Below are positions 1 through 64,000 of a stretch of 64,000 nucleotides of DNA, piece after piece. A model generated the notes under the pieces. It had not been told where the DNA came from. It saw nothing but the letters and a program-made list of their open reading frames with translations, and did no database searches. Position 1 is the stretch's first letter. Each line of letters starts with the position of its first letter. A program made the translations under genes and the position numbers. Source of the DNA: Dyella sp. C11 (GTDB lineage: Bacteria; Pseudomonadota; Gammaproteobacteria; Xanthomonadales; Rhodanobacteraceae); the NCBI RefSeq assembly GCF_003121485.1, contig NZ_QAVX01000001.1, forward strand, positions 124,001-188,000, written 5' to 3'.

Positions 1-757
1 CCGGTGCGATGCAGGTCTGCCCGGCATTCACCAGCTTGCCGAACACGATGCGTTCCACGGCATGTTCGAAGCGCGCGCCGGGGCCGACGATGGCCGGTGA
101 CTTGCCGCCCAGTTCCAGTGTCACTGGCGTGAGGTTGGTGGCGGCCGCGCGCATCACGTGATGGCCGACGGCCGTGGAGCCTGTAAACAGCAGGTGGTCG
201 AACGGCAGCGCCGAAAACGCCTGCGCCACGTCGGCGTCGCCGTTGACCACGACGACTTCATCCGCCGAAAAATAGCGCGCCACCTGCTCGGCAAACAACG
301 CAGAAAAGCTCGGCGTGTACTCGCTCATCTTCAGCATCACGCGGTTGCCCGCGGTGAGCGCGTCGATCAGCGGTCCCACCGCAAGGAACACCGGATAGTT
401 CCACGGCACGATGATGCCCACCACGCCGCGCGGCTGCGGCATGAGCGTGGTGCGTGCGGGCAGGAAGACCAGGTTGGCCAGCCTGCCGCGCGCACGCATC
501 CAGCGGCGCCCGTTCTTCAGCGAGTGACGAAGATTCGACAGGCTGGGGTAAAGCTCCAGCAACTCCGTTTCTTCCTTCGCCCGATAACCGAAGTCCGCGC
601 TGATGGCGTCGGCAAACGCGTCGCGTTGCTCGTTGAGCATGCGCTCCAGCGTGCGCAGCCGCGTTGCGCGCACGTCCCATGAAGGCATGGGATCGCGCGC
701 CTGCGCTTCGCGCAGGCGCAACAGGCTCGAGTGAAGCGACGGACTAGGCTCTTTCAT
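1..757 (-). CDS. Aldehyde dehydrogenase, coniferyl-aldehyde-dehydrogenase-like (3' part outside window)
   Basis: NAD(P)-dependent oxidation of an aldehyde to the acid. About 252 codons of the N-terminal part are visible; the gene runs off the left edge. Seen: the nucleotide-binding stretch GVVGIIVPWNYPVF, FTGSTAVG, the catalytic-Glu motif LELGGKSPAIV, and the catalytic-Cys motif NAGQTCIAP just before the edge. The N-terminus (short helix, then RTLERMLNEQRDAFADAI) fits the membrane-associated class 3/coniferyl aldehyde dehydrogenase branch. The ATG lies 17 bases past the stop of the TonB-dependent receptor, on the same strand, so the two are probably cotranscribed. The substrate cannot be told from sequence; a lipid or aromatic aldehyde is usual in this branch. 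Confidence 0.9.
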   Translation of the reverse strand, partial: MKEPSPSLHSSLLRLREAQARDPMPSWDVRATRLRTLERMLNEQRDAFADAISADFGYRAKEETELLELYPSLSNLRHSLKNGRRWMRARGRLANLVFLPARTTLMPQPRGVVGIIVPWNYPVFLAVGPLIDALTAGNRVMLKMSEYTPSFSALFAEQVARYFSADEVVVVNGDADVAQAFSALPFDHLLFTGSTAVGHHVMRAAATNLTPVTLELGGKSPAIVGPGARFEHAVERIVFGKLVNAGQTCIAP

Positions 758-773
758 GGTGACAGCCTCACAA

Positions 774-3230
774 TTAGAACTTCGCGCGCAGTTCCAGGCC
801 CCACATGCGCGGCGGCGTGATGGTGGCGAACGGCGTGCCGAACACCGACGTGCTGATGTTGTTGACGCCCGTGATGTAGCGCTTGTTGAACACGTTGTTG
901 CCGTACAGGGCCACACCCCAGCGATCGCCCGGCGCATGCCAATCGATGCGTGCATCCGTGCGCTGCTGGCTGGTGCCGACCTTGAAATTCGGGCTGATGT
1001 CGCATTCGCCTTGCACCTGCGAATCGGAATTGCAGCGCGTGGCACCGCGATACGCCTGCGACAGGTCGAACTCCAGGTCGCCGTTGGCCACGCCATGCAC
1101 AGTGTAGGACAGCGACAAGGCACCGGAGAAGTACGGCGCGCCGGTGGGCTGGCCGCTCAGATCGGTGCCGTCCGGCGCGGTGGCGGAGCGATAGGTGGAG
1201 TTGATGTATGCACCCATGAAGTTCACGCGGAAGCCGTCGATCGGCGCCCACTGCGCTTCCAGTTCGGCACCCTTCGCTTCCTGGTCGCTGCTGTTGACAA
1301 TGTAGATGGGAATGCCCGTGCCGCTGTTGGGGTCCAGAGCCAGCGTCTGGATGTTGTCGTAGCGGTAGTAATACACCGAGCCGTTCAGCAGAAGGTTTTG
1401 ATCAGGAAAAAGGGTCTTGATGCCTGCTTCGTAGTTGATCACCTTTTCCGGCTGGAACGTGGAGCCCACCTGCACGCTGTTGTAGCCACCGGCCTTGTAG
1501 CCCTTGGTGATGGAGGCGTAGGCCATCACGTCCGGCGTGAACTTGTAGCTGGCGACCAGGCGCGGGCTGAAGTTGTTCCAGGTGTTGCTGGCGTTGACGG
1601 TCTGGCCCACGGCCTGCGGGAAGATGAAGTTGCTGCTGTACGCATCCAGCGTGCCGGGCGGAAGAATGCCCAGGCCATAAAGGCCGGCCACCGTGGCATC
1701 GAACGCCGGCGCGCTGCGCGGCATGTTGTACCAGCTGAAGTCCTTCTCGTCGCGCGTGTAGCGCAGGCCCGTGGTGATGTCGAACTTGTCGCTCACGTGC
1801 CAGATCACGTCGCCGAACGCGGCATACGCCTTGAAGTTGCCATCGTTGCTGATGGCTTCCTTCCACGGATCACCCAGCAGCGAGAACGGCAGGCCGGCCG
1901 CGGCCAGCATGTTGCTGATGTCGGTGAGCGGCGTGCCGGCGCCTTCCACGTTGTTCGCCAGCGTGTCGAGGCTGTTGGTGTTGATGTCCGTCACGCTGGT
2001 CTGGCGCGCCTGCTCCTGGTAGTAGCTGACGCCGGCCACCCAGTCCATCAGGTCGTTGTTGCCCGAGAGCTTGAACTCCTGATACCAGCTGTTGTTGTGC
2101 TCGATGTTCGCCGTGTCGAGATACGTCACGACGTGATTGGTGCCGTCGTAGTCGCCGAGGTTGAACGTATCGAAACCACGCCATGCGGTAGTGGAGGAGA
2201 GATCGCCCCAGCCGAAGGAATGATCGATCTGCACCGTGACGCCGTCGAAGCGACGCGACTCCCGCGCGCCGATGGCATCGTTGTAGAGCGGTGCATGCAG
2301 CGGATTGAGATAGGTGGATGGATCGGGCGGATACGGTGCGCGTTCATTCGTGTCGCTCGACAGCGGCACCAGGCCGATGGCCGGCGAGGGCGTCTGGTTG
2401 AGCTTCTCGTGATCCCACGACACCAGCATGCGGGTGTTGTCGGTCATGTTCCAGCGGAACACGGCGCGCGTGCCCCAATCGTTGTCGCCGCCGTACTCCT
2501 TGCCGGTGGCGGCGTCCTTGATCCAGCCGTCGCTCTGGTTGTCCAGCACGCTCAGGCGCAGCGCCATGTCCTTGTTGATCGGAATGTTCACCAGCGCATC
2601 GACGTACTTGCGGCCGTCGTTGCCGATACGCACGCGCGCATCGCCTTCGAACTTGTCGGTAGGCTCGTTGGTGACGATGGAGATGGCGCCTGCTGCCGCG
2701 TTGCGACCGAACAGCGTGCCTTGCGGTCCCTTCAGCACTTCGATGCGCGCGATGTCGTTGAACGCGAGCAGCGAGCCGCCCGAACGTGCGGCGTAGACGC
2801 CATTGACGTACACGCCCACCGCGGACTCCGTGCCGATGCCGAAGTTGCTGGTGGAGATGCCGCGCAATTCATAGGTGGGCTGCGTGGGCTGGCTGGCATC
2901 GATCACCAGGCCCGGCACGAAAATGTCCATCTTGCTGAGATCCGTCGCCGCCAGCGTGTTGATCTCCTTGGCGGTCACGATCTGCACCGGAATCGGCACC
3001 GACTGCACTTCCTGCGTGCGGCTCTGCGCCGTCACGGTGATATTGCCGAGCAGCTTGGCCTTTTCGGGATCGGCGTTGGTGTTGCCGGCCTGCGAACCGC
3101 TGGTGTCCTGCGGCGGTGTCGGTGCGGCATCGCTGGCCCAGCCAACGGTGGGTAGCGCGCCAAGCATCACGGTGCTGCCGAGCAGCAGTCGATGCAGGCA
3201 AACGGACAACGGACGCGGACGGATCTTCAT
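774..3230 (-). CDS. TonB-dependent outer-membrane receptor
   Basis: A 22-stranded beta-barrel importer energised by TonB, 818 aa. Start chosen at the ATG of MKIRPRPL, which has GGGGAG nine bases upstream; the longer open frame to 3329 has no ribosome site and crosses a terminator. Seen: a signal peptide ending near VGWASDA; a possible TonB box (ITVTAQ) near residues 64-70; plug-domain motifs (VYVNGVYAARSGG, RIEVLKGPQGTLFGRNAAAG, AISIVTNEP); repeated amphipathic strands; and a C-terminal phenylalanine (LELRAKF). The TLFGRNAAAGAI form is typical of the large Iron/iron-complex receptor group in Xanthomonadales and Sphingomonadales. Substrate unknown. A terminator-like hairpin separates it from the upstream cytochrome gene. 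Confidence 0.93.
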   Translation of the reverse strand: MKIRPRPLSVCLHRLLLGSTVMLGALPTVGWASDAAPTPPQDTSGSQAGNTNADPEKAKLLGNITVTAQSRTQEVQSVPIPVQIVTAKEINTLAATDLSKMDIFVPGLVIDASQPTQPTYELRGISTSNFGIGTESAVGVYVNGVYAARSGGSLLAFNDIARIEVLKGPQGTLFGRNAAAGAISIVTNEPTDKFEGDARVRIGNDGRKYVDALVNIPINKDMALRLSVLDNQSDGWIKDAATGKEYGGDNDWGTRAVFRWNMTDNTRMLVSWDHEKLNQTPSPAIGLVPLSSDTNERAPYPPDPSTYLNPLHAPLYNDAIGARESRRFDGVTVQIDHSFGWGDLSSTTAWRGFDTFNLGDYDGTNHVVTYLDTANIEHNNSWYQEFKLSGNNDLMDWVAGVSYYQEQARQTSVTDINTNSLDTLANNVEGAGTPLTDISNMLAAAGLPFSLLGDPWKEAISNDGNFKAYAAFGDVIWHVSDKFDITTGLRYTRDEKDFSWYNMPRSAPAFDATVAGLYGLGILPPGTLDAYSSNFIFPQAVGQTVNASNTWNNFSPRLVASYKFTPDVMAYASITKGYKAGGYNSVQVGSTFQPEKVINYEAGIKTLFPDQNLLLNGSVYYYRYDNIQTLALDPNSGTGIPIYIVNSSDQEAKGAELEAQWAPIDGFRVNFMGAYINSTYRSATAPDGTDLSGQPTGAPYFSGALSLSYTVHGVANGDLEFDLSQAYRGATRCNSDSQVQGECDISPNFKVGTSQQRTDARIDWHAPGDRWGVALYGNNVFNKRYITGVNNISTSVFGTPFATITPPRMWGLELRAKF

Positions 3231-3254
3231 CAGCAGTTTCTCCCCTCGAATGTG

Positions 3255-3283
3255 AAAAAGCCGCGGCCCCAGAGGGCCGCGGC
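3255..3283 (-). terminator. Rho-independent terminator after the cytochrome gene
   Basis: Read on the minus strand: a perfect 10-bp GC-rich stem (GCCGCGGCCC/GGGCCGCGGC), a 4-nt loop, then five T. It sits 8 bases past the stop of the diheme cytochrome gene and 24 bases before the TonB-receptor start. The receptor is therefore either expressed by read-through or has its own promoter overlapping this site. Confidence 0.85.
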
Positions 3284-3291
3284 GTGTTGCT

Positions 3292-4437
3292 TTAATGAAT
3301 CGCGACGCAGCCCCCCGACTGCGCCGCAATCCATGCCTTGATCAGCGCCACGCCTTCGCGATGCACTGTGCTTCGGCCCAGTTCCGGCATCATCACGCCC
3401 GGATCGGCCGAGTCCATCCGGTACGGCAGGATGGAGTCGTCGGGCTGGCCCGGAACGATATCGAACAGATGATCGCCCGTGCCACGTCCCGCCGCGACCG
3501 GCGGCTTGCAGATGCCGAGATGGCGGTCTTCGGGTGCTGTGACATCCAGCGTCAGGGCGGTGGTGTTGGCCGCTCCCTTCGGGTTGTGACAGTGCCCGCA
3601 GTTGATGTCGAGATAAGCACGCGCGCGCGCATCGAGCGAGGCGTGCTCATCCATGAAGTTTGCGTTCCGTGGCGCTTCGTTCGGTGCTGGTGCGCCGGTG
3701 AGGTAGCCCACCTTCATCAGGTGTTCCAGCTGGTTCTCGTCACTCTCCGCGTAGTGATAGTCGCGATTGAGATGACGAGCCTTCGGGCCGATGGGGTGGA
3801 TCTTGCGCGTCACCCAATCCTGCGCGTGGCAGCTGGAGCACTGGCTTTCGTCGGGAACGACGTAGTTGAAATCTTCGCGTGCGTCGCTGTCGGCCACGAG
3901 CGTAAGCGGAATCACCGCGCCGGTACGCGCCAGCATCGCGTCGCTCTGGTCGTCCTTCCACACATAGGGAATGGCTGCCCAGCCCGATTCGCGATGCACG
4001 AGGATGCGCGTTTCGATCAGGTGCACATGCGAGAGATCCAGGCCTTCGCCGGCGAAGTCCTTCGACGTGTCGTACGTACGCGCCACGTCGCTGAACTTTC
4101 CATCCGCCGTGCGCGGGTAATAGAAAGTCTTGCTGATGATGGTGCCGACCGGGAAATCGAAGGTGTCAGTCGGGTTGTACTTCGCCGACACCCCCTTGGG
4201 CATCCAGATCGTGCGCAGCTTGTGCGCATAGTCGGTGAACAACGGCGTGTTGAGGTCGTACGGCACCACGCCCTGGTTGAGCACCAGCTTGCCGTCACGC
4301 ACTTCCACCACGTGCCAGTCGCTGAGTTTTTGTGGCCGGCCATCGGCCTGGAAGGCCACCGGATCGAGATCGCGGTGGCAGCCGGCAACCAGCATCAGTG
4401 CCAGCAAGACGCTGGCACGCGCGAACCACTTCATCAT
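3292..4437 (-). CDS. Diheme c-type cytochrome lipoprotein, SO2930/HNE_0200 family (TIGR03806-like)
   Basis: Periplasm-facing electron-carrier lipoprotein, 381 aa. Start at the first of two tandem ATGs (MMKWFARA), with GAGG eight bases upstream. Seen: a lipobox (LMLVAGC) and two heme-binding CxxCH motifs, CSSCH in mid-protein (after VPDES) and CGHCH nearer the C-terminus (YLDINCGHCHNPKGA). Known: this family is almost always next to a parallel beta-helix lipoprotein, which is the case here (10 bases between the genes). Its redox partner is not established. The pair probably acts together at the cell envelope; the role is inferred only from conserved neighbourhood. The open frame extends to 4557, but that part overlaps the upstream gene and is not needed. 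Confidence 0.88.
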   Translation of the reverse strand: MMKWFARASVLLALMLVAGCHRDLDPVAFQADGRPQKLSDWHVVEVRDGKLVLNQGVVPYDLNTPLFTDYAHKLRTIWMPKGVSAKYNPTDTFDFPVGTIISKTFYYPRTADGKFSDVARTYDTSKDFAGEGLDLSHVHLIETRILVHRESGWAAIPYVWKDDQSDAMLARTGAVIPLTLVADSDAREDFNYVVPDESQCSSCHAQDWVTRKIHPIGPKARHLNRDYHYAESDENQLEHLMKVGYLTGAPAPNEAPRNANFMDEHASLDARARAYLDINCGHCHNPKGAANTTALTLDVTAPEDRHLGICKPPVAAGRGTGDHLFDIVPGQPDDSILPYRMDSADPGVMMPELGRSTVHREGVALIKAWIAAQSGGCVAIH

Positions 4438-4447
4438 CGGTACTACC

Positions 4448-5692
4448 TCAGGCCTTCGGTTCCGGATCGAGCACAACCGGCGGCAGCTTCGGCAGCGTGC
4501 ACTGGTACGGCTTGGTGTCGGTGCTGGGATTCTTGTAGTCGTGCGGGCCATCGGCATTGATCACGCCCACGTCGCCGTTCTGGATGCAGAAGCGGTCTTC
4601 GGCAGGCGGCAGGCCGTTCACCAGGGTCTTCTCGTTGACGTAGCCGTCCCACAGGATGTCCGGGAATTTGCCGCTCAGCCCGAACACCGCCGTCTTCAGC
4701 GTCTTCAGCTTCAGGCCATCCGGCGAATCGCCGCCGCCCTTGAAGCGGTTGTCATAGATGAAGATGCCCTTGGGATACGGGTTGTAGTCGGCCGCGACGC
4801 CCTTGGTGTTGTAGTAGTTGGTGGAGAAATAGCTGGAAATGATCACGTTCGCCGTCTGGTTGTCGGCGATGTCGTTGTCGAAGATCTCCACCTTGTCGTT
4901 GGAGTTCACCACCACGCCCGAACCGCGCGGCACGCTGGCCACGGCGGCGCCCTTGGCGGCGAAGTTGTCGGTGTTGTTGCCGAACACCTTGTTCTTGAAC
5001 ACGCGTGTGCTGTGACCCGCTTGCGAGAGGTTGGGCATGTTGAACACCAGGATGCCGCCGGTGTTGTTGGTGGCGGTGTTATCGAACACGTCGGCATTCA
5101 CCGAGTTCTCGATCTCGATGCCGGCCACGTTGTATTCGGCACGGTTGCGGCGAACCACGATGTTGTTGGACTGACCCACGTAGATGCCGGCGTCCGACGC
5201 GCCGATCACCACGGAGTCTTCCACCAGCACGTTCTGCGTCTTCACCGGATACAGGCCGTACGCACCGTTGGTGGTCTTGGGACCGCCGGTCCATTCCACG
5301 CGCACGCCGCGAATGGTGATGTTCCTGCCCTGGTTGATCTTGAGCGAGTCGCCCTTGGTGTCTTCCAGCGCGAGGTTCTCGATGGTGAAGTCGTTCGCGT
5401 TCACCAGCAGGCCCTCGGGGCCCACGACCTGCCCCTTGAACGAGAGCACCGTCTTGTCCATGCCGGCACCCTTGATGGTCACGCCATCGGTGCGCAGGCT
5501 CAGGCCGCGGGTAAGGTGATAGTGGCCCGCCGGAATGTCGATGACGGTGCCCGGCTTGGCGTCCAGCAACTGCTGCTGCAGCTTGGCTTCGAACGAGGCG
5601 TCGTCATTGCTCTGGGCGGGCGGTGCGTCGTGATTGCAGGCGGCCAGCGCCAGCGGCGCGGCAAGGGCGAGATAGATGAGTTTCTTGCGCAT
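4448..5692 (-). CDS. Parallel beta-helix repeat lipoprotein (TIGR03805-like)
   Basis: Predicted outer-membrane or periplasmic lipoprotein of 414 aa. Seen: signal peptide MRKKLIYLALAAPLALAAC with a lipobox Cys at residue 19; then right-handed beta-helix repeats of about 22-25 residues with the ladder pattern VTIKGAGMDKTVLSF, FTIENLALEDTKGDSLKI, ITIRGVRVEWTGG, VLVEDSVVIGASDAGIYV, IVVRRNRAEYNVAGIEI. This fold is shared with pectate-lyase and carbohydrate-binding proteins, but no catalytic set was recognised. It is the first gene of the minus-strand set and pairs with the diheme cytochrome downstream. Function unknown; polysaccharide interaction is only a guess from the fold. Confidence 0.87.
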   Translation of the reverse strand: MRKKLIYLALAAPLALAACNHDAPPAQSNDDASFEAKLQQQLLDAKPGTVIDIPAGHYHLTRGLSLRTDGVTIKGAGMDKTVLSFKGQVVGPEGLLVNANDFTIENLALEDTKGDSLKINQGRNITIRGVRVEWTGGPKTTNGAYGLYPVKTQNVLVEDSVVIGASDAGIYVGQSNNIVVRRNRAEYNVAGIEIENSVNADVFDNTATNNTGGILVFNMPNLSQAGHSTRVFKNKVFGNNTDNFAAKGAAVASVPRGSGVVVNSNDKVEIFDNDIADNQTANVIISSYFSTNYYNTKGVAADYNPYPKGIFIYDNRFKGGGDSPDGLKLKTLKTAVFGLSGKFPDILWDGYVNEKTLVNGLPPAEDRFCIQNGDVGVINADGPHDYKNPSTDTKPYQCTLPKLPPVVLDPEPKA

Positions 5693-5860
5693 GGTGGCTT
5701 ACTCCCCAGAAGCGACGATCTGCGTGACATCTCACTGTCTCGGAAACCGCGGTGCACAAGGGAGGGCAGAACGTGCATCGAAGGGGGGCAAATCGGCCAG
5801 TGTGACGATCGTTTGAAATCGCGCGCGGTAGGCGGGGCACCCTGATGCTCGCCCTCTTGC

Positions 5861-7453
5861 TCAGGCGGGCACAACCACCCGGATCAACGTTCCGACGCCC
5901 GGCGCGGACTTTATGGTCAGCACGGCACCCATGGATGAAGCCCGCTCCCTCATCGTCAATAACCCGATGCCGTCCTGATCGACGTGGCGCTCTGCGTCAA
6001 AGCCACGTCCGTTGTCGGTGACTTCGATCACCAGGCCTTCGGCCGACGACTGGCATGTCACTTCAATCAGCTCGGCCTGTGCGTGCTTGATCGCGTTGTT
6101 GAGCGACTCCTGGACGATGCGATACAGGTGGAGCGCTGTCTCACCGGTGGGCTCCCTGTAGTCAGGCTCGGCTCGCAACCGAACGACGCTTGGTCCCTCG
6201 GGTGGCAACAGATAGACCAGTGATTCAAGGCTTGCGCGAAATCCCAGGCGTTCGAGCATGACCGGCTGAAGGCCATGGGAAACGCGCCGAACATCAACGA
6301 CCAGGGTGTCGAGATGTTGCTTGATGCGGATGATCTCCTCTCGCGACGCGTCAGTGGCGTTTTGCGACATCAATGTCATCGCATTCGCAATGACGGCAAT
6401 CTGCTGGCTCACACCATCGTGCAACTCTTGTGAGAGTCGCCGGCGTTCGTTGAATTCCGTGTCGGACAGCCGAACTGCCAGATGCCTTAGCCGGTGAACA
6501 TCTTCATCAATCCTGGTCTTCAGCTGGGAGCGTTGACGACTTTGCGTGGCGGCGACGTAACAGAGCAGCCCCATGCCCAGCGCCCAGCACTGTATGAGGT
6601 GCGCGCCCGGCTGTCCGGTCCATGCGCTCGCGCTTTGCGGGTTGTAGATGGCCAGGATGGCCGCGGGAACGGATGCAAACACCAGCGCAATTGACGCACC
6701 CGCCACCCCGAGCCGGACCGAAATGGCCACAAGAAGCGGGGCAGGAGCGAATAGCAGGATCGGCATCTTGCTCTGGTTGTTCGGCAGGGAGAACCACAAG
6801 GCAAGCAGCAGCGCGGCGAGAATGCCAAAGAGGGCAGCCGTTTCCACCGGTCGCTCCCAGGCCTTGTGCGAGAGCGTCGATGCGGGCCAGAGCGAAAGCA
6901 GCAAGGGTGTTTCAATCAGGACCCCCATCGCGTGCCCCGGTGCCAGCGATGCCCAGGTATGAAGTATTCCCGGACGCACGCCGGAGATGTCCCCAAAGTA
7001 CGCTGTCGTGAATGCCGTCGTGGCGGGCAGTGCAACCACCGCGACGAGGAAAAAGACGAGCAGGGCGCGAAGATCTGAAAACAACGCGTCCTGGAAAGGA
7101 ATCAGGCACCAGGCGACCACCGCCACCAGCACAAAGCCTACCGCGTAGGCTGCCATGCTGATCAGGAAGCTGACCGGGATCAGTTGCATGACCACCACGG
7201 TGCCGCCGATCCCCATCCCGAGACCCAGGGGTAGCCACTGCCGCCCGGGCAGTCTTAGACAAGCTGTCAAAAACAGACCGCCAGGTAGCCAGATCGTGCT
7301 GGTTTCCGCTGGTTTGAACAGCAGCAGGACGGTGAGCCCGTGAGTAACGAACCCTAGCGCAACGCCGATGAGCGCTATAGTGATCCAGCGGCGAAGTACG
7401 GCCGGATGGGCCGTGCGTTCTTCGTTCGCGTCAGCAAATCGTTGGGGCGTCAT
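5861..7453 (-). CDS. MASE1-domain sensor histidine kinase (NarL/UhpB type)
   Basis: Membrane sensor kinase of 530 aa. Residues about 20-300 hold eight or so hydrophobic segments of MASE1 type (WLPGGLFLTACLRLPGRQWLP; FFLVAVVALPATTAF). A HisKA_3 dimerisation helix follows with the phospho-acceptor His in RRLSQELHDGVSQQIAV (about residue 345), then a HATPase_c domain with N-box VQESLNNAIKHAQA, G1 VTDNGRGFD and G2 GIGLLTMRERA. ATG with AGGA six bases upstream. It is divergent from a response regulator gene 87 bp away, which is the likely partner. The signal is unknown. MASE1 is usually fused to diguanylate cyclases; kinase fusions are known. Confidence 0.92.
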   Translation of the reverse strand: MTPQRFADANEERTAHPAVLRRWITIALIGVALGFVTHGLTVLLLFKPAETSTIWLPGGLFLTACLRLPGRQWLPLGLGMGIGGTVVVMQLIPVSFLISMAAYAVGFVLVAVVAWCLIPFQDALFSDLRALLVFFLVAVVALPATTAFTTAYFGDISGVRPGILHTWASLAPGHAMGVLIETPLLLSLWPASTLSHKAWERPVETAALFGILAALLLALWFSLPNNQSKMPILLFAPAPLLVAISVRLGVAGASIALVFASVPAAILAIYNPQSASAWTGQPGAHLIQCWALGMGLLCYVAATQSRQRSQLKTRIDEDVHRLRHLAVRLSDTEFNERRRLSQELHDGVSQQIAVIANAMTLMSQNATDASREEIIRIKQHLDTLVVDVRRVSHGLQPVMLERLGFRASLESLVYLLPPEGPSVVRLRAEPDYREPTGETALHLYRIVQESLNNAIKHAQAELIEVTCQSSAEGLVIEVTDNGRGFDAERHVDQDGIGLLTMRERASSMGAVLTIKSAPGVGTLIRVVVPA

Positions 7454-7540
7454 GTTCGTCCTGTTGACAGACCAGGCGGCGTCGCTTTGGCAAAGTTATA
7501 GAACCCGCCGTCCGTGCGTTGCAACTTCGGGAGAGGCAGC

Positions 7541-8224
7541 GTGAATGTTTCTGGCGAAACCCCCGAAGCGCTTGAAGAAAGGCACGTTCTTCTCGTGGAC
7601 GATCACCGCGTGCTGGCGGAAAGCATGGCGTCCGTCCTGCGCGAGCACTTTGGAAAAGTCACGTGCGTGGCGTCCGCCGCAGGAATGATGGAAGTCCTCC
7701 TGGCCGCGCCTGGCGTATCGGTCGTCGTCTGTGATCTGGAACTGCCGGTGGTCGATGGCATCGAGGCGCTGCATGCAGCGCGGAAAGCGGGGCTCACGGT
7801 GCCCTTCCTTTTTCTCACCGCCCATGACGAACCCTTTCTCGCCCGACGTGCGCTTGAGTTCGGTGCCAGCGGCTACGTGCTGAAGAGCACGCCCCTGGCC
7901 ACACTGCTTGATGCCGTGCGCATCGTGCTTTCTGGAGGCCGTTATATCGACCCCGCCATCAAAGCCAGCGCGTTGGCCGTCGGCAGGGAAGCAGGTACGC
8001 ATCTATCCGGCGCGCAGTTGCTGGTCATTGCGGAGATGGAACAGGGACGAACGGCCAAGGAGATAGCGCAAAACCTGGGGCTGTCGGTGCGAACCATAGA
8101 GGCCACCAAGCGTATCCTCATGCAACGGTTCGACGCCCACACCAGCGTGGAGTTGATCTACAAGCTGAAGCAAATGGGGATGCCCAAGTTCGCATCCTGG
8201 CGCATCAAGAAGCCCCGGCACTGA
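7541..8224 (+). CDS. NarL/LuxR-family response regulator
   Basis: Two-domain transcription regulator, 227 aa. The GTG at 7541 is preferred because GGGAGAGG lies just upstream; an in-frame GTG at 7514 lacks a ribosome site. Receiver domain: acidic pair in HVLLVDDHRVL, phospho-acceptor Asp in VVVCDLELPVVDG, Thr in FLFLTAHD, Lys in YVLKSTPL. The C-terminal helix-turn-helix has AKEIAQNLGLSVRTIEATKR; the usual LTxRE entry motif is replaced by LSGAQ. Divergent from the MASE1 kinase, so probably its cognate regulator. Confidence 0.92.
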   Translation: MNVSGETPEALEERHVLLVDDHRVLAESMASVLREHFGKVTCVASAAGMMEVLLAAPGVSVVVCDLELPVVDGIEALHAARKAGLTVPFLFLTAHDEPFLARRALEFGASGYVLKSTPLATLLDAVRIVLSGGRYIDPAIKASALAVGREAGTHLSGAQLLVIAEMEQGRTAKEIAQNLGLSVRTIEATKRILMQRFDAHTSVELIYKLKQMGMPKFASWRIKKPRH

Positions 8225-8396
8225 GCCCGCGACGTGCTTCGCATCTGAAGTAACCCGCCTCCGCCTGACGGACCATCCTCGGGATCGGCCGCCTCCCCCT
8301 GGCTACGCCAATGTCTTAGGTAATTTTTGCGTAGCGCCTGGAAGGCGCGGCGCCGTAGCGTTGGGCCAGGGAAACAAGGGGCGAAGCACTGAATTC

Positions 8397-8816
8397 ATGA
8401 AACCCCATGCTCACGTTGAAGCGGCAGTAACGAGCGGGTTGGACACCGACATGGTTGATCGCATGTGCGCGAATCACATCCCGCACAGCGCCACTTTCCT
8501 GGACGACGCCCCTCGAATTCCTGATTGTCCCCCTGACGCGGGTGCCTATCTACGGCGGCGCGACGAACTGATCGACGAGGCGGTATCGACTTCCTCTCCC
8601 GAACGCCAGTTCGATCTGCTTCGACAGGCGCTGGCGATGGACGAGCGCGTTGCGGCCTGTTTGACGCCACCGCCCGTTCTGATTCGGAGCAAGCAGGCCC
8701 AGTCACCCTTCGGGCATGGCGATTTTCTCGCCAGGCTGGTCAATGCCTTTCTGGATCGGAACGACCTTCAAGGGGCCGAGAGCGCCGTCCAGATGCTGAT
8801 GCGGGGCCACCCATGA
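8397..8816 (+). CDS. Hypothetical protein between two response regulators
   Basis: Unrecognised soluble protein of 139 aa, starting at the ATG of MKPHAHVEAAV. The frame is open back to a TTG at 8361. No clear ribosome site fits either start; the AAGGGG tract is 16 bases upstream of the ATG. The C-terminal half (LLRQALAMDERVAACL and LVNAFLDRNDLQGAESAVQMLM) is helical and amphipathic, resembling a tetratricopeptide-like hairpin. No known domain recognised. Codon use looks like the neighbours. It could be coexpressed with the regulator that follows. Confidence 0.5.
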   Translation: MKPHAHVEAAVTSGLDTDMVDRMCANHIPHSATFLDDAPRIPDCPPDAGAYLRRRDELIDEAVSTSSPERQFDLLRQALAMDERVAACLTPPPVLIRSKQAQSPFGHGDFLARLVNAFLDRNDLQGAESAVQMLMRGHP

Positions 8817-8932
8817 ATGCGCAACGCGCGCCGGGATGGAAGGACATGGCCAGGATCGCGGTTCCACCCCGCTAGCTTTCTGGCACCGACGTACCGCAGC
8901 CGTCCGCTGCCGAGACGATAACGGAGCGCATC

Positions 8933-9556
8933 ATGGGATTACCTCCTGCGATTGTCATAGCTGATCCCAACCGACTTGTCGGCGAATGCCTTTCCTGGGC
9001 GGCCAGTCGGCGCGCCACGGTAGCGGCGCTGGTTTCCACGGGCGTGGACCTCATTGCCGCAGTAAAGCAGCACAAACCGTCCGTCTTGATAGCCGATACC
9101 GCATTACCCGACCTGACCGAGTCCGAACTTCTGGGGTTCATGCAAAGAGAGGCGCCATCGACAGCCGTCATCTTCGTATCGGGCGCAGTCTGGATCGGCG
9201 AAGCGCAGGACGCCGTATGCGAAGGCGCGTCGGCACTCGTCTCGAAAAGCAGTGATGCGCGTGAGCTGGTGAAAGCCATTGACGAGGCGTTGGCTGGAAG
9301 ACGTTACGTCGCAGCTACCGCAAAGGATTCCCGGCGAAGAAGCCCCGATGCATGCGGATTTCATTTGACGGCACGCCAGAAGCAGGTGGTCCGCTACCTG
9401 TTGAAGGGCCACAAGGCCAAGGAAATAGCGAAAATACTTGATTTAAGTACGCGGACCGTCGAATCGCACAAGTACAACATCATGCAAATACTGCAGGTCC
9501 ACAATGGTCAGGAGCTTCGTGGTGTGGTGCTTCGCCATGCCGACGTCCTTAGGTAG
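8933..9556 (+). CDS. LuxR-family response regulator with atypical receiver
   Basis: Regulator of 207 aa; GGAG seven bases before the ATG. The receiver-like N-terminus has AIVIADPNRLV, where the usual Asp-Asp pair is Ala-Asp, then a candidate phospho-acceptor in VLIADTALPDL and a Lys in ALVSKSSD. The C-terminus is a canonical LuxR HTH (LTARQKQVVRYLLKGHKAKEIAKILDLSTRTVESHKYNI). No kinase gene is adjacent; the MASE1 kinase 1.5 kb away is the nearest. It may be partly phosphorylation-independent. Confidence 0.88.
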   Translation: MGLPPAIVIADPNRLVGECLSWAASRRATVAALVSTGVDLIAAVKQHKPSVLIADTALPDLTESELLGFMQREAPSTAVIFVSGAVWIGEAQDAVCEGASALVSKSSDARELVKAIDEALAGRRYVAATAKDSRRRSPDACGFHLTARQKQVVRYLLKGHKAKEIAKILDLSTRTVESHKYNIMQILQVHNGQELRGVVLRHADVLR

Positions 9557-9965
9557 GTCGTACCTTGTGTCACTGACTCTTGCGTCATGAGCGCGCCCGG
9601 GCAACCGAGTGGGGCCATGCCTCACTTGAATCCAAGCATTCATTTCATCGCCTGAAGCGCATGGACCATTGATGGAGCACGTGGCCTGCATCGGTGGGCT
9701 TTATCGTGAGTGCGATGCCAATGACGCTTGCATCCATGGTGCAAGCCAGTGGTGGGCGTGATCGGACAGCCCATGGCGCTTGAGTAATTCTACGTATATG
9801 TCACCCGGTAAATCTGCGCTTGTCGCTGATTGTCGTCATGCGGAAGCTTTCCACGTCGAACGTTCCCGCTGGCAGCGCTGATCTTGGCGCCAGGCTGCGC
9901 AAATCCGGGGCGTATGACCATTGGGTGGTATCACGGCTGGCCGCGGTCTTATTCGGAGCAAGCAT
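9557..9965. other. Intergenic region without a supported gene
   Basis: About 400 bp between the LuxR regulator and the first DUF1254 gene. No convincing ORF, hairpin terminator or repeat was seen; presumably it contains the promoter of the DUF1254 gene. Confidence 0.4.
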
Positions 9966-11375
9966 ATGTTGCGTCGATTAAAGGTATTCCTGGTCTTTGC
10001 TGCAGCTGTCTTTGCATCGCCACTCGCCATGGCGGACGGCGAACAGAGCACAGTCACGCCCACCGAAGCGCGGGCGATCGCTAAAGAGGCCTACGTATGG
10101 GGCTTTCCCATGGTGGAGTCGTACAAGACGCTCTATGCGCAGGCCATCGACAAGAGCGGTTCCAACTATCGTGCTCCGATAAATCAGCTGGGCAGCTCGG
10201 CCAACGTATTCACCGCCAGCGACACGGCGATTGTCACTCCCAATTCAGACACGCCGTACTCGATGATATGGATGGACTTGCGCGCGGAGCCGCTGGTTCT
10301 CACCATTCCGCGGATTGCCAAAGACCGCTACTTTTCCGTCCAGCTGATTGATCTGTACACGCAGAACTTCAATTACATCAGCGCGGGAACCACCGGAAAG
10401 GAGGGCGGAAACTACATGGTTGCCGGTCCGGACTGGAAAGGCGCGACGCCTCCGGGCATCAAGCAGGTATTTCGCTCCGAAACCGATATCGCCTACGGCA
10501 TTTATCGCACGCAGCTCTTCAACGACAAGGATATCGACGCTGTACGCAAGCTGCAGTCGGAGTACATCGTTCAGCCGTTGAGCGCCTTCTTAAAAAAACC
10601 GCCGCCGGCAGCGGCACCCAGGATTGACTATCCGCCCTACGATGAAACCCGGGCGAATGACCTTGGTTTCTTCTCCTACCTCAATTTCCTGTTGCAATTC
10701 GCGCCCGTCCAGCCGTCCGAAGTGGCGCTGCGAGCCAGGTTCGCCAAGATCGGTATCGGCCCTGGCAAACCCTTCGACGCCGACAAGCTTTCGCCGGATA
10801 TGCGCCGCGCGCTGACCGATGGCATCAAGGACGCGAATGCGGAAGTCGAGGATTTCAAGAAAACCAAGATCAATACGAAGCAGATCAGCAGCGCAGACCT
10901 CTTCGGCTCGCGTGCCTTCCTCAAGAACAACTACCTGTATCGGTATGTCGGCGCCAAGATGGGCATCTTCGGCAACTCGGGTAGTGAAGCGGATTACTCG
11001 GCTTATTTCGTGGACGCGGACAATCAACCGCTGGACGCTTCGAAGCATGCCTACGTCCTGCATTTTGCGAAGGGCGCATTGCCACCAACCAAGGCATTCT
11101 GGTCGCTGACCATGTACGACGGCAAAAGCCAGCTGCTGGTCGACAATCCCATCCATCGGTATCTGATCAATTCCCCCATGCTGCCGAGCATCAGGCGGGA
11201 CGCTGATGGCGGGATCACGCTCTATATCCAGCACGCGTCCCCGGGGAAAGACAAGGAGAGCAACTGGTTGCCTGCACCCGATGGGCCGTTCTACGCCATG
11301 TTTCGCAACTACGATCCGGGTGACGCAGTGATCCATCGAACCTGGATACGACCGGAGATGACCAAGGTTCCCTGA
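9966..11375 (+). CDS. Secreted DUF1254/DUF1214 domain protein
   Basis: Exported protein of 469 aa. The ATG of MLRRLKVFLVF has GGAG seven bases upstream; the frame is open 15 codons further but without a ribosome site. Signal peptide ends near AMADG. DUF1254 part: AYVWGFPMVESYKTLY, VTPNSDTPYSMIWMDLRAEPLVLTIP, RYFSVQLIDLYTQNFNYIS. DUF1214 part at the C-terminus: FWSLTMYDGKSQLLVDNPIHRY and PDGPFYAMFRNYDP. Known: these proteins are widespread in proteobacteria, periplasmic, and of unknown biochemical role. It is followed by a second DUF1254-type gene, suggesting one transcription unit. Confidence 0.9.
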   Translation: MLRRLKVFLVFAAAVFASPLAMADGEQSTVTPTEARAIAKEAYVWGFPMVESYKTLYAQAIDKSGSNYRAPINQLGSSANVFTASDTAIVTPNSDTPYSMIWMDLRAEPLVLTIPRIAKDRYFSVQLIDLYTQNFNYISAGTTGKEGGNYMVAGPDWKGATPPGIKQVFRSETDIAYGIYRTQLFNDKDIDAVRKLQSEYIVQPLSAFLKKPPPAAAPRIDYPPYDETRANDLGFFSYLNFLLQFAPVQPSEVALRARFAKIGIGPGKPFDADKLSPDMRRALTDGIKDANAEVEDFKKTKINTKQISSADLFGSRAFLKNNYLYRYVGAKMGIFGNSGSEADYSAYFVDADNQPLDASKHAYVLHFAKGALPPTKAFWSLTMYDGKSQLLVDNPIHRYLINSPMLPSIRRDADGGITLYIQHASPGKDKESNWLPAPDGPFYAMFRNYDPGDAVIHRTWIRPEMTKVP

Positions 11376-11511
11376 TCGAGATAGGGCGGTTGTTTTCCGT
11401 CTTCAGTGCGACATGTTCGTTCGAGTCGTCGGCAAGCCGGGTTCCTGTTTCTCCAGGTGCCGGCATCGCTTCCACCCCGTCAGTCGAAACGTTTTTGCGG
11501 AGGAAATCAGC

Positions 11512-12537
11512 ATGCGTCAATCGATCTTTAGCGCCGCGCTCGTCACCGTCCTGTTGAGCATTGCGTGTGCGCAGGCAAAAACCGCATCCACTGACGTCGT
11601 TCCCGTGACGGTCAACAACTTCGCCCGCGCCGAAACGGACATGTACCTTGCATCCATCGTCAAGCGCGGCGGCTTGGGCACCATTCATTCGGAACGTGAG
11701 CCTGCCGCCATCGACAAGCAGGATGTCATCCGGCTCAACCGCGACACGCTCTATTCGTCCGGGGTATTCGACCTGGATGCGGGCCCGGTGACCATCACCT
11801 TGCCTGACGCCGGCAAGCGCTTCATGTCCATGCAGATCATCAATGAAGACCACTATGTGCCTGCCGTGGTTTACGGGGGCGGGAGCTATACGTTCGACAA
11901 GGCGAAGGTGGGTACGCGCTACATGGCGGTAGCCATTCGTACGCTGGTGGACCCCAACGATCCCAAGGATCTGAACGCCGTCCACGCCTTGCAGGATGCC
12001 ATCAAGGTCAGTCAGGCCAGCCACGGCACGCTCGATCTTCCCCACTGGGATCCGGTTAGCCAGAAGAAGATCCGCGACGCGCTCCTCGTGCTTGCCGCTT
12101 CGACGAACGGCTTCAAGAATGCGTTCGGCCAGAAGGGCGAAGTCGACCCGATTGCACACTTGCTGGGCACGGCGGCCGGTTGGGGCGGTAACCCCGACAA
12201 GGACGCGACCTATATCGGCGTGACTCCGCCGAAGAACGATGGCAAGACGATCTACCATCTCACGGTAAAAGACGTACCCGTTGACGCCTTCTGGTCCATC
12301 AGCGTCTACAACGCGGCGGGCTATTTCCAGAAGAACAGCTTGAACGCGTACACGCTCAATAACATCACCGCCAAACAAAACGCCGACGGTGCGATAGTCG
12401 TGCAGTTCGGCGGTTGCGACGGCAAGATCCCGAACTGCCTTCCCATCATGCCCGGCTGGAACTACACCGTGCGGCTCTATCGGCCGCGGGCTGAGATACT
12501 CAACGGCTCCTGGACATTCCCGTCGCCGCAGTCATGA
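11512..12537 (+). CDS. Secreted DUF1254-family protein (second copy)
   Basis: Exported protein of 341 aa. The ATG of MRQSIFSAAL follows GCGGAGGAAATCAGC, a strong ribosome site; the earlier start at 11413 is not needed. Signal peptide ends near CAQAK. Core motifs: NNFARAETDMYLASIV, VIRLNRDTLYSSGVFDLDAGPVTITLP, RFMSMQIINEDHYVP, and the C-terminal DUF1214-like AFWSISVYNAAGYFQKN and PGWNYTVRLYRPRAEILNG. It lies 136 bp after the first DUF1254 gene, same strand, but is divergent in sequence, so this is not a recent duplication. Role unknown. Confidence 0.88.
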   Translation: MRQSIFSAALVTVLLSIACAQAKTASTDVVPVTVNNFARAETDMYLASIVKRGGLGTIHSEREPAAIDKQDVIRLNRDTLYSSGVFDLDAGPVTITLPDAGKRFMSMQIINEDHYVPAVVYGGGSYTFDKAKVGTRYMAVAIRTLVDPNDPKDLNAVHALQDAIKVSQASHGTLDLPHWDPVSQKKIRDALLVLAASTNGFKNAFGQKGEVDPIAHLLGTAAGWGGNPDKDATYIGVTPPKNDGKTIYHLTVKDVPVDAFWSISVYNAAGYFQKNSLNAYTLNNITAKQNADGAIVVQFGGCDGKIPNCLPIMPGWNYTVRLYRPRAEILNGSWTFPSPQS

Positions 12538-12658
12538 ACGGCGTAGGTCATTTGTCTCCGAGCCCATATGGCGACACGAGCGCAGAGGGCTGATCATCGC
12601 TAGCCGAACGAATTGGGTGGGCAACCACGAGCCCATGTTCGACGGACCCATAGAAAAG

Positions 12659-12679
12659 AAGGCCCCGACATGGGGCCTT
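12659..12679 (-). terminator. Rho-independent terminator of the AraC-type gene
   Basis: Stem AAGGCCCC/GGGGCCTT with a 5-nt loop. On the minus strand it is followed by CTTTTC, directly after the AraC-family stop codon. A few plus-strand bases between it and the DUF1254 gene could let it serve both convergent units. Confidence 0.75.
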
Positions 12680-12686
12680 CGATGTT

Positions 12687-13763
12687 TCAGGCTGCGTGCT
12701 GGCGCGCGCTGCGTGGTGGCATGCCAGTCCATCGCTTGAAGGCGCGGCGGAATTCGCGGGGATCGGAAAAACCGATTTCCAGGCCGATTTCGGCCACGCT
12801 GAGCGTGCCACCATGGAGCAGTTCAAGCGCACGCTCGGCGCGCACGCGGTCGTGGATTTCGCGGAACACACGGCCGCCTTCGGCCAGGCGACGACGGAGC
12901 GAGCGTTCGCTCATGTTGAGCATGCGCGCCACGTCGGGTAGTCGCGGCTGGTTGCGCAGGTGACTGCGCAGCAAGCGTTCTACCGAGGCGACGATTTCCT
13001 GCTGCGGGCCTTCCACGTCATGCTGCTGCGTGCACAGCGCCAACGCCTGTTGCGCGGTAAGCGGGTTGTGCGTGGGCAGCGGATGTTCCAGCCACTGCGC
13101 GTCGATGATCACGCGGTTGTGGCGCGCGCCGAACAACAGCTCGCACTGGAAGAAATCCTCGTATTCCCTGGCGTGGGCGGGCCGTGCGTAGGTCAGTTCG
13201 AGGCGTATCGGGCGGAAGCCCTTGCCCGCCAGCTCCCGCGCGATGGCCAGCGAGCTGGCGAACAATTCCTCGCACAGGAACGGCAGCAGCGGCGCATCGT
13301 TGAAGCGTGGCCACACGGCCAGCGCCACTTCGCGCGGGCCGACAATCTCGAAGCTCACGTCGACCAGGCTGCCGCTCACACGGTGATGGGCGATGCCTAC
13401 CTTCATGGCATCGCCAAACGTGGCGGAGGTCATCATGGCCAGGCCCAGCAACCCGAAGCTGCCGAGCGTTTCGGCGCGCCCCACGGCCAGGCCGAGGCCG
13501 GGTTCACCGGTGGCCTGCAGTGCGCGCCGAATCACGGAATGCGCCTGCCGGTAGGACACGCGCAGGGTCGGGTCGTTCAGTTGTTCCCGGGTGAGGCCTG
13601 AGCCGGCGAACCAGCCGTCGCAGCGCAACCCGCGCGAGAGGGCCAGCTGGGTGAGGTGCACGAGGATGTTCGGCGGCGTTTCGGCCACGGTGTAGCGCGC
13701 ATCCGCGTTGGAGAACGCGGTCGCGGCTTCATCGGTGGCCGGATTGACGGCTGCGGACATCAT
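12687..13763 (-). CDS. AraC-family transcriptional regulator (OruR/ArgR-like, N-terminal Arabinose_bd)
   Basis: DNA-binding regulator, 358 aa from the first of two tandem ATGs (GGGAG about ten bases upstream). The N-terminal two-thirds matches the Arabinose_bd/AraC_binding_2-like domain (LRVSYRQAHSVIRRALQATGEPGLGLAVG, FGLLGLAMMTSATFGDAM). The C-terminal AraC HTH pair is LPDVARMLNMSERSLRRRLAEGG and SVAEIGLEIGFSDPREFRRAFKRWTGMPP. Regulators of this type often sit beside the catabolic genes they control. Here the divergent neighbour is the PAP2 phosphatase gene (start 128 bp away) followed by a monooxygenase, so those are the first candidates. Effector unknown. Confidence 0.92.
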   Translation of the reverse strand: MMSAAVNPATDEAATAFSNADARYTVAETPPNILVHLTQLALSRGLRCDGWFAGSGLTREQLNDPTLRVSYRQAHSVIRRALQATGEPGLGLAVGRAETLGSFGLLGLAMMTSATFGDAMKVGIAHHRVSGSLVDVSFEIVGPREVALAVWPRFNDAPLLPFLCEELFASSLAIARELAGKGFRPIRLELTYARPAHAREYEDFFQCELLFGARHNRVIIDAQWLEHPLPTHNPLTAQQALALCTQQHDVEGPQQEIVASVERLLRSHLRNQPRLPDVARMLNMSERSLRRRLAEGGRVFREIHDRVRAERALELLHGGTLSVAEIGLEIGFSDPREFRRAFKRWTGMPPRSARQHAA

Positions 13764-13891
13764 CGAACTCAAGCTCCCACCCCCTGAGAGCGCCGGTTGG
13801 CCCGGCGAGGTCCCTTGATCTATATCATGGCCTACGGTCCTTCGCCTTATGCAATGCACAAGGCCGCCGCCGTTTCCCGGGGAGAATGTCG

Positions 13892-14698
13892 ATGAACGCC
13901 TTGCCGGTCCGCTGCCGATACGCCTTGTTTCCCTGCCTGCTGGCCCTGGCGGCCTGCGCGCCCGTGCACACCCCGCCGGCTGCGCTGTCGCCTGCCAGCG
14001 CGCGGTCGGTCGCCACCTCGCTGCAGACGGCCGAACTGCTGCCGGCCGCGCCCAAGGTCGGCACGCCGCGGTACGAGGCCGATCGCCAGGTGTTTCTCGC
14101 CACGCGCAAGCTGCAGGATTCGCCGCGCTGGACGCTGGCCCAGCAGGACGTGGACTACGCCACCCCCAAGCTGATGGGCGATTTCAGCTGCGCCATGGGC
14201 GTGCCGCTCGATGCCACGAAGCTGCCCAGGCTGGCAGCCCTGGTCGATGCCACCAGCAACGCTGCCGATGCTTCTACCGGCCCGGCCAAGAAGGCCAACC
14301 AGCGACAACGGCCGTTCCTCATCGATCAGGGCGCCACCTGCCAGTCCACGTTGCAGCTGGCGCACAGCTTTGACTACCCCTCTGGCCATGCCACGCGCGG
14401 CTGGGCGGTGGGGCTGGTGCTTGCCGAGCTGGCGCCGGATCGCGCCACGGACCTGCTGCTGCGCTCTCGCGCCTTCGCCGACAGCCGCGTGGTGTGTGGC
14501 GTGCACAATCTGAGCGCCATCGAAGCGGGTGCCATGAACGGCGCGTCGGTGGTGGCCGTGCTGCACGCGTCGCCCGCGTTCCAGGACAGCCTCGCGGACG
14601 CCAAGCATGAGCTGCAGGCCTATCGCGACAGCGGCGTGTCCATGCCTGCCACCCAATGTTCGGCGGAAAAGGCACTGATCGAACCCACGCCGTACTGA
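13892..14698 (+). CDS. PAP2/class A acid phosphatase-like lipoprotein, catalytic Asp missing
   Basis: Predicted periplasmic lipoprotein of 268 aa. The second ATG (MNALPVRC) is chosen because GGGGAG is seven bases before it; the ATG at 13886 is too close. Lipobox LALAAC, Cys about residue 22. PAP2 signature: KxxxxxxRP (KKANQRQRPF), PSGH (DYPSGHATRGW), and SRVVCGVHNLSA where the family has SRxxxxxHxxxD. The position of the final Asp, which polarises the nucleophilic His, is Ala. The fold and first motifs fit nonspecific acid phosphatases; activity may be reduced or altered. Divergent from the AraC gene. Confidence 0.85.
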   Translation: MNALPVRCRYALFPCLLALAACAPVHTPPAALSPASARSVATSLQTAELLPAAPKVGTPRYEADRQVFLATRKLQDSPRWTLAQQDVDYATPKLMGDFSCAMGVPLDATKLPRLAALVDATSNAADASTGPAKKANQRQRPFLIDQGATCQSTLQLAHSFDYPSGHATRGWAVGLVLAELAPDRATDLLLRSRAFADSRVVCGVHNLSAIEAGAMNGASVVAVLHASPAFQDSLADAKHELQAYRDSGVSMPATQCSAEKALIEPTPY

Positions 14699-14752
14699 GC
14701 CTTGCACGGCGTAAGCTGGCGTTTCACGGCCACGCCACACGGAGACGCGTGC

Positions 14753-16237
14753 ATGGATCAGGAAGCTTCGCCCGCCTTCGATGTGCTGATCATCGGTGCG
14801 GGGCTGTCCGGTATCGGCATGGCTTGCCATCTGGCGATGGACCACCCGCAGCTGAAGGTGGCGCTGATCGAACGGCGCCGCTCCATCGGCGGCACGTGGG
14901 ATCTGTTCCGCTATCCCGGTGTGCGTTCGGATTCGGACATGTTCACCTTCGGCTATGCGTTCCGTCCTTGGCACGCATTGGATGTGATGGCCGATGGTGA
15001 CGCCATTCGCGAATACGTCATCGACACCGCGCGTGCGTATGGCGTGGACGGCAAGGTGCACTACGGATTGAAGGTGGTCTCCTCGTCCTGGTCGAGCGAG
15101 GAACGGCAATGGCGCGTGCATGTGTTCGACGAAGTGCACGGCGAAAACGGCGTGTTCACCTGTCGGTTCCTTGTCGTGTGTACCGGTTACTACAACTACG
15201 ACCGAGGTTATCTGCCGGTGTTTGCAGGCGTGGATCGGTTCCGCGGCCAGCGCGTGCATCCACAGCAATGGCCGCAGGGGCTCGACTATCGCAACAAGCG
15301 TGTGGTGGTCATCGGCAGCGGTGCCACCGCGGTGACGCTGGTGCCGGCCATGGCTGGCGATGCAGCGCATGTCACCATGCTGCAGCGCTCGCCCACCTAC
15401 ATTCTTTCCCTGCCACGTTTCGACAAGATCTCCGCCGTCCTGGAGAAAGTACTGCCGAAATCCCTGGTGTTCCGCATGGCGCGGCGGCGAAACATTTTTC
15501 TCACTCGACTCATCTACAAGGCGGCGCGCCGGTGGCCGGACAAGGTTCGCGCATTCCTGCTCTCGGGTGTGCACAAACAGCTGGGGCCGAATGCCGACAT
15601 GCGCCACTTCACGCCCGACTACCAGCCATGGGATCAGCGTTTATGCGTAGTTCCCGACGGCGATCTGTTTGCTGCCATGCGCAGCGGCAAGGCGTCGGTG
15701 GTCACGGGCGACATCGCGACATTCACGGAGCAGGGCATCCAGCTGATCTCCGGTGAAGAACTGCAGGCGGACATCATCGTCACTGCGACCGGCCTGGACA
15801 TGCAGACGCTCGGTGGCATGCAACTGCAGGTCGATGGTCAGCCGCGCGTCATGGGTGAACTCGTCACCTACAAGGGCGTGCTGCTGCAGGACACGCCCAA
15901 CTTCGCCTGCATCTTTGGCTACACCAATGCACCGTGGACGTTGAAGGCGGATCTCGCGGCCAAGTATGTGTGCCGCTTGCTTGCGCATATGCGTGAGCAA
16001 GGTGCTGAAGTGGTCACGCCGCGCGCGCCCGCGGACGAGCGGCAGGACGAATCCATCATGGGTTCGCTTACGTCGGGCTATGTGCAACGCGGCGCGCCAG
16101 TGCTTCCACGACAAGGGCGCGGGATGCCGTGGCGCGTGCTCAATAATTACGAGCGCGATTGCGAGCTGTTGCTGAAGTGTCCGGTGGTCGACGAGGTATT
16201 GGAAGTTCTGGCCTCACGAGCGCCGCGCCCTGTCTAG
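14753..16237 (+). CDS. Flavin-containing (Baeyer-Villiger-type) monooxygenase
   Basis: FAD/NADPH-dependent oxygenase, 494 aa. The ATG of MDQEASPAFDV has GGAGA upstream; the frame open to 14702 is not required. Seen: N-terminal FAD-binding GxGxxG (VLIIGAGLSGIG), second Rossmann motif (VVVIGSGATAVTL), and the Baeyer-Villiger fingerprint FxGxxxHxxxW as FRGQRVHPQQWP. GGTWDLFRYPGVRSDSDM is also typical. Known enzymes of this group oxidise ketones to esters; substrate here unknown. It starts 55 bp after the PAP2 gene on the same strand and ends before a 26-bp inverted repeat. Confidence 0.92.
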   Translation: MDQEASPAFDVLIIGAGLSGIGMACHLAMDHPQLKVALIERRRSIGGTWDLFRYPGVRSDSDMFTFGYAFRPWHALDVMADGDAIREYVIDTARAYGVDGKVHYGLKVVSSSWSSEERQWRVHVFDEVHGENGVFTCRFLVVCTGYYNYDRGYLPVFAGVDRFRGQRVHPQQWPQGLDYRNKRVVVIGSGATAVTLVPAMAGDAAHVTMLQRSPTYILSLPRFDKISAVLEKVLPKSLVFRMARRRNIFLTRLIYKAARRWPDKVRAFLLSGVHKQLGPNADMRHFTPDYQPWDQRLCVVPDGDLFAAMRSGKASVVTGDIATFTEQGIQLISGEELQADIIVTATGLDMQTLGGMQLQVDGQPRVMGELVTYKGVLLQDTPNFACIFGYTNAPWTLKADLAAKYVCRLLAHMREQGAEVVTPRAPADERQDESIMGSLTSGYVQRGAPVLPRQGRGMPWRVLNNYERDCELLLKCPVVDEVLEVLASRAPRPV

Positions 16238-16249
16238 GCAGCGATCTTT

Positions 16250-16318
16250 TGTAGGAGCGCACTTGTGCGCGACCGCGTGCACGTGTCATCTCCGGTCGCG
16301 CACAAGTGCGCTCCTACA
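16250..16318. repeat. REP-like inverted repeat, GTAGGAGCGC type (copy 1)
   Basis: Two 26-base arms, perfectly complementary (left begins TGTAGGAGCGCACTTG, right ends CAAGTGCGCTCCTACA), separated by 17 bases. It lies between convergent genes, where it can act as a bidirectional terminator. The same family is seen at 25082-25166 and 49145-49227. Known: repeats with this core occur in many copies in Pseudomonas and Xanthomonadales genomes. Confidence 0.9.
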
Positions 16319-16333
16319 CGTGTTCTGTCGCCG

Positions 16334-17068
16334 TCAGGGGTGCTCAGTGGCTTTCTTCCACTGATTCACCCAGCCCGTAAGATCAGCAAACTGCTTGTCC
16401 TGCCCATTGCGCATGGTCATGCCTACCGCTGCGCCCGCGACGCGGCCCGAAGGGTCGATCAACATCAATGTGGGATAGACGTTCACGCCCAGCGTGTCGA
16501 TCAATGCCTGTCCATCGTGCAACACGGGCCAGGTGAAGCCGCGGTCGCTCACGAAGGCGCGCGCTGTATCGGCATCTTCATAGGTGATGGCGACGAAACC
16601 CATGTCGCCATGCGCGTGTGCGAACGCGTTGAGTACCGGTACTTCGGCGATGCATGGTGCGCATTCGGCGAAGAAGAAACTCACCAGTGTGTAGCGCCCA
16701 CGCAGATCACCCGAACGCAGCGTGTCGCCTTTCAGCGCAGGCAATTCGAACGGCGGAAAGGCACTTCCACGGCCGAACGAAAATCGCCCCGTACCTGTCG
16801 TGGTGCCCGGCGGCCGCAGGCGCAGCATGGCGGCATTCGCCTCGCTGTCCGCGGAGCTGCTGTAGTTGCGCCCCTGGCCCAGTTGCTGCGCGAACGCGGC
16901 GTAATCCAGCGGCTTGCCGTTGGCATCGAGGTAATGCACATCGGGTGATGCGCCCAGCTGCAAGGTGGCGATGAAACGCTGTTCGTCATCCTGGGCGGGT
17001 GTCGCGTGAAGCGATGTCGTGAGCATCGCGAGGAGAAACATCGATGCGAGTCGTGCTGCGTGGCGCAT
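16334..17068 (-). CDS. TlpA/thioredoxin-like periplasmic protein
   Basis: Secreted thiol-redox protein of 244 aa. Start placed at MRHAARLASMFLLAML, whose signal peptide ends near SLHATPA; the ribosome site is weak (GGGA), and the frame extends further upstream without support. The thioredoxin-like domain follows a 100-residue N-terminal region. Active site is CAPC in TLVSFFFAECAPCIAEVPVLNAF; cis-Pro region VNVYPTLMLIDPSGRVAGAAVG. Likely keeps an envelope protein reduced, or acts as a peroxiredoxin-type reductase. Same strand as putA but separated by a hairpin. Confidence 0.85.
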   Translation of the reverse strand: MRHAARLASMFLLAMLTTSLHATPAQDDEQRFIATLQLGASPDVHYLDANGKPLDYAAFAQQLGQGRNYSSSADSEANAAMLRLRPPGTTTGTGRFSFGRGSAFPPFELPALKGDTLRSGDLRGRYTLVSFFFAECAPCIAEVPVLNAFAHAHGDMGFVAITYEDADTARAFVSDRGFTWPVLHDGQALIDTLGVNVYPTLMLIDPSGRVAGAAVGMTMRNGQDKQFADLTGWVNQWKKATEHP

Positions 17069-17086
17069 GCCGGTTCCCGTCGAGAG

Positions 17087-17112
17087 AAGGCCGGCGCGCG
17101 TGCGCCGGCCTT
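17087..17112 (-). terminator. Hairpin terminator after putA
   Basis: An 11-bp perfect stem (AAGGCCGGCGC/GCGCCGGCCTT) with a 4-nt loop, nine bases past the putA stop. On the minus strand it is followed by a short CT-rich tract rather than a long T run, so termination may be partial and the TlpA-like gene may be read through. Confidence 0.65.
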
Positions 17113-17120
17113 GGATGCGC

Positions 17121-20100
17121 TTACTCGCCGATGGTGAGCAGCGACGCGTTGCCGCCAGCGGCGGTGGTGTTGATGGTGAGCGTGCGCTCGCCGGCAAAAC
17201 GCAGCAGGTAGTGCGGGCCACCGGCCTTGGGGCCCGTGCCCGACAGGCCTTCGCCGCCGAACGGCTGCACGCCGACCACGGCACCGATCTGGTTGCGGTT
17301 GACGTAGCAGTTGCCCACGCGCGCGCGGCTCTGGATGAACTCCACCGTGTCGTCGATGCGGCTGTGGATGCCCAGCGTCAGGCCATAGCCGGTGGCGTTG
17401 ATCTGATCCACCACCTTCGGCAGTTCGTCGGCCTTCCAGCGGATCACATGCAGCACCGGGCCGAAGATCTCGCGGGTCAGCGTGGCCAGGCCCGGGATTT
17501 CATAAGCGCGCGGCGCGAAGAACGTGCCGTTGCCGGTGGTGGCCGGATCGAGCACCACTTCGCCGATCTTCTTGGCTTCCTTGTCCATGCGTGCGGCGTG
17601 GTCGACCAGGATCTTCTTGGCGTCCTCGTCGATCACCGGCCCCACGTCAGTGGACAGCTGGCCCGGGTCGCCGACCTTCAGTTCCGCCATGGCACCGGCA
17701 AGCATCGCGTTGACCTTGTCGGCGATGTCTTCCTGCACGAACAGCACGCGCGCAGCCGAGCAGCGCTGGCCGGCGGATTGGAACGCCGAAGAAATCACGT
17801 CCTTGACGATCTGCTCCGGCAGGGCGGAGGAGTCGGCGATCATTGCGTTCTGGCCGCCGGTTTCGGCGATCAGCGCAGCGATGGGCGCGGTGCGGGCGGC
17901 GAGCGCGCGGTTGATCGCCCAGGCGGTGTCGGTGGAACCCGTGCACGCGACGCCCGACACGCGCGGATCGCGCGTCAGCGCGGCACCCACCGTGGCGCCG
18001 GCACCCGGCAGGTACTGCAGCACGTCGGCGGGAACGCCGGCTTCGTGCAGCAGCTTCACCGCAACGTAGCCGATCAGGCTGGTCTGTTCGGCGGGCTTGG
18101 CGATCACGCTGTTGCCGGCGGCGAGCGCCGCGCTGACCTGGCCAAGGAAGATCGCCAGCGGGAAGTTCCACGGGCTGATGCAGACGAATACGCCACGGCC
18201 GTTCAAGAACAGCTGGTTGCTCTCGCCGGTCGGGCCCGGCAACTGTTCCGGGTGGCCAAACAGGCGACGCGCCATGGTGGCGTAGTAACGCAGGAAGTCG
18301 GCGGCCTCGCGGATTTCGGCGATGGCGTCCGGCAGGCTCTTGCCCGCTTCGCGCACGCACAGCGCGATGAATTCACCGCGACGCGCTTCGAGCTGTTCGG
18401 CAGCATGCTCAAGGATGGCGGCGCGGCTCGCGGCCGGCAGGCGATCCCATGCGTGGTGCGCGGTCACGGCGTTGGCGAGTGCCTTGTCGACGGTGGCGCT
18501 GTCGGCGGAGACATAGCTGCCCACGGCCTGGCGACGGTCGGCCGGGTTGGTCACCTGCACGGTGGCGCCAGCGCTCTTGGCGCCCGGCACCAGCGGCTCG
18601 GCGTTCCACGGGCCATTGTTGCTGTGGATTGCCTCGGCGAGGGCCTTCAGTTCGTTGTCGTTGGAGAAGTTGACGCCCATGGAGTTCTTCCGAAGTTCAC
18701 CGTAGAGATTCACCGGCAGCGGAATGCGCGGGTGGGGGATGGAGGCAAAGGAGCGCACGGTCTCGCACGGATCGGCGACCAGTTCGCGCACCGGCAGCGA
18801 TTCGTCGACCACGCGGTTGACGAAGCTGGTGTTGGCGCCGTTTTCGAGCAGGCGGCGCACGAGGTAAGGCAGCAGGTCTTCATGCGTGCCCACCGGTGCG
18901 TACACGCGGCACGGTACGTTCAAGTTCTGCTTGCCGATCACTTCGGCGTAGAGGTCCGTGCCCATGCCGTGCAGGCGCTGGTATTCGTACGGACGGCCCT
19001 GCGCGATGTGATGCACGGCAGCGATGGTGTGCGCGTTGTGCGTGGCGAACTGCGGGTAGATCAGCGTGACGCCCGCGTCCAGCAGCTTGCGTGCGCAGGC
19101 CAGGTACGACACGTCGGTGTTCGGCTTGCGCGTATACACCGGATAGCCGCTGAGGCCGTTTTCCTGCGCGCGCTTCACTTCCGCATCCCAGTACGCGCCC
19201 TTCACCAGGCGCACGTACCAGCGGCGGCCGGTGGCACGCGCGGTTTCGATCAGCCAGTCGATGACGAACGGCGTGCGCTTGGCATACGCCTGCACCACGA
19301 TGCCGAGGCCGTTCCAGCCTTCCAGCGACGGATGCGCAAACACATCACCGATGATGTCCAGCGAGAGTTCCAGGCGATCGGCTTCTTCCGCGTCGACGGA
19401 AAGCGCGATGCCCTGCTTCATCGCCAGCTGCGACAGCTCAAGCAACTTCGCGGTGAGGTCGCGACGTGCGATCTCGCGCTTGGCCACTTCATAGCGTGGA
19501 TGCAGCGCGGAGAGCTTCACCGAGATCGACGGCGCATCGGTGTGGTTGGCGAACGGGCCGCGCGAGCCGATCGATGCGATGGCGCTGCGGTAATCCTGCT
19601 GGTAACGCTCGGCGGTTTCGCTGGTGAGCGCCGATTCGCCCAGCATGTCGTAGGAATAGCGATACATCGCGTATTCCTTCTGCGCGCAGCGATCCAGCGC
19701 GTCGCCAATGGTCTGACCCATCACGAACTGGTGGCCCATGATGCGCATGGCCTGGCGCACGGCCAGGCGAATGGCCGGCTCGCCCGCGCGACCGACCAGG
19801 CGACGCAGCGCACCGGTGAAGTCGTGACGGGTTTCTTCCGACAGCGTCACCAGCTTGCCGGTGAGCATCAGGCCCCAGGTCGACATGTTGACGAAGACGG
19901 ACTCGCTCTGGCCCAGATGCTTCTTCCAGTTCGCATCGCCCAGCTTGTCGCGGATCAGCTTGTCCGCGGTGCTCTTGTCCGGAATGCGCAGCAGCGCTTC
20001 GGCCACGCACATCAGCAGCACGCCTTCTTCCGAAGAAAGATCGTACTGGCGCATGAAGGATTCGACCGCGCTCTGGTCCTTGGCGCGGGCGCGCACGCGG

Positions 20101-20276
20101 GTCACCAGCTCCGCAGCCAGGTCGATCACCTTTTCGCGCTCGACGGGCGGAAGGGTGGCCTGGGCGAGCAGGTCGTTGACCGCTTCGGTCTCGTCGCGCA
20201 GCCAATTGGCGGTGATGCGCGCGCGCGCAGGCTCGACGCCGGTGGGCAGTTCGGGGCTAAGAATGGGCTGTGTCAC
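17121..20276 (-). CDS. putA: Bifunctional proline dehydrogenase / L-glutamate-gamma-semialdehyde dehydrogenase
   Basis: Converts proline to glutamate in two steps with substrate channelling: an FAD-dependent PRODH barrel, then an NAD-dependent aldehyde dehydrogenase. Start chosen at GTG (MTQPILSPELPTGVEPARA); a TTG at 20291 would add five residues, and neither has a clear ribosome site. About 1051 aa. PRODH motifs: SISVKLSALHPRYE, YWDAEVKRAQ, FATHNAHT, EYQRLHGMG. ALDH motifs: CISPWNFPLAIF, AETGGQNAMI, catalytic Cys in SAGQRCSAARV, REIFGPVLHV. The N-terminus lacks the ribbon-helix-helix domain of trifunctional PutA, and there is no extra C-terminal domain, so it is a short (type A) enzyme that cannot repress itself. 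Confidence 0.97.
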   Translation of the reverse strand: MTQPILSPELPTGVEPARARITANWLRDETEAVNDLLAQATLPPVEREKVIDLAAELVTRVRARAKDQSAVESFMRQYDLSSEEGVLLMCVAEALLRIPDKSTADKLIRDKLGDANWKKHLGQSESVFVNMSTWGLMLTGKLVTLSEETRHDFTGALRRLVGRAGEPAIRLAVRQAMRIMGHQFVMGQTIGDALDRCAQKEYAMYRYSYDMLGESALTSETAERYQQDYRSAIASIGSRGPFANHTDAPSISVKLSALHPRYEVAKREIARRDLTAKLLELSQLAMKQGIALSVDAEEADRLELSLDIIGDVFAHPSLEGWNGLGIVVQAYAKRTPFVIDWLIETARATGRRWYVRLVKGAYWDAEVKRAQENGLSGYPVYTRKPNTDVSYLACARKLLDAGVTLIYPQFATHNAHTIAAVHHIAQGRPYEYQRLHGMGTDLYAEVIGKQNLNVPCRVYAPVGTHEDLLPYLVRRLLENGANTSFVNRVVDESLPVRELVADPCETVRSFASIPHPRIPLPVNLYGELRKNSMGVNFSNDNELKALAEAIHSNNGPWNAEPLVPGAKSAGATVQVTNPADRRQAVGSYVSADSATVDKALANAVTAHHAWDRLPAASRAAILEHAAEQLEARRGEFIALCVREAGKSLPDAIAEIREAADFLRYYATMARRLFGHPEQLPGPTGESNQLFLNGRGVFVCISPWNFPLAIFLGQVSAALAAGNSVIAKPAEQTSLIGYVAVKLLHEAGVPADVLQYLPGAGATVGAALTRDPRVSGVACTGSTDTAWAINRALAARTAPIAALIAETGGQNAMIADSSALPEQIVKDVISSAFQSAGQRCSAARVLFVQEDIADKVNAMLAGAMAELKVGDPGQLSTDVGPVIDEDAKKILVDHAARMDKEAKKIGEVVLDPATTGNGTFFAPRAYEIPGLATLTREIFGPVLHVIRWKADELPKVVDQINATGYGLTLGIHSRIDDTVEFIQSRARVGNCYVNRNQIGAVVGVQPFGGEGLSGTGPKAGGPHYLLRFAGERTLTINTTAAGGNASLLTIGE

Positions 20277-20722
20277 TTGGGTATGGACCAAAACGTGGGT
20301 GGGGCGGGGAATCGCGGGATTGTACGCGTGGGGGAAAACGCACGCATCCGTACGCAGTTGTGCGGTGCGTCAGGGGCTCGCGTACACATATATATGTGGG
20401 CGATGGCAAGGAATCGGTAGCGAAGAGGGGCAGGCGTGACCTGCCAGCCGGGTCACGATGGGATGTTGCGACGACCAGGGGCTGCATGTGGCAAACCGTC
20501 GCACCTTTTGGGGGGCTTCCGGTGAGCCGCGTCGAGACACCGGCTACTCGCTGCTCAACCCACTGACAACACACGCAAACGCAGTGAGACACACATCACC
20601 CGCGCACGCGCCAGCACGTCGCGCCGCATTCATCCCTGCTTCAAATCAATGACATGCGGCGTTCTTGCTCCCCGATGCAATCGCGGCCTATCATGCCGTG
20701 GTTCCAGGCACGCCGGGTCCTC
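20277..20722. other. Intergenic region upstream of putA and the oxidase cluster
   Basis: About 440 bp between divergent units; must hold the putA promoter on the minus strand. A perfect 14-base palindrome, CACATATATATGTG, lies at 20385-20398, about 110 bp upstream of putA, and could be an operator. No supported gene. Confidence 0.45.
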
Positions 20723-21208
20723 ATGATCGTGCTTCGACCAGCAGCAGCCGGCTTGCCGTGCGTAACGATGTGGCTCAAGCCCAATCGTGCACTGAGCCGA
20801 CGCGACCTGCGTCGACTGATCGGGGTTCTGGCGGCGCTGGCGCTGACGACGGCCGTGTTGGGAGCATGGCAGGGGAATGTCTTCGCTCCTTTGTTTGCTC
20901 TGGTCGAGTCCTCCGCAGTGGCTTTCGCTCTTGGCGTGGCCTGGCGGGCCGGCGACCGCAGCGAGCGCATCACCCTCGACGAATCGTCGCTGGAGGTGCA
21001 GTCCCTGCCAGGTCGGCGCAGTGCGCGCTTTCAGACGTATTGGGTGCGCGTAGAACTGCGGTCCGGCCAGGGAAGGGCGCGTCTGCTGCTGGCGTCGCAT
21101 GGACGGGAGCTGGAAATCGGGGCTTTCCTCGGGGAAGAGGAGCGCGCCGAGCTGTCAAGGAAACTCATGGTGTTGCTGACGGAGCTTTGCCAACAGCGAC
21201 GCAGGTAG
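20723..21208 (+). CDS. DUF2244 domain protein
   Basis: Small integral membrane protein, about 161 aa from the ATG of MIVLRPAAAG; other in-frame ATGs at 20654, 20690 and 20768 are possible and none has a good ribosome site. DUF2244 hallmarks: WLKPNRALSRRDLRRLIGVLAALALTT, two hydrophobic segments separated by WQGNVFAPLFALVES, then a beta-rich C-terminal part (ELEIGAFLGEEERAEL). Known to lie immediately upstream of cytochrome oxidase subunit II genes in related bacteria, as here (23 bp). Role unproven, probably oxidase-related. Confidence 0.8.
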   Translation: MIVLRPAAAGLPCVTMWLKPNRALSRRDLRRLIGVLAALALTTAVLGAWQGNVFAPLFALVESSAVAFALGVAWRAGDRSERITLDESSLEVQSLPGRRSARFQTYWVRVELRSGQGRARLLLASHGRELEIGAFLGEEERAELSRKLMVLLTELCQQRRR

Positions 21209-21231
21209 GTTCAACAAAGGTGCATCGAGAC

Positions 21232-22197
21232 ATGACATCTGGCGGCATCAGGCCTGGCAGTATCAAGCGAGCAGTCGCGGCAATCGCGCTCATCGCTCTC
21301 ACCATGTTCGGCGGCGTGGCTCTCGCCAATCCGCAGCCAGGGCAGTTGAACATGACGCGCGGCGCGTCCACGTGGTCGCCCGAGGCCTACTTCCTCAACA
21401 ACGTTGCCTTCGGCGTTTGCGTCGTCATCGGCATCCTTGTGTTCGGCGCGATGTTCATCGCCATGTTCCGCTTCCGCAAATCGCGCGGTGCGGTGGCCGA
21501 AAAGTGGTCGCACAACACCACGCTTGAAATCGTGTGGACCACCATTCCCGTCATCATCCTGATCGTGCTGGCGTATCTCGCCACGGGCGGTCTGCGCACC
21601 TTCGCCGACACCACCGGCTCCGAGATGACCGTGAAGGTCACCGGCTACCAGTGGAAGTGGCGTTACGACTACGTCGACTACAAGGGCAAGGCGATCGAGA
21701 AGGTGGGCTTCATGTCCCGCCTCGATCGTGAAAGCGACGACACGCGCCAGCTGAACTCGGGCCTGGACCCGAATGCCGTGAAGGTGGGCGACGAGAACAC
21801 CTACCTGCTCAACGTGGACAAGCCGCTGGTGGTGCCGGTGGGCACCAAGATCCGCTTCGTCATTACGGCGGGCGACGTGATCCACTCGTGGTGGGTGCCT
21901 GCGCTGGGCTGGAAGATGGATGCCATCCCGGGCATCGTCAACGCGGCCTGGACCAACATCACCGAGCCGGGCGTGTATCGCGGCCAGTGCGCCGAGTTGT
22001 GCGGCCAGGATCACGGCTTCATGCCGATCGTGGTGAAGGCGCTGCCGAAGCCGGAATTCGAGAAGTGGCTGGCTGAGCAGGAAGCCGCGGCGAACCCGCC
22101 GCCGGCGCAGCCTGCCGCTCCGGCACCGGCTTCCACGGCTGCCGCACCCAAGACCGCCGACGTCGACGCACCTGTTTCGCAGGGCCATCAGGGCTGA
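21232..22197 (+). CDS. coxB: Cytochrome c oxidase subunit II (CuA)
   Basis: Accepts electrons from cytochrome c through the dinuclear CuA centre, 321 aa. ATG of MTSGGIRPGS. Signal peptide ends near GVALANP; two TM helices follow (FLNNVAFGVCVVIGILVFGAMFIAM and LEIVWTTIPVIILIVLAYLA). The CuA cupredoxin domain shows GYQWKWRYDY, the His in DVIHSWWVP, and GQCAELCGQDHGFMPI with the two Cys, His and Met ligands. A Pro/Ala-rich tail follows, without the cytochrome c domain of caa3 types. First enzyme gene of the aa3 cluster. Confidence 0.97.
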   Translation: MTSGGIRPGSIKRAVAAIALIALTMFGGVALANPQPGQLNMTRGASTWSPEAYFLNNVAFGVCVVIGILVFGAMFIAMFRFRKSRGAVAEKWSHNTTLEIVWTTIPVIILIVLAYLATGGLRTFADTTGSEMTVKVTGYQWKWRYDYVDYKGKAIEKVGFMSRLDRESDDTRQLNSGLDPNAVKVGDENTYLLNVDKPLVVPVGTKIRFVITAGDVIHSWWVPALGWKMDAIPGIVNAAWTNITEPGVYRGQCAELCGQDHGFMPIVVKALPKPEFEKWLAEQEAAANPPPAQPAAPAPASTAAAPKTADVDAPVSQGHQG

Positions 22198-22244
22198 GCA
22201 ATCAGCCCCATCACAGCATTCGCATTTAGGTAGAGGTGTAAGGC

Positions 22245-23867
<1,623 letters not shown>

Positions 23868-23918
23868 TGCCACGCATGACCGCCTCGGCGTTGCGCCGGG
23901 GCGGATGGAAACGAACGG

Positions 23919-24050
23919 ATGAACCAGTCAACCACGACAACGATCGAGCAACAGCGCAAGAAGGGTGTGCGACTCACCGTGACGGTGTTCGGTGGCATCG
24001 CCTTCGCGATTTTCGTGCTCTCGCTGTTGCAGGGGCTGAAGTACTCCTGA
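23919..24050 (+). CDS. Small single-TM protein in oxidase cluster
   Basis: A 43-aa protein (MNQSTTTTIEQQRKKGVRL, then a single helix TVTVFGGIAFAIFVLSLLQG) between ctaD and ctaE. The ribosome site is modest (GGAAACGAACGG). Comparable tiny membrane proteins occur at this place in other proteobacterial oxidase clusters and are called small assembly proteins. It occupies the slot where ctaG (cox11) usually stands, and its length and topology resemble only a Cox11 N-terminal anchor. Found by direct reading; codon use fits coding. Confidence 0.8.
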   Translation: MNQSTTTTIEQQRKKGVRLTVTVFGGIAFAIFVLSLLQGLKYS

Positions 24051-24116
24051 CGTAACCGCTGCCGTATTTCCATGTCGTACCGTTGACGTAGACAGAGCAT
24101 TCCACAGGGATCTCAC

Positions 24117-25004
24117 ATGGCTCAGCAACAAGGCGTTTATTTCGTTCCATCCAAGAGCCAGTGGCCGATCGTGGCCGCGGTGGTGATGTTCGTCACCGTG
24201 TTCGGTGCCGCGCACTGGTTGAACGCTCCCCCGGGTGAGGCAGGCTTCGGCAAGACGCTGCTGCTGGTCGGCTTCGTCGGCATCCTGCTGATGTTCTTCG
24301 GCTGGTTCCGCTCGGTGATCCGCGAGTCGCTCGCGGGCAGCTACAACAGCCAGGTGGACCGCTCGTTCCGCATGGGCATGATGTGGTTCATCTTCTCCGA
24401 GGTGATGTTCTTCGGCGCGTTCTTCGGTGCGCTGTTCTACGCGCGCATGTTCGCCGTGCCGTGGCTGGGTGGTGATGGCCATGGCGTGCTGACGCACCAG
24501 TTCCTGTGGGAAGACTACGCGGCGTCCTGGGGCGCCAGTGGCGGTGGTGGTCCGGCTCGCATCGGCGGCAACTTCCAGACGGTGGCGCCGTGGGGCCTGC
24601 CGCTGATCAATACGCTGATCCTGCTCACCTCCAGCGTGACCATCACCATCGCGCACCACGCGCTGAAGGCTGGCCATCGCGGCAAGATCCTGCTGTTCCT
24701 GGGCCTGACCGTGCTGTTGGGCGCCACGTTCCTGTACTTCCAGGCGCACGAGTACATCGAGGCGTACAAGGAACTGAATCTGACGCTGCAGAGCGGTGTC
24801 TACGGCTCGACGTTCTTCATGCTCACCGGCTTCCACGGCATGCACGTGACGCTGGGCACCATCATGCTGGCGGTGATCTGGCTGCGCGTGGCCAAGGGCC
24901 ATTTCACCAAGGAACATCACTTCGGTTTCGAAGCGGTGGCCTGGTACTGGCACTTCGTCGACGTGGTGTGGCTGGGCCTCTTCATGTTCGTGTACATCCT
25001 CTGA
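24117..25004 (+). CDS. ctaE: Cytochrome c oxidase subunit III
   Basis: Third core subunit, seven TM helices, 295 aa; contributes to the D-pathway and enzyme stability. AGGGA precedes the ATG. Seen: FRMGMMWFIFSEVMFFGAFFGALFYAR, TVAPWGLPLINTLILLTSSVTITIAHHAL, GSTFFMLTGFHGMHVTLG, and the C-terminal AVAWYWHFVDVVWLGLFMFVYIL with the conserved WHFVD. It ends the core operon, with a strong terminator 19 bp downstream. Confidence 0.97.
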   Translation: MAQQQGVYFVPSKSQWPIVAAVVMFVTVFGAAHWLNAPPGEAGFGKTLLLVGFVGILLMFFGWFRSVIRESLAGSYNSQVDRSFRMGMMWFIFSEVMFFGAFFGALFYARMFAVPWLGGDGHGVLTHQFLWEDYAASWGASGGGGPARIGGNFQTVAPWGLPLINTLILLTSSVTITIAHHALKAGHRGKILLFLGLTVLLGATFLYFQAHEYIEAYKELNLTLQSGVYGSTFFMLTGFHGMHVTLGTIMLAVIWLRVAKGHFTKEHHFGFEAVAWYWHFVDVVWLGLFMFVYIL

Positions 25005-25023
25005 GACGCTGACGCGTCGCAGC

Positions 25024-25051
25024 AAAAACCCGCCGAAAGGCGGGTTTTTTT
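25024..25051 (+). terminator. Rho-independent terminator of the coxB-ctaE operon
   Basis: Stem AAAAACCCGCC/GGCGGGTTTTT with a GAAA loop and a run of seven T on the plus strand; the matching A run also allows some activity in the other direction. Confidence 0.95.
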
Positions 25052-25081
25052 GTTGGTCGCGCGGGAGTGCTGCAGGCTTGA

Positions 25082-25166
25082 CCTGTGGGAGCGCACCCTG
25101 TGCGCGACGAGCCAGCGTAGCGGTAGCGGCAATGCGCCTGTCGCGCACAGGGTGCGCTCCCACAGG
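25082..25166. repeat. REP-like inverted repeat (copy 2)
   Basis: Perfect 26-base arms (left starts CCTGTGGGAGCGCACCCT) with a 33-base centre. Same family as 16250-16318 and nearly identical in arm sequence to 49145-49227. Confidence 0.9.
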
Positions 25167-25191
25167 AACAAGTAATGGGACGGCCCAAAAC

Positions 25192-25216
25192 AAAGGCCCG
25201 CCAGTGGCGGGCCTTT
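25192..25216 (-). terminator. Rho-independent terminator of the twin-TM gene
   Basis: Stem AAAGGCCCGCC/GGCGGGCCTTT with a 3-nt loop; on the minus strand followed by TTTGTTTTGG, 48 bases past the stop of the DUF2909-type gene. Confidence 0.85.
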
Positions 25217-25264
25217 GGGAACCGGATGTCGCAGCAGCGCGACAGCGGCGGCGGAACGCTACAA

Positions 25265-25480
25265 TTACTGACCCACGCCGTGCGGGTGGAGCCAGCCCAT
25301 CCAGATACCGAGTACCACCATCAGGATGAGCAGCACCGACAACCCGATGCGACGCGTCAGCGCCCACACCGTGCGCTTGCTGCCTTCCTTGTCGGTCATC
25401 ATGAAGTACAGGGCCTGACCAAGATTGAACAGCACCACCAGCAGCAGAATCACCAGCGCATATTTGTAGATGGTTTCCAC
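25265..25480 (-). CDS. Twin transmembrane protein (DUF2909-like)
   Basis: A 71-aa protein with two helices: YKYALVILLLVVLFNLGQALYFMM, then a loop DKEGSKRTVWALTRR, then GLSVLLILMVVLGIWMGWL. Start taken at GTG (VETIYKY) with CGGA upstream; an earlier GTG at 25528 would add a charged extension that is unlikely. Lying between ctaE and SURF1 on the opposite strand is the usual place for this family in gammaproteobacteria. Role unknown, probably oxidase-linked. Confidence 0.85.
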   Translation of the reverse strand: METIYKYALVILLLVVLFNLGQALYFMMTDKEGSKRTVWALTRRIGLSVLLILMVVLGIWMGWLHPHGVGQ

Positions 25481-25539
25481 GTGATTGGTCCGAACGTTAT
25501 CGACATCCGCAGTATAGCGGCCGTGCACGGAGCCACTGC

Positions 25540-26277
25540 GTGAAGTGGCTGCGCCGTCCGTCGTGGTTCGCGCTGCTGCTCACCGTGGCCAGTGCCTTGT
25601 TGTTCATACGTTTGGGCGTGTGGCAGCTGCATCGAGCGGACGAGAAGGAAGCGATTCTGCGACGGTATGCCACAGCGGAAACGGCTGCGCCGCGCGACTT
25701 TGCCGCAGTGGCCTTGAATCCCCCCGTGAACGCGTTTGCACGCGTCGAGGTGCATGGCGAATACGTGGCAGATCGCCTGTACCTGCTAGACAACCCGAAG
25801 CACGACCAGCGTGGCGGTGTGGAAGTCTATGCGCCTTTCCGCCCGCAGCACGGCGATCGACTGCTGCTGGTCGACCTGGGTTTCCTTCCTGGCAATGGCA
25901 CCGGCCAGCCTCCGCAGCTGCCACCGTTGCCCACGGGCGCGCATGACCTGCACGGGCTGTATGTGCCTGCCCCGGGCGTGGGTTTCGAGATGGGCGGCAA
26001 TGCGCTGAGTCAACAAACGCAGTGGCCAAAGACCACGGTGTATCTCGACCTGCGGCAAGTGGCAGCTGACCTGGGCACCGCGTTGTATCCGCAGGTGCTC
26101 TCGCTGGATGCGGAGCCCTCATCCATTTACGTGCGCGAGCACACCATCGATTTCTCTGCGATGCCGCCCGCGCGACATCGCGCTTACGCGTTCCAGTGGT
26201 TCACCTTTGCCGTTGCGGTCGTGGTGATCCTGCTGGTGCTGCATCGTCGTCGACCTTCCCGATCGGACACGCCATGA
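25540..26277 (+). CDS. SURF1 family cytochrome oxidase assembly protein
   Basis: Heme a insertion factor for aa3 oxidase, 245 aa; GTG start with GGAG seven bases upstream. Two TM helices at the ends (WFALLLTVASALLFIRLGVWQLHRADEKEAIL and YAFQWFTFAVAVVVILLVL) surround a periplasmic beta domain. Motifs: LGVWQLHRADEK, VEVHGEYVADRLYLLDN, LLLVDLGFLPG, and HRAYAFQWF. The stop overlaps the start of the next gene (ATGA), so translation is coupled through SURF1, SCO-like, ctaA and ctaB. Confidence 0.93.
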   Translation: MKWLRRPSWFALLLTVASALLFIRLGVWQLHRADEKEAILRRYATAETAAPRDFAAVALNPPVNAFARVEVHGEYVADRLYLLDNPKHDQRGGVEVYAPFRPQHGDRLLLVDLGFLPGNGTGQPPQLPPLPTGAHDLHGLYVPAPGVGFEMGGNALSQQTQWPKTTVYLDLRQVAADLGTALYPQVLSLDAEPSSIYVREHTIDFSAMPPARHRAYAFQWFTFAVAVVVILLVLHRRRPSRSDTP

Positions 26278-26843
26278 ATCCTCCTGATCCTGCCGCACTG
26301 CGCGCCAGTCGCCTCAAACTGCTGTTGATCATGCTGGTCTTTGCGGCACCGATTGTTGCGGCCATGCTGCTTACGCTCAGTGGCTGGCAGCCTTCCGGCA
26401 AGGCGAACGGGCAGGCCATTACACCGCAGCGAAACTTCGCCGCTGAGCAACTGCCGATATCGCTCACCAACGGCGATACCTGGGAGTGGCGTGCCAGCGA
26501 GCCGAAGCTGACGCTGGTGGCGCTGGCAGGACCCGATTGCGCGGCGAAATGCCTGGACGTGCTGACCAAGATGGCCGCCGCCCGCATCACGCTCAACCAG
26601 AATGCCGAGCGCCTGCGCTTGCTCTACGTAGGCAAGCCCCCGGCCGATGCCGCCGCCAGTGGCATGACGAATTACTGGAAGCTGGGGCAGGACGCGATGG
26701 GTGCGCTGGCGCCGTTCAAGCCGACTGAGCCCGACACCGTGAGCGCGGTGCTGGTGGAATCCAACGGCACCGCGCTGTCGTTCTATCCCGCGGGCTTTGA
26801 TCCCACCGGGCTACGCAAGGATCTTCAGAAGGTGATTCGCTGA
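26274..26843 (+). CDS. SCO1/SenC-like thioredoxin-fold membrane protein
   Basis: Membrane-anchored protein of 189 aa with an N-terminal TM helix (LLLIMLVFAAPIVAAMLLTLSGW) and a thioredoxin-like domain. The motif DCAAKC gives a CxxxC pair in the place where SCO copper chaperones bind Cu. The usual distal His of SCO proteins is not obvious, so copper delivery is inferred from the Cys pair and the operon. Its ATG overlaps the SURF1 stop and its stop overlaps the ctaA ATG. Confidence 0.75.
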   Translation: MNPPDPAALRASRLKLLLIMLVFAAPIVAAMLLTLSGWQPSGKANGQAITPQRNFAAEQLPISLTNGDTWEWRASEPKLTLVALAGPDCAAKCLDVLTKMAAARITLNQNAERLRLLYVGKPPADAAASGMTNYWKLGQDAMGALAPFKPTEPDTVSAVLVESNGTALSFYPAGFDPTGLRKDLQKVIR

Positions 26844-28009
26844 TGACCGCCCGCTCCATCAAGGTGCTGCGTGGACTGGCACTGCTGGCTGCCGTATTCG
26901 CGTTTGGCGTGGTGATGTTCGGCGCCTTCGTGCGCCTGTCCAACGCGGGTCTTTCCTGCCCCGACTGGCCGACGTGCTACGGACGCGCCACCTGGCCCGA
27001 ACAGCAGCATGAAATTGCACAGGCGAACCAGGCCTTCCCCGATCGCCCCTACGAGACGAACAAGGCGTGGCGTGAGCAGGTGCATCGTTTTCTCGCCGGT
27101 ACGCTGGGTACGCTGGTGTTTGCGCTTGCACTCATCGCCAGCTGGCGTCGCCCGTGGACGCGTTATGCCGTAATCGCCGGTGCGATATTCGCCGCCGTTG
27201 GCGTGGGCATGTACATCAAGGGCGAACACCATTGGTCGCTGCTGGTGTCGTTGTTCGCGATCGGATTGCCCGCGGCGGCGGCGATCGGGCTTGAACGGCC
27301 CGGTGCCTGGCGCATCAGCGTGCTGGCGCTTGCCGTGGTCGTCTTCCAGGCGATGCTCGGCATGTGGACGGTAACGCTGCTGCTGAAACCCATCGTGGTG
27401 ATGGGCCATCTGCTGGGAGGCATCACCACGTTCGCGTTGCTCGCCTATGCCGCGCTGCGTTTCTCGGGCGTGGGGGCGAATGACGACAGCTATGCCGGCC
27501 TGGGTCGCGCGGTGGTGCTTGGCATCGTGCTGCTGGTGGCGCAGATCGCACTCGGTGGATGGACATCATCAAATTACGCAGCGCTCGCTTGCGGCACGGA
27601 TTTCCCGAAGTGCCTCGGCCAGTGGGCGCCGCCGACAGATTTCCGCGAAGCCTTCGTGCTGTGGCGTGGCATTGGCGTGAACTACGAAGGCGGCGTGCTC
27701 GACATGGCAGCGCGCAGTGCCATCCAGATCGCCCATCGCCTTGGTGCGCTGGTGGTGTTCTGCTATCTGGCGTGGCTGTCGCACCGCGTGTCGCGGCGCG
27801 GGCTGCGTTCGCTGGGCCTGGCGATAGCCGTGGTGCTGGTGACGCAGGTGCTGCTGGGCATCAGCAATGTGCACTTCGGGCTGCCGCTGCCGGTGGCAAC
27901 GCTGCACAATGGCGTGGCCGCGCTGTTGCTGTTCACCCTGCTGGCGACGTTGGCACGCACGCAAAAGCATCACGAAGATGCGATGTTCCTTCCCTACGGA
28001 CACCTTTGA
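26843..28009 (+). CDS. ctaA: Heme A synthase (COX15/CtaA)
   Basis: Oxidises the C8 methyl of heme O to a formyl group, giving heme A; 388 aa, eight TM helices in two four-helix halves. Conserved elements: [19 protein letters not shown], the His in [55 protein letters not shown] and [11 protein letters not shown]. Two Cys pairs (CPDWPTC and CGTDFPKC) are the extracytoplasmic loop pairs. Confidence 0.96.
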
Positions 28010-28011
28010 CG

Positions 28012-28920
28012 ATGACCAGCCGTTTCCATGAGTACCTGGAACTGACCAAGCCGCGCGTCGTTGCGCTGCTGGTGTTCTGCGCGGTCATTGGCATGTTTCT
28101 CGCCGTGCCCGGCATTCCGCCGTGGCGCGCGCTGGTGTTCGGCACGCTCGGCATCTGGATGGCGTCGGGTTCGGCGGCGGCGTTCAATCACCTGATCGAT
28201 CAGCGCATCGACAAGGTGATGGCGCGCACCGCGCATCGTCCCCTGGCCACTGGCCATCTCAAGCCGAAACAGGTGCTCACCTTCGCGCTGGCGCTTGGCG
28301 CGTTGTCGATGGTGATCCTGGTGTTGCTGGTGAATCCGCTCACGGCGTTGCTCACGTTCGCCGGCCTGATCGGTTATGCGGTGATCTACACCGCGTACCT
28401 CAAGCGCGCGACGCCGCAGAACATCGTGATCGGCGGATTGGCGGGTGCGATTCCGCCGGTGCTGGGCTGGACGGCCGTCACGGGAGAGCTGCACGCGTTC
28501 GCGCTGCAGTTGTGCCTGATCATCTTCGTGTGGACGCCACCGCATTTCTGGGCGCTGGCCATTTTCCGTCGCGATGATTATTCACGCGCGCAGGTGCCGA
28601 TGTTGCCGGTGACGCATGGCGTAGTGTTCACGCGCTGGCATGTGCTGTTCTACACGATTCTGCTGGTGCTGGTGACGCTGTTGCCGGCGCTGACGGGTTA
28701 TAGCGGGATGGTGTATCTGGGTGGTGCGGCGGTTTTGGGTGCGGGTTTTCTTTACTACGCCATTCGCTTGCTCAATCCGCCGGATGAGTTTTTCGCGATG
28801 AAGGTGTTCAACTATTCCATCGTGTACCTGATGGCGTTGTTTGCGTTTTTGCTGGTGGATCACTGGGTGATGGAGCCGCTGGTGCAGCATCAGGGCGTGG
28901 TGTTCGAGCGCACCACCTGA
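28012..28920 (+). CDS. ctaB: Protoheme IX farnesyltransferase (heme O synthase)
   Basis: UbiA-type prenyltransferase that adds farnesyl to heme B, making heme O for CtaA; 302 aa, about nine TM helices. Motifs: [12 protein letters not shown], the Asp-rich [48 protein letters not shown], and [20 protein letters not shown] at 28012, two bases after the ctaA stop; the longer open frame to 27559 overlaps ctaA and is a shadow. Last gene of the assembly operon. Confidence 0.97.
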
Positions 28921-28935
28921 CGCGACGCCTTAGCT

Positions 28936-28958
28936 CCCTCTCCCCTTCGGGGAGAGGG
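28936..28958. repeat. CCCTCTCCCC palindrome, copy A
   Basis: Perfect 10-bp hairpin (CCCTCTCCCC/GGGGAGAGGG) followed by TTGGGGTGAG. Just after ctaB, so it can also end that operon. An oppositely oriented copy is at 29474-29505. Confidence 0.85.
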
Positions 28959-29086
28959 TTGGGGTGAGTCCCGGAAAGGGGATAAAGGTCGGGTGCTCGC
29001 GATAGAGTTTCTATCGTTCATCACCATCCTCGATATGGCGTCTCTACCCCTCTCCGTCATCCTAGCGATGACACTTCTACCCCTCA

Positions 29087-29117
29087 CCGTCATTCCCGCG
29101 AAGGCGGGAATCCAGTG
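29087..29117. repeat. CGTCATTCCCGC repeat (single copy)
   Basis: The unit CCGTCATTCCCGC-GAAG-GCGGGAATCCAGTG contains a GC stem TTCCCGC/GCGGGAA. The same unit recurs as an inverted pair at 33088-33179. Known as a common dispersed intergenic repeat in beta- and gammaproteobacteria. Confidence 0.88.
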
Positions 29118-29571
29118 ACTTGGCCTTTGCTTTCTCGCTCGGTCGAAGCGATTCCGCAACTTGGCTCACCTGCCGCGGGCTTCCGGCCTCCTGCCGGAGG
29201 CCGGGTCACTTTCTCTTGCTTGCCCAAGAGAAAGTAACCAAAGAGAAGGGCACCCCGGATGACGCGCCTTCCGGGCTTTCAGCCCTCCAGGTCCGCGTGC
29301 GGGCTACGGGGTTTGTCGACAGGGCATCCTGCCCTGACGACAAACTGGCCGGCATCCATGCCGGCCACCCTGCGGGCTGGTCCTTCACCCGCACGCCGCT
29401 GTCATACGGGGCCCTGAGAGCGAAGGGCCAAAGCCAAAGCAAGGTTGGTGGCGCTTTCTCGAGCACCCGCCCCTCACCCCAGCCCTCTCCCCGGAGGGGA
29501 GAGGGAGCAAACCGGGCGGGCGGGGCGTGCACACCCGGTGACGCCCCCGTCACCTTGCCGGCGACATTCCA
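29118..29571. other. Repeat-derived spacer with a non-coding open frame
   Basis: A plus-strand frame (about 29120-29584) contains the reading HFLLLAQEKVTKEKGTP and ends through the CCCTCTCCCC palindrome. This combination recurs as spurious 'hypothetical' ORFs in Xanthomonadales spacers and is treated here as repeat-derived, not a gene. Contains the short palindrome GGCCTCCTGCCGGAGGCC near 29189. Confidence 0.5.
29474..29505. repeat. CCCTCTCCCC palindrome, copy B (inverted relative to copy A)
   Basis: TCACCCCAGCCCTCTCCCC-GGA-GGGGAGAGGG. Copy A reads the same on the other strand, so the two face each other about 530 bp apart and bracket the spacer between ctaB and the mgtA leader. Confidence 0.85.
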
Positions 29572-29711
29572 TTCACCCCTCTGAACGCAACAACTTTCGC
29601 CGCCAAAAAGGGCCGCCACGGGGTTGACACTTGCGCACCGCAGCAAGACAATTCGCGCGCCACCCGGCGCGGTTCGCCGTACGTGGCCTCTGTCCTATCA
29701 ACCCAAGGCAT

Positions 29712-29828
29712 ATGGACGTTTACCCTAGTCGCAACGTCGACATCCGCGAGCATCGGGTGCCGGCATTGCTTAACAAGCTGATCTGCTGCGGCGACCGCCT
29801 GCGGTCGGCTGGCGCTTTCCTCGACTAG
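29712..29828 (+). CDS. Possible upstream ORF 1 in the mgtA leader
   Basis: A 38-codon ORF starting MDVYPSRNVDIREH and ending AGAFLD, with AAGG close before the ATG. Its stop codon lies inside the 3' strand of a 9-bp closing helix (29723-29731 with 29822-29830), so translating ribosomes would open that helix. It looks more peptide-like than random (REHRVPALLNKL), but no homologue is known to me. Could be regulatory only. Confidence 0.4.
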   Translation: MDVYPSRNVDIREHRVPALLNKLICCGDRLRSAGAFLD

Positions 29829-29830
29829 GG
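29723..29830 (+). ncRNA. Candidate structured leader RNA upstream of mgtA
   Basis: CCCTAGTCG pairs perfectly with CGACTAGGG over a 90-base interior that holds a hairpin CGACCG-CCTG-CGGTCG at 29792-29807. No match by eye to the M-box (ykoK) or yybP-ykoY consensus. The location in a roughly 570-base leader of a Mg-transport gene suggests a cation- or translation-responsive element. This is inference from folding by eye only. Confidence 0.4.
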
Positions 29831-29848
29831 AAGACCGGCCCACCTCTG

Positions 29849-29866
29849 ACGGCGCTTCAGCGCCGT
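29849..29866 (+). promoter_or_regulatory. Hairpin just before leader ORF 2
   Basis: ACGGCGC-TTCA-GCGCCGT, a 7-bp stem. Four bases later comes the ribosome site GAGGAGAAAG of leader ORF 2. There is no T run, so it is not a simple terminator; it could occlude or expose the ribosome site or pause RNA polymerase. Confidence 0.55.
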
Positions 29867-29884
29867 TAACGAGGAGAAAGGGCC

Positions 29885-30115
29885 ATGAAGCTCCTTCGCG
29901 ATTTCTTCCGTCTGCGTGCTGCCCGCTCGGGCCGCCGTGTGGACTCCCGTTCCTGGACGATCACTGTGCCGGCCCCCCTGGCCGACGCGCAGCGTTCCCC
30001 GTCGTCCGATTCGCACCGTCTTTCCGACGCCCCGCGCGGCCATCAGGTCGCGCGCCGGCCGGAACATGCCGTTTCGCAAGCGCATCGTCATCTGCAGCTG
30101 GTATCCAGTCACTGA
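29885..30115 (+). CDS. Possible leader ORF 2 upstream of mgtA
   Basis: A 76-codon ORF beginning MKLLRDFFRLRAARSGRRVD with the strongest ribosome site of the region (GAGGAGAAAG). The first 25 residues are basic and coherent; the rest (VPAPLADAQRSPSSDSH and onward) is low-complexity. The gap to mgtA is 166 bp. It could be a sensing peptide as with mgtL/mgtP in enterobacteria, but no sequence similarity to those is seen. Coding status uncertain because alternative frames are also open here. Confidence 0.45.
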   Translation: MKLLRDFFRLRAARSGRRVDSRSWTITVPAPLADAQRSPSSDSHRLSDAPRGHQVARRPEHAVSQAHRHLQLVSSH

Positions 30116-30281
30116 TGAAGACCTCGCCGCGCATTGCGCTGCCGCGCAAGGGCTGGCCTCCGCCAGTCCCCTGGCAGCCTTTGCGGCGAAGTCCGTAGTG
30201 CACGTATTGGCGTCACGCGCGGGGTAACCCCGCCGGCTCGCTGGTCCGGCCCAGATGTCACCGATTTCACGGAAGCGAGTC

Positions 30282-32951
30282 ATGTTGAAGCACTCCACCC
30301 AGACCGTCACCGGCAAGACGGCCGGCACGAGCGCCGCCGCACCGGTGCGCGTGGCCGTTGCGCAGGAAGCGTTCCGCCACAACGAGGCGCTGTATGCGGC
30401 CCTCGATACCAGCGCCGCCGGCCTCAACGAAGAGCAGATTTCCGAGCGACTCGATCGCGACGGCGTCAACGAGGTCTCGCACGAGAAGCCGCCACACTGG
30501 TCGTTGCAGCTGCTTACCGCGTTCAAGAACCCGTTCATCATCGTGTTGCTGGTGCTGGCGGTCGTCCAGTTGCTCACCGACAGCAGCGACCTGACGGGCC
30601 CGATCATCATCGCGGTGATGGTGGGCATCAGCGTGCTTTTGAGCTTCACGCAGGAATACCGTTCGTCCAAGGCGGCCGAGAAGCTCAAGGCGATGGTGCG
30701 CAACACGGCCACCGTCACGCGTCGCGCGTCGGACGGCCACAGCGAGCGCATCGAAGTGCCGGTGGGCGAACTGGTCGCGGGCGACATCGTGCATCTCGCT
30801 GCGGGCGACATGGTGCCCGCGGACCTGCGCCTGGTTTCCGCGAAGGATCTGTTCATCAGCCAGGCCATCCTGACGGGTGAGTCGCTGCCGGTGGAGAAGT
30901 CCGCACCCGCGCACGTGCATACCGGAAGCGAACTGGAAGGCGGCCAGGCGACGGACAATCCGCTCGACCTGCCCACCGTCTGCTACATGGGCACCAACGT
31001 GGTGAGCGGCAGCGCCACGGCTGTCGTGGTGGCGACGGGTTCGCGCACGTATCTGGGTTCGCTCGCGCGGACCATCGTCGGCGAGCGCGTGCAGACCAGC
31101 TTCGATCGCGGCGTGAGCAGCGTCAGCTGGCTGCTGATCCGCTTCATGGCGGTGATGGTGCCGATCGTCTTCATCATCAATGGACTGGACAAGCACGACT
31201 GGCTGCAGGCCTTCCTGTTCGCGTTGTCGGTGGCCGTGGGCCTGACGCCCGAGATGCTGCCGCTGATCGTGACGGCGAACCTCGCCAAGGGCGCGCTCGC
31301 CATGTCCAACCGCAAGGTGGTGGTGAAGCGCCTCAACGCGATCCAGAACTTCGGTGCGATGGACGTGCTGTGCACGGACAAGACCGGCACGCTCACCCTC
31401 GACAAGATCGTGCTGGAGCGTCACCTCGACCTGTACGGCGAAGAATCGGATGAGGCGCTGGAATACGGCTACCTCAACAGCCGCTTCCAGACGGGGCTGA
31501 AGAACCTGATGGACAAGGCGGTGCTCGAGCATCGCGACCTGGAAGAAACCGCGCAGCACTACCGCATCGTCGACGAGATTCCGTTCGACTTCCAGCGCCG
31601 CCGCATGTCGGTAGTGCTGGGTAATGGCGACGGCCACGAGCTGCTGGTGTGCAAGGGCGCCGTCGAGGAAATGCTTTCCATCTGTTCGTCGGCAAAGATC
31701 GAAGGCGAGATCGTCCCGATGACGGACGAGATGCGCGCCGAGATCAAGGCGATGACGCGCGGCCTCAACGAAGACGGCCTGCGCGTGCTCGTGGTGGCCA
31801 TCAAGCAGCAGCCACCGGCAGGGCGCGCCTACGGCGTGGCCGACGAAAGCAGCCTGACTGCCGTCGGTTGCCTGGCCTTCCTCGATCCGCCGAAGGACAG
31901 TGCGGCCACCGCCATCGCGGCGCTGCATCACCACGGCGTGGAAGTGAAGGTGATCACCGGCGACAACGAAGCGGTGACGCGCAAGATCTGCCGCGAAGTG
32001 GGCCTGGATGTGGAGCACTCCGCGCAGGGCAAGCACATCGAGCCGCTGAGCGACGACGAGCTGGACGCGCTGGTAAAGCGCACCACCGTGTTCGCCAAGA
32101 TGTCGCCGCTGCAGAAGGCGCGCGTGGTGAAGTCGCTGCAGCGCCAGGGTCACACCGTGGGCTTCCTCGGCGATGGCATCAATGACGCACCGGCGCTGCG
32201 CGAAGCGGACGTGGGCATCTCGGTGGATACCGCCACCGATATCGCCAAGGAATCGGCGGACATCATCCTGCTCGAAAAGAACCTGATGGTGCTTGAGGAA
32301 GGCGTTATCGAAGGTCGCATCACCTTCGGCAACATCATCAAGTACATCAAGATGACTGCCAGCTCCAATTTCGGCAACATGTTCTCGGTGCTGGTGGCGA
32401 GCGCGTTCCTGCCGTTCCTGCCGATGCTGCCGCTGCAGATCCTGGTGTTGAACCTGCTGTACGACATCTCGCAGCTGTCCATTCCGTTCGACCGCATGGA
32501 CGACGAATACCTGCGCAAGCCGCGCAAGTGGGACGCCAGCGACATCGGCCGTTTCATGGTGTGGATCGGTCCGGTCAGCTCGATCTTCGACATCACCACG
32601 TTCCTGCTGCTGTGGTACGTGTTCGGCGCTAACTCGACGGAACACCAGTCGTTCTTCCAGTCGGGCTGGTTCATCGAGAGCCTGCTGACGCAAACGCTGA
32701 TCGTGCACATGATCCGCACGCGCCGCATTCCGTTCCTGCAGAGCATTGCGTCTGCACCGGTGCTGGCGCTGACCACGGCGATCATCATCGTCGGCATGCT
32801 GATCCCGTACATGGGCATCGGCAGCAAGATCGGCATGGTGCCGCTGCCGGGCGTGTACTTCGGCTGGCTGGCTATTACGGTGCTGACGTATTGCGTGCTG
32901 ACGCAGCTGGTGAAGCTGGTCTACATCAAACGGTACGGGCGCTGGTTGTGA
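30282..32951 (+). CDS. mgtA: Magnesium-translocating P-type ATPase
   Basis: Type IIIB P-type ATPase that imports Mg2+ at the expense of ATP, 889 aa. ATG of MLKHSTQTVT with GGA upstream. Domain order: cation N-terminal domain (AALDTSAAGLNEEQISERL), TM pair, actuator domain with TGES (ILTGESLPVEKS), TM pair with the ion-path VGLTPEMLPLIV, phosphorylation Asp in CTDKTGTLTLDK, nucleotide domain, hinge GDGINDAPALREADVGIS, then a six-TM C-terminal set (NFGNMFSVLVASAFLPFLPMLPLQIL). The long leader suggests post-initiation control. Confidence 0.96.
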   Translation: MLKHSTQTVTGKTAGTSAAAPVRVAVAQEAFRHNEALYAALDTSAAGLNEEQISERLDRDGVNEVSHEKPPHWSLQLLTAFKNPFIIVLLVLAVVQLLTDSSDLTGPIIIAVMVGISVLLSFTQEYRSSKAAEKLKAMVRNTATVTRRASDGHSERIEVPVGELVAGDIVHLAAGDMVPADLRLVSAKDLFISQAILTGESLPVEKSAPAHVHTGSELEGGQATDNPLDLPTVCYMGTNVVSGSATAVVVATGSRTYLGSLARTIVGERVQTSFDRGVSSVSWLLIRFMAVMVPIVFIINGLDKHDWLQAFLFALSVAVGLTPEMLPLIVTANLAKGALAMSNRKVVVKRLNAIQNFGAMDVLCTDKTGTLTLDKIVLERHLDLYGEESDEALEYGYLNSRFQTGLKNLMDKAVLEHRDLEETAQHYRIVDEIPFDFQRRRMSVVLGNGDGHELLVCKGAVEEMLSICSSAKIEGEIVPMTDEMRAEIKAMTRGLNEDGLRVLVVAIKQQPPAGRAYGVADESSLTAVGCLAFLDPPKDSAATAIAALHHHGVEVKVITGDNEAVTRKICREVGLDVEHSAQGKHIEPLSDDELDALVKRTTVFAKMSPLQKARVVKSLQRQGHTVGFLGDGINDAPALREADVGISVDTATDIAKESADIILLEKNLMVLEEGVIEGRITFGNIIKYIKMTASSNFGNMFSVLVASAFLPFLPMLPLQILVLNLLYDISQLSIPFDRMDDEYLRKPRKWDASDIGRFMVWIGPVSSIFDITTFLLLWYVFGANSTEHQSFFQSGWFIESLLTQTLIVHMIRTRRIPFLQSIASAPVLALTTAIIIVGMLIPYMGIGSKIGMVPLPGVYFGWLAITVLTYCVLTQLVKLVYIKRYGRWL

Positions 32952-33301
32952 GGGAAGGCGCGGTGGCTTTCTGGTTGCCGCGCTCCAAGGCCTCATGCCG
33001 GTGATGTGACACGCGATTTTTCCAGGCCTTCCTCTGGCGGCCCAGTCGGCTATTCACAACCCGGTGCCAGCGCGCATGTTTTCCTCACCGTCATTCCCGC
33101 GAAGGCGGGAATCCAGTGCCTTTTCGCTCTTCGAGCCAAAATCAACGGCGCTGGATTCCCGCCTTAGCGGGAATGACGGCCAGGGAGCCTGAGGTTTCAA
33201 GCGGTGATCGCTGCGCACTAGCGCTTTGCCACTACCAAAGACTTCCGCAAGGCATCCCATCGATGCTTTCGCGTATTCGCTTTTTAAAGGGAGGTCACGC
33301 C
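32952..33301. other. Intergenic region with repeat pair
   Basis: 350 bp after mgtA; holds the inverted CGTCATTCCCGC pair (33088-33179) and the ribosome site GGGAGG of the next gene. No gene seen. Confidence 0.6.
33088..33179. repeat. Inverted pair of CGTCATTCCCGC repeats
   Basis: Left unit at 33088-33118 (CCGTCATTCCCGC-GAAG-GCGGGAATCCAG) and right unit at 33151-33179 (CTGGATTCCCGC-CTTA-GCGGGAATGACGG) are inverted copies with 32 bases between them. This is a bipartite, miniature-element-like arrangement; the single copy is at 29087. Confidence 0.88.
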
Positions 33302-34951
33302 ATGAAAGGCACCTTCGCTCTTCTCGATATCGCCGGCTACGTCGCCCTGCTGCTGTGGGGCACGCACATGGTCACCAGCGGTGTGCTGCGTGGCTACGGC
33401 AGTGCATTGCGTCGCTGGATGGGCCGTTATCTCGGTCATCGCCCTGCCGCGCTCGGCTTCGGCGTGTGCGTCACGGCGTTGCTTCAGAGCAGCACGGCCA
33501 CGGGCTTGATGGCGACATCGTTCGCCGCCAGCGGCTTCCTGGGGCTCGCGCCGGGACTGGCCGTGATGCTCGGGGCCAACGTGGGTACGACGCTGATCGT
33601 GCAGGTGATGTCGTTCGACATCTCCATCGTGGCGCCGGTTTTGATCCTCATCGGCTTCACGGTGCACCGCCGTACCGACGATGTGAGCTATGAAAACCTC
33701 GGCCGCGTCTCCATTGGCCTTGGCCTGATGCTGCTTGCGTTGCACCTGCTGGTCGGCGCGATGGCGCCGGTGGAAAACGCCACCGTGTTGCGCGCCATTC
33801 TGCAAAGCCTGGCAAGCGAACCGGTGTTGGCCATGCTGGTGGCCGCCGTGCTCACGTGGGCCTGCCATTCCAGCGTGGCGGTGGTGCTGCTGATCGTGTC
33901 GCTGGCGACCGCAGGCGTGGTCGATGCGCCCGGTGCGCTCGCACTCGTGTTGGGCGCGAACCTGGGCGGCACCATTCCTGCCCTGATGGAAGCGCATACG
34001 CCAGTCGCACGTCGCCTGCCGATGGGTAACCTGATGGTGCGCGCGTTCGGTTGCGTGGTGTGCCTGCCCATGCTGCCGCTTATCGCGCACTGGCTGGCGC
34101 CGCTGGGGGCGTCGCCGGCGCGCATCGTGGTGAATTTCCATACGGCGTTCAACGTGGCGCTCGCACTGATCTTCATCGTGCCGGTGGAAAGCCTGGCTCG
34201 CCTGCTGGTGCGCCTGCTGCCCGAGCCGCCCAAGCCCAACGATCCGGGCGTGCCGCAGTACCTCGACGAAGGTGCGCTGGAATCGGCCAATGTGGCGCTG
34301 GCCAATGCCGCGCGCGAATCCATGCGCATGGCCGACATGGTGGAAAGCATGCTCAAGGGCCTGGTGGAAGTGTTCGGCAAGGACGATCGCGTGCGCGCCG
34401 CTGCCATCAGCCGCATGGACCCTTCGCTCGACAAGCTGGGCATGGCCATTCGCGAATACCTGGCCGATCTGGGCGGTGAAGCCCTGAACGAGGAAGACGG
34501 CGAACGCAGCCAGGAGATCCTCGCGTTCGTCATCAACATCGAACACATCGGCGACATCACGGCGAACAACCTGATGGAATTCGCCGCCAAGAAGGCCGAA
34601 CGCGGGCAGGATTTCTCCGCCGACGACATACAAGATCTTGCGGCCATGCACGCGCAAGTGATGGAAAGCCTGCGACTGGGTCTTACCGTATTTCTACGCG
34701 GTGACCTGCGTGCCGCACAACAATTGGTCGCACGCAAGGAAGCGCTGTGGCGCCTCGAGAACGAGGCCTCGGAACGCCACATCAAGGCGCTGCGCGAGCG
34801 TCGAGATGGTGGCGGCGGTGGAGACGTCTATCTGCGCATCCTGCGCGACCTCAAACGCATCCATTCGCACCTTGCAGCCCTGGCTTATCTCCCCCTGGAG
34901 CGCGCCGGCATGCTGCAGGACCGGCTGATTCGCGAGCCCGCGACGACCTGA
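33302..34951 (+). CDS. Na/Pi cotransporter family protein with PhoU-like tail
   Basis: Predicted sodium-phosphate symporter of 549 aa. ATG of MKGTFALLDI follows GGGAGG by seven bases; the frame open to 33116 crosses the repeats and is not used. Two repeated PF02690-type halves show the signatures LLQSSTATGLMATSF and ACHSSVAVVLLIVS, with GANVGTTLIVQ and GANLGGTIPALM after each. Residues from about 340 onward form the PhoU-like helical domain (RESMRMADMVESMLKGLVEVF; IEHIGDITANNLME). Known relatives move phosphate; in some bacteria they function in efflux or phosphate sensing. Confidence 0.93.
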   Translation: MKGTFALLDIAGYVALLLWGTHMVTSGVLRGYGSALRRWMGRYLGHRPAALGFGVCVTALLQSSTATGLMATSFAASGFLGLAPGLAVMLGANVGTTLIVQVMSFDISIVAPVLILIGFTVHRRTDDVSYENLGRVSIGLGLMLLALHLLVGAMAPVENATVLRAILQSLASEPVLAMLVAAVLTWACHSSVAVVLLIVSLATAGVVDAPGALALVLGANLGGTIPALMEAHTPVARRLPMGNLMVRAFGCVVCLPMLPLIAHWLAPLGASPARIVVNFHTAFNVALALIFIVPVESLARLLVRLLPEPPKPNDPGVPQYLDEGALESANVALANAARESMRMADMVESMLKGLVEVFGKDDRVRAAAISRMDPSLDKLGMAIREYLADLGGEALNEEDGERSQEILAFVINIEHIGDITANNLMEFAAKKAERGQDFSADDIQDLAAMHAQVMESLRLGLTVFLRGDLRAAQQLVARKEALWRLENEASERHIKALRERRDGGGGGDVYLRILRDLKRIHSHLAALAYLPLERAGMLQDRLIREPATT

Positions 34952-35001
34952 CGTAAGCCTCATTCCCTATCGTACTCATCCTGTAACGGAGCAACGGCAC
35001 A

Positions 35002-35079
35002 TTGGACCCGGACCCATCGACTGACATCGAACAATTTGCTGACGACGTCGACCCCGTTCCTGCGTTCGCTCCTGTCTGA
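35002..35079 (+). CDS. Possible acidic/proline-rich leader peptide before the RND operon
   Basis: A 25-codon ORF with TTG start, beginning (M)DPDPSTDIEQFADD and ending DPVPAFAPV; GGAG lies ten bases upstream. Its stop is 4 bases before a strong hairpin (35084-35125). N-terminal Asp/Pro alternation is the feature that makes enterobacterial MgtL (MEPDPTPLP) destabilise ribosomes, so this could sense conditions that affect the ribosome. The non-ATG start lowers confidence. Confidence 0.4.
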   Translation: MDPDPSTDIEQFADDVDPVPAFAPV

Positions 35080-35083
35080 GTGA

Positions 35084-35125
35084 ACCCGCACGCGGCGGCC
35101 GGCATCGGCAGAGCCGCGAGCGGGT
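35084..35125 (+). promoter_or_regulatory. Attenuator-like hairpin upstream of RND adaptor
   Basis: ACCCGCACGCGGC pairs with GCCGCGAGCGGGT over 13 positions with one mismatch and a 16-nt loop. A second hairpin GGCACC-CTTCA-GGTGCC follows at 35134-35150. No T run follows either. A ribosome stopping at the leader ORF would overlap the first stem, the geometry seen in translational or Rho-dependent attenuation. Confidence 0.5.
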
Positions 35126-35234
35126 CATGCGACGGCACCCTTCAGGTGCCACGCGCTATCCCTTCGCTATGGCTGCTTCATGGTTCCACGGCCGTGACGG
35201 GCAGCTGCATGCCAAGTATTTGCAGGGACACCTC

Positions 35235-36344
35235 ATGACGTACCGACTGACCCCACTCTTCCTTGTCGTCGCCACTTTGTCGCTGGCGGCTTGTTCTCAC
35301 CACGCCGACGAGCAGGCGCCGCCGCCCGCCGTGGTAGACGACCATGGCGTGCTGCGCGTGCCCGATGGCTCGCCGCTGCGCAAGGCACTCACCGTGGCAC
35401 CTGTAGAGATGCGCGAGGCGCCGCACGCACGCGTGTTTCCTGCCACGGTGGAGTCCGATCCCACGCGCACGGCGAACGTAGTGGCGCCACTCACCGGCCG
35501 TATCACCGAGCTGAAGGTGGGCCTGGGTGATCACGTGGAGCGGAACCAGTTGCTTGCCGTGATCGAGTCGGGCGACATGGCGCAGGCCTATGCGGATGTC
35601 GCCAAGGCGAACGACGCGCTGGCACTGGCGAAGAAGGGCATGGATCGCGCACGCGGCGTGCAACAGGCCGGTGGCAACGCGGTGAAGGATCTGGAAGCGG
35701 CGCAGAGCAACTACAACCAGGCGCAGGCGGAGCTCGATCGCGCGCAGACGCGGCTGCAGTCGATCAACAGCGGTGGTCAGGGCGGAACGTCTCGCAGCAT
35801 TCGCATCACCTCGCCGGTCAGCGGCTATGTCACGGCGCTGTCCGTGGCGCCCGGCACGTACGCCAACGACACCACCACGCCCTTGATGACCGTGGCCGAC
35901 ATCGACTCGGTGTGGATCACTGCCAACGTGCCTGAATCCGACGTGGGCGGCATCGCCAAGGGGCAGGCGGTGGATGCCACCTTGTCCGCCTATCCCGACC
36001 AGGTGTTCCACGGAAAAGTGGGTTTCATCAGCCAGGTGCTGCAGTCGGATACGCGTCGCGACATGGTGCGCGCCGTATTCGCCAATACGGATGGACGTCT
36101 GAAACCCAACATGTTCGCCAAGGCCAGCATTGCCGTGCCGCAACCGGCCCAGGTGTTCGTGCCCGAATCATCGCTGCTGATGAACAACGACAACACCACG
36201 GTGTTCGTGGAGGTGTCGCCGTGGGCGTTCGAGCGCCGCGCGGTGGAGTTGAGCTACGACGAAACTGCGGGTGCGCGCGTGGTGAAAGGCCTCAAGGCCG
36301 GCGACCGCGTGGTGGTGAAGGGCGGAGTGTTGCTCAATGATTAA
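35235..36344 (+). CDS. Efflux RND periplasmic adaptor lipoprotein (CusB/CzcB type)
   Basis: Membrane-fusion subunit of a tripartite pump, 369 aa. ATG of MTYRLTPLFL with AGGGA upstream; lipobox LSLAAC. Order: barrel-sandwich/lipoyl half (VVAPLTGRITELKVGLGDHVERNQLLAVIES), alpha-hairpin (VAKANDALALAKKGMDRARG and AAQSNYNQAQAELDRAQTRL), second lipoyl half (IRITSPVSGYVTALSVAPGTYAN), beta-barrel and membrane-proximal domains. No His-rich metal-binding extension like that of some CzcB proteins. The last 8 bases overlap the pump gene. Confidence 0.93.
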   Translation: MTYRLTPLFLVVATLSLAACSHHADEQAPPPAVVDDHGVLRVPDGSPLRKALTVAPVEMREAPHARVFPATVESDPTRTANVVAPLTGRITELKVGLGDHVERNQLLAVIESGDMAQAYADVAKANDALALAKKGMDRARGVQQAGGNAVKDLEAAQSNYNQAQAELDRAQTRLQSINSGGQGGTSRSIRITSPVSGYVTALSVAPGTYANDTTTPLMTVADIDSVWITANVPESDVGGIAKGQAVDATLSAYPDQVFHGKVGFISQVLQSDTRRDMVRAVFANTDGRLKPNMFAKASIAVPQPAQVFVPESSLLMNNDNTTVFVEVSPWAFERRAVELSYDETAGARVVKGLKAGDRVVVKGGVLLND

Positions 36345-39300
36345 TCAGCTCTTCCACTTCTGCTTCCAGAAGCGCGGGCTGTTCATCGTCGTCGCGGTGC
36401 TGGTGCTGATCTTCGGCTACTACTCGTGGACGCAGCTGGCCATCGAGGCGTACCCCGAACTGAGCGACGTCACCGCCCAGGTGACCACGCAGGTGCCGGG
36501 GCTGGCCGCCGAGGAGATCGAACAGCAGGTCACCACGCCGCTGGAACGTGCCTTGTCCGGTACGCCGGGCCTGGTGGCCATGCGCTCCAGCAGCACGTTC
36601 GGTCTCTCGCTGATCACGCTGGTGTTCAAGGACGGCTCGGAGGATTACTGGGAGCGTCAGCGCGTGACCGAGCGCATTGCGCAGGCCACGCTGCCAGCGG
36701 GCATCACGCCCAGTCTCGATCCGGTGTCGGGGCCGGCGGGCGAGATCTATCGTTACACGCTCGAATCCACCAGCAAGAACCTGATGCAGCTGTCGGAGCT
36801 TCAGAACTGGGTGGTTGTGCCGGCGCTGGAGAAGATTCCCGGCGTGGCCAACGTGGATGTGTTCGGCGGCTTCACCAAGGAGTTCCAGCTGGAGCTCGAT
36901 CCCGCGCAGCTGCTGCATTACGGCGTCAGCGTTAATCAGGTGACCAGCGCCATTTCATCCAATACGGCCAATGCAGGCGGCGGGCGCATTACGCGCGGCG
37001 CCCAGTCGTACATCGTGCGCGGCATCGGCATGGTGCACACGCTGAAGGATCTGGGCGACGTGGTGGTGACGCAGAACAACGGTGTACCCGTGCTGGTGCG
37101 CGACCTGGGCAAGCTGCAGTACGGCCACCAGGTGCGTGAAGGCATTCTTGGCAAGGACAACAACCCCGACACGGTCGAGGGCATCGTTGACCTGCTCAAG
37201 TACGAAAACCCCTCGCGCGTGCTGGAAGACATTCACGCCACGGTAGCCAAGCTCAACAAGCAGCTTGAGCCGCAGGATGTTCGCCTGGTGCCGTACATCG
37301 ATCGCGACGACCTGGTGAATGCCACGAAGGAAAAGGTGTTCCATACCGTGATGGAAGGTGTGGGCCTGGTGTGCATCGTGCTCATCCTGTTCCTGGGCAG
37401 CCCGCGTTCGGCGATGGTGGCGGCGGTGGCCATCCCCATGTCGCTCGTCACCGTGTTCATCCTGATGCAGTTCACGCACATGCCAGCGAATCTGTTCTCG
37501 CTGGGTGCGATCGACTTCGGTGTGATCGTGGATGGCACCATCGTGGTGACGGAGGCGATCCTGCGGCGTCGCGAAGAGAAGCCGAACTCGGTGCTCACCG
37601 AAGACGATGTGATGACGGTAACCAAGCACGTGGGTCGCTCGATCTTCTTCGCCACGTTGATCATTGTCACCGCGTACCTGCCGCTGTTCGCGTTCGAACA
37701 TGCCGAAGGCAAGCTGTTCCGTCCCATGGCCTTTACCGTGGGTTACGCGCTGCTGGCGGCGCTGCTGTGTACGGTGACGCTCACGCCGGGTCTTGCCTAC
37801 TTCGCGCTGCGCAAGCCGCGCAAGATGTTCAAGAACAAGCCGCTTGAGCGTCTGCAGGCCGGATACACAGCGATGCTTGCAAGGCTGCTGGGCAAGCTGC
37901 CGGTGGTCTATTCGGTGGCGGGCGTCGCCCTGGTTGGCGTCCTGGTGCTGGGCGCTTCCATCGGTCGCGAATTCCTGCCGGACCTGGACGAAGGATCGCT
38001 GTGGCTGCAGGTGCAGATGCCATCCGGTTTGTCGCTGGACAAGGCCAGCGAGATGACGTCGGACCTGCGCCGCGTGATCCGTGAGTTCCCCGAGGTGTCG
38101 TATGTGGTGACGCAGCTGGGTCGAAACGACACCGGCACCGACCCTTGGACACCGTCGCACGTGGAATCCGGTGTGGGCCTGAAGCCCTACGACACCTGGC
38201 CCAGCGGTGAAACCAAGGACCAGTTCATCCGCAAGTTCAACGCACGCATGCAGCAGATTCCCGGCGTTACCGTGGGTATCAGTCAGCCGATCGTGGACGG
38301 CGAGAACGACATGATCGGCGGCGCGCACAGCCCCCTGGTGCTGCGCATCTACGGTGACGACCTCAGCGAACTTCGCCGCATCGGCAATGAGATCGTGGAT
38401 GTATTGCACGGCGTGCGCGGCACCGCGGGAGCGTCGGTTTTCCAGGAGCCGCCCATTCCGCAGCTGGCCATTACCGCGGATCGCGATGCGGCTGCGCGTT
38501 ACGGCATCAACGTGGGCGACATCAGCGGTCTTATCCAGACGGCGATTGGCGGATCTCCGGTGACGCAGGTCTACGTGGGCGACCGCATCTACAACGTCAC
38601 CACACGCGTATCCAATGCGACGGCCAACAATGTCGAAGCCATCGGGCAGTTGCCGTTGAGCGCCGCCAATGGTGCGCAGGTGCCGTTGAAGCAGGTGGCG
38701 GACATCCGTTTCAAGACGGGCGAAAGCACCATCGCGCATCAGGAAGGCAAGCGCCAGATCACCATCGGCGTGGAGAACCGCGACCGTGCGTTGTCCGAAT
38801 ACCTTGCCGATGCGCAGGCGCAGATCGATGCGAAAGTGCATTTCGACAAGTCGATCTACCAACTGCAATGGGCGGGCACGTTCGAAAACCAGCAGCGCGC
38901 GGAAGCACGCCTTGGTGTCGTGATGGCGCTGGTGATGGGCATCATGCTGGTGTTCCTGTTCTTCGAATTCGGCAAGTTGCATCAGGCAGTCATGGTGCTG
39001 GCCGTGGTGCCGCTGGCAACGGTGGGTGGTCTCATCTCGCTGCATTTGCGTGGCGAGACACTCAACATCGCTACGGCAGTGGGCTTCATCGCGCTGTTTG
39101 GCGTAGCCGTGCAGAACGGCATCATCATGGTGGCGAATATCAATCGCGTGCGTAAGCACGGGCACGGCCTGCGCGATGCCGTGCTGGAAGGCGCCACCGA
39201 GCGCTTCCGTCCCGTGTTGATGACCGCGACCGTGGCCAGCGTCGGCATGTTGCCGGCGGCGCTTGCGACCGGCATCGGCACCGATGTGCAGCGCGGACTT

Positions 39301-39438
39301 GCCACGGTGGTCGTGGGCGGCCTGCCCATCGCCACGCTGCTGACGCTTTTCATTCTTCCGGGTTTCTACTTTGCGGTGGAGCGCTACATCGAGCGCCATC
39401 GTCGCAAGAGCCGTCCGCACCCCTCGCGGGAGCTGTGA
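36337..39438 (+). CDS. Heavy-metal efflux RND transporter (CzcA/CusA family)
   Basis: Inner-membrane proton-driven exporter, 1033 aa, twelve TM helices and two large periplasmic loops. The TM4 motif GAIDFGVIVDGTIVVTEAI is the heavy-metal (HME) subclass mark, with the proton-relay Asp pair. Other signs: AIEAYPELSDVTAQVTTQVPGLAAEEIEQQVT at the N-terminus and GVAVQNGIIMVANINRVRK in the second half. The Cus-type methionine ladder was not traced, so the metal (Co/Zn/Cd versus Cu/Ag) is undecided. Starts within the adaptor gene and is followed by its outer-membrane channel. Confidence 0.95.
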   Translation: MINQLFHFCFQKRGLFIVVAVLVLIFGYYSWTQLAIEAYPELSDVTAQVTTQVPGLAAEEIEQQVTTPLERALSGTPGLVAMRSSSTFGLSLITLVFKDGSEDYWERQRVTERIAQATLPAGITPSLDPVSGPAGEIYRYTLESTSKNLMQLSELQNWVVVPALEKIPGVANVDVFGGFTKEFQLELDPAQLLHYGVSVNQVTSAISSNTANAGGGRITRGAQSYIVRGIGMVHTLKDLGDVVVTQNNGVPVLVRDLGKLQYGHQVREGILGKDNNPDTVEGIVDLLKYENPSRVLEDIHATVAKLNKQLEPQDVRLVPYIDRDDLVNATKEKVFHTVMEGVGLVCIVLILFLGSPRSAMVAAVAIPMSLVTVFILMQFTHMPANLFSLGAIDFGVIVDGTIVVTEAILRRREEKPNSVLTEDDVMTVTKHVGRSIFFATLIIVTAYLPLFAFEHAEGKLFRPMAFTVGYALLAALLCTVTLTPGLAYFALRKPRKMFKNKPLERLQAGYTAMLARLLGKLPVVYSVAGVALVGVLVLGASIGREFLPDLDEGSLWLQVQMPSGLSLDKASEMTSDLRRVIREFPEVSYVVTQLGRNDTGTDPWTPSHVESGVGLKPYDTWPSGETKDQFIRKFNARMQQIPGVTVGISQPIVDGENDMIGGAHSPLVLRIYGDDLSELRRIGNEIVDVLHGVRGTAGASVFQEPPIPQLAITADRDAAARYGINVGDISGLIQTAIGGSPVTQVYVGDRIYNVTTRVSNATANNVEAIGQLPLSAANGAQVPLKQVADIRFKTGESTIAHQEGKRQITIGVENRDRALSEYLADAQAQIDAKVHFDKSIYQLQWAGTFENQQRAEARLGVVMALVMGIMLVFLFFEFGKLHQAVMVLAVVPLATVGGLISLHLRGETLNIATAVGFIALFGVAVQNGIIMVANINRVRKHGHGLRDAVLEGATERFRPVLMTATVASVGMLPAALATGIGTDVQRGLATVVVGGLPIATLLTLFILPGFYFAVERYIERHRRKSRPHPSREL

Positions 39439-39440
39439 TC

Positions 39441-40955
39441 ATGAACCAGTCACTGTTGTTTCGTTCCCTTCGCACTGCGCTTGCCCTGGGCGTAGTCGTG
39501 ACGCTTGCGGGTTGTGCGGTTGGGCCCGATTACAAGCGGCCACAGACGTCGCAGGCACAAACCTACTCACCCACGCCGATGCCAGCGCAGACGGCGTCGG
39601 CCAGTGGCCCGGCGGGCGAATCGCAGCATCTGCTGGCGTCGATGGATATTCCGGGCCAATGGTGGACGCTGTTCCACTCCGAGCCGCTCAACGGCCTGAT
39701 CGCCGACGCGCTCAAGCACAACGCGGATATCGAGGCGGCACACGCGTCGTTGCAGGCATCGTGGGAAGCCGTCTATGCGCAGCGTGGTGCTTACTTCCCC
39801 ACGGTCAACGGCAGCTTCAATCCCACGCGGCAGGATGTCGCCAACGATGTGGCGAGCGGCGTGGCGTCCAACGCCAACCTGTACAGCCTCACCACGGCGC
39901 AGGTGAGCGTGTCGTACGCGCTGGATATCTGGGGACTCAACCGGCGGCAGGTAGAATCGCTTGCGGCGCAGGCAAACCAGCAGCGCTTCCAGCTGGAGGC
40001 CACGTATCTCACGCTGACCAGCAACGTGGTGAATGCAGCGATTACCGAAGCATCGCTGCGTGCGCAGATCGACCTGACGCATCGGATCATCGACGAGCAG
40101 GAAAAGATCCTCGGCACGTTGAAGCGTCAGCAGGCGTTGGGTGATGTTTCAGACGCCGCGATCGCTGCGCAGGAAGCCACGCTGGAACAGAGCCGCGCCA
40201 CGCTGCCGCCGCTCGACAAGCAACTCGCGCAACAGCGTGATTTGCTGGCCACGCTTACCGGACGAACGCCTGACCAGCGCATTGACGCCACGTTCCAGCT
40301 GGATGCATTGCAGCTGCCCGCTGAATTGCCGGTCAGCTTGCCTGCGCAGTTGGTGGATCAGCGCCCCGATGTGCGTGCCGCAGAGGAGCAGCTGCACGCG
40401 GCCAGCGCGGAGGTGGGTGTGGCCATCGCCAACCGCTTGCCGAACGTGCAGATCAATGCGTCGTTCGGCAATGCGTCGGAACAGATGAGTCATCTCTTTG
40501 GCGCGGGCAGCGGTTTCTGGGGTGTGGGCGCCACGGTGACGCAGCCCTTGTTCGACGCGGGCACGCTCAAGCACAAGCAGCGTGGCGCCGAGGCGGCCTA
40601 TCGCCAGGCAGCGGCGCAATACCGCGGCACGGTGCTGGGTGCGATGCAGAATGTGGCGGACACGCTGCACGCCATCGATGCCGACGCGCAGGCGCTGGCC
40701 GCCGCGCAGCGGGCCGAGCAGGCGGCTGCGCGCAGTCTGGATATTGCCAGGCGTCAGCTGGCACTCGGTGACCTCAGCGAAAGCGCCATGCTCAATGCGC
40801 AGCTCACCTGGCAACAGGCGGCGCTGACGCTGGTACAGGCGCGCGCCGCGCGTTACGCCGACACCGTGGCGCTGTTCCAGTCGCTGGGCGGCGGCTGGTG
40901 GCACCGGAAGGACGAGCAGGAGACGGCGACCGCGCGGTCGGACACGCCGCGCTAG
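39441..40955 (+). CDS. Outer-membrane efflux channel lipoprotein (NodT/OprM type)
   Basis: TolC-like trimeric channel subunit, 504 aa. ATG with GGGAG eight bases upstream; a GTG six bases earlier is too close. Lipobox VTLAGCAVGPDYKRP is the classical NodT start. Two OEP repeats: ALKHNADIEAAHASLQASWEAVYAQRGAYFP with SYALDIWGLNRRQVES, and DVRAAEEQLHAASAEVGVAIANRLPNVQINASFG with a QPLFDAG turn. Completes the adaptor-pump-channel operon; its stop is only 3 bp from the stop of the convergent pentapeptide gene. Confidence 0.94.
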   Translation: MNQSLLFRSLRTALALGVVVTLAGCAVGPDYKRPQTSQAQTYSPTPMPAQTASASGPAGESQHLLASMDIPGQWWTLFHSEPLNGLIADALKHNADIEAAHASLQASWEAVYAQRGAYFPTVNGSFNPTRQDVANDVASGVASNANLYSLTTAQVSVSYALDIWGLNRRQVESLAAQANQQRFQLEATYLTLTSNVVNAAITEASLRAQIDLTHRIIDEQEKILGTLKRQQALGDVSDAAIAAQEATLEQSRATLPPLDKQLAQQRDLLATLTGRTPDQRIDATFQLDALQLPAELPVSLPAQLVDQRPDVRAAEEQLHAASAEVGVAIANRLPNVQINASFGNASEQMSHLFGAGSGFWGVGATVTQPLFDAGTLKHKQRGAEAAYRQAAAQYRGTVLGAMQNVADTLHAIDADAQALAAAQRAEQAAARSLDIARRQLALGDLSESAMLNAQLTWQQAALTLVQARAARYADTVALFQSLGGGWWHRKDEQETATARSDTPR

Positions 40956-40958
40956 GTG

Positions 40959-41561
40959 TCAGTCCTGCAGTTCGATATCGAGGCTGTCGAGCAGCGAGAC
41001 AGCCTCGGGCAACGAAAAGCGTGCCCGCTTGATGTCGTTGGTGAAGATGTTGATGCGGTAGTTCAGGGCATCGGTGAAATTGGCGCCGGCCAGTCGCGTG
41101 CGTGCGAATACGCTGTCACGCAGGTCGGTGCCGTTGAAGTCTGCGCCTTGGGCGTTGGCGTCGGTGAAGTCGACGTCCAGCGCGCGGCATTCGGCCAGCA
41201 CGCATTCGCTCAGGTCCAATCCGAAAAAGCTTGAGTCGTTGAGCACGCAACGGTGGAACCGGAGCGCCTGCGCCATGCGCACGCGTGGCCAGTGCGCCTG
41301 CGTCCAGTCAATGCCGACCATCTTGCAGTCGCTGAAGCGCACCGCATCGAAACCGGTGCCGGTGATCTTCGCCAGGCTCAGGTTGCACTCGTGGAATTCG
41401 CAGTCACTGAAGCGGCAGCGTGTGAGCGTGGCCTCGCTGAAGTTGCAACGCGTAAAGCTGCAATCGCGAAAGCGCACGCCGTCGATGGCCGCGCCGACCA
41501 GGTCGAGGTCCGCGAAGGCCTGGTCGTCATAGGCTGTTTCGGTCAGCGCGTGCGTGGCCAT
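40959..41561 (-). CDS. Pentapeptide-repeat protein
   Basis: 200 aa from the ATG of MATHALTETAYDDQ (weak ribosome site); a GTG at 41591 is possible but would overlap the DedA gene. About 25 consecutive A(D/N)LxX-like pentapeptides give a right-handed quadrilateral beta-helix: FRDCSFTRCNFSEATLTRCRF, FSDCEFHECNLS, CVLAECRALDVDFTDANAQGADFNGTDLRDSVF. Resembles the Qnr/McbG family in repeat style (RFxxCxF) and in the two-part helix with a loop near LDLSECVLAECRALDVDF. Whether it protects gyrase is unknown. Ten bp after DedA, same strand. Confidence 0.88.
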   Translation of the reverse strand: MATHALTETAYDDQAFADLDLVGAAIDGVRFRDCSFTRCNFSEATLTRCRFSDCEFHECNLSLAKITGTGFDAVRFSDCKMVGIDWTQAHWPRVRMAQALRFHRCVLNDSSFFGLDLSECVLAECRALDVDFTDANAQGADFNGTDLRDSVFARTRLAGANFTDALNYRINIFTNDIKRARFSLPEAVSLLDSLDIELQD

Positions 41562-41571
41562 GCCTGAGGCG

Positions 41572-42198
41572 TCAGTGCGGGTTGGATTCACACGCTACGC
41601 GGCGCTTGCGGCGCCACCACAGCGCCAGCGCCACGATCAGTGCCACGCTGCCGACCAGCCACAACCCGTTCTGGCCGCGATGAATCCACTTGGCCAGCCA
41701 CTCGTGGTTGTCCGCGCCCAGATAACCCAGGTAGACCCAGAGCGGCACGCTGATCAGCGCGGCGAATCCGTCCAGCAGGAAGAAGCGCAGGAACGATACG
41801 CGATGGGTGGAACCCGCGGTAATGAATACGGCGGTGCGCATGCCGGGCAGGAAGCGCGCGATGAACATCAGGCGGTTGCCGTAGCGTTCGAACTTCTCCT
41901 GCACCTTGGCGTAGCGCTCGGGCGTAAGCACGCGCGCGACGAAACGGATTTTGAGAATTCGCGCACCGAAGTGATGGCCGAGCAGGAACATGCCCGCATC
42001 GCCCACCAGCACGCCGGCCATGCCGACGCCAACCATGGTGTGCACGTTGGCATAGCCAAGGCCCGCGATGACGCCGCCGGCGACCAGCGTGATGTCTTCC
42101 GGCAAGGGGATGCCTGCGCCACACAGCAACAACGCGATGAATACCGCGAGGTAGCCGTTTTCGGCGAACACCGTGACCAGTCGTTCAAGCAGTTCCAT
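41572..42198 (-). CDS. DedA family membrane protein
   Basis: 208-aa integral membrane protein of the DedA/SNARE-associated superfamily. ATG of MELLERLVTVFAENG; GGA five bases upstream. Conserved segments: ENGYLAVFIALLLCGAGIPLPEDITLVAGGVIA, the motif GDAGMFLLGHHFG, and FIARFLPGMRTAVFITAGSTHRVSFLRFFLLDGFAA with the FxRFxPGxR signature. Known members flip phospholipids or undecaprenyl phosphate. Lies just 10 bp from the pentapeptide gene. Confidence 0.92.
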   Translation of the reverse strand: MELLERLVTVFAENGYLAVFIALLLCGAGIPLPEDITLVAGGVIAGLGYANVHTMVGVGMAGVLVGDAGMFLLGHHFGARILKIRFVARVLTPERYAKVQEKFERYGNRLMFIARFLPGMRTAVFITAGSTHRVSFLRFFLLDGFAALISVPLWVYLGYLGADNHEWLAKWIHRGQNGLWLVGSVALIVALALWWRRKRRVACESNPH

Positions 42199-42384
42199 CA
42201 CTATCCATGCCCGGGCGACCCATGCCCCACAAGAGTGCTCGATGATCCCATAGGAAAGCGTCCGTGCGCTTGCGGTGGCGCAGAACGCATCCCTGCCATT
42301 CCCGGGGGAATGGCGGTGCGAGGCGCCATCTTGCAAGGGCGTTGGTTAGAAGGCTGTTCTTTCCGTGCCGGGATGGCGCATATG

Positions 42385-44175
42385 TCAGCGCTGTGACGCG
42401 GTAGGCGTCACGCGGGCGGCCAGCAGCTCGCGCAGTTCGGCTTTCTCGGCGCTATCCAGCGTGCCTTCGCGGCTTTTGGTGGTGAGCCAGTCACGCCGTT
42501 GGATCACGGCCTGTTCTTCCATGCGCCGCAGGGCGTCGAAGAACTCCGCACGCTGCGTTTCCGGTTCCCCCACGACCATGGCCGCCATCAACTTCTGGAG
42601 CGCGGGATATTCAGCGCGCTCGGCAAAGTGCTCCACCAGCATGGCGGGGTTGATGCCAGGACGCGAGCGCGCCAGGTCGATGAGTTCTGCCAGCAGTTCC
42701 ACGCCCGGCTTGTCCAGGCGCAGGAAGCCATAGGGGCGTTCCACCTGGTCGGCCGCACCCGGTTGTGCCAGCAGCAGGGCAATGGCGCTACGCACCAGCG
42801 AGCGTTGCACCACCGTGGGACGCTGCGTGGCGGTGCGCGGTGCGGGTGAGGTATCGAGGGTGGCGCGGGCGCCGGTGCGCTTTTCCAGTTCCTGCGCCAT
42901 CAGGTCGCGGAAGGCGCCATCGGGCAGGCGTGCGATCAACGGGCGCGCGCGTTCGGCCAGGCGGGCGCGCCCATCCAGGCTACCGGTGTCCACGTCGTGC
43001 GCCAGTTCGCCGAAGAAGTATTCGGAGAGCGGCGTGGCGGCCTTCAGGCGTTTCTCAAAACCGTCCTTGCCTTCCTTGCGGATCAGCGTGTCCGGATCTT
43101 CGCCATCGGGCAGGAACAGGAAATACGCCTGGCGACCGTCGCGCAAGCGCGGCAGCGCCGATTCCAGCGCTTTCCATGCAGCCGCACGGCCGGCACGGTC
43201 ACCGTCGAAGCAGAACACCACATCGGGCGCGGCGCGGAACAACACTTCGGTGTGTTCCGGCGTGGTGGCCGTGCCCAGCGTGGCCACCGCAATCGGCAGG
43301 CCGGCCTGATGCATGGCGATGACGTCCATGTAGCCCTCGACCACCACGATGCGGGCGAGACTGGGGTTCGCCTGTTTCACCTGCCACAGCGCGAACAGTT
43401 CGCGGCCTTTGTGGAACAGCGGTGTTTCCGGCGAATTGAGGTACTTCGGCCCCGGCTCTTTTTGAGGAGTGCGGGCAGGGATGCCCGCTTCTTGACCTTC
43501 GCGCGCAGGAGGCGCGCTGGAAATAATGCGACCGCCAAAGGCGATCACGCGACCACGTCTATCCATGATCGGAAACATCAGGCGTTCGCGGAAACGGTCG
43601 TAGCGATTGCCGCGCTCGTTGCTGGCCACCATGCCCGCTTCGTTGAGCAGCTTGGTGCGCCGGTCGCTGCCGCCGAGCGCCTTGATCACGCCGTCGAAGC
43701 CCGCCGGCGCCCAGCCGATGCGGAAGCGCGCGATGGTTTCCGCGTCCAGCCCGCGCTTCTTGCAGTAGGCCTGCGCGTCGGCACTCTTGGGCAATTCGTT
43801 CTCGTACCAGCGTGCGGCCTGGTCGAGCAGGGCGTAGAGGTCGGTCTTGTCCTCGCGCGGACGATCGTCGCCGCCTTCGCGTGGCACGGTCATGCCCACG
43901 GACTGCGCCAGTTCTTCCACCGCATCGGGGAATTCCAGGCGCTCGTAATCCATCAGGAACTTCACCGCGCTGCCGTGTGCGCCACAGCCGAAGCAGTGGA
44001 AGAACTGCTTGGCGGGGCTGACGTAGAACGACGGTGAGCGTTCGTTGTGGAACGGGCAGCAGGCGGTCCATTCGCGCCCGGCCTTTTTCAGCGGCACACG
44101 CCGCTCGATCACGTCGACGATGTCGACGCGAGCAAGCAACTCGTCGATGAAGCTGTCCGGGATACGTCCGCGCAT
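42385..44175 (-). CDS. dnaG: DNA primase
   Basis: Makes RNA primers at the replication fork, 596 aa. Zinc-binding domain CCPFHNERSPSFYVSP...FFHCFGCGAHG at the N-terminus, primase core with TOPRIM motifs VVVEGYMDVIAMHQ and VFCFDGDRAGRAAA, RNA-polymerase domain motif RFRERLMFPIMD, and a helicase-binding C-terminus. Start at the ATG of MRGRIPDSFIDELL; poor ribosome site. Odd: between GGRIIS and GPKYLNSPETP there is an extra segment of about 20 residues (SAPPAREGQEAG..TPQKE) coded by DNA with two adjacent palindromes (43471-43517). Most DnaG proteins have only a short turn here. Confidence 0.96.
   Translation of the reverse strand: MRGRIPDSFIDELLARVDIVDVIERRVPLKKAGREWTACCPFHNERSPSFYVSPAKQFFHCFGCGAHGSAVKFLMDYERLEFPDAVEELAQSVGMTVPREGGDDRPREDKTDLYALLDQAARWYENELPKSADAQAYCKKRGLDAETIARFRIGWAPAGFDGVIKALGGSDRRTKLLNEAGMVASNERGNRYDRFRERLMFPIMDRRGRVIAFGGRIISSAPPAREGQEAGIPARTPQKEPGPKYLNSPETPLFHKGRELFALWQVKQANPSLARIVVVEGYMDVIAMHQAGLPIAVATLGTATTPEHTEVLFRAAPDVVFCFDGDRAGRAAAWKALESALPRLRDGRQAYFLFLPDGEDPDTLIRKEGKDGFEKRLKAATPLSEYFFGELAHDVDTGSLDGRARLAERARPLIARLPDGAFRDLMAQELEKRTGARATLDTSPAPRTATQRPTVVQRSLVRSAIALLLAQPGAADQVERPYGFLRLDKPGVELLAELIDLARSRPGINPAMLVEHFAERAEYPALQKLMAAMVVGEPETQRAEFFDALRRMEEQAVIQRRDWLTTKSREGTLDSAEKAELRELLAARVTPTASQR
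43453..43524. repeat. In-frame palindromic insert within dnaG
   Basis: Two adjacent hairpins, GCGGGCA-GGGA-TGCCCGC (43471-43488) and GCGCGC-AGGAG-GCGCGC (43501-43517), inside about 70 bases that add roughly 20 codons to dnaG without breaking the frame. Reads as a mobile palindromic element tolerated on a surface loop. Confidence 0.6.
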
Positions 44176-44307
44176 AAGGTCTGTAGTTTATCGGTTGCGG
44201 CCCGACTCTGGCCGTTTGGGCCCCGGTTTGGGCCTCGCCGCCCTCTGGTAACCGCGCCGGCGTGCCCTATGCTGGCGCTGGGGAGCCGACAAGGCTTTGG
44301 GGGAATC

Positions 44308-44964
44308 ATGGGGAAAGTGTTGGAGATGGCCAAGTCGGGCCAGCAGGTGCGTTTTCGCCCTGCGTCGCCGGACGATGCCGACGCGGCCGTGCCGTTGATC
44401 TACAGCTCAGGCCCGGTGGCCTTCGATTACGTGTTCACCACCCGCGATGGCGGGGAGGCGGAAGCCTTTCTGCGCTATTGCTTCGTCGATGGCGCCGGTG
44501 AGTTCGGTTGGCGCAACCACTGGGTGGGCGTGGCGGAGGGGCAGGTGGTGGCCGTGGGGGCCGGCTACGGAGCGGACACCAAGTGGCCGTTCACGCTGGC
44601 GGCGGCGCGGCAGATCATCGGCCATTACGGCGTTCGGCGAGGGCTGGGCGTGATCGCGCGCGGGCTGCGCGTGGAATCGCTGATCCGACCGCCAGACGGC
44701 GACATGCACTACCTCGCGCACCTGGCTGTACTGCCCGAATTGCGCGGGCAGGGCGTGGGCCGCGCGCTCATCGACATGCTGGTGGGAACGGCCCGCGACA
44801 TCGGGCGCTCCCGTGTCACGCTCGATGTCGCGGCCAGCAACCCCAGGGCCGAAGCCCTTTACCGTCGCGCCGGCTTCAAGGTCATTGGCGAGCGCATATC
44901 GCGGCTCGCCAATGAGCGTGGTCGGGTCCCTGACCATCGGCGCATGGAACGCATCGTGGACTGA
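44308..44964 (+). CDS. GNAT family N-acetyltransferase
   Basis: Acetyl-CoA dependent transferase, 218 aa. ATG of MGKVLEMAKSG with GGGGGA upstream; the frame is open to 44047 but overlaps dnaG and is not used. N-terminal strands QVRFRPASPDDADAAVPLIYSSGP, acetyl-CoA motif A LAVLPELRGQGVGRALIDMLV, then LDVAASNPRAEALYRRAGFKVIGER. Substrate unknown. It ends 5 bp from the convergent DUF1328 stop. Confidence 0.9.
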   Translation: MGKVLEMAKSGQQVRFRPASPDDADAAVPLIYSSGPVAFDYVFTTRDGGEAEAFLRYCFVDGAGEFGWRNHWVGVAEGQVVAVGAGYGADTKWPFTLAAARQIIGHYGVRRGLGVIARGLRVESLIRPPDGDMHYLAHLAVLPELRGQGVGRALIDMLVGTARDIGRSRVTLDVAASNPRAEALYRRAGFKVIGERISRLANERGRVPDHRRMERIVD

Positions 44965-44969
44965 CGCCG

Positions 44970-45140
44970 TTACGCCATGTGGATGATGCCTACCACGGCA
45001 AGCAAGGCGATCAGGAACAGGATGATGAAGATCGCGAACAACACTTTGGCGATCGCGCCGGTCACGCCGGAGAGCGTGCCGAAACCCAGCCAGCCGGTCA
45101 CGATCGAGACGATGGCAAGGATGATGGCCCACTTAAGCAT
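44970..45140 (-). CDS. DUF1328 (YtjA-like) small membrane protein
   Basis: 56 aa, MLKWAIILAIVSIVTGWLGF, then GTLSGVTGAIAKVLFAIFIILFLIALLAVVGI; two TM helices. GGGAG six bases before the ATG. The pattern and length match the YtjA/DUF1328 family, envelope-stress-linked in enterobacteria. Found by direct reading on the minus strand. Confidence 0.93.
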   Translation of the reverse strand: MLKWAIILAIVSIVTGWLGFGTLSGVTGAIAKVLFAIFIILFLIALLAVVGIIHMA

Positions 45141-45347
45141 GTGTCACTCCCATGGATTGAATTTGGCGCTGCTTTTTTAGGTTCTGGAATGTGAAGGCCG
45201 TGCAGTGCGCTTGTGCAGGACACGCAAGGCGCGCTGCGCGACCGAGCAGCCATTAAGGAAGAAACCGCGACCAACGGCAGGGTGCGGCCCGTCCCCGACT
45301 TGCTAGCCTTGGGCGTCGGCCTCGGGGGAGGCCCAGGGAGGAAGACC

Positions 45348-47090
45348 ATGCGTCATGGATGGACGGCTATAGGTACGGCATACCTGCTGGCGTTTTCGGT
45401 ACAGGCGCAGGACACTTCGCTGGAGGCGCGGTACGCGCATCTGCAGGCGCTGAACAACCAGGCTTATTCGCTGATCGACGCGCAACCGCGCGATCCCCGC
45501 AAGCTTGCCCAGGCGGCCGAACTGCTCAGGCAGTCACTGACGGCCGAAGAACAATTGCGGCCAACGTTTCGCGACAACGCGTTCTACGAAGCGGCCGGCG
45601 AAAGCCGGCACAACGACGCCACCCTGATGCTCGCCCGTGCCTACGCCTTGCAGGGCGACAAGGAGCAGGCTCTCTCCACGCTCGAAGCGTTGACGAAGGA
45701 ATCGTTCGTCGGCTCGTATCGGGCCGATGAGATAGCAAAGGACGAGGCGTTCGCCGACCTGCGCCATGAGCCGCGCTATCAAGCAGTGATGGCGTCATAC
45801 CGCCGTCTGGATACGCTCTGGAACGCGCCGGCCATCGCCACGTCTTCTACGGAGCTGGACGAGGCGCAGCGCGTCGCGGGCCTGTCGTTGTTCTGGTCCG
45901 AGGCGCGATACAACTTCGTGCACTTCGATCATGTGCCGGATCTGGACTGGAACCAGGCCTATCTCGATTTTCTGCCGAAGGTGATGGCTGCCAAAAACCT
46001 GCACGATTACTACGACGTGATGATGCAGTTTGCACCGCTGCTGCATGACGGCCACACCAATATCTATCCGCCCAAGTCGATCCAGAACGAGTTCTACGCA
46101 CGACCGCCGGTTCGTACGGCATGGATCGATGGACGCGTGCTGGTCACCGCCGTACGCAGTCCGGCGCTCGCGTCAGAGGTGAAGGTGGGTGATGAAGTAC
46201 GGACGATCGATGGTCAGGACGTTCGCGCCTACGCACGGGAACACGTGGCGCCCTACGCCAGCAGCTCCACCCCGCAGGACGCTGATGTACGCGCCTACGA
46301 CTATCAGCTGCTGCAAGGCGATCATCGCAAGCCGGTGACGCTGGGCTTGCAGGGTGCTTCGGGGCCTGTGCGCCAGGTGACGCTGTCGCGCGAGAAAGAT
46401 CCGCAGACCCAGCGCGCGCCATCGTTCGAGTGGCGCATGCTGCCTGGTGGCGTTGCCTATCTGGCGCTCAACGAATTCGAGGACGAGGATGGCGTGAAGG
46501 CTTTCGAGCGGGCGCTGCCCGAGATCCTCAAGGCAAAGGGATTGATCCTGGATGTGCGCCAGAACGGTGGTGGATCGGATCTGATGGCGGCCAACATTCT
46601 CAGCTATCTCACAGACCAGCCCATTCCTGGCGCACAAACCCGCAGTCCCGAATACGTACCGGTTTTTCGCGCCAATTCCGGGCCCTACATGAGCTGGATG
46701 ACCCTGTCGCCCGGTTCGTTCGAGAAAGAGCGCAAGCAGCACTATCGCGGTCCCGTGGTGCTGCTGATCGGGCCCCGCACCTATTCGGCGGCGGAAGACT
46801 TCGTGGCTGCCTTCGACAGCATCAAGCGAGGCACGCTGGTGGGCGAGGCCACCGGTGGCAGCACGGGTGCTCCGCTGGAATTCAACTTGCCGGGCGGTGG
46901 CTCGGCGCGTGTCTGCGCCAAGCACGATGCTGCGCCTGACGGGCGAGAGTTCGTTGGCAAGGGCATGGCCCCGGCCATCGTGGTGGCGCCCACCGTGGCG
47001 GACATCCGGGCGGGGCGCGATCCGGTGCTGGAACGGGCGGTGGCGCTGCTTACGGGCAAGCTCCCGGCCGCAAGCCCTGCGGCGCCCTGA
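45348..47090 (+). CDS. S41 family peptidase (tricorn/CTP-like), exported
   Basis: Serine peptidase of 580 aa. ATG of MRHGWTAIGTAYLLAFSVQAQ with AGGGAGGAAG upstream, so it is an exported protein. N-terminal helical TPR-like part (LMLARAYALQGDKEQALSTLEAL), a linker with FVHFDHVPDLDWNQAY and LLHDGHTNIY, a PDZ-like stretch (VTAVRSPALASEVKVGDEVRTIDGQDV), then the S41 core: GLILDVRQNGGGSDLMA and the nucleophile motif IGPRTYSAAEDFVAAF, followed by GEATGGSTGAPLEFNLPGGG. Substrate unknown; probably degrades oligopeptides in the periplasm. Confidence 0.9.
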   Translation: MRHGWTAIGTAYLLAFSVQAQDTSLEARYAHLQALNNQAYSLIDAQPRDPRKLAQAAELLRQSLTAEEQLRPTFRDNAFYEAAGESRHNDATLMLARAYALQGDKEQALSTLEALTKESFVGSYRADEIAKDEAFADLRHEPRYQAVMASYRRLDTLWNAPAIATSSTELDEAQRVAGLSLFWSEARYNFVHFDHVPDLDWNQAYLDFLPKVMAAKNLHDYYDVMMQFAPLLHDGHTNIYPPKSIQNEFYARPPVRTAWIDGRVLVTAVRSPALASEVKVGDEVRTIDGQDVRAYAREHVAPYASSSTPQDADVRAYDYQLLQGDHRKPVTLGLQGASGPVRQVTLSREKDPQTQRAPSFEWRMLPGGVAYLALNEFEDEDGVKAFERALPEILKAKGLILDVRQNGGGSDLMAANILSYLTDQPIPGAQTRSPEYVPVFRANSGPYMSWMTLSPGSFEKERKQHYRGPVVLLIGPRTYSAAEDFVAAFDSIKRGTLVGEATGGSTGAPLEFNLPGGGSARVCAKHDAAPDGREFVGKGMAPAIVVAPTVADIRAGRDPVLERAVALLTGKLPAASPAAP

Positions 47091-47118
47091 CGGGCGCCGA
47101 CTCGGGCAATGCCGGCCA

Positions 47119-47565
47119 TTAGCCGGCCAGGCGCGCCTTGATGCGGCCGGACACTACGCCCATGTCGGCGCGGCCGGCGGCCTTTTCCTTCACGGCGGCG
47201 ACCACCTTGCCCATGTCACGGGCCGAGCTGGCGCCCGTTTCGGCGATGGCGGCCGTAATCAGGGCGTCGATTTCCTCGTCGCCCATCTTGGCCGGCAGGT
47301 AGACCTCGATCACCTTCATTTCGGCGAGCTCGACATCGGCCAGGTCCTGGCGGTTAGCCGCCTGGTACTGGCTGATGGAGTCCTTGCGCTGCTTCACCAT
47401 CTTCTCCAGCACGGCCAGCGTCTGGACGTCGTCCAGCTCGATGCGCTCGTCCACTTCGCGCTGCTTGATGGCGGCCAGGATCAGGCGGATCACGCCCAGG
47501 CGGTCCTTTTCGCCGCCGCGCATGGCGGCCTTCATGTCGTCGGTGAGCTGCTGTTTGAGGGTCAT
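47119..47565 (-). CDS. GatB/YqeY domain protein
   Basis: 148 aa, MTLKQQLTDDMKAAMRGGEKDRLGVIRLILAAIKQREVDE, a YqeY-type helical bundle related to the tail of GatB; associated with tRNA amidotransferase but not proven here. AAGGA eight bases before the ATG. Downstream of rpsU on the same strand, the order usual in Xanthomonadales, but a terminator lies between. Confidence 0.94.
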   Translation of the reverse strand: MTLKQQLTDDMKAAMRGGEKDRLGVIRLILAAIKQREVDERIELDDVQTLAVLEKMVKQRKDSISQYQAANRQDLADVELAEMKVIEVYLPAKMGDEEIDALITAAIAETGASSARDMGKVVAAVKEKAAGRADMGVVSGRIKARLAG

Positions 47566-47612
47566 GATCTCTTTCCTTGGAAGCGCAAAAGCCAGCAATC
47601 GGGAAACACAAA

Positions 47613-47640
47613 AGCCGGCGTTGCGAAGGCAACGCCGGCT
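47613..47640 (-). terminator. Rho-independent terminator of rpsU
   Basis: Perfect 12-bp stem AGCCGGCGTTGC/GCAACGCCGGCT with a 4-nt loop; minus-strand transcript continues TTTTGTGTTT. It is 123 bases past the rpsU stop and 48 bases before the yqeY start. Confidence 0.9.
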
Positions 47641-47763
47641 AGTGTAGGTCTATCGTCAGCGGCAGCGGATGGACGCGCCAGTCTGCCAAGCTACCTGTCG
47701 TGGCGCCTAATGACACAAGGCGCCGAAAACCCGTCGATCGTCCGCCAGGCGGACGAAGAGGGC

Positions 47764-47979
47764 TCAGTACAGGCGCGTACGACGCGAGGTGTCGCGCGAG
47801 AGACGGCGCAGGTGACGCTTCACGGCTGCAGCGCGCTTGCGCTTACGCTCCTGGGTCGGCTTTTCGTAGAACTCGCGCTTGCGGGTCTCGGCCAGGACGC
47901 CGGCCTTTTCGCAGGTGCGCTTGAAGCGACGGAGGGCAAGCTCGAACGGCTCGTTCTCGCGGACTTTTACGCTGGGCAT
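47764..47979 (-). CDS. rpsU: 30S ribosomal protein S21
   Basis: 71 aa, [27 protein letters not shown], very basic C-terminus ([19 protein letters not shown]). Helps start-codon selection and mRNA binding on the 30S subunit. Divergent from tsaD, as in most proteobacteria; the 69-bp gap holds both promoters. Often the first gene of the rpsU-dnaG-rpoD macromolecular-synthesis operon; here dnaG is about 3.6 kb further on and several genes intervene. Confidence 0.98.
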
Positions 47980-48048
47980 GGAAACTCCAAGTGGTAGACT
48001 GGCCCGCCTGAACGAGCCGTTTGAATACGGTGAGCCGCGAAGTATAAC

Positions 48049-49128
48049 GTGGAAACGACAGCAATTTCAAAGCCCCAGTCTGATTCCCCGGCAAACAAGC
48101 CAGTGCTGGGCATCGAGACCTCCTGCGACGAGACCGGCGTGGCCCTTTTGCGCTGGGAACCGGACGCGCCCGGGAAGGGCCTGCTTTCACACACGCTTTA
48201 CAGCCAGATCAAGCTGCACGCCGAATACGGCGGCGTGGTTCCCGAGCTGGCCAGCCGCGATCACGTGCGCAAACTGCTGCCGCTGGTGCGCGAGGCACTG
48301 GCCCAGGCGGGCCTGACGCCGGCCGATCTGGGAGGCGTAGCCTACACCGCCGGCCCCGGCCTGGTGGGTGCCCTGCTGGTGGGGGCTTCTGCTGCGCGGG
48401 CCATGGCCTGGGCGCTGGGCGTGCCGGCCATTGGCGTACATCACATGGAAGGCCACCTGCTGGCCCCGCTGCTGGAGGAGGACCCGCCGGAGCCGCCGTT
48501 CGTGGCGCTGCTGGTGTCGGGTGGCCACTCCATGCTGGTGGAGGTGAAGGGCATCGGCGAATACAAGATCCTGGGCGACACCCTGGACGACGCTGCCGGC
48601 GAAGCCTTCGACAAGACCGCCAAGCTGATGGGCCTGCCGTACCCCGGCGGCCCCGCACTGGCGAAGCTGGCGGAGCAGGGCAGGCCGGGCGTGTTCCGTT
48701 TTTCCCGGCCCATGACGGATCGTCCCGGTCTGGATTTCAGCTTCTCGGGCCTCAAGACCCAGGTGTTGCTGGCCTGGCAGCAGTCGGACAAGAGCGATCA
48801 GACCCGAGCCGACGTGGCCCGCGCGTTCGAGGAAGCCATTGTCGACACCATGATCATCAAGTGCCGCCGCGCCCTGCAGGCCGCGGGGGCGAAGCGCCTG
48901 GTGATTGCCGGTGGCGTGGGCGCCAACAAGCGCTTGCGTGCCGAGCTTGCCGCCGCGGGGGAGAAGGACGGCTTCAAGGCCTACTTCCCGCGCCTGGCGT
49001 TCTGCACCGACAACGGCGCCATGATTGCGCTGGCCGGCGCGATTCGCCTGGCGCACGGCCAGCATCAGGATGAAACGGTGCAGGTATTCCCACGCTGGGA
49101 CCTGGAAACGCTGCCGCCGGCGATGTGA
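48049..49128 (+). CDS. tsaD: tRNA N6-threonylcarbamoyladenosine transferase TsaD
   Basis: Adds the threonylcarbamoyl group to A37 of ANN-reading tRNAs, 359 aa; ASKHA fold. GTG start with an extra 18 residues ([17 protein letters not shown]) before the usual [15 protein letters not shown]. Metal ligands in [85 protein letters not shown]. The ribosome site is weak. Confidence 0.97.
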
Positions 49129-49144
49129 TGACAACGCATTCCCT

Positions 49145-49227
49145 TGTGGGAGCGCACCCTGTGCACGACCGCAGCGTCTGGACGTAACCGCTTCATTGGC
49201 TCGTCGCGCACAGGGTGCGCTCCCACA
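49145..49227. repeat. REP-like inverted repeat (copy 3)
   Basis: Arms TGTGGGAGCGCACCCTGTGC... and ...GCACAGGGTGCGCTCCCACA, 24 bases with one mismatch. Sits between tsaD and folB, ending 22 bases before the folB start. Confidence 0.9.
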
Positions 49228-49249
49228 GTTAGATCGCTACCCTATCCGC

Positions 49250-49609
49250 ATGGATATCGTTTTCATCGAAGACCTGCGCATCGATGCCGTCATCGGCATC
49301 TACGACTGGGAGCGCCGCGTGCGCCAGACGTTGTCGTTCGACATCGAAATGGCGTTCGACAACACGATCCCCGCCGCCAGCGACGACATCGCGCTGACGC
49401 TCAACTACAAGGACGTGTCCAAGCGCCTGATCGAGTACGTCGGCGCGTCCAGCTTCGGGCTGGTGGAAACGCTGGCGGAAAAGTGCGCGGCCATCATCCG
49501 CGAGGAATTCGGCGTGTCGTGGGTGCGCGTGAAACTGTCCAAGCCGGGCGCCGTGCGTGGCGCCAAGTCGGTAGGCGTTCGCATCGAGCGCGGCACGCGC
49601 CCGCAGTGA
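49250..49609 (+). CDS. folB: Dihydroneopterin aldolase
   Basis: Splits dihydroneopterin to 6-hydroxymethyl-dihydropterin and glycolaldehyde, 119 aa. MDIVFIEDLRIDAVIGIYDWERRVRQTLSFDIEM, DDIALTLNYKDVSKRLIEYV, the catalytic Glu in SFGLVETLAEKCAAI, WVRVKLSKPGAV with the catalytic Lys. The ATG lies 22 bp after the REP-like repeat; the frame open to 49025 runs through the end of tsaD and is not used. folK follows 12 bp later. Confidence 0.96.
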   Translation: MDIVFIEDLRIDAVIGIYDWERRVRQTLSFDIEMAFDNTIPAASDDIALTLNYKDVSKRLIEYVGASSFGLVETLAEKCAAIIREEFGVSWVRVKLSKPGAVRGAKSVGVRIERGTRPQ

Positions 49610-49621
49610 CGCATTGATTCC

Positions 49622-50104
49622 ATGGCACGCGTCTACCTGAGCCTGGGCTCCAACCTTGAGCCCGTTCGCCACCTCCGTGCTGCGCTGGACGAATTGCGCG
49701 CGCACTTCGGTGACATTGCCGTTTCGCCCGCCTATCGCAGCAAATCGGTGGGTTTCGATGGCGCCGATTTCGTGAATCTTGCGGTAGGGCTGGATACGGA
49801 TCTTTCGCCCGAAGCGCTCAACACGTGGCTGCATGCCCTGGAAGACCGTCACGGCAGGTTGCGTGATGTGCCGCGTTATTCGGATCGTACGCTCGACGTG
49901 GACATCGTGCTGTACGACGACCTCGTGCGGCAGGGCGAAGGCCATCTGGACATTCCCCGCAAGGAACTCAAGCACGCCTTCGTGCTCAAGCCCATTGCCG
50001 ACATTGCGCCGCAGCTCAAGCATCCGGTGACGGGGCAGACCATGCGGGCGCTGTGGCAGGCCTTCCCCGCCGAGAGCGAACCGCTGGAGCCGGAGCCGCT
50101 TTAA
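49622..50104 (+). CDS. folK: 2-amino-4-hydroxy-6-hydroxymethyldihydropteridine pyrophosphokinase
   Basis: Pyrophosphorylates the folB product for dihydropteroate synthesis, 160 aa. HPPK signature DRTLDVDIVLYDD with the two metal-binding Asp, SLGSNLEPVRHLRAALDEL at the start, and LKHAFVLKPIADIAPQLKHPVTGQ. This variant has RYSDRTLDVDI in place of RWGPRTLDLDI and is of the shorter type. Forms an operon with folB. Confidence 0.95.
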   Translation: MARVYLSLGSNLEPVRHLRAALDELRAHFGDIAVSPAYRSKSVGFDGADFVNLAVGLDTDLSPEALNTWLHALEDRHGRLRDVPRYSDRTLDVDIVLYDDLVRQGEGHLDIPRKELKHAFVLKPIADIAPQLKHPVTGQTMRALWQAFPAESEPLEPEPL

Positions 50105-50178
50105 AGCGCTGCACTGTCGCCAGGACGCGGCTGGTGCTAGAACTCGCGCACCCAACACAGGACAGGGAGACTAAGGGT

Positions 50179-51033
50179 ATGGCCGGTCGTTTTGCACGAA
50201 GCTGGACGCTCATGAAGGCGAGCGCGGATGTGTTGCGCTCGGACAAGTCGTTGTTGATGTTCCCGCTGGCATCCAGCATCTGCTGCTTGCTGGTGGCGGC
50301 GAGTTTCCTCATTCCCGTCATCGCTGCGATGGTCGCCGCCGGCGACGTGGCGGAGCACGGCCACCGCATGACGGCGGGCGGTTACGTGCTGATGTTCCTG
50401 TTCTATCTGGCGCAGTACTTCGTGATCATTTTCTTCAACACCGCACTGGCTGGCGCCGCGCTGGCTCGCCTGCGCGGCGAGGAAACGAGCTTTGCCGATG
50501 GCATGGCCATCGCCAAGTCACGCATCGTGAGCATCTTCGGTTATGCGCTGATCGCCGCCACCGTGGGCCTGGTGCTGCGTGCACTGCAGGAACGCCTGGG
50601 TCTGATCGGTCGTCTCGTGGCCGGCTTCCTCGGCCTCGCCTGGACGGTGGCGACGTTCCTTGTAGTGCCCGTATTGGCCAGTCAGGACGTGGGCCCGACC
50701 GACGCCATCTCGCGCAGCGTGGAACTGCTCAAGCGTACCTGGGGCGAGAACCTCATCGGCAATGCCGGCATCGGCGTGGTGTTCGGCCTGCTGATGTTCC
50801 TGGCTATTCTGGTGGCGGCGCTGCTGGTCGGCGGTGCCTTCGTCACGCAGTCGATCACGGCCATCATCGCGGCCATTGTCGTCGCCGTGGTGGGCATCAC
50901 CATGCTTGGCCTGATCCAGGCCTCGCTGCAGGGCATCTACGCCGCGGCGCTCTACCGCTACGCCGAAGACGGCGAAGTGGGACACGGTTTCGATCAGCTG
51001 ATGCTGGAGCAGGCGTTCAAGCCGAAGAAGTGA
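50179..51033 (+). CDS. DUF6159 family integral membrane protein
   Basis: 284 aa, six or so TM helices (MFPLASSICCLLVAASFLIPVIA; VLMFLFYLAQYFVIIFFNTALAG; FGYALIAATVGLVLRAL; LAWTVATFLVVPVLA; VFGLLMFLAILVAALLVGGAF; SITAIIAAIVVAVVGITML). Start at the ATG of MAGRFARSW with AAGGG close before; the longer frame overlaps folK. Function unknown; the N-terminal FARSWTLMKASADVLRSDKSLLMFP is characteristic. Terminator 24 bp after the stop. Confidence 0.85.
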   Translation: MAGRFARSWTLMKASADVLRSDKSLLMFPLASSICCLLVAASFLIPVIAAMVAAGDVAEHGHRMTAGGYVLMFLFYLAQYFVIIFFNTALAGAALARLRGEETSFADGMAIAKSRIVSIFGYALIAATVGLVLRALQERLGLIGRLVAGFLGLAWTVATFLVVPVLASQDVGPTDAISRSVELLKRTWGENLIGNAGIGVVFGLLMFLAILVAALLVGGAFVTQSITAIIAAIVVAVVGITMLGLIQASLQGIYAAALYRYAEDGEVGHGFDQLMLEQAFKPKK

Positions 51034-51056
51034 TCGCGGTGGGAATCGCGTCAATG

Positions 51057-51083
51057 AAAGGGGCGCTTCGGCGCCCCTTTTTT
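51057..51083 (+). terminator. Rho-independent terminator of the folB-folK-DUF6159 unit
   Basis: Stem AAAGGGGCGC/GCGCCCCTTT with a TTCG tetraloop and six T. It abuts the stop codon of the convergent SDR gene. Confidence 0.95.
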
Positions 51084-51829
51084 CATACCGAAAGCGTGCG
51101 ACCACCATCCACGCGAATGATGTGTCCCGTCACGAACGGCGAGTCGCGAAGCAGCCAGAGCACGGCGCCGGCCACATCGTCCGGCGAACCGGCGCGCTTC
51201 AGTGGCGTGCGGTCCAGCATGGCTTGCTGGTCGTCGTAGGGCTTGCCGTCGCTGGGCCACATGACGGCGCCGGGTGCGACACCGTTGACGCGCACGTCGG
51301 GGCCCAGGTCGAGTGCGAGCGAGCGCGTCATCGCTTCCAGCGCCGCTTTGGCCATGCAATAGATGGGATGGTTGGCGAGCGGGCGCTCGGCGTAGATGTC
51401 CACCATGTTGACGATGGCGCCGCGTGCTTCGCGCAAGGCAGGCGTCGCCGCCTGGGCCAGGAAGAACGGCGCCTGCGCATTGGAGGCGAATAGCTCGTTC
51501 CATTGCGCGAGGGTCGCCGTGCCCACGGGTGTGGGATAGAACGCGGAGGCGTTGTTGACCAGCGCATCGAGTCGCCCAAAGCGATCGAGTACGCGTTGCA
51601 CCATGACGGGCAGCGTATCGAGATCGCCAAGTTCGGCCTGCACGGTGAACGTGCTGTCGCTGCGCTGGCGCTCCAGCGAGGTGGCAAGCAACTCGGCCTC
51701 TGCGGCGGAGTGTCGATAATGCAGGGCAAGGTCGTAGCCCGCCGCATGCAGGGTGCGTGCGATGACGGCGCCGACGCGTTTGCCGGCGCCGGTAATCAGG
51801 GCGACGGGGCGCTCGTGGCGTGGATTCAT
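51083..51829 (-). CDS. SDR oxidoreductase, pteridine reductase (FolM-type)
   Basis: NADPH-dependent reductase, 248 aa; ATG of MNPRHERPVALITGAG with GGAG upstream. Cofactor motif TGAGKRVGAVIARTLHAAG (the TGxxxRxG form of pteridine reductases), NNASAFYPTPVG, Ser-Tyr-Lys centre in IYCMAKAALEAMTRS, and GHIIRVDGGRTLSV at the end. Beside folB and folK, which supports a role in tetrahydromonapterin or dihydrofolate reduction. Convergent to the DUF6159 gene. Confidence 0.88.
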   Translation of the reverse strand: MNPRHERPVALITGAGKRVGAVIARTLHAAGYDLALHYRHSAAEAELLATSLERQRSDSTFTVQAELGDLDTLPVMVQRVLDRFGRLDALVNNASAFYPTPVGTATLAQWNELFASNAQAPFFLAQAATPALREARGAIVNMVDIYAERPLANHPIYCMAKAALEAMTRSLALDLGPDVRVNGVAPGAVMWPSDGKPYDDQQAMLDRTPLKRAGSPDDVAGAVLWLLRDSPFVTGHIIRVDGGRTLSV

Positions 51830-51887
51830 GCGTGGGCTCCTGCGTGGCGCGATCCGGCGGGGAGCTTGCCCCAAAGCGCGGATGCCG

Positions 51888-52523
51888 TCATCCGGTGGGT
51901 GCCGACGATTCGTCGACGGCAGTGTCATCGGTGACGAACGGTGCGCCGAACATGGCGATGGCGGTGCGCGCCACCTGCCCTGTGTCGTAGTAGGCGTAGC
52001 TGCCCACGCCCACGGCGCCGACCACCGGCAGCCAGCGCGAGATGCCGCTGCCCACGGCGCGCTGCGTCACCTTGATGCCGACTGTCTTGGCGACGCGTTC
52101 CACCAGCGTGTAAGTCATGCGTCGGAACAGCAGGCGGTCACCCACGCGGACCACCAGGTCACGGAAGGCCTGCGCAGCCGTGTGCCGGAACAGGCACCAC
52201 AACATCTGTTCGCGGCCCAGCTCCGAGTGCTGGCCGTAAGCGGCCGCGATGTCGCTCACCATCTGCGCCTGGATCTTCCAGATCGCGATGACCTCGGGCA
52301 GCACGGTCAGCCAGCCCAGCGGCCCGGGCGGCAGGGCCAGCGATCCGGCGGTAAGGCCAGCCCGCTGCTGCGCCCGGCCGGCAATGCGGCGGGCTTCTTT
52401 CTCCGGGTCCAGGGCGCCGGGCACCTTGCTGTCCGGGATCTGGCTGACGAAGTCCAGGATGGCTTGCGTCACCCGGCCATGGTCGGTGATGACGGCGGGC
52501 AGCTGGGAAGGGGAATCGGACAT
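51888..52523 (-). CDS. EcsC-like protein
   Basis: 211 aa. Core RIAGRAQQRAGLTAGSLALPPGPLGWLTVLPEVIAIWKIQAQMVSDIAAAYGQ and late RWLPVVGAVGVGSYAYYDTGQVARTAI match the EcsC pattern, with a Gly/Pro-rich turn. EcsC of Bacillus neighbours an ABC transporter, but the family is broadly of unknown function. Start at the ATG of MSDSPSQLPAVI; ribosome site weak. Upstream of the pteridine reductase, same strand, 58 bp gap. Confidence 0.72.
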   Translation of the reverse strand: MSDSPSQLPAVITDHGRVTQAILDFVSQIPDSKVPGALDPEKEARRIAGRAQQRAGLTAGSLALPPGPLGWLTVLPEVIAIWKIQAQMVSDIAAAYGQHSELGREQMLWCLFRHTAAQAFRDLVVRVGDRLLFRRMTYTLVERVAKTVGIKVTQRAVGSGISRWLPVVGAVGVGSYAYYDTGQVARTAIAMFGAPFVTDDTAVDESSAPTG

Positions 52524-52830
52524 GGCCGGGCTCGCTGAGCGGTGGATCGCGAGCGTCCAGTCTAGGGGTTGGGGGTGAAATCCGGCTGAGCCCGGGCTGT
52601 TCAGGGCTGAACGAAGGAACTTGTGGTCAGAACTTCATAGTTCGTACCTTTTAGGACACCATTTGTTTGTGCATTTAGCGAGCCATCCGTACAAACAATG
52701 CGTACAAAACGGAGTGCATAGTTTGTACATGGCGTTTCAAATCAGCCGGTTATCGCATATCCAGTTGCAGCGAGTGGAGCGTACAGAACTCCATAGCCTG
52801 AATCTGGCATTCGTTGATATCGGCAAATAA

Positions 52831-52860
52831 AAAGCCCGCGAGGGGGAGCCTGCGGGCTTT
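52831..52860 (+). terminator. Hairpin AAAGCCCGC/GCGGGCTTT
   Basis: Nine-bp stem with a 12-nt loop, preceded by an A run and followed by TTTGGG. No gene ends directly before it on the plus strand, so it may be a leftover of a lost unit. Confidence 0.65.
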
Positions 52861-52937
52861 GGGTCATCCGTCTCTATTTTGCTCAGCGAGGAGGGGGGGC
52901 CTTGCCAAGCGTTGGGACTGATGTCTCTCGACATTCA

Positions 52938-52963
52938 ATTAATATACTTTGCAGTATATTAAT
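52938..52963. promoter_or_regulatory. Perfect AT-rich palindrome, possible operator
   Basis: ATTAATATACT-TTGC-AGTATATTAAT: 11-bp arms. This TATACT-N4-AGTATA layout is common in operators of small HTH autoregulators such as HigA/XRE antitoxins, but no such gene remains nearby. It lies about 180 bp from the stop of the J-domain gene. Confidence 0.5.
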
Positions 52964-53139
52964 GAAGCGTGACTAGGCGAGGGAGCGGCGACTCCGCTAC
53001 ACGTACTTGTGCCGTCTCCGGAGCGCTCGCGCGATGACAATCAAATAGGGGAGAAACGCGCGCCTCGAGAAAAGTGTATGTAGAGGAGCTCCCTCGCTAG
53101 GACGGCGGTAGCCGGACCCCACCTGGATCAGCCGTTGTT

Positions 53140-54990
53140 TCATAACGTAAGCCCCCGCACTTCGACTCGATGTTGTCGGGTCTGAACGACCGCTCCGCCC
53201 TCAGTCGCATAAATCGTTCGGATCGGATCCCGCGCCATCAATTCACCAACTTTTGCGCCAGCCTCGGTAAACCACTGAAGTCTCTTACCCGAGAGCAACC
53301 CAAATCCGTTCTGCGAAACAAGCAGCTTGCCCTGCTTGAAGACATCGAGGAACGCGGCGAGCTTCACCTTGTTTTCGATGACGTAGAGTCGGGTGGGCGT
53401 GAGAAAGTACGTGTAACGACCAACGTCGATGATCTCGCGCGGGCAAGTTCCGATGTCGTACACCACCTCAGGCTGCCCTTCCTGTGAAACCAGAATAACT
53501 TTCCCAGAATAGGTCGCCAGGTAGGTCCCGCCGTCAGCAGCAAAGCTGGCCGCGTAAACCCAATCTTGAGGAGTCCCCCCGCTTATCGTTATCTCCAACC
53601 GAAAGCCCTCCACCTCTACCACATGGTCGGGAGCCTTTCGGGCGAAGTAGGTGACATCAGACTCCTCGAGTTCGAGGGTAGTGGGATCGACGCCGGTCAG
53701 AATCTCGAATGCCCTGTTGAGGGCCTTCATCCTCTCGGTGGCAGCCGGATCGCTAGCATTGCGATCGGGATGGTGGGTCAGCGCCAATTTGCGGTACTTC
53801 CGCTTGATGTCCGCAGGATCGACCGGCAGGGACAAACCGAAAAGCCGTAGCGCGTCCTCAACCTCTTGACCCACTCCGAACCGATCGCTGCGACCCACGA
53901 CACGCTTCCAACCTTCCTTGAGAGGGATTACAACCCCCCAAACTGCGCGGCCAAGAGTCGTGCAGCACCATGCCTCGTCGGCCAATGTAAAGAGGTATCT
54001 GTTTCCATCGGGAGAAGCATCGACGGCTCGCACTTGGGATTTGAACTCGCCCCAGTAGTTCGTATCGATGGTTCGGAAATGATCGACTACGCGGGGATCG
54101 TCGCGGAGATTGGACTCGGCAATGGTGCGTAGCTCAGCGTCGTAGACGTGAAGACCCCCCTCAGAATCCATGATCGCGATGCTGGAGCCGGTGAAGGGGG
54201 CCCCGGTGCGATAGGCATCATGGCGAAGAGCCTTCTCGCCAACGACTAAACCATGCCGGTCAATCCGACGAAGTACGCTTTTTACCTCCGACTGGCTCGT
54301 GCTGGCGCCAGCGCGGTTAAGCAGCCAGAGCCCGGTCGCATCAATGGCAGCAATATCGAAGGCGGGATCGGGCTGCTGATCGCCCTGCAGCTTTCGTCCA
54401 TCAGTGAGTGACCAAGGAGCATCATCGGACACCGTGAACAAGGGCAGTGACGACGGGCTAGCAACATCAACAGGAGTGTAGTCGTGCCTCTTTCCCGCTT
54501 TGTCCAGCTGCTCAAGGATGCGATTGAAGCGGCGGCGATCAGCGTCCTTGACGTAGTCAGAAACCATGTCAAACATCTCGGAACATTGCTTCGCTGCCGC
54601 TGCTAGCTGTCCAGACTTCATCCGCTGAGCGATGAGCGTGGAATAAGCCTTTGCAATGACCTCTCCGACACGACCTTGCCGCTGATCTGAGGTAAGGCTA
54701 GAGGCGAGCTTTACGACCTTGGTGTGTTGGTTCTTAAATCCGGCCTGAAATACTGGTTCAAGCAATGGGTCTTTGTACTCACGATGAAACTCGCCACGAC
54801 CGTCGACCTCCCATGTTGCCGGTGATGGCGGCAGGGGAATGTACTCGGCTTGTGACCAATCGAGCTCAGTCGGCGGCTCACGCCTACCAGAAGCTCTCTT
54901 CGATTCGGGGCCGAGAGCCATCAATCCTACCGGCTCTCTGAGTGTTTTCGACCCTGCCTTTCCGAACAGTTTCGTCAGGAAGCCAGGCAT
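53140..54990 (-). CDS. J-domain protein with flanking beta-rich (propeller-like) regions
   Basis: 616 aa. A DnaJ domain lies in the middle, about residues 373-433: LFGLSLPVDPADIKRKYRKLALTHHPDRNASDP with the HPD triad near residue 407. Before it, about residues 60-160 are helical (VVKLASSLTSDQRQGRVGEVIAKAYSTLIAQ) and 180-370 have repeated short strands (GLWLLNRAG, IAIMDSEGGLHVYDAE, VRAVDASPDGNRYLFTLADEAW). After it, more such strands (VYAASFAADGGTYLATYSG, IIDVGRYTYFLTPTRLYVIENK, LLVSQNGFGLLSGKRLQWF). This looks like a propeller split by the J domain. No signal peptide. J domains stimulate Hsp70; the partner is unknown. Family not recognised. Confidence 0.8.
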   Translation of the reverse strand: MPGFLTKLFGKAGSKTLREPVGLMALGPESKRASGRREPPTELDWSQAEYIPLPPSPATWEVDGRGEFHREYKDPLLEPVFQAGFKNQHTKVVKLASSLTSDQRQGRVGEVIAKAYSTLIAQRMKSGQLAAAAKQCSEMFDMVSDYVKDADRRRFNRILEQLDKAGKRHDYTPVDVASPSSLPLFTVSDDAPWSLTDGRKLQGDQQPDPAFDIAAIDATGLWLLNRAGASTSQSEVKSVLRRIDRHGLVVGEKALRHDAYRTGAPFTGSSIAIMDSEGGLHVYDAELRTIAESNLRDDPRVVDHFRTIDTNYWGEFKSQVRAVDASPDGNRYLFTLADEAWCCTTLGRAVWGVVIPLKEGWKRVVGRSDRFGVGQEVEDALRLFGLSLPVDPADIKRKYRKLALTHHPDRNASDPAATERMKALNRAFEILTGVDPTTLELEESDVTYFARKAPDHVVEVEGFRLEITISGGTPQDWVYAASFAADGGTYLATYSGKVILVSQEGQPEVVYDIGTCPREIIDVGRYTYFLTPTRLYVIENKVKLAAFLDVFKQGKLLVSQNGFGLLSGKRLQWFTEAGAKVGELMARDPIRTIYATEGGAVVQTRQHRVEVRGLTL

Positions 54991-55251
54991 TCGCTATCTC
55001 CAGCTTGCCATTCGTCGCTACACACTATTAGCTCCACCCTTGGTCGCGATCGAGCATCCCTATTCCTTCCTACATAGTGTTCAGCAACATTGATATGTTG
55101 AACCATATCCTGACCGGCGATCGGTGGCCACCGCATCCGCACATGGGATGCAGATCGGCGCTCGCATACGGAGAAGGCTTCAGGGGAGCCACCAGCGGCC
55201 GTTATAAATGCTATGGACTACCGTATGAGCGGGGTCCTCTACGGTCGCTTA
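54991..55251. other. Intergenic region
   Basis: Promoter region of the J-domain gene; no gene, repeat or terminator recognised. A short plus-strand frame from 55077 overlaps the nuclease gene and is not supported. Confidence 0.4.
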
Positions 55252-55818
55252 TTACGCATTTTGATCAGGTTTCTCTGATGGATCCGTATGCGTGGTTCGG
55301 TCGCGGCCGCGACGATAGGCCGCAATCACGTCATCCAACTGCCCGCCGCCAACGCTGACAGCGTATTGATAAGCAACTGACCAGAAGCGTCGCTGCCTGG
55401 ATGGGATCATCCGGCGTCGAGCCTCCATCAGGAAACTTCCCTCTACAAATCCATCATCGCCCACGTAATGCACGTGCCAGCGATCCAGTTCACGGTCGTG
55501 ACCAAACTCTATGACCTCTTGTCGTGCAATGACTCCCAGGTTCGCCTGGGCACGTGGGTCGAAGAGATCCGGCTCAAAGCAGGCCAGGAGATATAGGACA
55601 TCATCCATGTTATGGACGATGTCGCTCCCTCGGATCCGGTAGATTTCATCGACGAACCCGCCTCCGATGATCATGGCATCGCGCCATTCATCACGGCTTT
55701 CATCGTGAAATGCCTTCCCGTCGCACTCGATACCGACCCGGTGCCCAGATAGTCCGGTCAGCACGAAGTCCAAGACGAAACGTCCGCAGAGGGTGTTGAC
55801 CTCAGCCTGCCGCTGCAT
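55252..55818 (-). CDS. PD-(D/E)XK / Vsr-like endonuclease-fold protein, start codon uncertain
   Basis: 188 aa from the only ATG (MQRQAEVNTLCGRFV). The nuclease core reads FVLDFVLTGLSGHRVGIECDGKAFHDESRDEWRD, with Asp, ECDGK and the following RD as in DUF559/Vsr-type restriction-like folds, then IYRIRGSDI. The same frame stays open upstream to 56004, encoding SPIEDDFVLRYVKYAGADVR, the expected N-terminal helix of this fold (SPIE), but has no ATG, GTG or TTG there. The 5' end was probably lost or replaced, so the gene may be broken. The C-terminal half (RRFWSVAYQYAVSVGGGQLDDVI) is unrecognised. Confidence 0.65.
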   Translation of the reverse strand: MQRQAEVNTLCGRFVLDFVLTGLSGHRVGIECDGKAFHDESRDEWRDAMIIGGGFVDEIYRIRGSDIVHNMDDVLYLLACFEPDLFDPRAQANLGVIARQEVIEFGHDRELDRWHVHYVGDDGFVEGSFLMEARRRMIPSRQRRFWSVAYQYAVSVGGGQLDDVIAAYRRGRDRTTHTDPSEKPDQNA

Positions 55819-56073
55819 GCGGACGTCAGCACCTGCGTATTTGACATACCGGAGGACAAAATCGTCCTCAATGGGGCTGTCGTAAGGCGGTTCATAGGGC
55901 GGATACTTGAGGGCTCCGATTAGGGGGCGGCTGTCTTGATCAAGCGTGCCGCTACTCCTAGCCGACGTTAGGGCTGCGCATGAGAAGAGTAAATGGGGTG
56001 GATCTCAGGATCTGAGATGGGCGGGTGATTGGCTATCTTGGCAGCACTCCGCTGCGCCTCACTCACGGACGCT

Positions 56074-56367
56074 ATGGCGAATATCTTTTCTGTTGGCATC
56101 ACCTGCTCCTGTGGTAGCACCAAATTTGACCATCCTGAGAATCCGCGCCCGTACGACGTCATCATCTGCCAGCGATGCGGGAAAAAAGTCCGGTGGGATC
56201 AAATGATTGAGCAGGCCGTTTTGAAAGAAATGCCGGCCGCAACGGCCACTTTCATTTCAGAAGAAGCTACACAGGGCAACTCGCTCGATCAGCCGAATTG
56301 CACCAGCACCAGCCGAAGGCCAATATGCGAGGCTTTCGGCCAACGGGCGCGTCGATGCCATTTCTGA
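56074..56367 (+). CDS. Small zinc-ribbon protein
   Basis: 97 aa from the ATG of MANIFSVGITCSCGSTKFDH, GGA upstream. C-x-C and C-x2-C pairs (CSCGSTKF ... IICQRCGKKVRWDQM) form a rubredoxin-type knuckle, like small phage- or island-borne Zn proteins of the ECs_2282 kind. After FISEEATQ the sequence (NSLDQPNCTSTSRRPICEAFGQRARRCHF) looks random, suggesting a frameshifted tail. Overlaps the start of the next frame. Confidence 0.6.
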   Translation: MANIFSVGITCSCGSTKFDHPENPRPYDVIICQRCGKKVRWDQMIEQAVLKEMPAATATFISEEATQGNSLDQPNCTSTSRRPICEAFGQRARRCHF

Positions 56368-57101
56368 AAAACTACCCAGAGCAGGCGACCCAGCCGCTGA
56401 CCTACCACGACTGGACCTATCCAACTTCGGCCTGGTGGCATTCGATGGGCGCAGGCGAACAGGCAGCGTGGGCCATCGTTTGGGCGACGGCCGTGTGCGG
56501 GCTACTTGCTGCTATCGGATCGTTCCTAGCCGCGTGGGCAGCGAAGGCGGCTGCCAAAACGGCTCTCGATATTGCCAAGGAGGATCGGCGTGATCGCCTG
56601 ATCATGAAGCAGGCCGATGACGTCGCCACCAATTGGCGCGCCGCGCTGAGCTTTGAAGCGCCAATGCAACGGCTTGTTCGCCTCGTCAAGCTTGCGATCG
56701 AATGCATCGAGGCAGCTGAAAACATACCTGTCGATGCGGATGGTCAACGATTCGCCATGTTCGGCACGACAAACTTCGCATACATGACGGATGCCCTTGG
56801 TTACGAAGACATTGCCCGGATCGGCAACATGGCAAACCTAGCAGGCAACGTTTCCGGGGACTTCGGTACCGTCATCTTGCAGGCCTTGTCGTGGAGCCGC
56901 GAGGCCGCGGCACTGCTCGAGCACGTGGTCAATTCGCACACGACCCACAACAGCAACGGCGTCGCCCACACACGTTACTTCGTTGACTACTGGTACGTGG
57001 CCGATGCCCTGTCTGCATGCCGCTCCCTTGAACGACACGCTGAGGTGGCTCTGCGGGAGATCGATGCCGCCATTTCGGCGCAGCACGCTGCCATTCCGTA
57101 A
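56355..57101 (+). CDS. Hypothetical single-TM protein
   Basis: About 248 aa from the ATG of MPFLKNYPEQATQPL; earlier in-frame starts (56298, 56325) overlap the zinc-ribbon gene. One N-terminal helix (QAAWAIVWATAVCGLLAAIGSFLAAWAA) then a coiled, charged stretch (KTALDIAKEDRRDRLIMKQADDVATNW) and a helical cytoplasmic domain with conserved-looking YMTDALGYEDIARIG and YWYVADALSACRSLERHAEVAL. No family recognised; the TM-plus-coil layout is common in phage and defence-island proteins. Confidence 0.62.
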   Translation: MPFLKNYPEQATQPLTYHDWTYPTSAWWHSMGAGEQAAWAIVWATAVCGLLAAIGSFLAAWAAKAAAKTALDIAKEDRRDRLIMKQADDVATNWRAALSFEAPMQRLVRLVKLAIECIEAAENIPVDADGQRFAMFGTTNFAYMTDALGYEDIARIGNMANLAGNVSGDFGTVILQALSWSREAAALLEHVVNSHTTHNSNGVAHTRYFVDYWYVADALSACRSLERHAEVALREIDAAISAQHAAIP

Positions 57102-57247
57102 CGGCCCACCACTCTTCGTGGTCACACGCGATGAAGCTCATGTTCGACATGCTGCGCGGCTATGGTGGTTAATCGCTTCGGCCGATCAGGCAATTGCGGG
57201 CAGACCAGCTGGGGGCGCATTCTTGGCCGGGATGAACGGGGTTGGAA

Positions 57248-57925
57248 ATGGCCGTGGGCGAGCTTGACCCGAGAAAGATCTACGCAGGACAGATTCGACA
57301 AGCTTCAGCGCGGCTTGCCGCGGCATTGCGATTTCATAGTGTCTATGTCGCTGATAAGGATGTGCCGTCGCTCGACGCTGCTGTTCTGCAGATTAGGAAG
57401 GCGCTTGAGCTGATCGCCTTCGCTGCAATCGCCCCGGACAAGGAGGCATTCCTAAAAGTCCGGGCCAGTGATGAGGCTGGGAAATTCACCCGTGATTTCC
57501 ATGCCCGAAAATTCCTTCTCACCCTCGACAAAGTTAATCCTGACTTCTACCCGTTGGCCTTGACGGGGCCTACGCGCAAAGAGCAAGGCATGGAGTTTGG
57601 CCGTAAGGAAACCGGGTACCTGACCCGTGACCGCTTTGAGAAGGTATATGACCGGCTTGGGAAGCACCTACACGCGCAAAATCCTTGGGGTAGTGACCCA
57701 AACATCCAAAACTTGGCGAAAGACATCCCTTCGCTAGTGGAGGAGATTTACCAGTTGATTGAGCTTCACGCGCGGATAGTGCGACGACCAGGAAAGATCG
57801 AAATATGGGTATGGCAGACTGATCGCCAGGGCGGAATGCCGGCGTTCCTTGAAGCCATTGCTGACGGAGATCTTATCGACACAAAGCGAAAGTCTCGCGC
57901 TGGGGTTAGCGGCGCCAAGCAGTGA
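57248..57925 (+). CDS. Hypothetical protein, possibly HEPN-like
   Basis: 225 aa from the ATG of MAVGELDPRKIYAGQ (GGGG/GGAA upstream); a TTG six bases earlier is possible. All-helical: IRQASARLAAALRFHSVYVADKDVP, SLDAAVLQIRKALELIAFAAIAPDKEAFL, then YDRLGKHLHAQNPWGSDP. The combination of an early RKALExI helix and a late (Y)xxLGxxLHAxNPW helix recalls HEPN-type or AbiV-like helical proteins, but the RxxxxxH catalytic motif is not clear. No confident family. Last gene of the 53-58 kb block. Confidence 0.6.
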   Translation: MAVGELDPRKIYAGQIRQASARLAAALRFHSVYVADKDVPSLDAAVLQIRKALELIAFAAIAPDKEAFLKVRASDEAGKFTRDFHARKFLLTLDKVNPDFYPLALTGPTRKEQGMEFGRKETGYLTRDRFEKVYDRLGKHLHAQNPWGSDPNIQNLAKDIPSLVEEIYQLIELHARIVRRPGKIEIWVWQTDRQGGMPAFLEAIADGDLIDTKRKSRAGVSGAKQ

Positions 57926-58209
57926 ACGGTAGATTTGAAGTACGCGGCAGCTAGGTATGCGAGCTAGTCGACCCAGGGCTAGTACAGCTGCGCAAAGCGA
58001 AATATCACCAAACGGTGGGCACTTCGCAGGGCGCAATTGAATTTGGCCGTGTCTGGACAAGTCGAATATCTGGTATCTGCTTTTGACTCATGGCGGATTT
58101 AAGGCGCCAAGTAACGGAGCACGAGAAAACCAGCGCACATCAAACATCACGACTCCACTGGTCCTGGTGTAAGCACTATGTTTTGGTAGCCAAATCTAGT
58201 TCGATGTTT
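57926..58209. other. Intergenic region between island blocks
   Basis: 284 bp between convergent genes; no gene, terminator or repeat recognised. Confidence 0.4.
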
Positions 58210-59115
58210 CTAGAAACTAATTTTCCTGGCAGCTTTGCTGTCCAAGAACGCTCGCATGATCGGGATGATCTCGTCACCTCTGTCTTCTAGAGCAAAGTGT
58301 CCTGTTGGAAAAAGGTGAAACTCCAAATCTTGGAGGTCACGCTTGTACGGATAGGCTCCGTCGGCAGGGAAAATCGTATCGCGCTCACCCCACACGACAA
58401 GCGTTGGTGGTTGATGTTCGCGAAATAGGCGTTGTACCTCCGGGTACAAAGGCACGTTGCTCCGGTAGTCGTACATCACATCCATCTGAATCTCGACGTT
58501 GCCTGGTCGATCAAGAAGCGCTTGGTCGTGTACCCAGTTATCCGGCGAAATGCGAGTTACGTCGTCGACGCCGTCGGTGTATTGAAAGACGGTTGTTTCC
58601 AGCTTGACCAGCCAACGCAGGGCGTCCCGGCTCTCTGTGGATCCGTCTGCCCAGTACTTCTTGATGGGATCCCAGAACTTCATAAGCCCCTCTTCGTAGG
58701 CGTTTCCGTTCTGGACAATCAACGCCGTGAGCTTTTCAGGATTTTCGAGAAACAGGTGCCATCCCACTGGGGCGCCGTAGTCCATGACATACATGGCGTA
58801 CGAAGAGATCTTTAGGCGTTCGAGCAAGGATCGAACCAATTTGCCAAAGTTCTTGAACGTGTAGGCGTAGCTCTGGTGATCAGGCATGTCACTTTGGCCG
58901 TAACCTGGGTAGTCCGGCGCGATGACGTGGTAACGGTCAGCCAGCGCGGGAATCACATTTCGAAACATGTGTGACGACGTGGGAAACCCATGAAGGAGTA
59001 GGACAACCGGTCCATCGGCAGGGCCGGCCTCACGATAGGCGACCTTGATGCCATCGATGGGCATACTCCGATAGAACACTACTGGTAGACGTTGTAGCGA
59101 CGATGTCGTAGTCAT
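58210..59115 (-). CDS. Alpha/beta hydrolase (epoxide hydrolase/haloalkane dehalogenase-like)
   Basis: 301 aa; ATG with AGGTGG upstream. Oxyanion-hole motif HGFPTSSHMFRNVIP, nucleophile elbow YVMDYGAPVGWHL with Asp as nucleophile as in dehalogenases and epoxide hydrolases, acid region VWGERDTIFPADGAYPY, catalytic His in FPTGHFALEDRGDEI. The cap carries YYWADGSTESRD-like sequence. Substrate unknown. First of three minus-strand enzyme genes; the two SDRs are upstream. Confidence 0.88.
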   Translation of the reverse strand: MTTTSSLQRLPVVFYRSMPIDGIKVAYREAGPADGPVVLLLHGFPTSSHMFRNVIPALADRYHVIAPDYPGYGQSDMPDHQSYAYTFKNFGKLVRSLLERLKISSYAMYVMDYGAPVGWHLFLENPEKLTALIVQNGNAYEEGLMKFWDPIKKYWADGSTESRDALRWLVKLETTVFQYTDGVDDVTRISPDNWVHDQALLDRPGNVEIQMDVMYDYRSNVPLYPEVQRLFREHQPPTLVVWGERDTIFPADGAYPYKRDLQDLEFHLFPTGHFALEDRGDEIIPIMRAFLDSKAARKISF

Positions 59116-59151
59116 TGAAGCCCACCTTTTCAGCAGATTCGGCGCTTGCTG

Positions 59152-59976
59152 TCAGATATCAGTCGACGTGGAAAGATTGCGCCAAGTCTTGATCTCTTCT
59201 TCTACCGTGCGATTCTTCTCTTCGATTCTCTGGATGGCGTCAGCACCAAGCGGCAATCGAACGGGAGGCTGGTCGGCATCTACCAAAGCAAGAATCGCTT
59301 TGGCCAGCTTGGAGGGATCCCCGGGTTGCGTATGATTTGCCTTAGTCACGAAGCCGCGCATGGAGCCGGCAGTCTCGTCGTAATCGGCGATGATGTTCGC
59401 GGCACGAACCAACGATCGGTTATCGAGAAAGTCCGTCCGGAAGAAGCCGGGCTCCACGACCGTCACGTGAATGCCAAGTGGCTTCAGTTCGAGTGCTAGT
59501 GACTCCGACAAGCCTTCGATGGCGAATTTCGTCGCACAGTAAATACCCCAGCCAGGGTATGAGCTGTAGCCTCCGACAGCTGACATGTTGATGACATGCC
59601 CACTTCGTTGATGCCTCATCTGCGGCAGGATGGCTCGAGTGACAGCCAACAGGCCGAACACGTTTGTCTCGAACTGATGGAGGGTTTCATCTGGCGAGGC
59701 TTCCTCAACTGCACCGACAAAGCCGTAGCCGGCGTTGTTGACGAGCACATCAATGCGACCATAGCGATCTATCGCTTTCGACACAGCCTCTTTCGCCTCG
59801 CCCTGGTTCGTGACGTCAAGCTTCAATGCAAAGAGTTTAGGATGATCGCGGAGTCGATCTGAAATCGCTGAAGGATCACGCGACGTAGCGATGATGTTAT
59901 CACCGCGTGCCAGGGCTTCGTCGACGATTCGCGCGCCAAAGCCACGCGCCGCTCCAGTTACAAACCAGGTACGCAT
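59152..59976 (-). CDS. SDR family oxidoreductase
   Basis: 274 aa; ATG of MRTWFVTGAARGFGARIV with GAGGTGGGG upstream (the frame open to 60012 is not used). Classical SDR: TGAARGFG, VDVTNQGEA-type DV turn, NNAGYGFVGAVEEA, NMSAVGGY, YCATKFAIEGLSESLALEL with Ser-Tyr-Lys, PGFFRTDFLDNRSL. Resembles the short-chain reductases common in oxidative-stress cassettes. 36 bp upstream of the hydrolase, same operon. Confidence 0.9.
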   Translation of the reverse strand: MRTWFVTGAARGFGARIVDEALARGDNIIATSRDPSAISDRLRDHPKLFALKLDVTNQGEAKEAVSKAIDRYGRIDVLVNNAGYGFVGAVEEASPDETLHQFETNVFGLLAVTRAILPQMRHQRSGHVINMSAVGGYSSYPGWGIYCATKFAIEGLSESLALELKPLGIHVTVVEPGFFRTDFLDNRSLVRAANIIADYDETAGSMRGFVTKANHTQPGDPSKLAKAILALVDADQPPVRLPLGADAIQRIEEKNRTVEEEIKTWRNLSTSTDI

Positions 59977-60071
59977 AACCCCACCTCTTCGATTCCATGG
60001 TTGTGATGGCACGCGAATGAGCCCGATGGATGGACGTCGCGTGCCACGTACGAGTCAATGACTGGTGATTT

Positions 60072-60914
60072 CTAGACCGGAATGTTTTCACCGGCGTCCG
60101 GATAGCGTGGATACCAGCCGTTCTTTACGCCTAACGTTCGAACATCGAATTCAACATCGCCGCTGTATCGAGGCGCATACTTCTTGAAGGCGGCTTCGAT
60201 CTCACGCCAGCGTGCACTTATGCGCACAAAGTTGAATGCATGCGACACGATGTAGAACTCGCCAGCCATGATCTGCTTCATCACCAGTGCCGCGTAGGCA
60301 TCGGTATCCATCCCTTCTTGCGTTTCCTTCGCTAAATCGGAGCGAACGAGGCCGGGACAGATCAGTGCAGTTTCGACGTGTTTAGGTAGCTCTTCCCTCA
60401 GTGCTACGGTCATTGCTAGTACGGCGTGTTTACTCGCGACGTAACCAGCACCTTCTGGAATCGCATTGAAGAACGAGTTCTCTGAGCCAACGTTGTAAAT
60501 GGCCGATGGCGTCCCTTGTTCGATGAGGCGCTTACCAAAGATGGAGATGCCATTGAGTACGCCGAACAAGTTGACCGCTAGCACACTCTGGACGTCTTCG
60601 ATCTTCGAATCGACAACTGAAGAAGGTATCGGACCAACGCCGGCGTTGTTAACGATGACATCGACGTTGCCGAAGGTCTTCCAAGCGTAGTCAGCAAGAC
60701 CTTCTACTCGCGCGCGATCAGTAACGTCACACTTAAAACTTTCGACGCGCCGACCAAGCTTCCTAAGATCGTCGACGGCAGACTCAAGCTTCTCTTGGTT
60801 GATCCCGGCAATCAGAAGATCCGCACCTAGATGCGCGAATTGCTTCGCAAGCGCAAAGCCGATGCCGGTGGCACCGCCTGTGATAACTACGACTTTGTTC
60901 TTGAAGTCTTTCAT
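60072..60914 (-). CDS. SDR family oxidoreductase (second)
   Basis: 280 aa, ATG of MKDFKNKVVVITGGATGIGFAL, GAGGC about eight bases upstream. Cofactor motif TGGATGIG, CDVTDRARVEGL, NNAGVGPIPSS, NVGSENSFFNAIPEGAGYVASKHAVLAMTVALREEL with the active Tyr and Lys, PGLVRSDLAKET. A C-terminal extension (GWYPRYPDAGENIPV) is unusual. Not closely similar to the other SDR in the unit. Confidence 0.9.
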   Translation of the reverse strand: MKDFKNKVVVITGGATGIGFALAKQFAHLGADLLIAGINQEKLESAVDDLRKLGRRVESFKCDVTDRARVEGLADYAWKTFGNVDVIVNNAGVGPIPSSVVDSKIEDVQSVLAVNLFGVLNGISIFGKRLIEQGTPSAIYNVGSENSFFNAIPEGAGYVASKHAVLAMTVALREELPKHVETALICPGLVRSDLAKETQEGMDTDAYAALVMKQIMAGEFYIVSHAFNFVRISARWREIEAAFKKYAPRYSGDVEFDVRTLGVKNGWYPRYPDAGENIPV

Positions 60915-60942
60915 ACGCTGCGCCTCGGTTACCTATTGAATG

Positions 60943-61251
60943 TCATTGTCGACGGCAAACTGTGAGATCCGATATCTCGCGTGCAACCGTACCGATCGTG
61001 TTGAGTACGCTTGCCATGAGCTCTACCTGTGTACCGTATTCGTTGCCGACCAGTGCTTCGGGTAAATGCCAGTTAATTTGCGCGTAGATGGAGCCGCGAC
61101 CATCGATCAGCGCCGTTGCTTGGAAGACACCTGGATGTCTACTCAGGATTCTCCGGTTGCTTAAGAGCGAAGTGCCACGTGTCGACGTGAGGAGTTCCTC
61201 CTGTGAAACATCGCGCTGATGATGCCGGCGCGCGGTTCTGCGTGGTCGACA
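60943..61251 (-). pseudogene. Decayed reading frame, C-terminal remnant
   Basis: A minus-strand frame without start codon encodes a protein-like end: SNRRILSRHPGVFQATALID, GRGSIYAQINWHLPEALVG, GTQVELMASVLNTIGTVARE. It meets a stop upstream at 61252-61254. A second frame in the same stretch begins MMSTTQNRAPASSARC. Reads as the 3' piece of a lost gene; family not recognised. Confidence 0.4.
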
Positions 61252-61292
61252 TCATGTACAACCGAAGGTGGTGCCTCCGAATAGAACCAGGC

Positions 61293-61543
61293 GACGCCAA
61301 TTGACGAATCACCCGCACTGCGAACTGAGTGACCTTTCAGAAAGGAAAAAAATCACCATAAAGGGTGATACGACGACGCCAATTGACGGACCGCACGCAC
61401 TGCGAGCTGAGTGATATTTCAGGAAGGACAGAAATCACCATAAAGGGTGATACGAAGACGCCAATTGACGAATCTTCTGCGCTGCTAGCTGAGTGATCTT
61501 TCAGAAAGGAAAGAAATCACCATAAAGGGTGATACGACGACGC
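61293..61543. repeat. Three tandem 82-bp repeats with internal hairpins
   Basis: Units at 61293-61374, 61375-61456 and 61457-61538, each beginning GACGCCAATTGACG, then a five-base start of a fourth (GACGC). Each has the hairpin ATCACC-ATAAAG-GGTGAT and the phrase TGAGTGA..TTTCAG.AAGGA. Period exactly 82, not a multiple of three, so not coding. Lies 230-480 bp upstream of the DJ-1 gene. Confidence 0.92.
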
Positions 61544-61774
61544 ACCGCATCTAAGCGAAAAGTGCAGAGCATGTGCACTTGATGGTGATCAGCGATGTCT
61601 CGTTCACTTGTGTCACGCACGAGTGACTTTATTGACTTCAAAAAAATACAGCCTGCCGCAAAAAATGATCAACATTGTGCAACTTCAGCAAATACGAAAG
61701 CGTCTTCGACTCGATACCTTTGGTTCGCAATTCCAATCAATCAACATCTGCGCCGCTAAAGGCTGGAGGCAATC

Positions 61775-62572
61775 ATGGCTAAGCAAAAAGTTCTTGTGCT
61801 CGGTTCAAACGCCACCCGTATCGAGATTCAAGGTGGAAAAACTGGACCCACAGGCAATTACCTCAATGAGACCGTCGTTCCGGCCATGGCATTGGTCTAC
61901 GCGGGTTTCGATGTTGTTCTGGCCACACCGAACGGTACGAAGCCCCACATCGATGAAGTGTCAGCGGCGCCCGCTCACTTTGGTGGCGATGAGAAGGCTT
62001 TCAAGGCGGCAGAGGATTTCTACGCCAAGCATCCGTCGATGAACAACGTGCGCACCAATCGTTCGGTTATCGACGAAGGACTGGAAAACTATGCTGCTGT
62101 GTTCGTGCCTGGTGGGCAGGCGCCCGTCGTTGATTTGATGCAGGACCCAGAGGTCGGCGAAATTCTTCAGTATTTCCACGCTACCAAGAAACCGACTGCT
62201 TTCCTCTGTCACGGTCCGATTGCCACAATCGCTGCTCTTCCCAACTCGCGGGAGTTTCGCACAGCTCTCGTGGCCGGCAACCCGAAGGAAGCTGAGAAAT
62301 TGGCAAAGGGTTGGCAGTACGCGGGGTACAAGATGACGATATTCTCCAAGTCGGAAGAGAAGTACGTCGAAGATCAGATCCTGCACGGCAAGATGTACTT
62401 CAATATGCCTGAAGCACTGTCCGCCGCTGGCGGTGACGTGCATGTGGGTAAGGACTGGGAGCCGAATGTCATTGAAGACCGTGAATTGATCACCGGTCAG
62501 AATCCGCGGTCTGATCATTTGATTGCATCGACGCTGATCAAGGCGCTTGGTCGCCAAGCGAAGGCGGCGTAA
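61775..62572 (+). CDS. DJ-1/PfpI family protein (Hsp31-like type 1 glutamine amidotransferase fold)
   Basis: 265 aa; GGAGGCAATC before the ATG. Nucleophilic Cys in AFLCHGPIATIAALPN, acid/His context FVPGGQAPVVDLMQDPEVGEIL, and the N-terminal NYLNETVVPAMALVYAGFDVVLATPNG. Known relatives act as glyoxalase III, chaperones or hydrolases against reactive carbonyls. Followed by the ABM and GlcG genes. Confidence 0.92.
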   Translation: MAKQKVLVLGSNATRIEIQGGKTGPTGNYLNETVVPAMALVYAGFDVVLATPNGTKPHIDEVSAAPAHFGGDEKAFKAAEDFYAKHPSMNNVRTNRSVIDEGLENYAAVFVPGGQAPVVDLMQDPEVGEILQYFHATKKPTAFLCHGPIATIAALPNSREFRTALVAGNPKEAEKLAKGWQYAGYKMTIFSKSEEKYVEDQILHGKMYFNMPEALSAAGGDVHVGKDWEPNVIEDRELITGQNPRSDHLIASTLIKALGRQAKAA

Positions 62573-62940
62573 TTCGAAAAGTGCCAAGGGCAACTCGTGT
62601 TAGGCCTCCCGCCCGTCGTCTCGTCAAGCGGCGCACCTTCTTGGAAAGGCGACGGGCTTTCTTGATTGATCGTACGCAAGCAGTCTACGCGGTGACGGTT
62701 TACCCGGCTTGCGGACCGGTAATGCCGTTCCGCTTGCGTACCTCTGGCGGGGCGCTAGTCCGCTATACGCGGCTGGACTCGAAATCGAACGATTCCCGAG
62801 CGATCTCCAGGTACCGTTCAGTCGTTTTCGTCTTGAGTGACAACAGATCTTTTGTAGGAGGGACTTTTCATCCTTCTACTACCCATATGGCTTTAGCACT
62901 GTACGAACAGTTCAAAGCCAACACTTGCGAGGAATTTGCC
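62573..62940. other. Intergenic region before the monooxygenase gene
   Basis: About 368 bp; a long frame from 62581 runs through but has no ribosome site and low-quality sequence until the GTG at 62941, so it is not called. Probably contains a promoter. Confidence 0.4.
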
Positions 62941-63240
62941 GTGAGTACTTCGGTCAAGATGGTTGCATTGCTAACCGCGAAAGCAGGTAAAGAGGCTGAT
63001 CTCCACGCTCTTCTGAAGGGAATGCCCGGACCCTCTCGCTCCGAGCCTGGAAATCTCCGCTATGACCTTTGGAGCGACTCAGCCCAAGCCGGTCGCTACG
63101 TTCTGGAGGAGATTTACAAAGATGCCGACGCCATCGCCGCTCACCGTGAGTCAAAACACTTTCAGGCCTACCTCTCGCAAGTCAACGATTTTGCGGAGCG
63201 CTTGGTGATCGTGCTCGCACCGGAAGATGTGAAGGCTTGA
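62941..63240 (+). CDS. Antibiotic-biosynthesis-monooxygenase (ABM) domain protein, YgiN-like
   Basis: 99 aa from a GTG (VSTSVKMVALLTAKAGKEADL) with GAGG eight bases upstream; a longer ATG start at 62887 would add an unlikely tail. Typical dimeric ferredoxin-like fold: ALLKGMPGPSRSEPGNLRYDLWSD, YVLEEIYKDADAIAAHRESKHFQAYLSQV. Known relatives oxidise quinols or anthrones. Length matches the family. Confidence 0.9.
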   Translation: MSTSVKMVALLTAKAGKEADLHALLKGMPGPSRSEPGNLRYDLWSDSAQAGRYVLEEIYKDADAIAAHRESKHFQAYLSQVNDFAERLVIVLAPEDVKA

Positions 63241-63287
63241 GCATGTCAGCTACTGGGGCCGAATAAGGCAACGGTACGGAGAGTGTT

Positions 63288-63704
63288 ATGCCACGCACTT
63301 ATGAAACGCTGACCCTTGGTGACGCGAAGCGCATGCTTGCTGCCGCTGAGGCCAAGGCCGACGACTTGGGCATTGCCTACAATATCGCTGTGGTCGACGC
63401 GGGCGGACATCTTCTAGCGTTTATCCGACAGGACAACGCGCTCATTGGAAGCATTGACCTCGCTATCGATAAAGCCGGCACTGCCAGGCTCTTCAATCGC
63501 TCGACGGCGGAGCTCGCGCAGCTATCGCAATCCGGACAACCGTTGTTCGGTATCCAGGAGAGCAATTCGGGCAAGGTCGTCATCTTCGGTGGCGGAGTAC
63601 CTGTGATTGTTGGGGGAACCATTGTGGGTGCAGTGGGGACGAGTGCGGGCACGGTTGAGCAGGACGTCGCGGTCGCTGAGGCGGCGCTGGCCGCCCTCTG
63701 CTAG
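63288..63704 (+). CDS. GlcG/HbpS family heme-binding protein
   Basis: 138 aa, ATG with GGAGAGTGTT upstream. DUF336 fold: MPRTYETLTLGDAKRMLAAAEAKADDLG, IAVVDAGGHLLAFIRQDNA, DLAIDKAGTARLFNRSTAELAQL, FGGGVPVIVGGTIVGAVGTSAGTVEQD. Known relatives bind heme or cobalamin and respond to redox stress. Third of three plus-strand genes after the repeat array. Confidence 0.92.
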   Translation: MPRTYETLTLGDAKRMLAAAEAKADDLGIAYNIAVVDAGGHLLAFIRQDNALIGSIDLAIDKAGTARLFNRSTAELAQLSQSGQPLFGIQESNSGKVVIFGGGVPVIVGGTIVGAVGTSAGTVEQDVAVAEAALAALC

Positions 63705-63723
63705 CCATATCTCCGAAGGAACA

Positions 63724-63798
63724 ATGTCAAAAATTGCAAACACCATCAGTAACTTAATTATTTCTTTTCGAAATCTTCTGGATACGCTCACGAGCTAA
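63724..63798 (+). CDS. Possible very small ORF
   Basis: 24 aa, MSKIANTISNLIISFRNLLD; AAGGA just before the ATG. Amphipathic helix with a hydrophobic face. Too short to be sure; kept because of the good ribosome site. Confidence 0.25.
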   Translation: MSKIANTISNLIISFRNLLDTLTS

Positions 63799-64000
63799 CC
63801 GAACCAGCGTTGTGCTATTAGCTGGAACTAGCGAAGTCTTTCCTGCTATTCCGGTGCGCTGCGGTGGAACGTTCGCGTTGGTCCAGGCCCCAGACGCTCC
63901 GCCGTCTGCGAAAAGTATTGCAGCCCTTTCGACACGGGCTATGTACTTGCGTCTCGACGAGCGTTGTTCTCTTGGTCTTGAGCTTGGTCCTGATGCCCAC
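63754..64000 (-). pseudogene. Partial frame at right edge, possibly decayed transposase
   Basis: Open on the minus strand to the window edge without a start codon: SSRRKYIARVERAAILFADG, then VPPQRTGIAGKTSLVPANST, ending at 63754. RVERAAILFADG loosely recalls the N-terminal region of IS630-type transposases. Overlaps the small ORF on the other strand; only one is likely real. Confidence 0.25.

Follow-up and report, generated by a model that had tools for sequence, protein, structure and literature searches.

The magnesium-transporter gene mgtA of Dyella sp. C11 is preceded by a long leader in which a short open reading frame, ORF1, overlaps a set of predicted competing RNA helices, and copies of this leader precede both other mgtA genes and several unlinked operons of the family Rhodanobacteraceae. 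We consider it probable that the leader acts in cis and makes the expression of operons for magnesium import and related ion homeostasis depend on the translation of short ORFs, as an attenuator for Mg2+ starvation that is read by the ribosome. The window, that is, the whole stretch of DNA analysed, comprises 64,000 nucleotides of the forward strand of contig NZ_QAVX01000001.1, and positions refer to it unless a locus is named. Its features, and the genes behind other copies of the leader, are collected in Table 1.

Table 1. Predicted features of the mgtA leader and its surroundings in the window, followed by the genes read behind leader copies at other loci.
Feature	Position or loci	Strand	Remarks
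Promoter TTGACA-17-GACAAT	29624..29652	+	10/12 matches, 0.0 expected in shuffles; predicted transcription start ~29659
ORF1	29712..29828	+	38 codons, stop TAG 29826-29828; reading frame kept, with overlapping RNA structure; Asp2, Pro5
Stem A, 5' arm (region 1)	29723..29731	+	CCCTAGTCG, ORF1 codons 4-7
Stem-loop B	29732..29768	+	29732-29746 with 29754-29768
Stem-loop C (GACCG/CGGTC)	29793..29806	+	94.9% of cells paired, two-sided changes in 2/5 pairs
Stem-loop D	29807..29840	+	29807-29821 with 29827-29840; competes with A and the outer part of E
Stem A, 3' arm	29822..29830	+	holds ORF1 stop TAG
Stem E with inner hairpin	29837..29884	+	29837-29846 with 29871-29884; predicted to hide ORF2 ribosome site GAGGAG 29871-29876
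ORF2	29885..30115	+	76 codons, contains TITVPAPL
ORF3	30115..30198	+	27 codons, MKTSPRIALPRKGWPPPVPWQPLRRSP; start overlaps ORF2 stop (TGATG); Trp-Pro-Pro-Pro codons 30154-30165
Hairpin over mgtA ribosome site	30235..30281	+	30235-30248 with 30270-30281
mgtA	30282..32951	+	magnesium-translocating P-type ATPase; start most likely
Na/Pi cotransporter	33116-34951	+	co-directional with mgtA, downstream
CzcB-type adaptor	35127-36344	+	co-directional with mgtA
CusA/CzcA RND pump	36337-39438	+	co-directional with mgtA
Outer membrane efflux protein	39435-40955	+	co-directional with mgtA; whole run 33116..40955
AdoMet-decarboxylase homologue + NRAMP	L075, L076, L078, L081, L129, L138		tblastn
NRAMP alone	L146		tblastn
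CzcB + CusA homologues	L086, L132-L137, L141		tblastn
Na/Pi cotransporter	L140; in L139 then CzcB and CusA		tblastn
TonB-dependent receptor	L128 (G184:C1:1347508-1352163)		Pfam
CPA1 Na+/H+ antiporter	L145		
AdoMet-decarboxylase homologue + large ORF	L130, relative in L131		

The product of mgtA was identified as a magnesium P-type ATPase by TIGR01524 (1294.6 bits against a cut-off of 610.75). Its start most likely lies at 30282, behind the conserved ACGGAAGCGAGTC, because the alignment of relatives shows the start there; the mechanical ORF list gives 30255 instead. The original prediction described a long leader with a 38-codon ORF1 whose stop lies inside a helix, a hairpin before a ribosome site and a 76-codon ORF2, and all of these are present. 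The segments CCCTAGTCG (29723-29731) and CGACTAGGG (29822-29830) are exact complements with the ORF1 stop inside the 3' arm, and an inverted repeat (29849-29866) precedes GAGGAG. The leader also stands out from chance: its first 242 nt fold better than shuffled sequence (z -3.1, 2/200 shuffles as good), ORF1 has matches in relatives, and the helices carry compensatory changes. ORF3 with its Trp-Pro-Pro-Pro, the hairpin over the mgtA start and the leader copies at other operons had been missed.

A promoter-like pair with at least 9/12 matches was found within 140 nt upstream of ORF1 in 88/89 loci, which are not all distinct, and in 85 of the loci having it, the distance from its end to ORF1 is 51-62 nt. 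The pattern scored was TTGACN with a spacer of 16-18 and a variable second hexamer, and 9/12 matches were reached by 13/445 letter-shuffled upstream sequences. A transcription start after 29900, which the original prediction had regarded as fatal to the leader, is unlikely because this pair precedes ORF1. The conserved promoter fits control after initiation and is also compatible with a regulator at the promoter; we infer that the leader acts after transcription start.

Matches to ORF1 were detected in 20/20 genomes of the genus and in 46/101 relatives (E<=0.1, including weak ones such as that of G083, judged to be chance), and matches to ORF2 in 38/101 relatives at E<=0.01, weak ones included. 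A covariance-model search of related leaders had been proposed as the check, and model R1, built from 38 copies, gave 116 matches in 91/147 genomes of the family, belonging to 21/26 genera. The element lies 357-750 nt upstream (median 497.5) of 88/89 mgtA genes in the high-scoring clade; the remaining gene sits at a contig end, with its start at base 5. These 89 genes comprise 87 matches of at least 1236 bits, a fragment (G169) and a split gene (G149), lower-scoring mgtA genes being left out. Also left out of most counts were L083-L085 (not elements), L031 and L052 (same places as other loci), and L147 and L167 (weak model matches, not elements). In 10 leaders of the other mgtA clade, no Pro-Pro ORF was found by a crude test for SD and ATG. 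X. campestris 8004 is reported to be without MgtA (PMC10470534).

Conservation of the leader holds within the family and was not seen in the genomes sampled from the rest of the order. In the order-wide search 63/299 genomes gave a match, all of them from the window's family except one 30-nt match at chance level, and in the class-wide search 1/369 genomes, the window's own, did so, with stricter filters in these large searches that lose weak matches. A DNA pattern run across 84,980 species (one genome each) returned 91 stretches; the 80 of these that were listed belong to Dyella, Rhodanobacter, Frateuria, Luteibacter, Fulvimonas, or to bins named only to a higher rank.

In 81/83 distinct copies ORF1 has kept its reading frame, which opens with ATG, closes with a stop at a similar position and spans 37-41 codons; RND-linked copies end on TGA instead of TAG. 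The frame is broken in L149 and L081. The latter (G002:C1:5185698-5189698) is NRMT-linked, has a 1-nt insertion at the ORF1 stop and is without a recognisable promoter; this copy of the leader is probably decaying. Among 46 distinct 38-codon copies, pairwise differences in ORF1 by codon position were 8.3/8.2/6.9, with no excess at the third. Since the third position is not freer, the nucleotide sequence of ORF1 is constrained, and by these counts what is kept is RNA plus reading frame, rather than a peptide. Asp2 and Pro5 are present in 89/89 loci; apart from these two residues, a conserved ORF1 peptide acting as a sensor is unsupported by the codon-position test. Conserved ORF starts, named beforehand as supporting evidence, were borne out, and conservation of the ORF1 peptide was not.

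Pairing in the named helices was counted on alignment A2, which holds 71 of the 87 extended distinct copies (alignment A1 holds 38 of 45 short distinct copies); the kinship of the copies is uncorrected in these counts and in the ribosome model below. Stem A, the 9-bp helix for which compensatory changes had been proposed as a test, is paired in 91.2% of cells (71 copies; slid controls at most 52.5%), and the changes exist, though they are few: 3/9 pairs changed on both sides, a number also reached by 130/500 shuffles. The main helix of stem-loop B has two-sided changes in 8/11 pairs, and its three outermost pairs are weak, being unpaired in 29, 44 and 10 of 71 copies. Stem-loop D is paired in 93.4% of cells, with two-sided changes in 8/13 pairs. 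Taken together, B, C and D reach 90.3% of cells paired and two-sided changes in 18/31 pairs (slid controls at most 48.1%). Stem E with its inner hairpin reaches 80.7% (slid controls at most 47.3%), and its 13/17 two-sided pairs were equalled by 10/500 shuffles. In L067/L068 a pair of stem C has changed on both sides, which turns Asp to Asn and Ser to Leu in ORF1.

Stems A and D share the AGGG arm (columns 141-144 of A2), and D and E share GGCC (columns 152-155). The compensatory changes support competing helices A, D and E in a layout of 1:2/3:4 versus 2:3, A receiving the least of this support. RNAalifold alone picked A, B and C, not D. Stem D was spotted by eye and afterwards tested by pair counting, and is therefore no unbiased prediction.

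A conserved fold of this kind may recall a true riboswitch, in which the A/B/C junction would bind Mg2+ or another ion directly and the ORFs would matter little for sensing. In its favour are the conservation of ORF1 at the RNA level, third positions included, the multi-helix core with covariation, of which RNAalifold finds three helices unaided, and the association with two kinds of Mg transporter, as with the M-box (PMC4072509). We regard it as unlikely nonetheless, given that the ORF1 frame and stop are kept in 81/83 copies, that the core of ORF3 is kept as a peptide, that neither the M-box nor any other Rfam family matches, and that in static folds stem D fails to release the ribosome site. 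When A or D was enforced, the ORF2 SD was equally hidden (unpaired 0.24 versus 0.22), so that D alone does not free it; with D it was more open in 17/71 copies and less open in 23/71. Stem A is more stable than D in 66/71 copies. A simple riboswitch with D freeing the ribosome site is thus unsupported by constrained folding.

Control by the ribosome, the reading preferred here, was modelled by placing a 29-nt mask on every second ORF1 codon and computing the cost of opening the ORF2 initiation site in the 71 copies; the model ignores kinetics and tertiary structure. With the mask on codons 1-11, the mean modelled cost drops by 1.8-2.5 kcal/mol, and the site becomes easier to open by more than 1 kcal/mol in 43-51 of 71 copies and harder in 0-9. 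With the mask on codons 29-37, the mean modelled cost rises by 2.0-2.6 kcal/mol, and the site becomes harder to open in 36-57 of 71 copies and easier in 0-5. At codon 39, the stop position, access to ORF2 is near neutral, and at codon 41, beyond the reach of most copies, the cost is down by 4.0. The late-minus-early swing amounts to 4.27 kcal/mol and exceeds 1 in 66/71 copies; dinucleotide shuffling of the ORF1 body reduces it to 0.42, with values above 1 in 73/213. The swing is small in the window's own copy (1.4 kcal/mol), and five Dyella copies range from -0.3 to 3.4. In the model, a ribosome early on ORF1 thus favours opening of the ORF2 ribosome site, and a late one its closure. The original idea of ORF1 translation as a switch finds support in this model, but static folds alone do not show it. 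Its proposed action, the melting of one helix by translation, has to be changed: the CCCTAGTCG helix would compete with a second helix set and the second with a third, and the effect would depend on the position of the ribosome.

Downstream of ORF1, Thr-Val-Pro recurs in ORF2 across most mgtA-linked copies, often as T-V-P-A-P, and the length of ORF2 varies. A third-position excess was found past codon 10 of ORF2 in the length classes 76, 79 and 81, and hardly in 80. At the end of ORF2, the stop shares bases with the start that follows: the junction reads TGATG or TAATG in 39/87 copies and ATGA, GTGA or TTGA in 27/87. A short ORF with Trp/Arg-Pro-Pro is present at the ORF2 stop in 62/87 copies; the reverse strand gave 1 and letter shuffles 5.4, for a motif that was picked after the copies had been seen. 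By the same test, 25/87 copies have no such ORF, including 7/8 mgtA copies of genus g11. Four NRMT-linked copies, outside the 62, carry Arg-Pro-Pro at the ORF2 end instead. L128-L131 and L138 possess two Arg-Pro-Pro in succession, one near the ORF2 end and one just past the start of the next short ORF.

Codons 12-18 of ORF3 read K-G-W-P-P-P-V in 16/16 distinct TGATG-coupled 27-codon ORF3s, which were taken regardless of the motif and are close relatives. As these codons differ at third positions only, the ORF3 peptide is what is kept. A codon count for K-G-W-P-P-P on copies picked by a DNA pattern was discarded as biased, that pattern itself fixing the first two positions of three of the motif's codons. 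The segment AAGYGAGNNATG follows ORF2 in 28 loci, and in 21 of these leaders, aligned with the other 7 left out, the mgtA-start hairpin has 12 nearly invariant pairs; this is no independent test of conservation, because the loci were picked by the 3' arm of the hairpin. In the window, the Trp-Pro-Pro-Pro codons of ORF3 are enclosed by a stem formed by 30120-30130 and 30183-30193. This stem shows partial covariation in 21 leaders of the Dyella type and may couple the translation of ORF3 to the hairpin at mgtA.

The third-position excess and the conserved motifs of ORF2 and ORF3 could also be expected of functional small proteins, with ORF1-ORF3 and mgtA forming nothing but the start of an ordinary polycistronic operon. 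We hold this to be very improbable: no peptide-level selection was seen in ORF1, ORF2 and ORF3 differ widely in length and sequence outside their short motifs, and the ORF2 ribosome site lies within a covarying helix.

Twenty-eight of the 116 model matches do not precede the clade's mgtA genes; four of the 28 score below 29 bits, and the two of these that were inspected (L147, L167) are not elements. Twenty-three distinct non-mgtA copies were examined by tblastn, L082 and L144 ending too soon for their target genes to be read. Metal-efflux RND genes follow in 9/23 and NRMT in 7. NRAMP/NRMT targets were found in five genera and RND-only targets in three, with 6/8 of the latter in one genus. Homologues of the Na/Pi and RND genes that follow mgtA in the window have their own leader copy elsewhere, and a PhoU domain was seen in the Na/Pi cotransporter of both L139 and the window. 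L086 (G039:C1:956404-960404) has a full mgtA-type leader without mgtA and with RND adaptor and pump genes behind it; the same genome has two more leader copies, both with mgtA. Either loss of mgtA or copying of the leader would account for this arrangement.

The NRAMP protein of L075 has EleNRMT 7qia as its best solved relative (184 bits, followed by 74 for the next and about 51 or less for MntH chains). It shares the GTTxAPW site with EleNRMT and has Ala in helix 1 where EleNRMT has Gly. Thr and Ala at the helix-6 site are described for NRMTs, in place of Ala/Met (PMC8806188). With both the closest relationship to an NRMT and the helix-6 Thr/Ala, the L075 protein is assigned to the NRMTs; the other NRAMP targets are 81-90% identical by tblastn, the two features having been applied to the L075 protein alone.

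The AdoMet-decarboxylase homologue of this locus (L075:2516-2932, minus strand) matches PF02675 with 44.5 bits and lies below the TIGR03330 cut-off; homologues are also present in L076, L078, L081, L129-L131 and L138. It seems to lack the Ser of the usual cleavage motif, and may therefore be no active enzyme. In L130, the leader and the AdoMet-decarboxylase homologue are followed by an ORF of ~820 codons (L130:115-2574, minus strand). No Pfam match was found for it at E<=1e-5, and the reading of this ORF and its 83% relative in L131 as TonB receptors was withdrawn. The leader before the TonB-dependent receptor gene of L128 suggests that outer-membrane uptake belongs to the same regulon.

A link to magnesium is not evident for the RND, antiporter and receptor targets, and our guess is that efflux of metals that have come in through unselective Mg importers would fit. 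These targets also bear on the signal. The same kind of attenuator might answer to another divalent metal, a polyamine, phosphate/ATP or charged tRNA-Pro instead of Mg2+, considering that metal-efflux RND genes (9/23), Na/Pi cotransporters (L139, L140), an AdoMet-decarboxylase homologue and a Na+/H+ antiporter are among the genes behind it, and that in Salmonella ATP and proline-charged tRNA are sensed through mgtM and mgtP (PMC3641672). We consider another signal quite unlikely. The gene mgtA is by far the commonest target, with 88 copies, and NRMT targets occur in five genera versus three for RND-only, with 6/8 in one. Very low Mg2+ is, moreover, reported to induce polyamine synthesis in Salmonella (PMC12421838).

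Under the preferred reading of a Mg2+-starvation attenuator, transcription would begin at about 29659 and ORF1 would be translated through the folded RNA. Region 1 (CCCTAGTCG) would pair with region 2 at the ORF1 stop as stem A, region 2 could instead fold with region 3 as stem D, and region 3 (GGCCCACCTC) could instead pair with region 4, the ORF2 ribosome site, as stem E. Slow movement or drop-off of a ribosome close to the ORF1 start would mask region 1, allowing D to form and weakening E, so that ORF2 is on; a ribosome reaching the end of ORF1 would mask D, leaving E intact and ORF2 off. Ribosomes would pass from ORF2 into ORF3 at the overlap TGATG. In ORF3, delayed decoding of Trp/Arg-Pro-Pro(-Pro) would then decide whether the mgtA start hairpin opens or transcription continues. 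The putative slow sites are Asp2/Pro5 and the Pro codons, and the presumed signal is low cytoplasmic Mg2+ that impairs elongation, Mg2+ being proposed because of the target genes.

Should this mechanism be true, control of Mg2+ import by a reading ribosome would have arisen outside the enterobacteria on the basis of a different RNA, and the ribosome as the cell's Mg2+ meter would become testable by convergence. Dyella and its relatives may thus use the ribosome to sense a lack of magnesium in a manner of their own. The copies define a candidate Rhodanobacteraceae Mg2+ regulon that includes the NRMT transporter, metal efflux and the AdoMet-decarboxylase homologue. In its widest form, the proposal is of a new Mg2+-starvation RNA family that is itself an ORF, with the ribosome as sensor, an aptamer-like fold as ruler and a three-ORF relay to mgtA, whose copies spread as a family-wide regulon (Mg uptake, phosphate transport, metal efflux and an AdoMet-decarboxylase/NRMT operon) independently of mgtL, mgtM, mgtP, mgtQ and the M-box. 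We give this form an even chance of being right. The RNA family could be added to Rfam.

No Rfam family reached its gathering score in the window, nor in 8 loci with copies. At E<=5, positions 29560-30320 gave only one CRISPR-repeat match at chance level (E 2.8), and at E<=1 none was found for L082 and L144. M-box, Mg-sensor and all other Rfam families were rejected for want of a covariance-model match, in agreement with the earlier impression by eye that the leader does not match the M-box. Among the matches listed, titles and abstracts of the open-licence literature contained no description of the leader; by word search the leader is unmentioned in the searched text of PMC6429828, and that of PMC11109978 holds only a different motif. 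The latter, the Thioalkalivibrio mgtE motif, is likewise a candidate RNA upstream of a Mg-transporter gene (PMC11109978). It differs in gene and genus.

Leader peptides of the mgtL type have abundant interspersed Pro codons at the start of the ORF. In the 89 loci, ORF1 begins M-D-x-x-P and has at most two adjacent Pro. Similar to mgtL of Salmonella mgtA, a leader ORF with Pro codons lies ahead of mgtA (PMC6460261); unlike mgtL, ORF1 is not Pro-rich, and the Pro run sits in the third ORF. The M-box, which also precedes NrmT in Clostridia and Deltaproteobacteria, is a single RNA shared by several types of Mg transporter (PMC4072509), and the leader is similar in being common to several kinds of Mg transporter, including NRAMP-related ones. 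In contrast to the M-box, a reading frame runs through the RNA here, and the last stem holds the ribosome site of an ORF and no terminator.

The closest parallels are found in Salmonella. Like its mgtCBR leader (mgtM, mgtP), the leader described here is long and has more than one ORF before Mg-transport genes, with consecutive Pro codons (PMC3641672, PMC6460261). In the leader ORF mgtP, three Pro codons stand in a row (PMC6460261; PMC3641672), and consecutive Pro occur here as Trp-Pro-Pro-Pro in ORF3. Unlike in mgtCBR, there are three ORFs, the later ones overlapping stop-to-start in many copies, ORF1 is conserved at the nucleotide level, and the leader precedes several unlinked operons within one family only. 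In mgtQ, stem 2:3 is the alternative to stems 1:2 and 3:4, and the choice is made by an ORF bearing Asp2 (PMC8092293). The leader is similar in having a short ORF over alternative stems, a stem 3:4 that hides the ribosome site of the following gene, Asp as codon 2 and a Pro close by (PMC8092293). ORF1 overlaps stems predicted to be mutually exclusive, with the next ribosome site in the last of them, D and E being better supported than A. Different from mgtQ, which has 8 codons and lies between mgtC and mgtB (PMC8092293), ORF1 has 37-41 codons with two stem-loops within it, stands at the 5' end of the transcript and would first control another short ORF; the two were compared by layout. Although membership in either group does not follow from a comparison of the Salmonella leaders by layout, the leader of Dyella and its relatives appears to work like mgtQ and mgtP.
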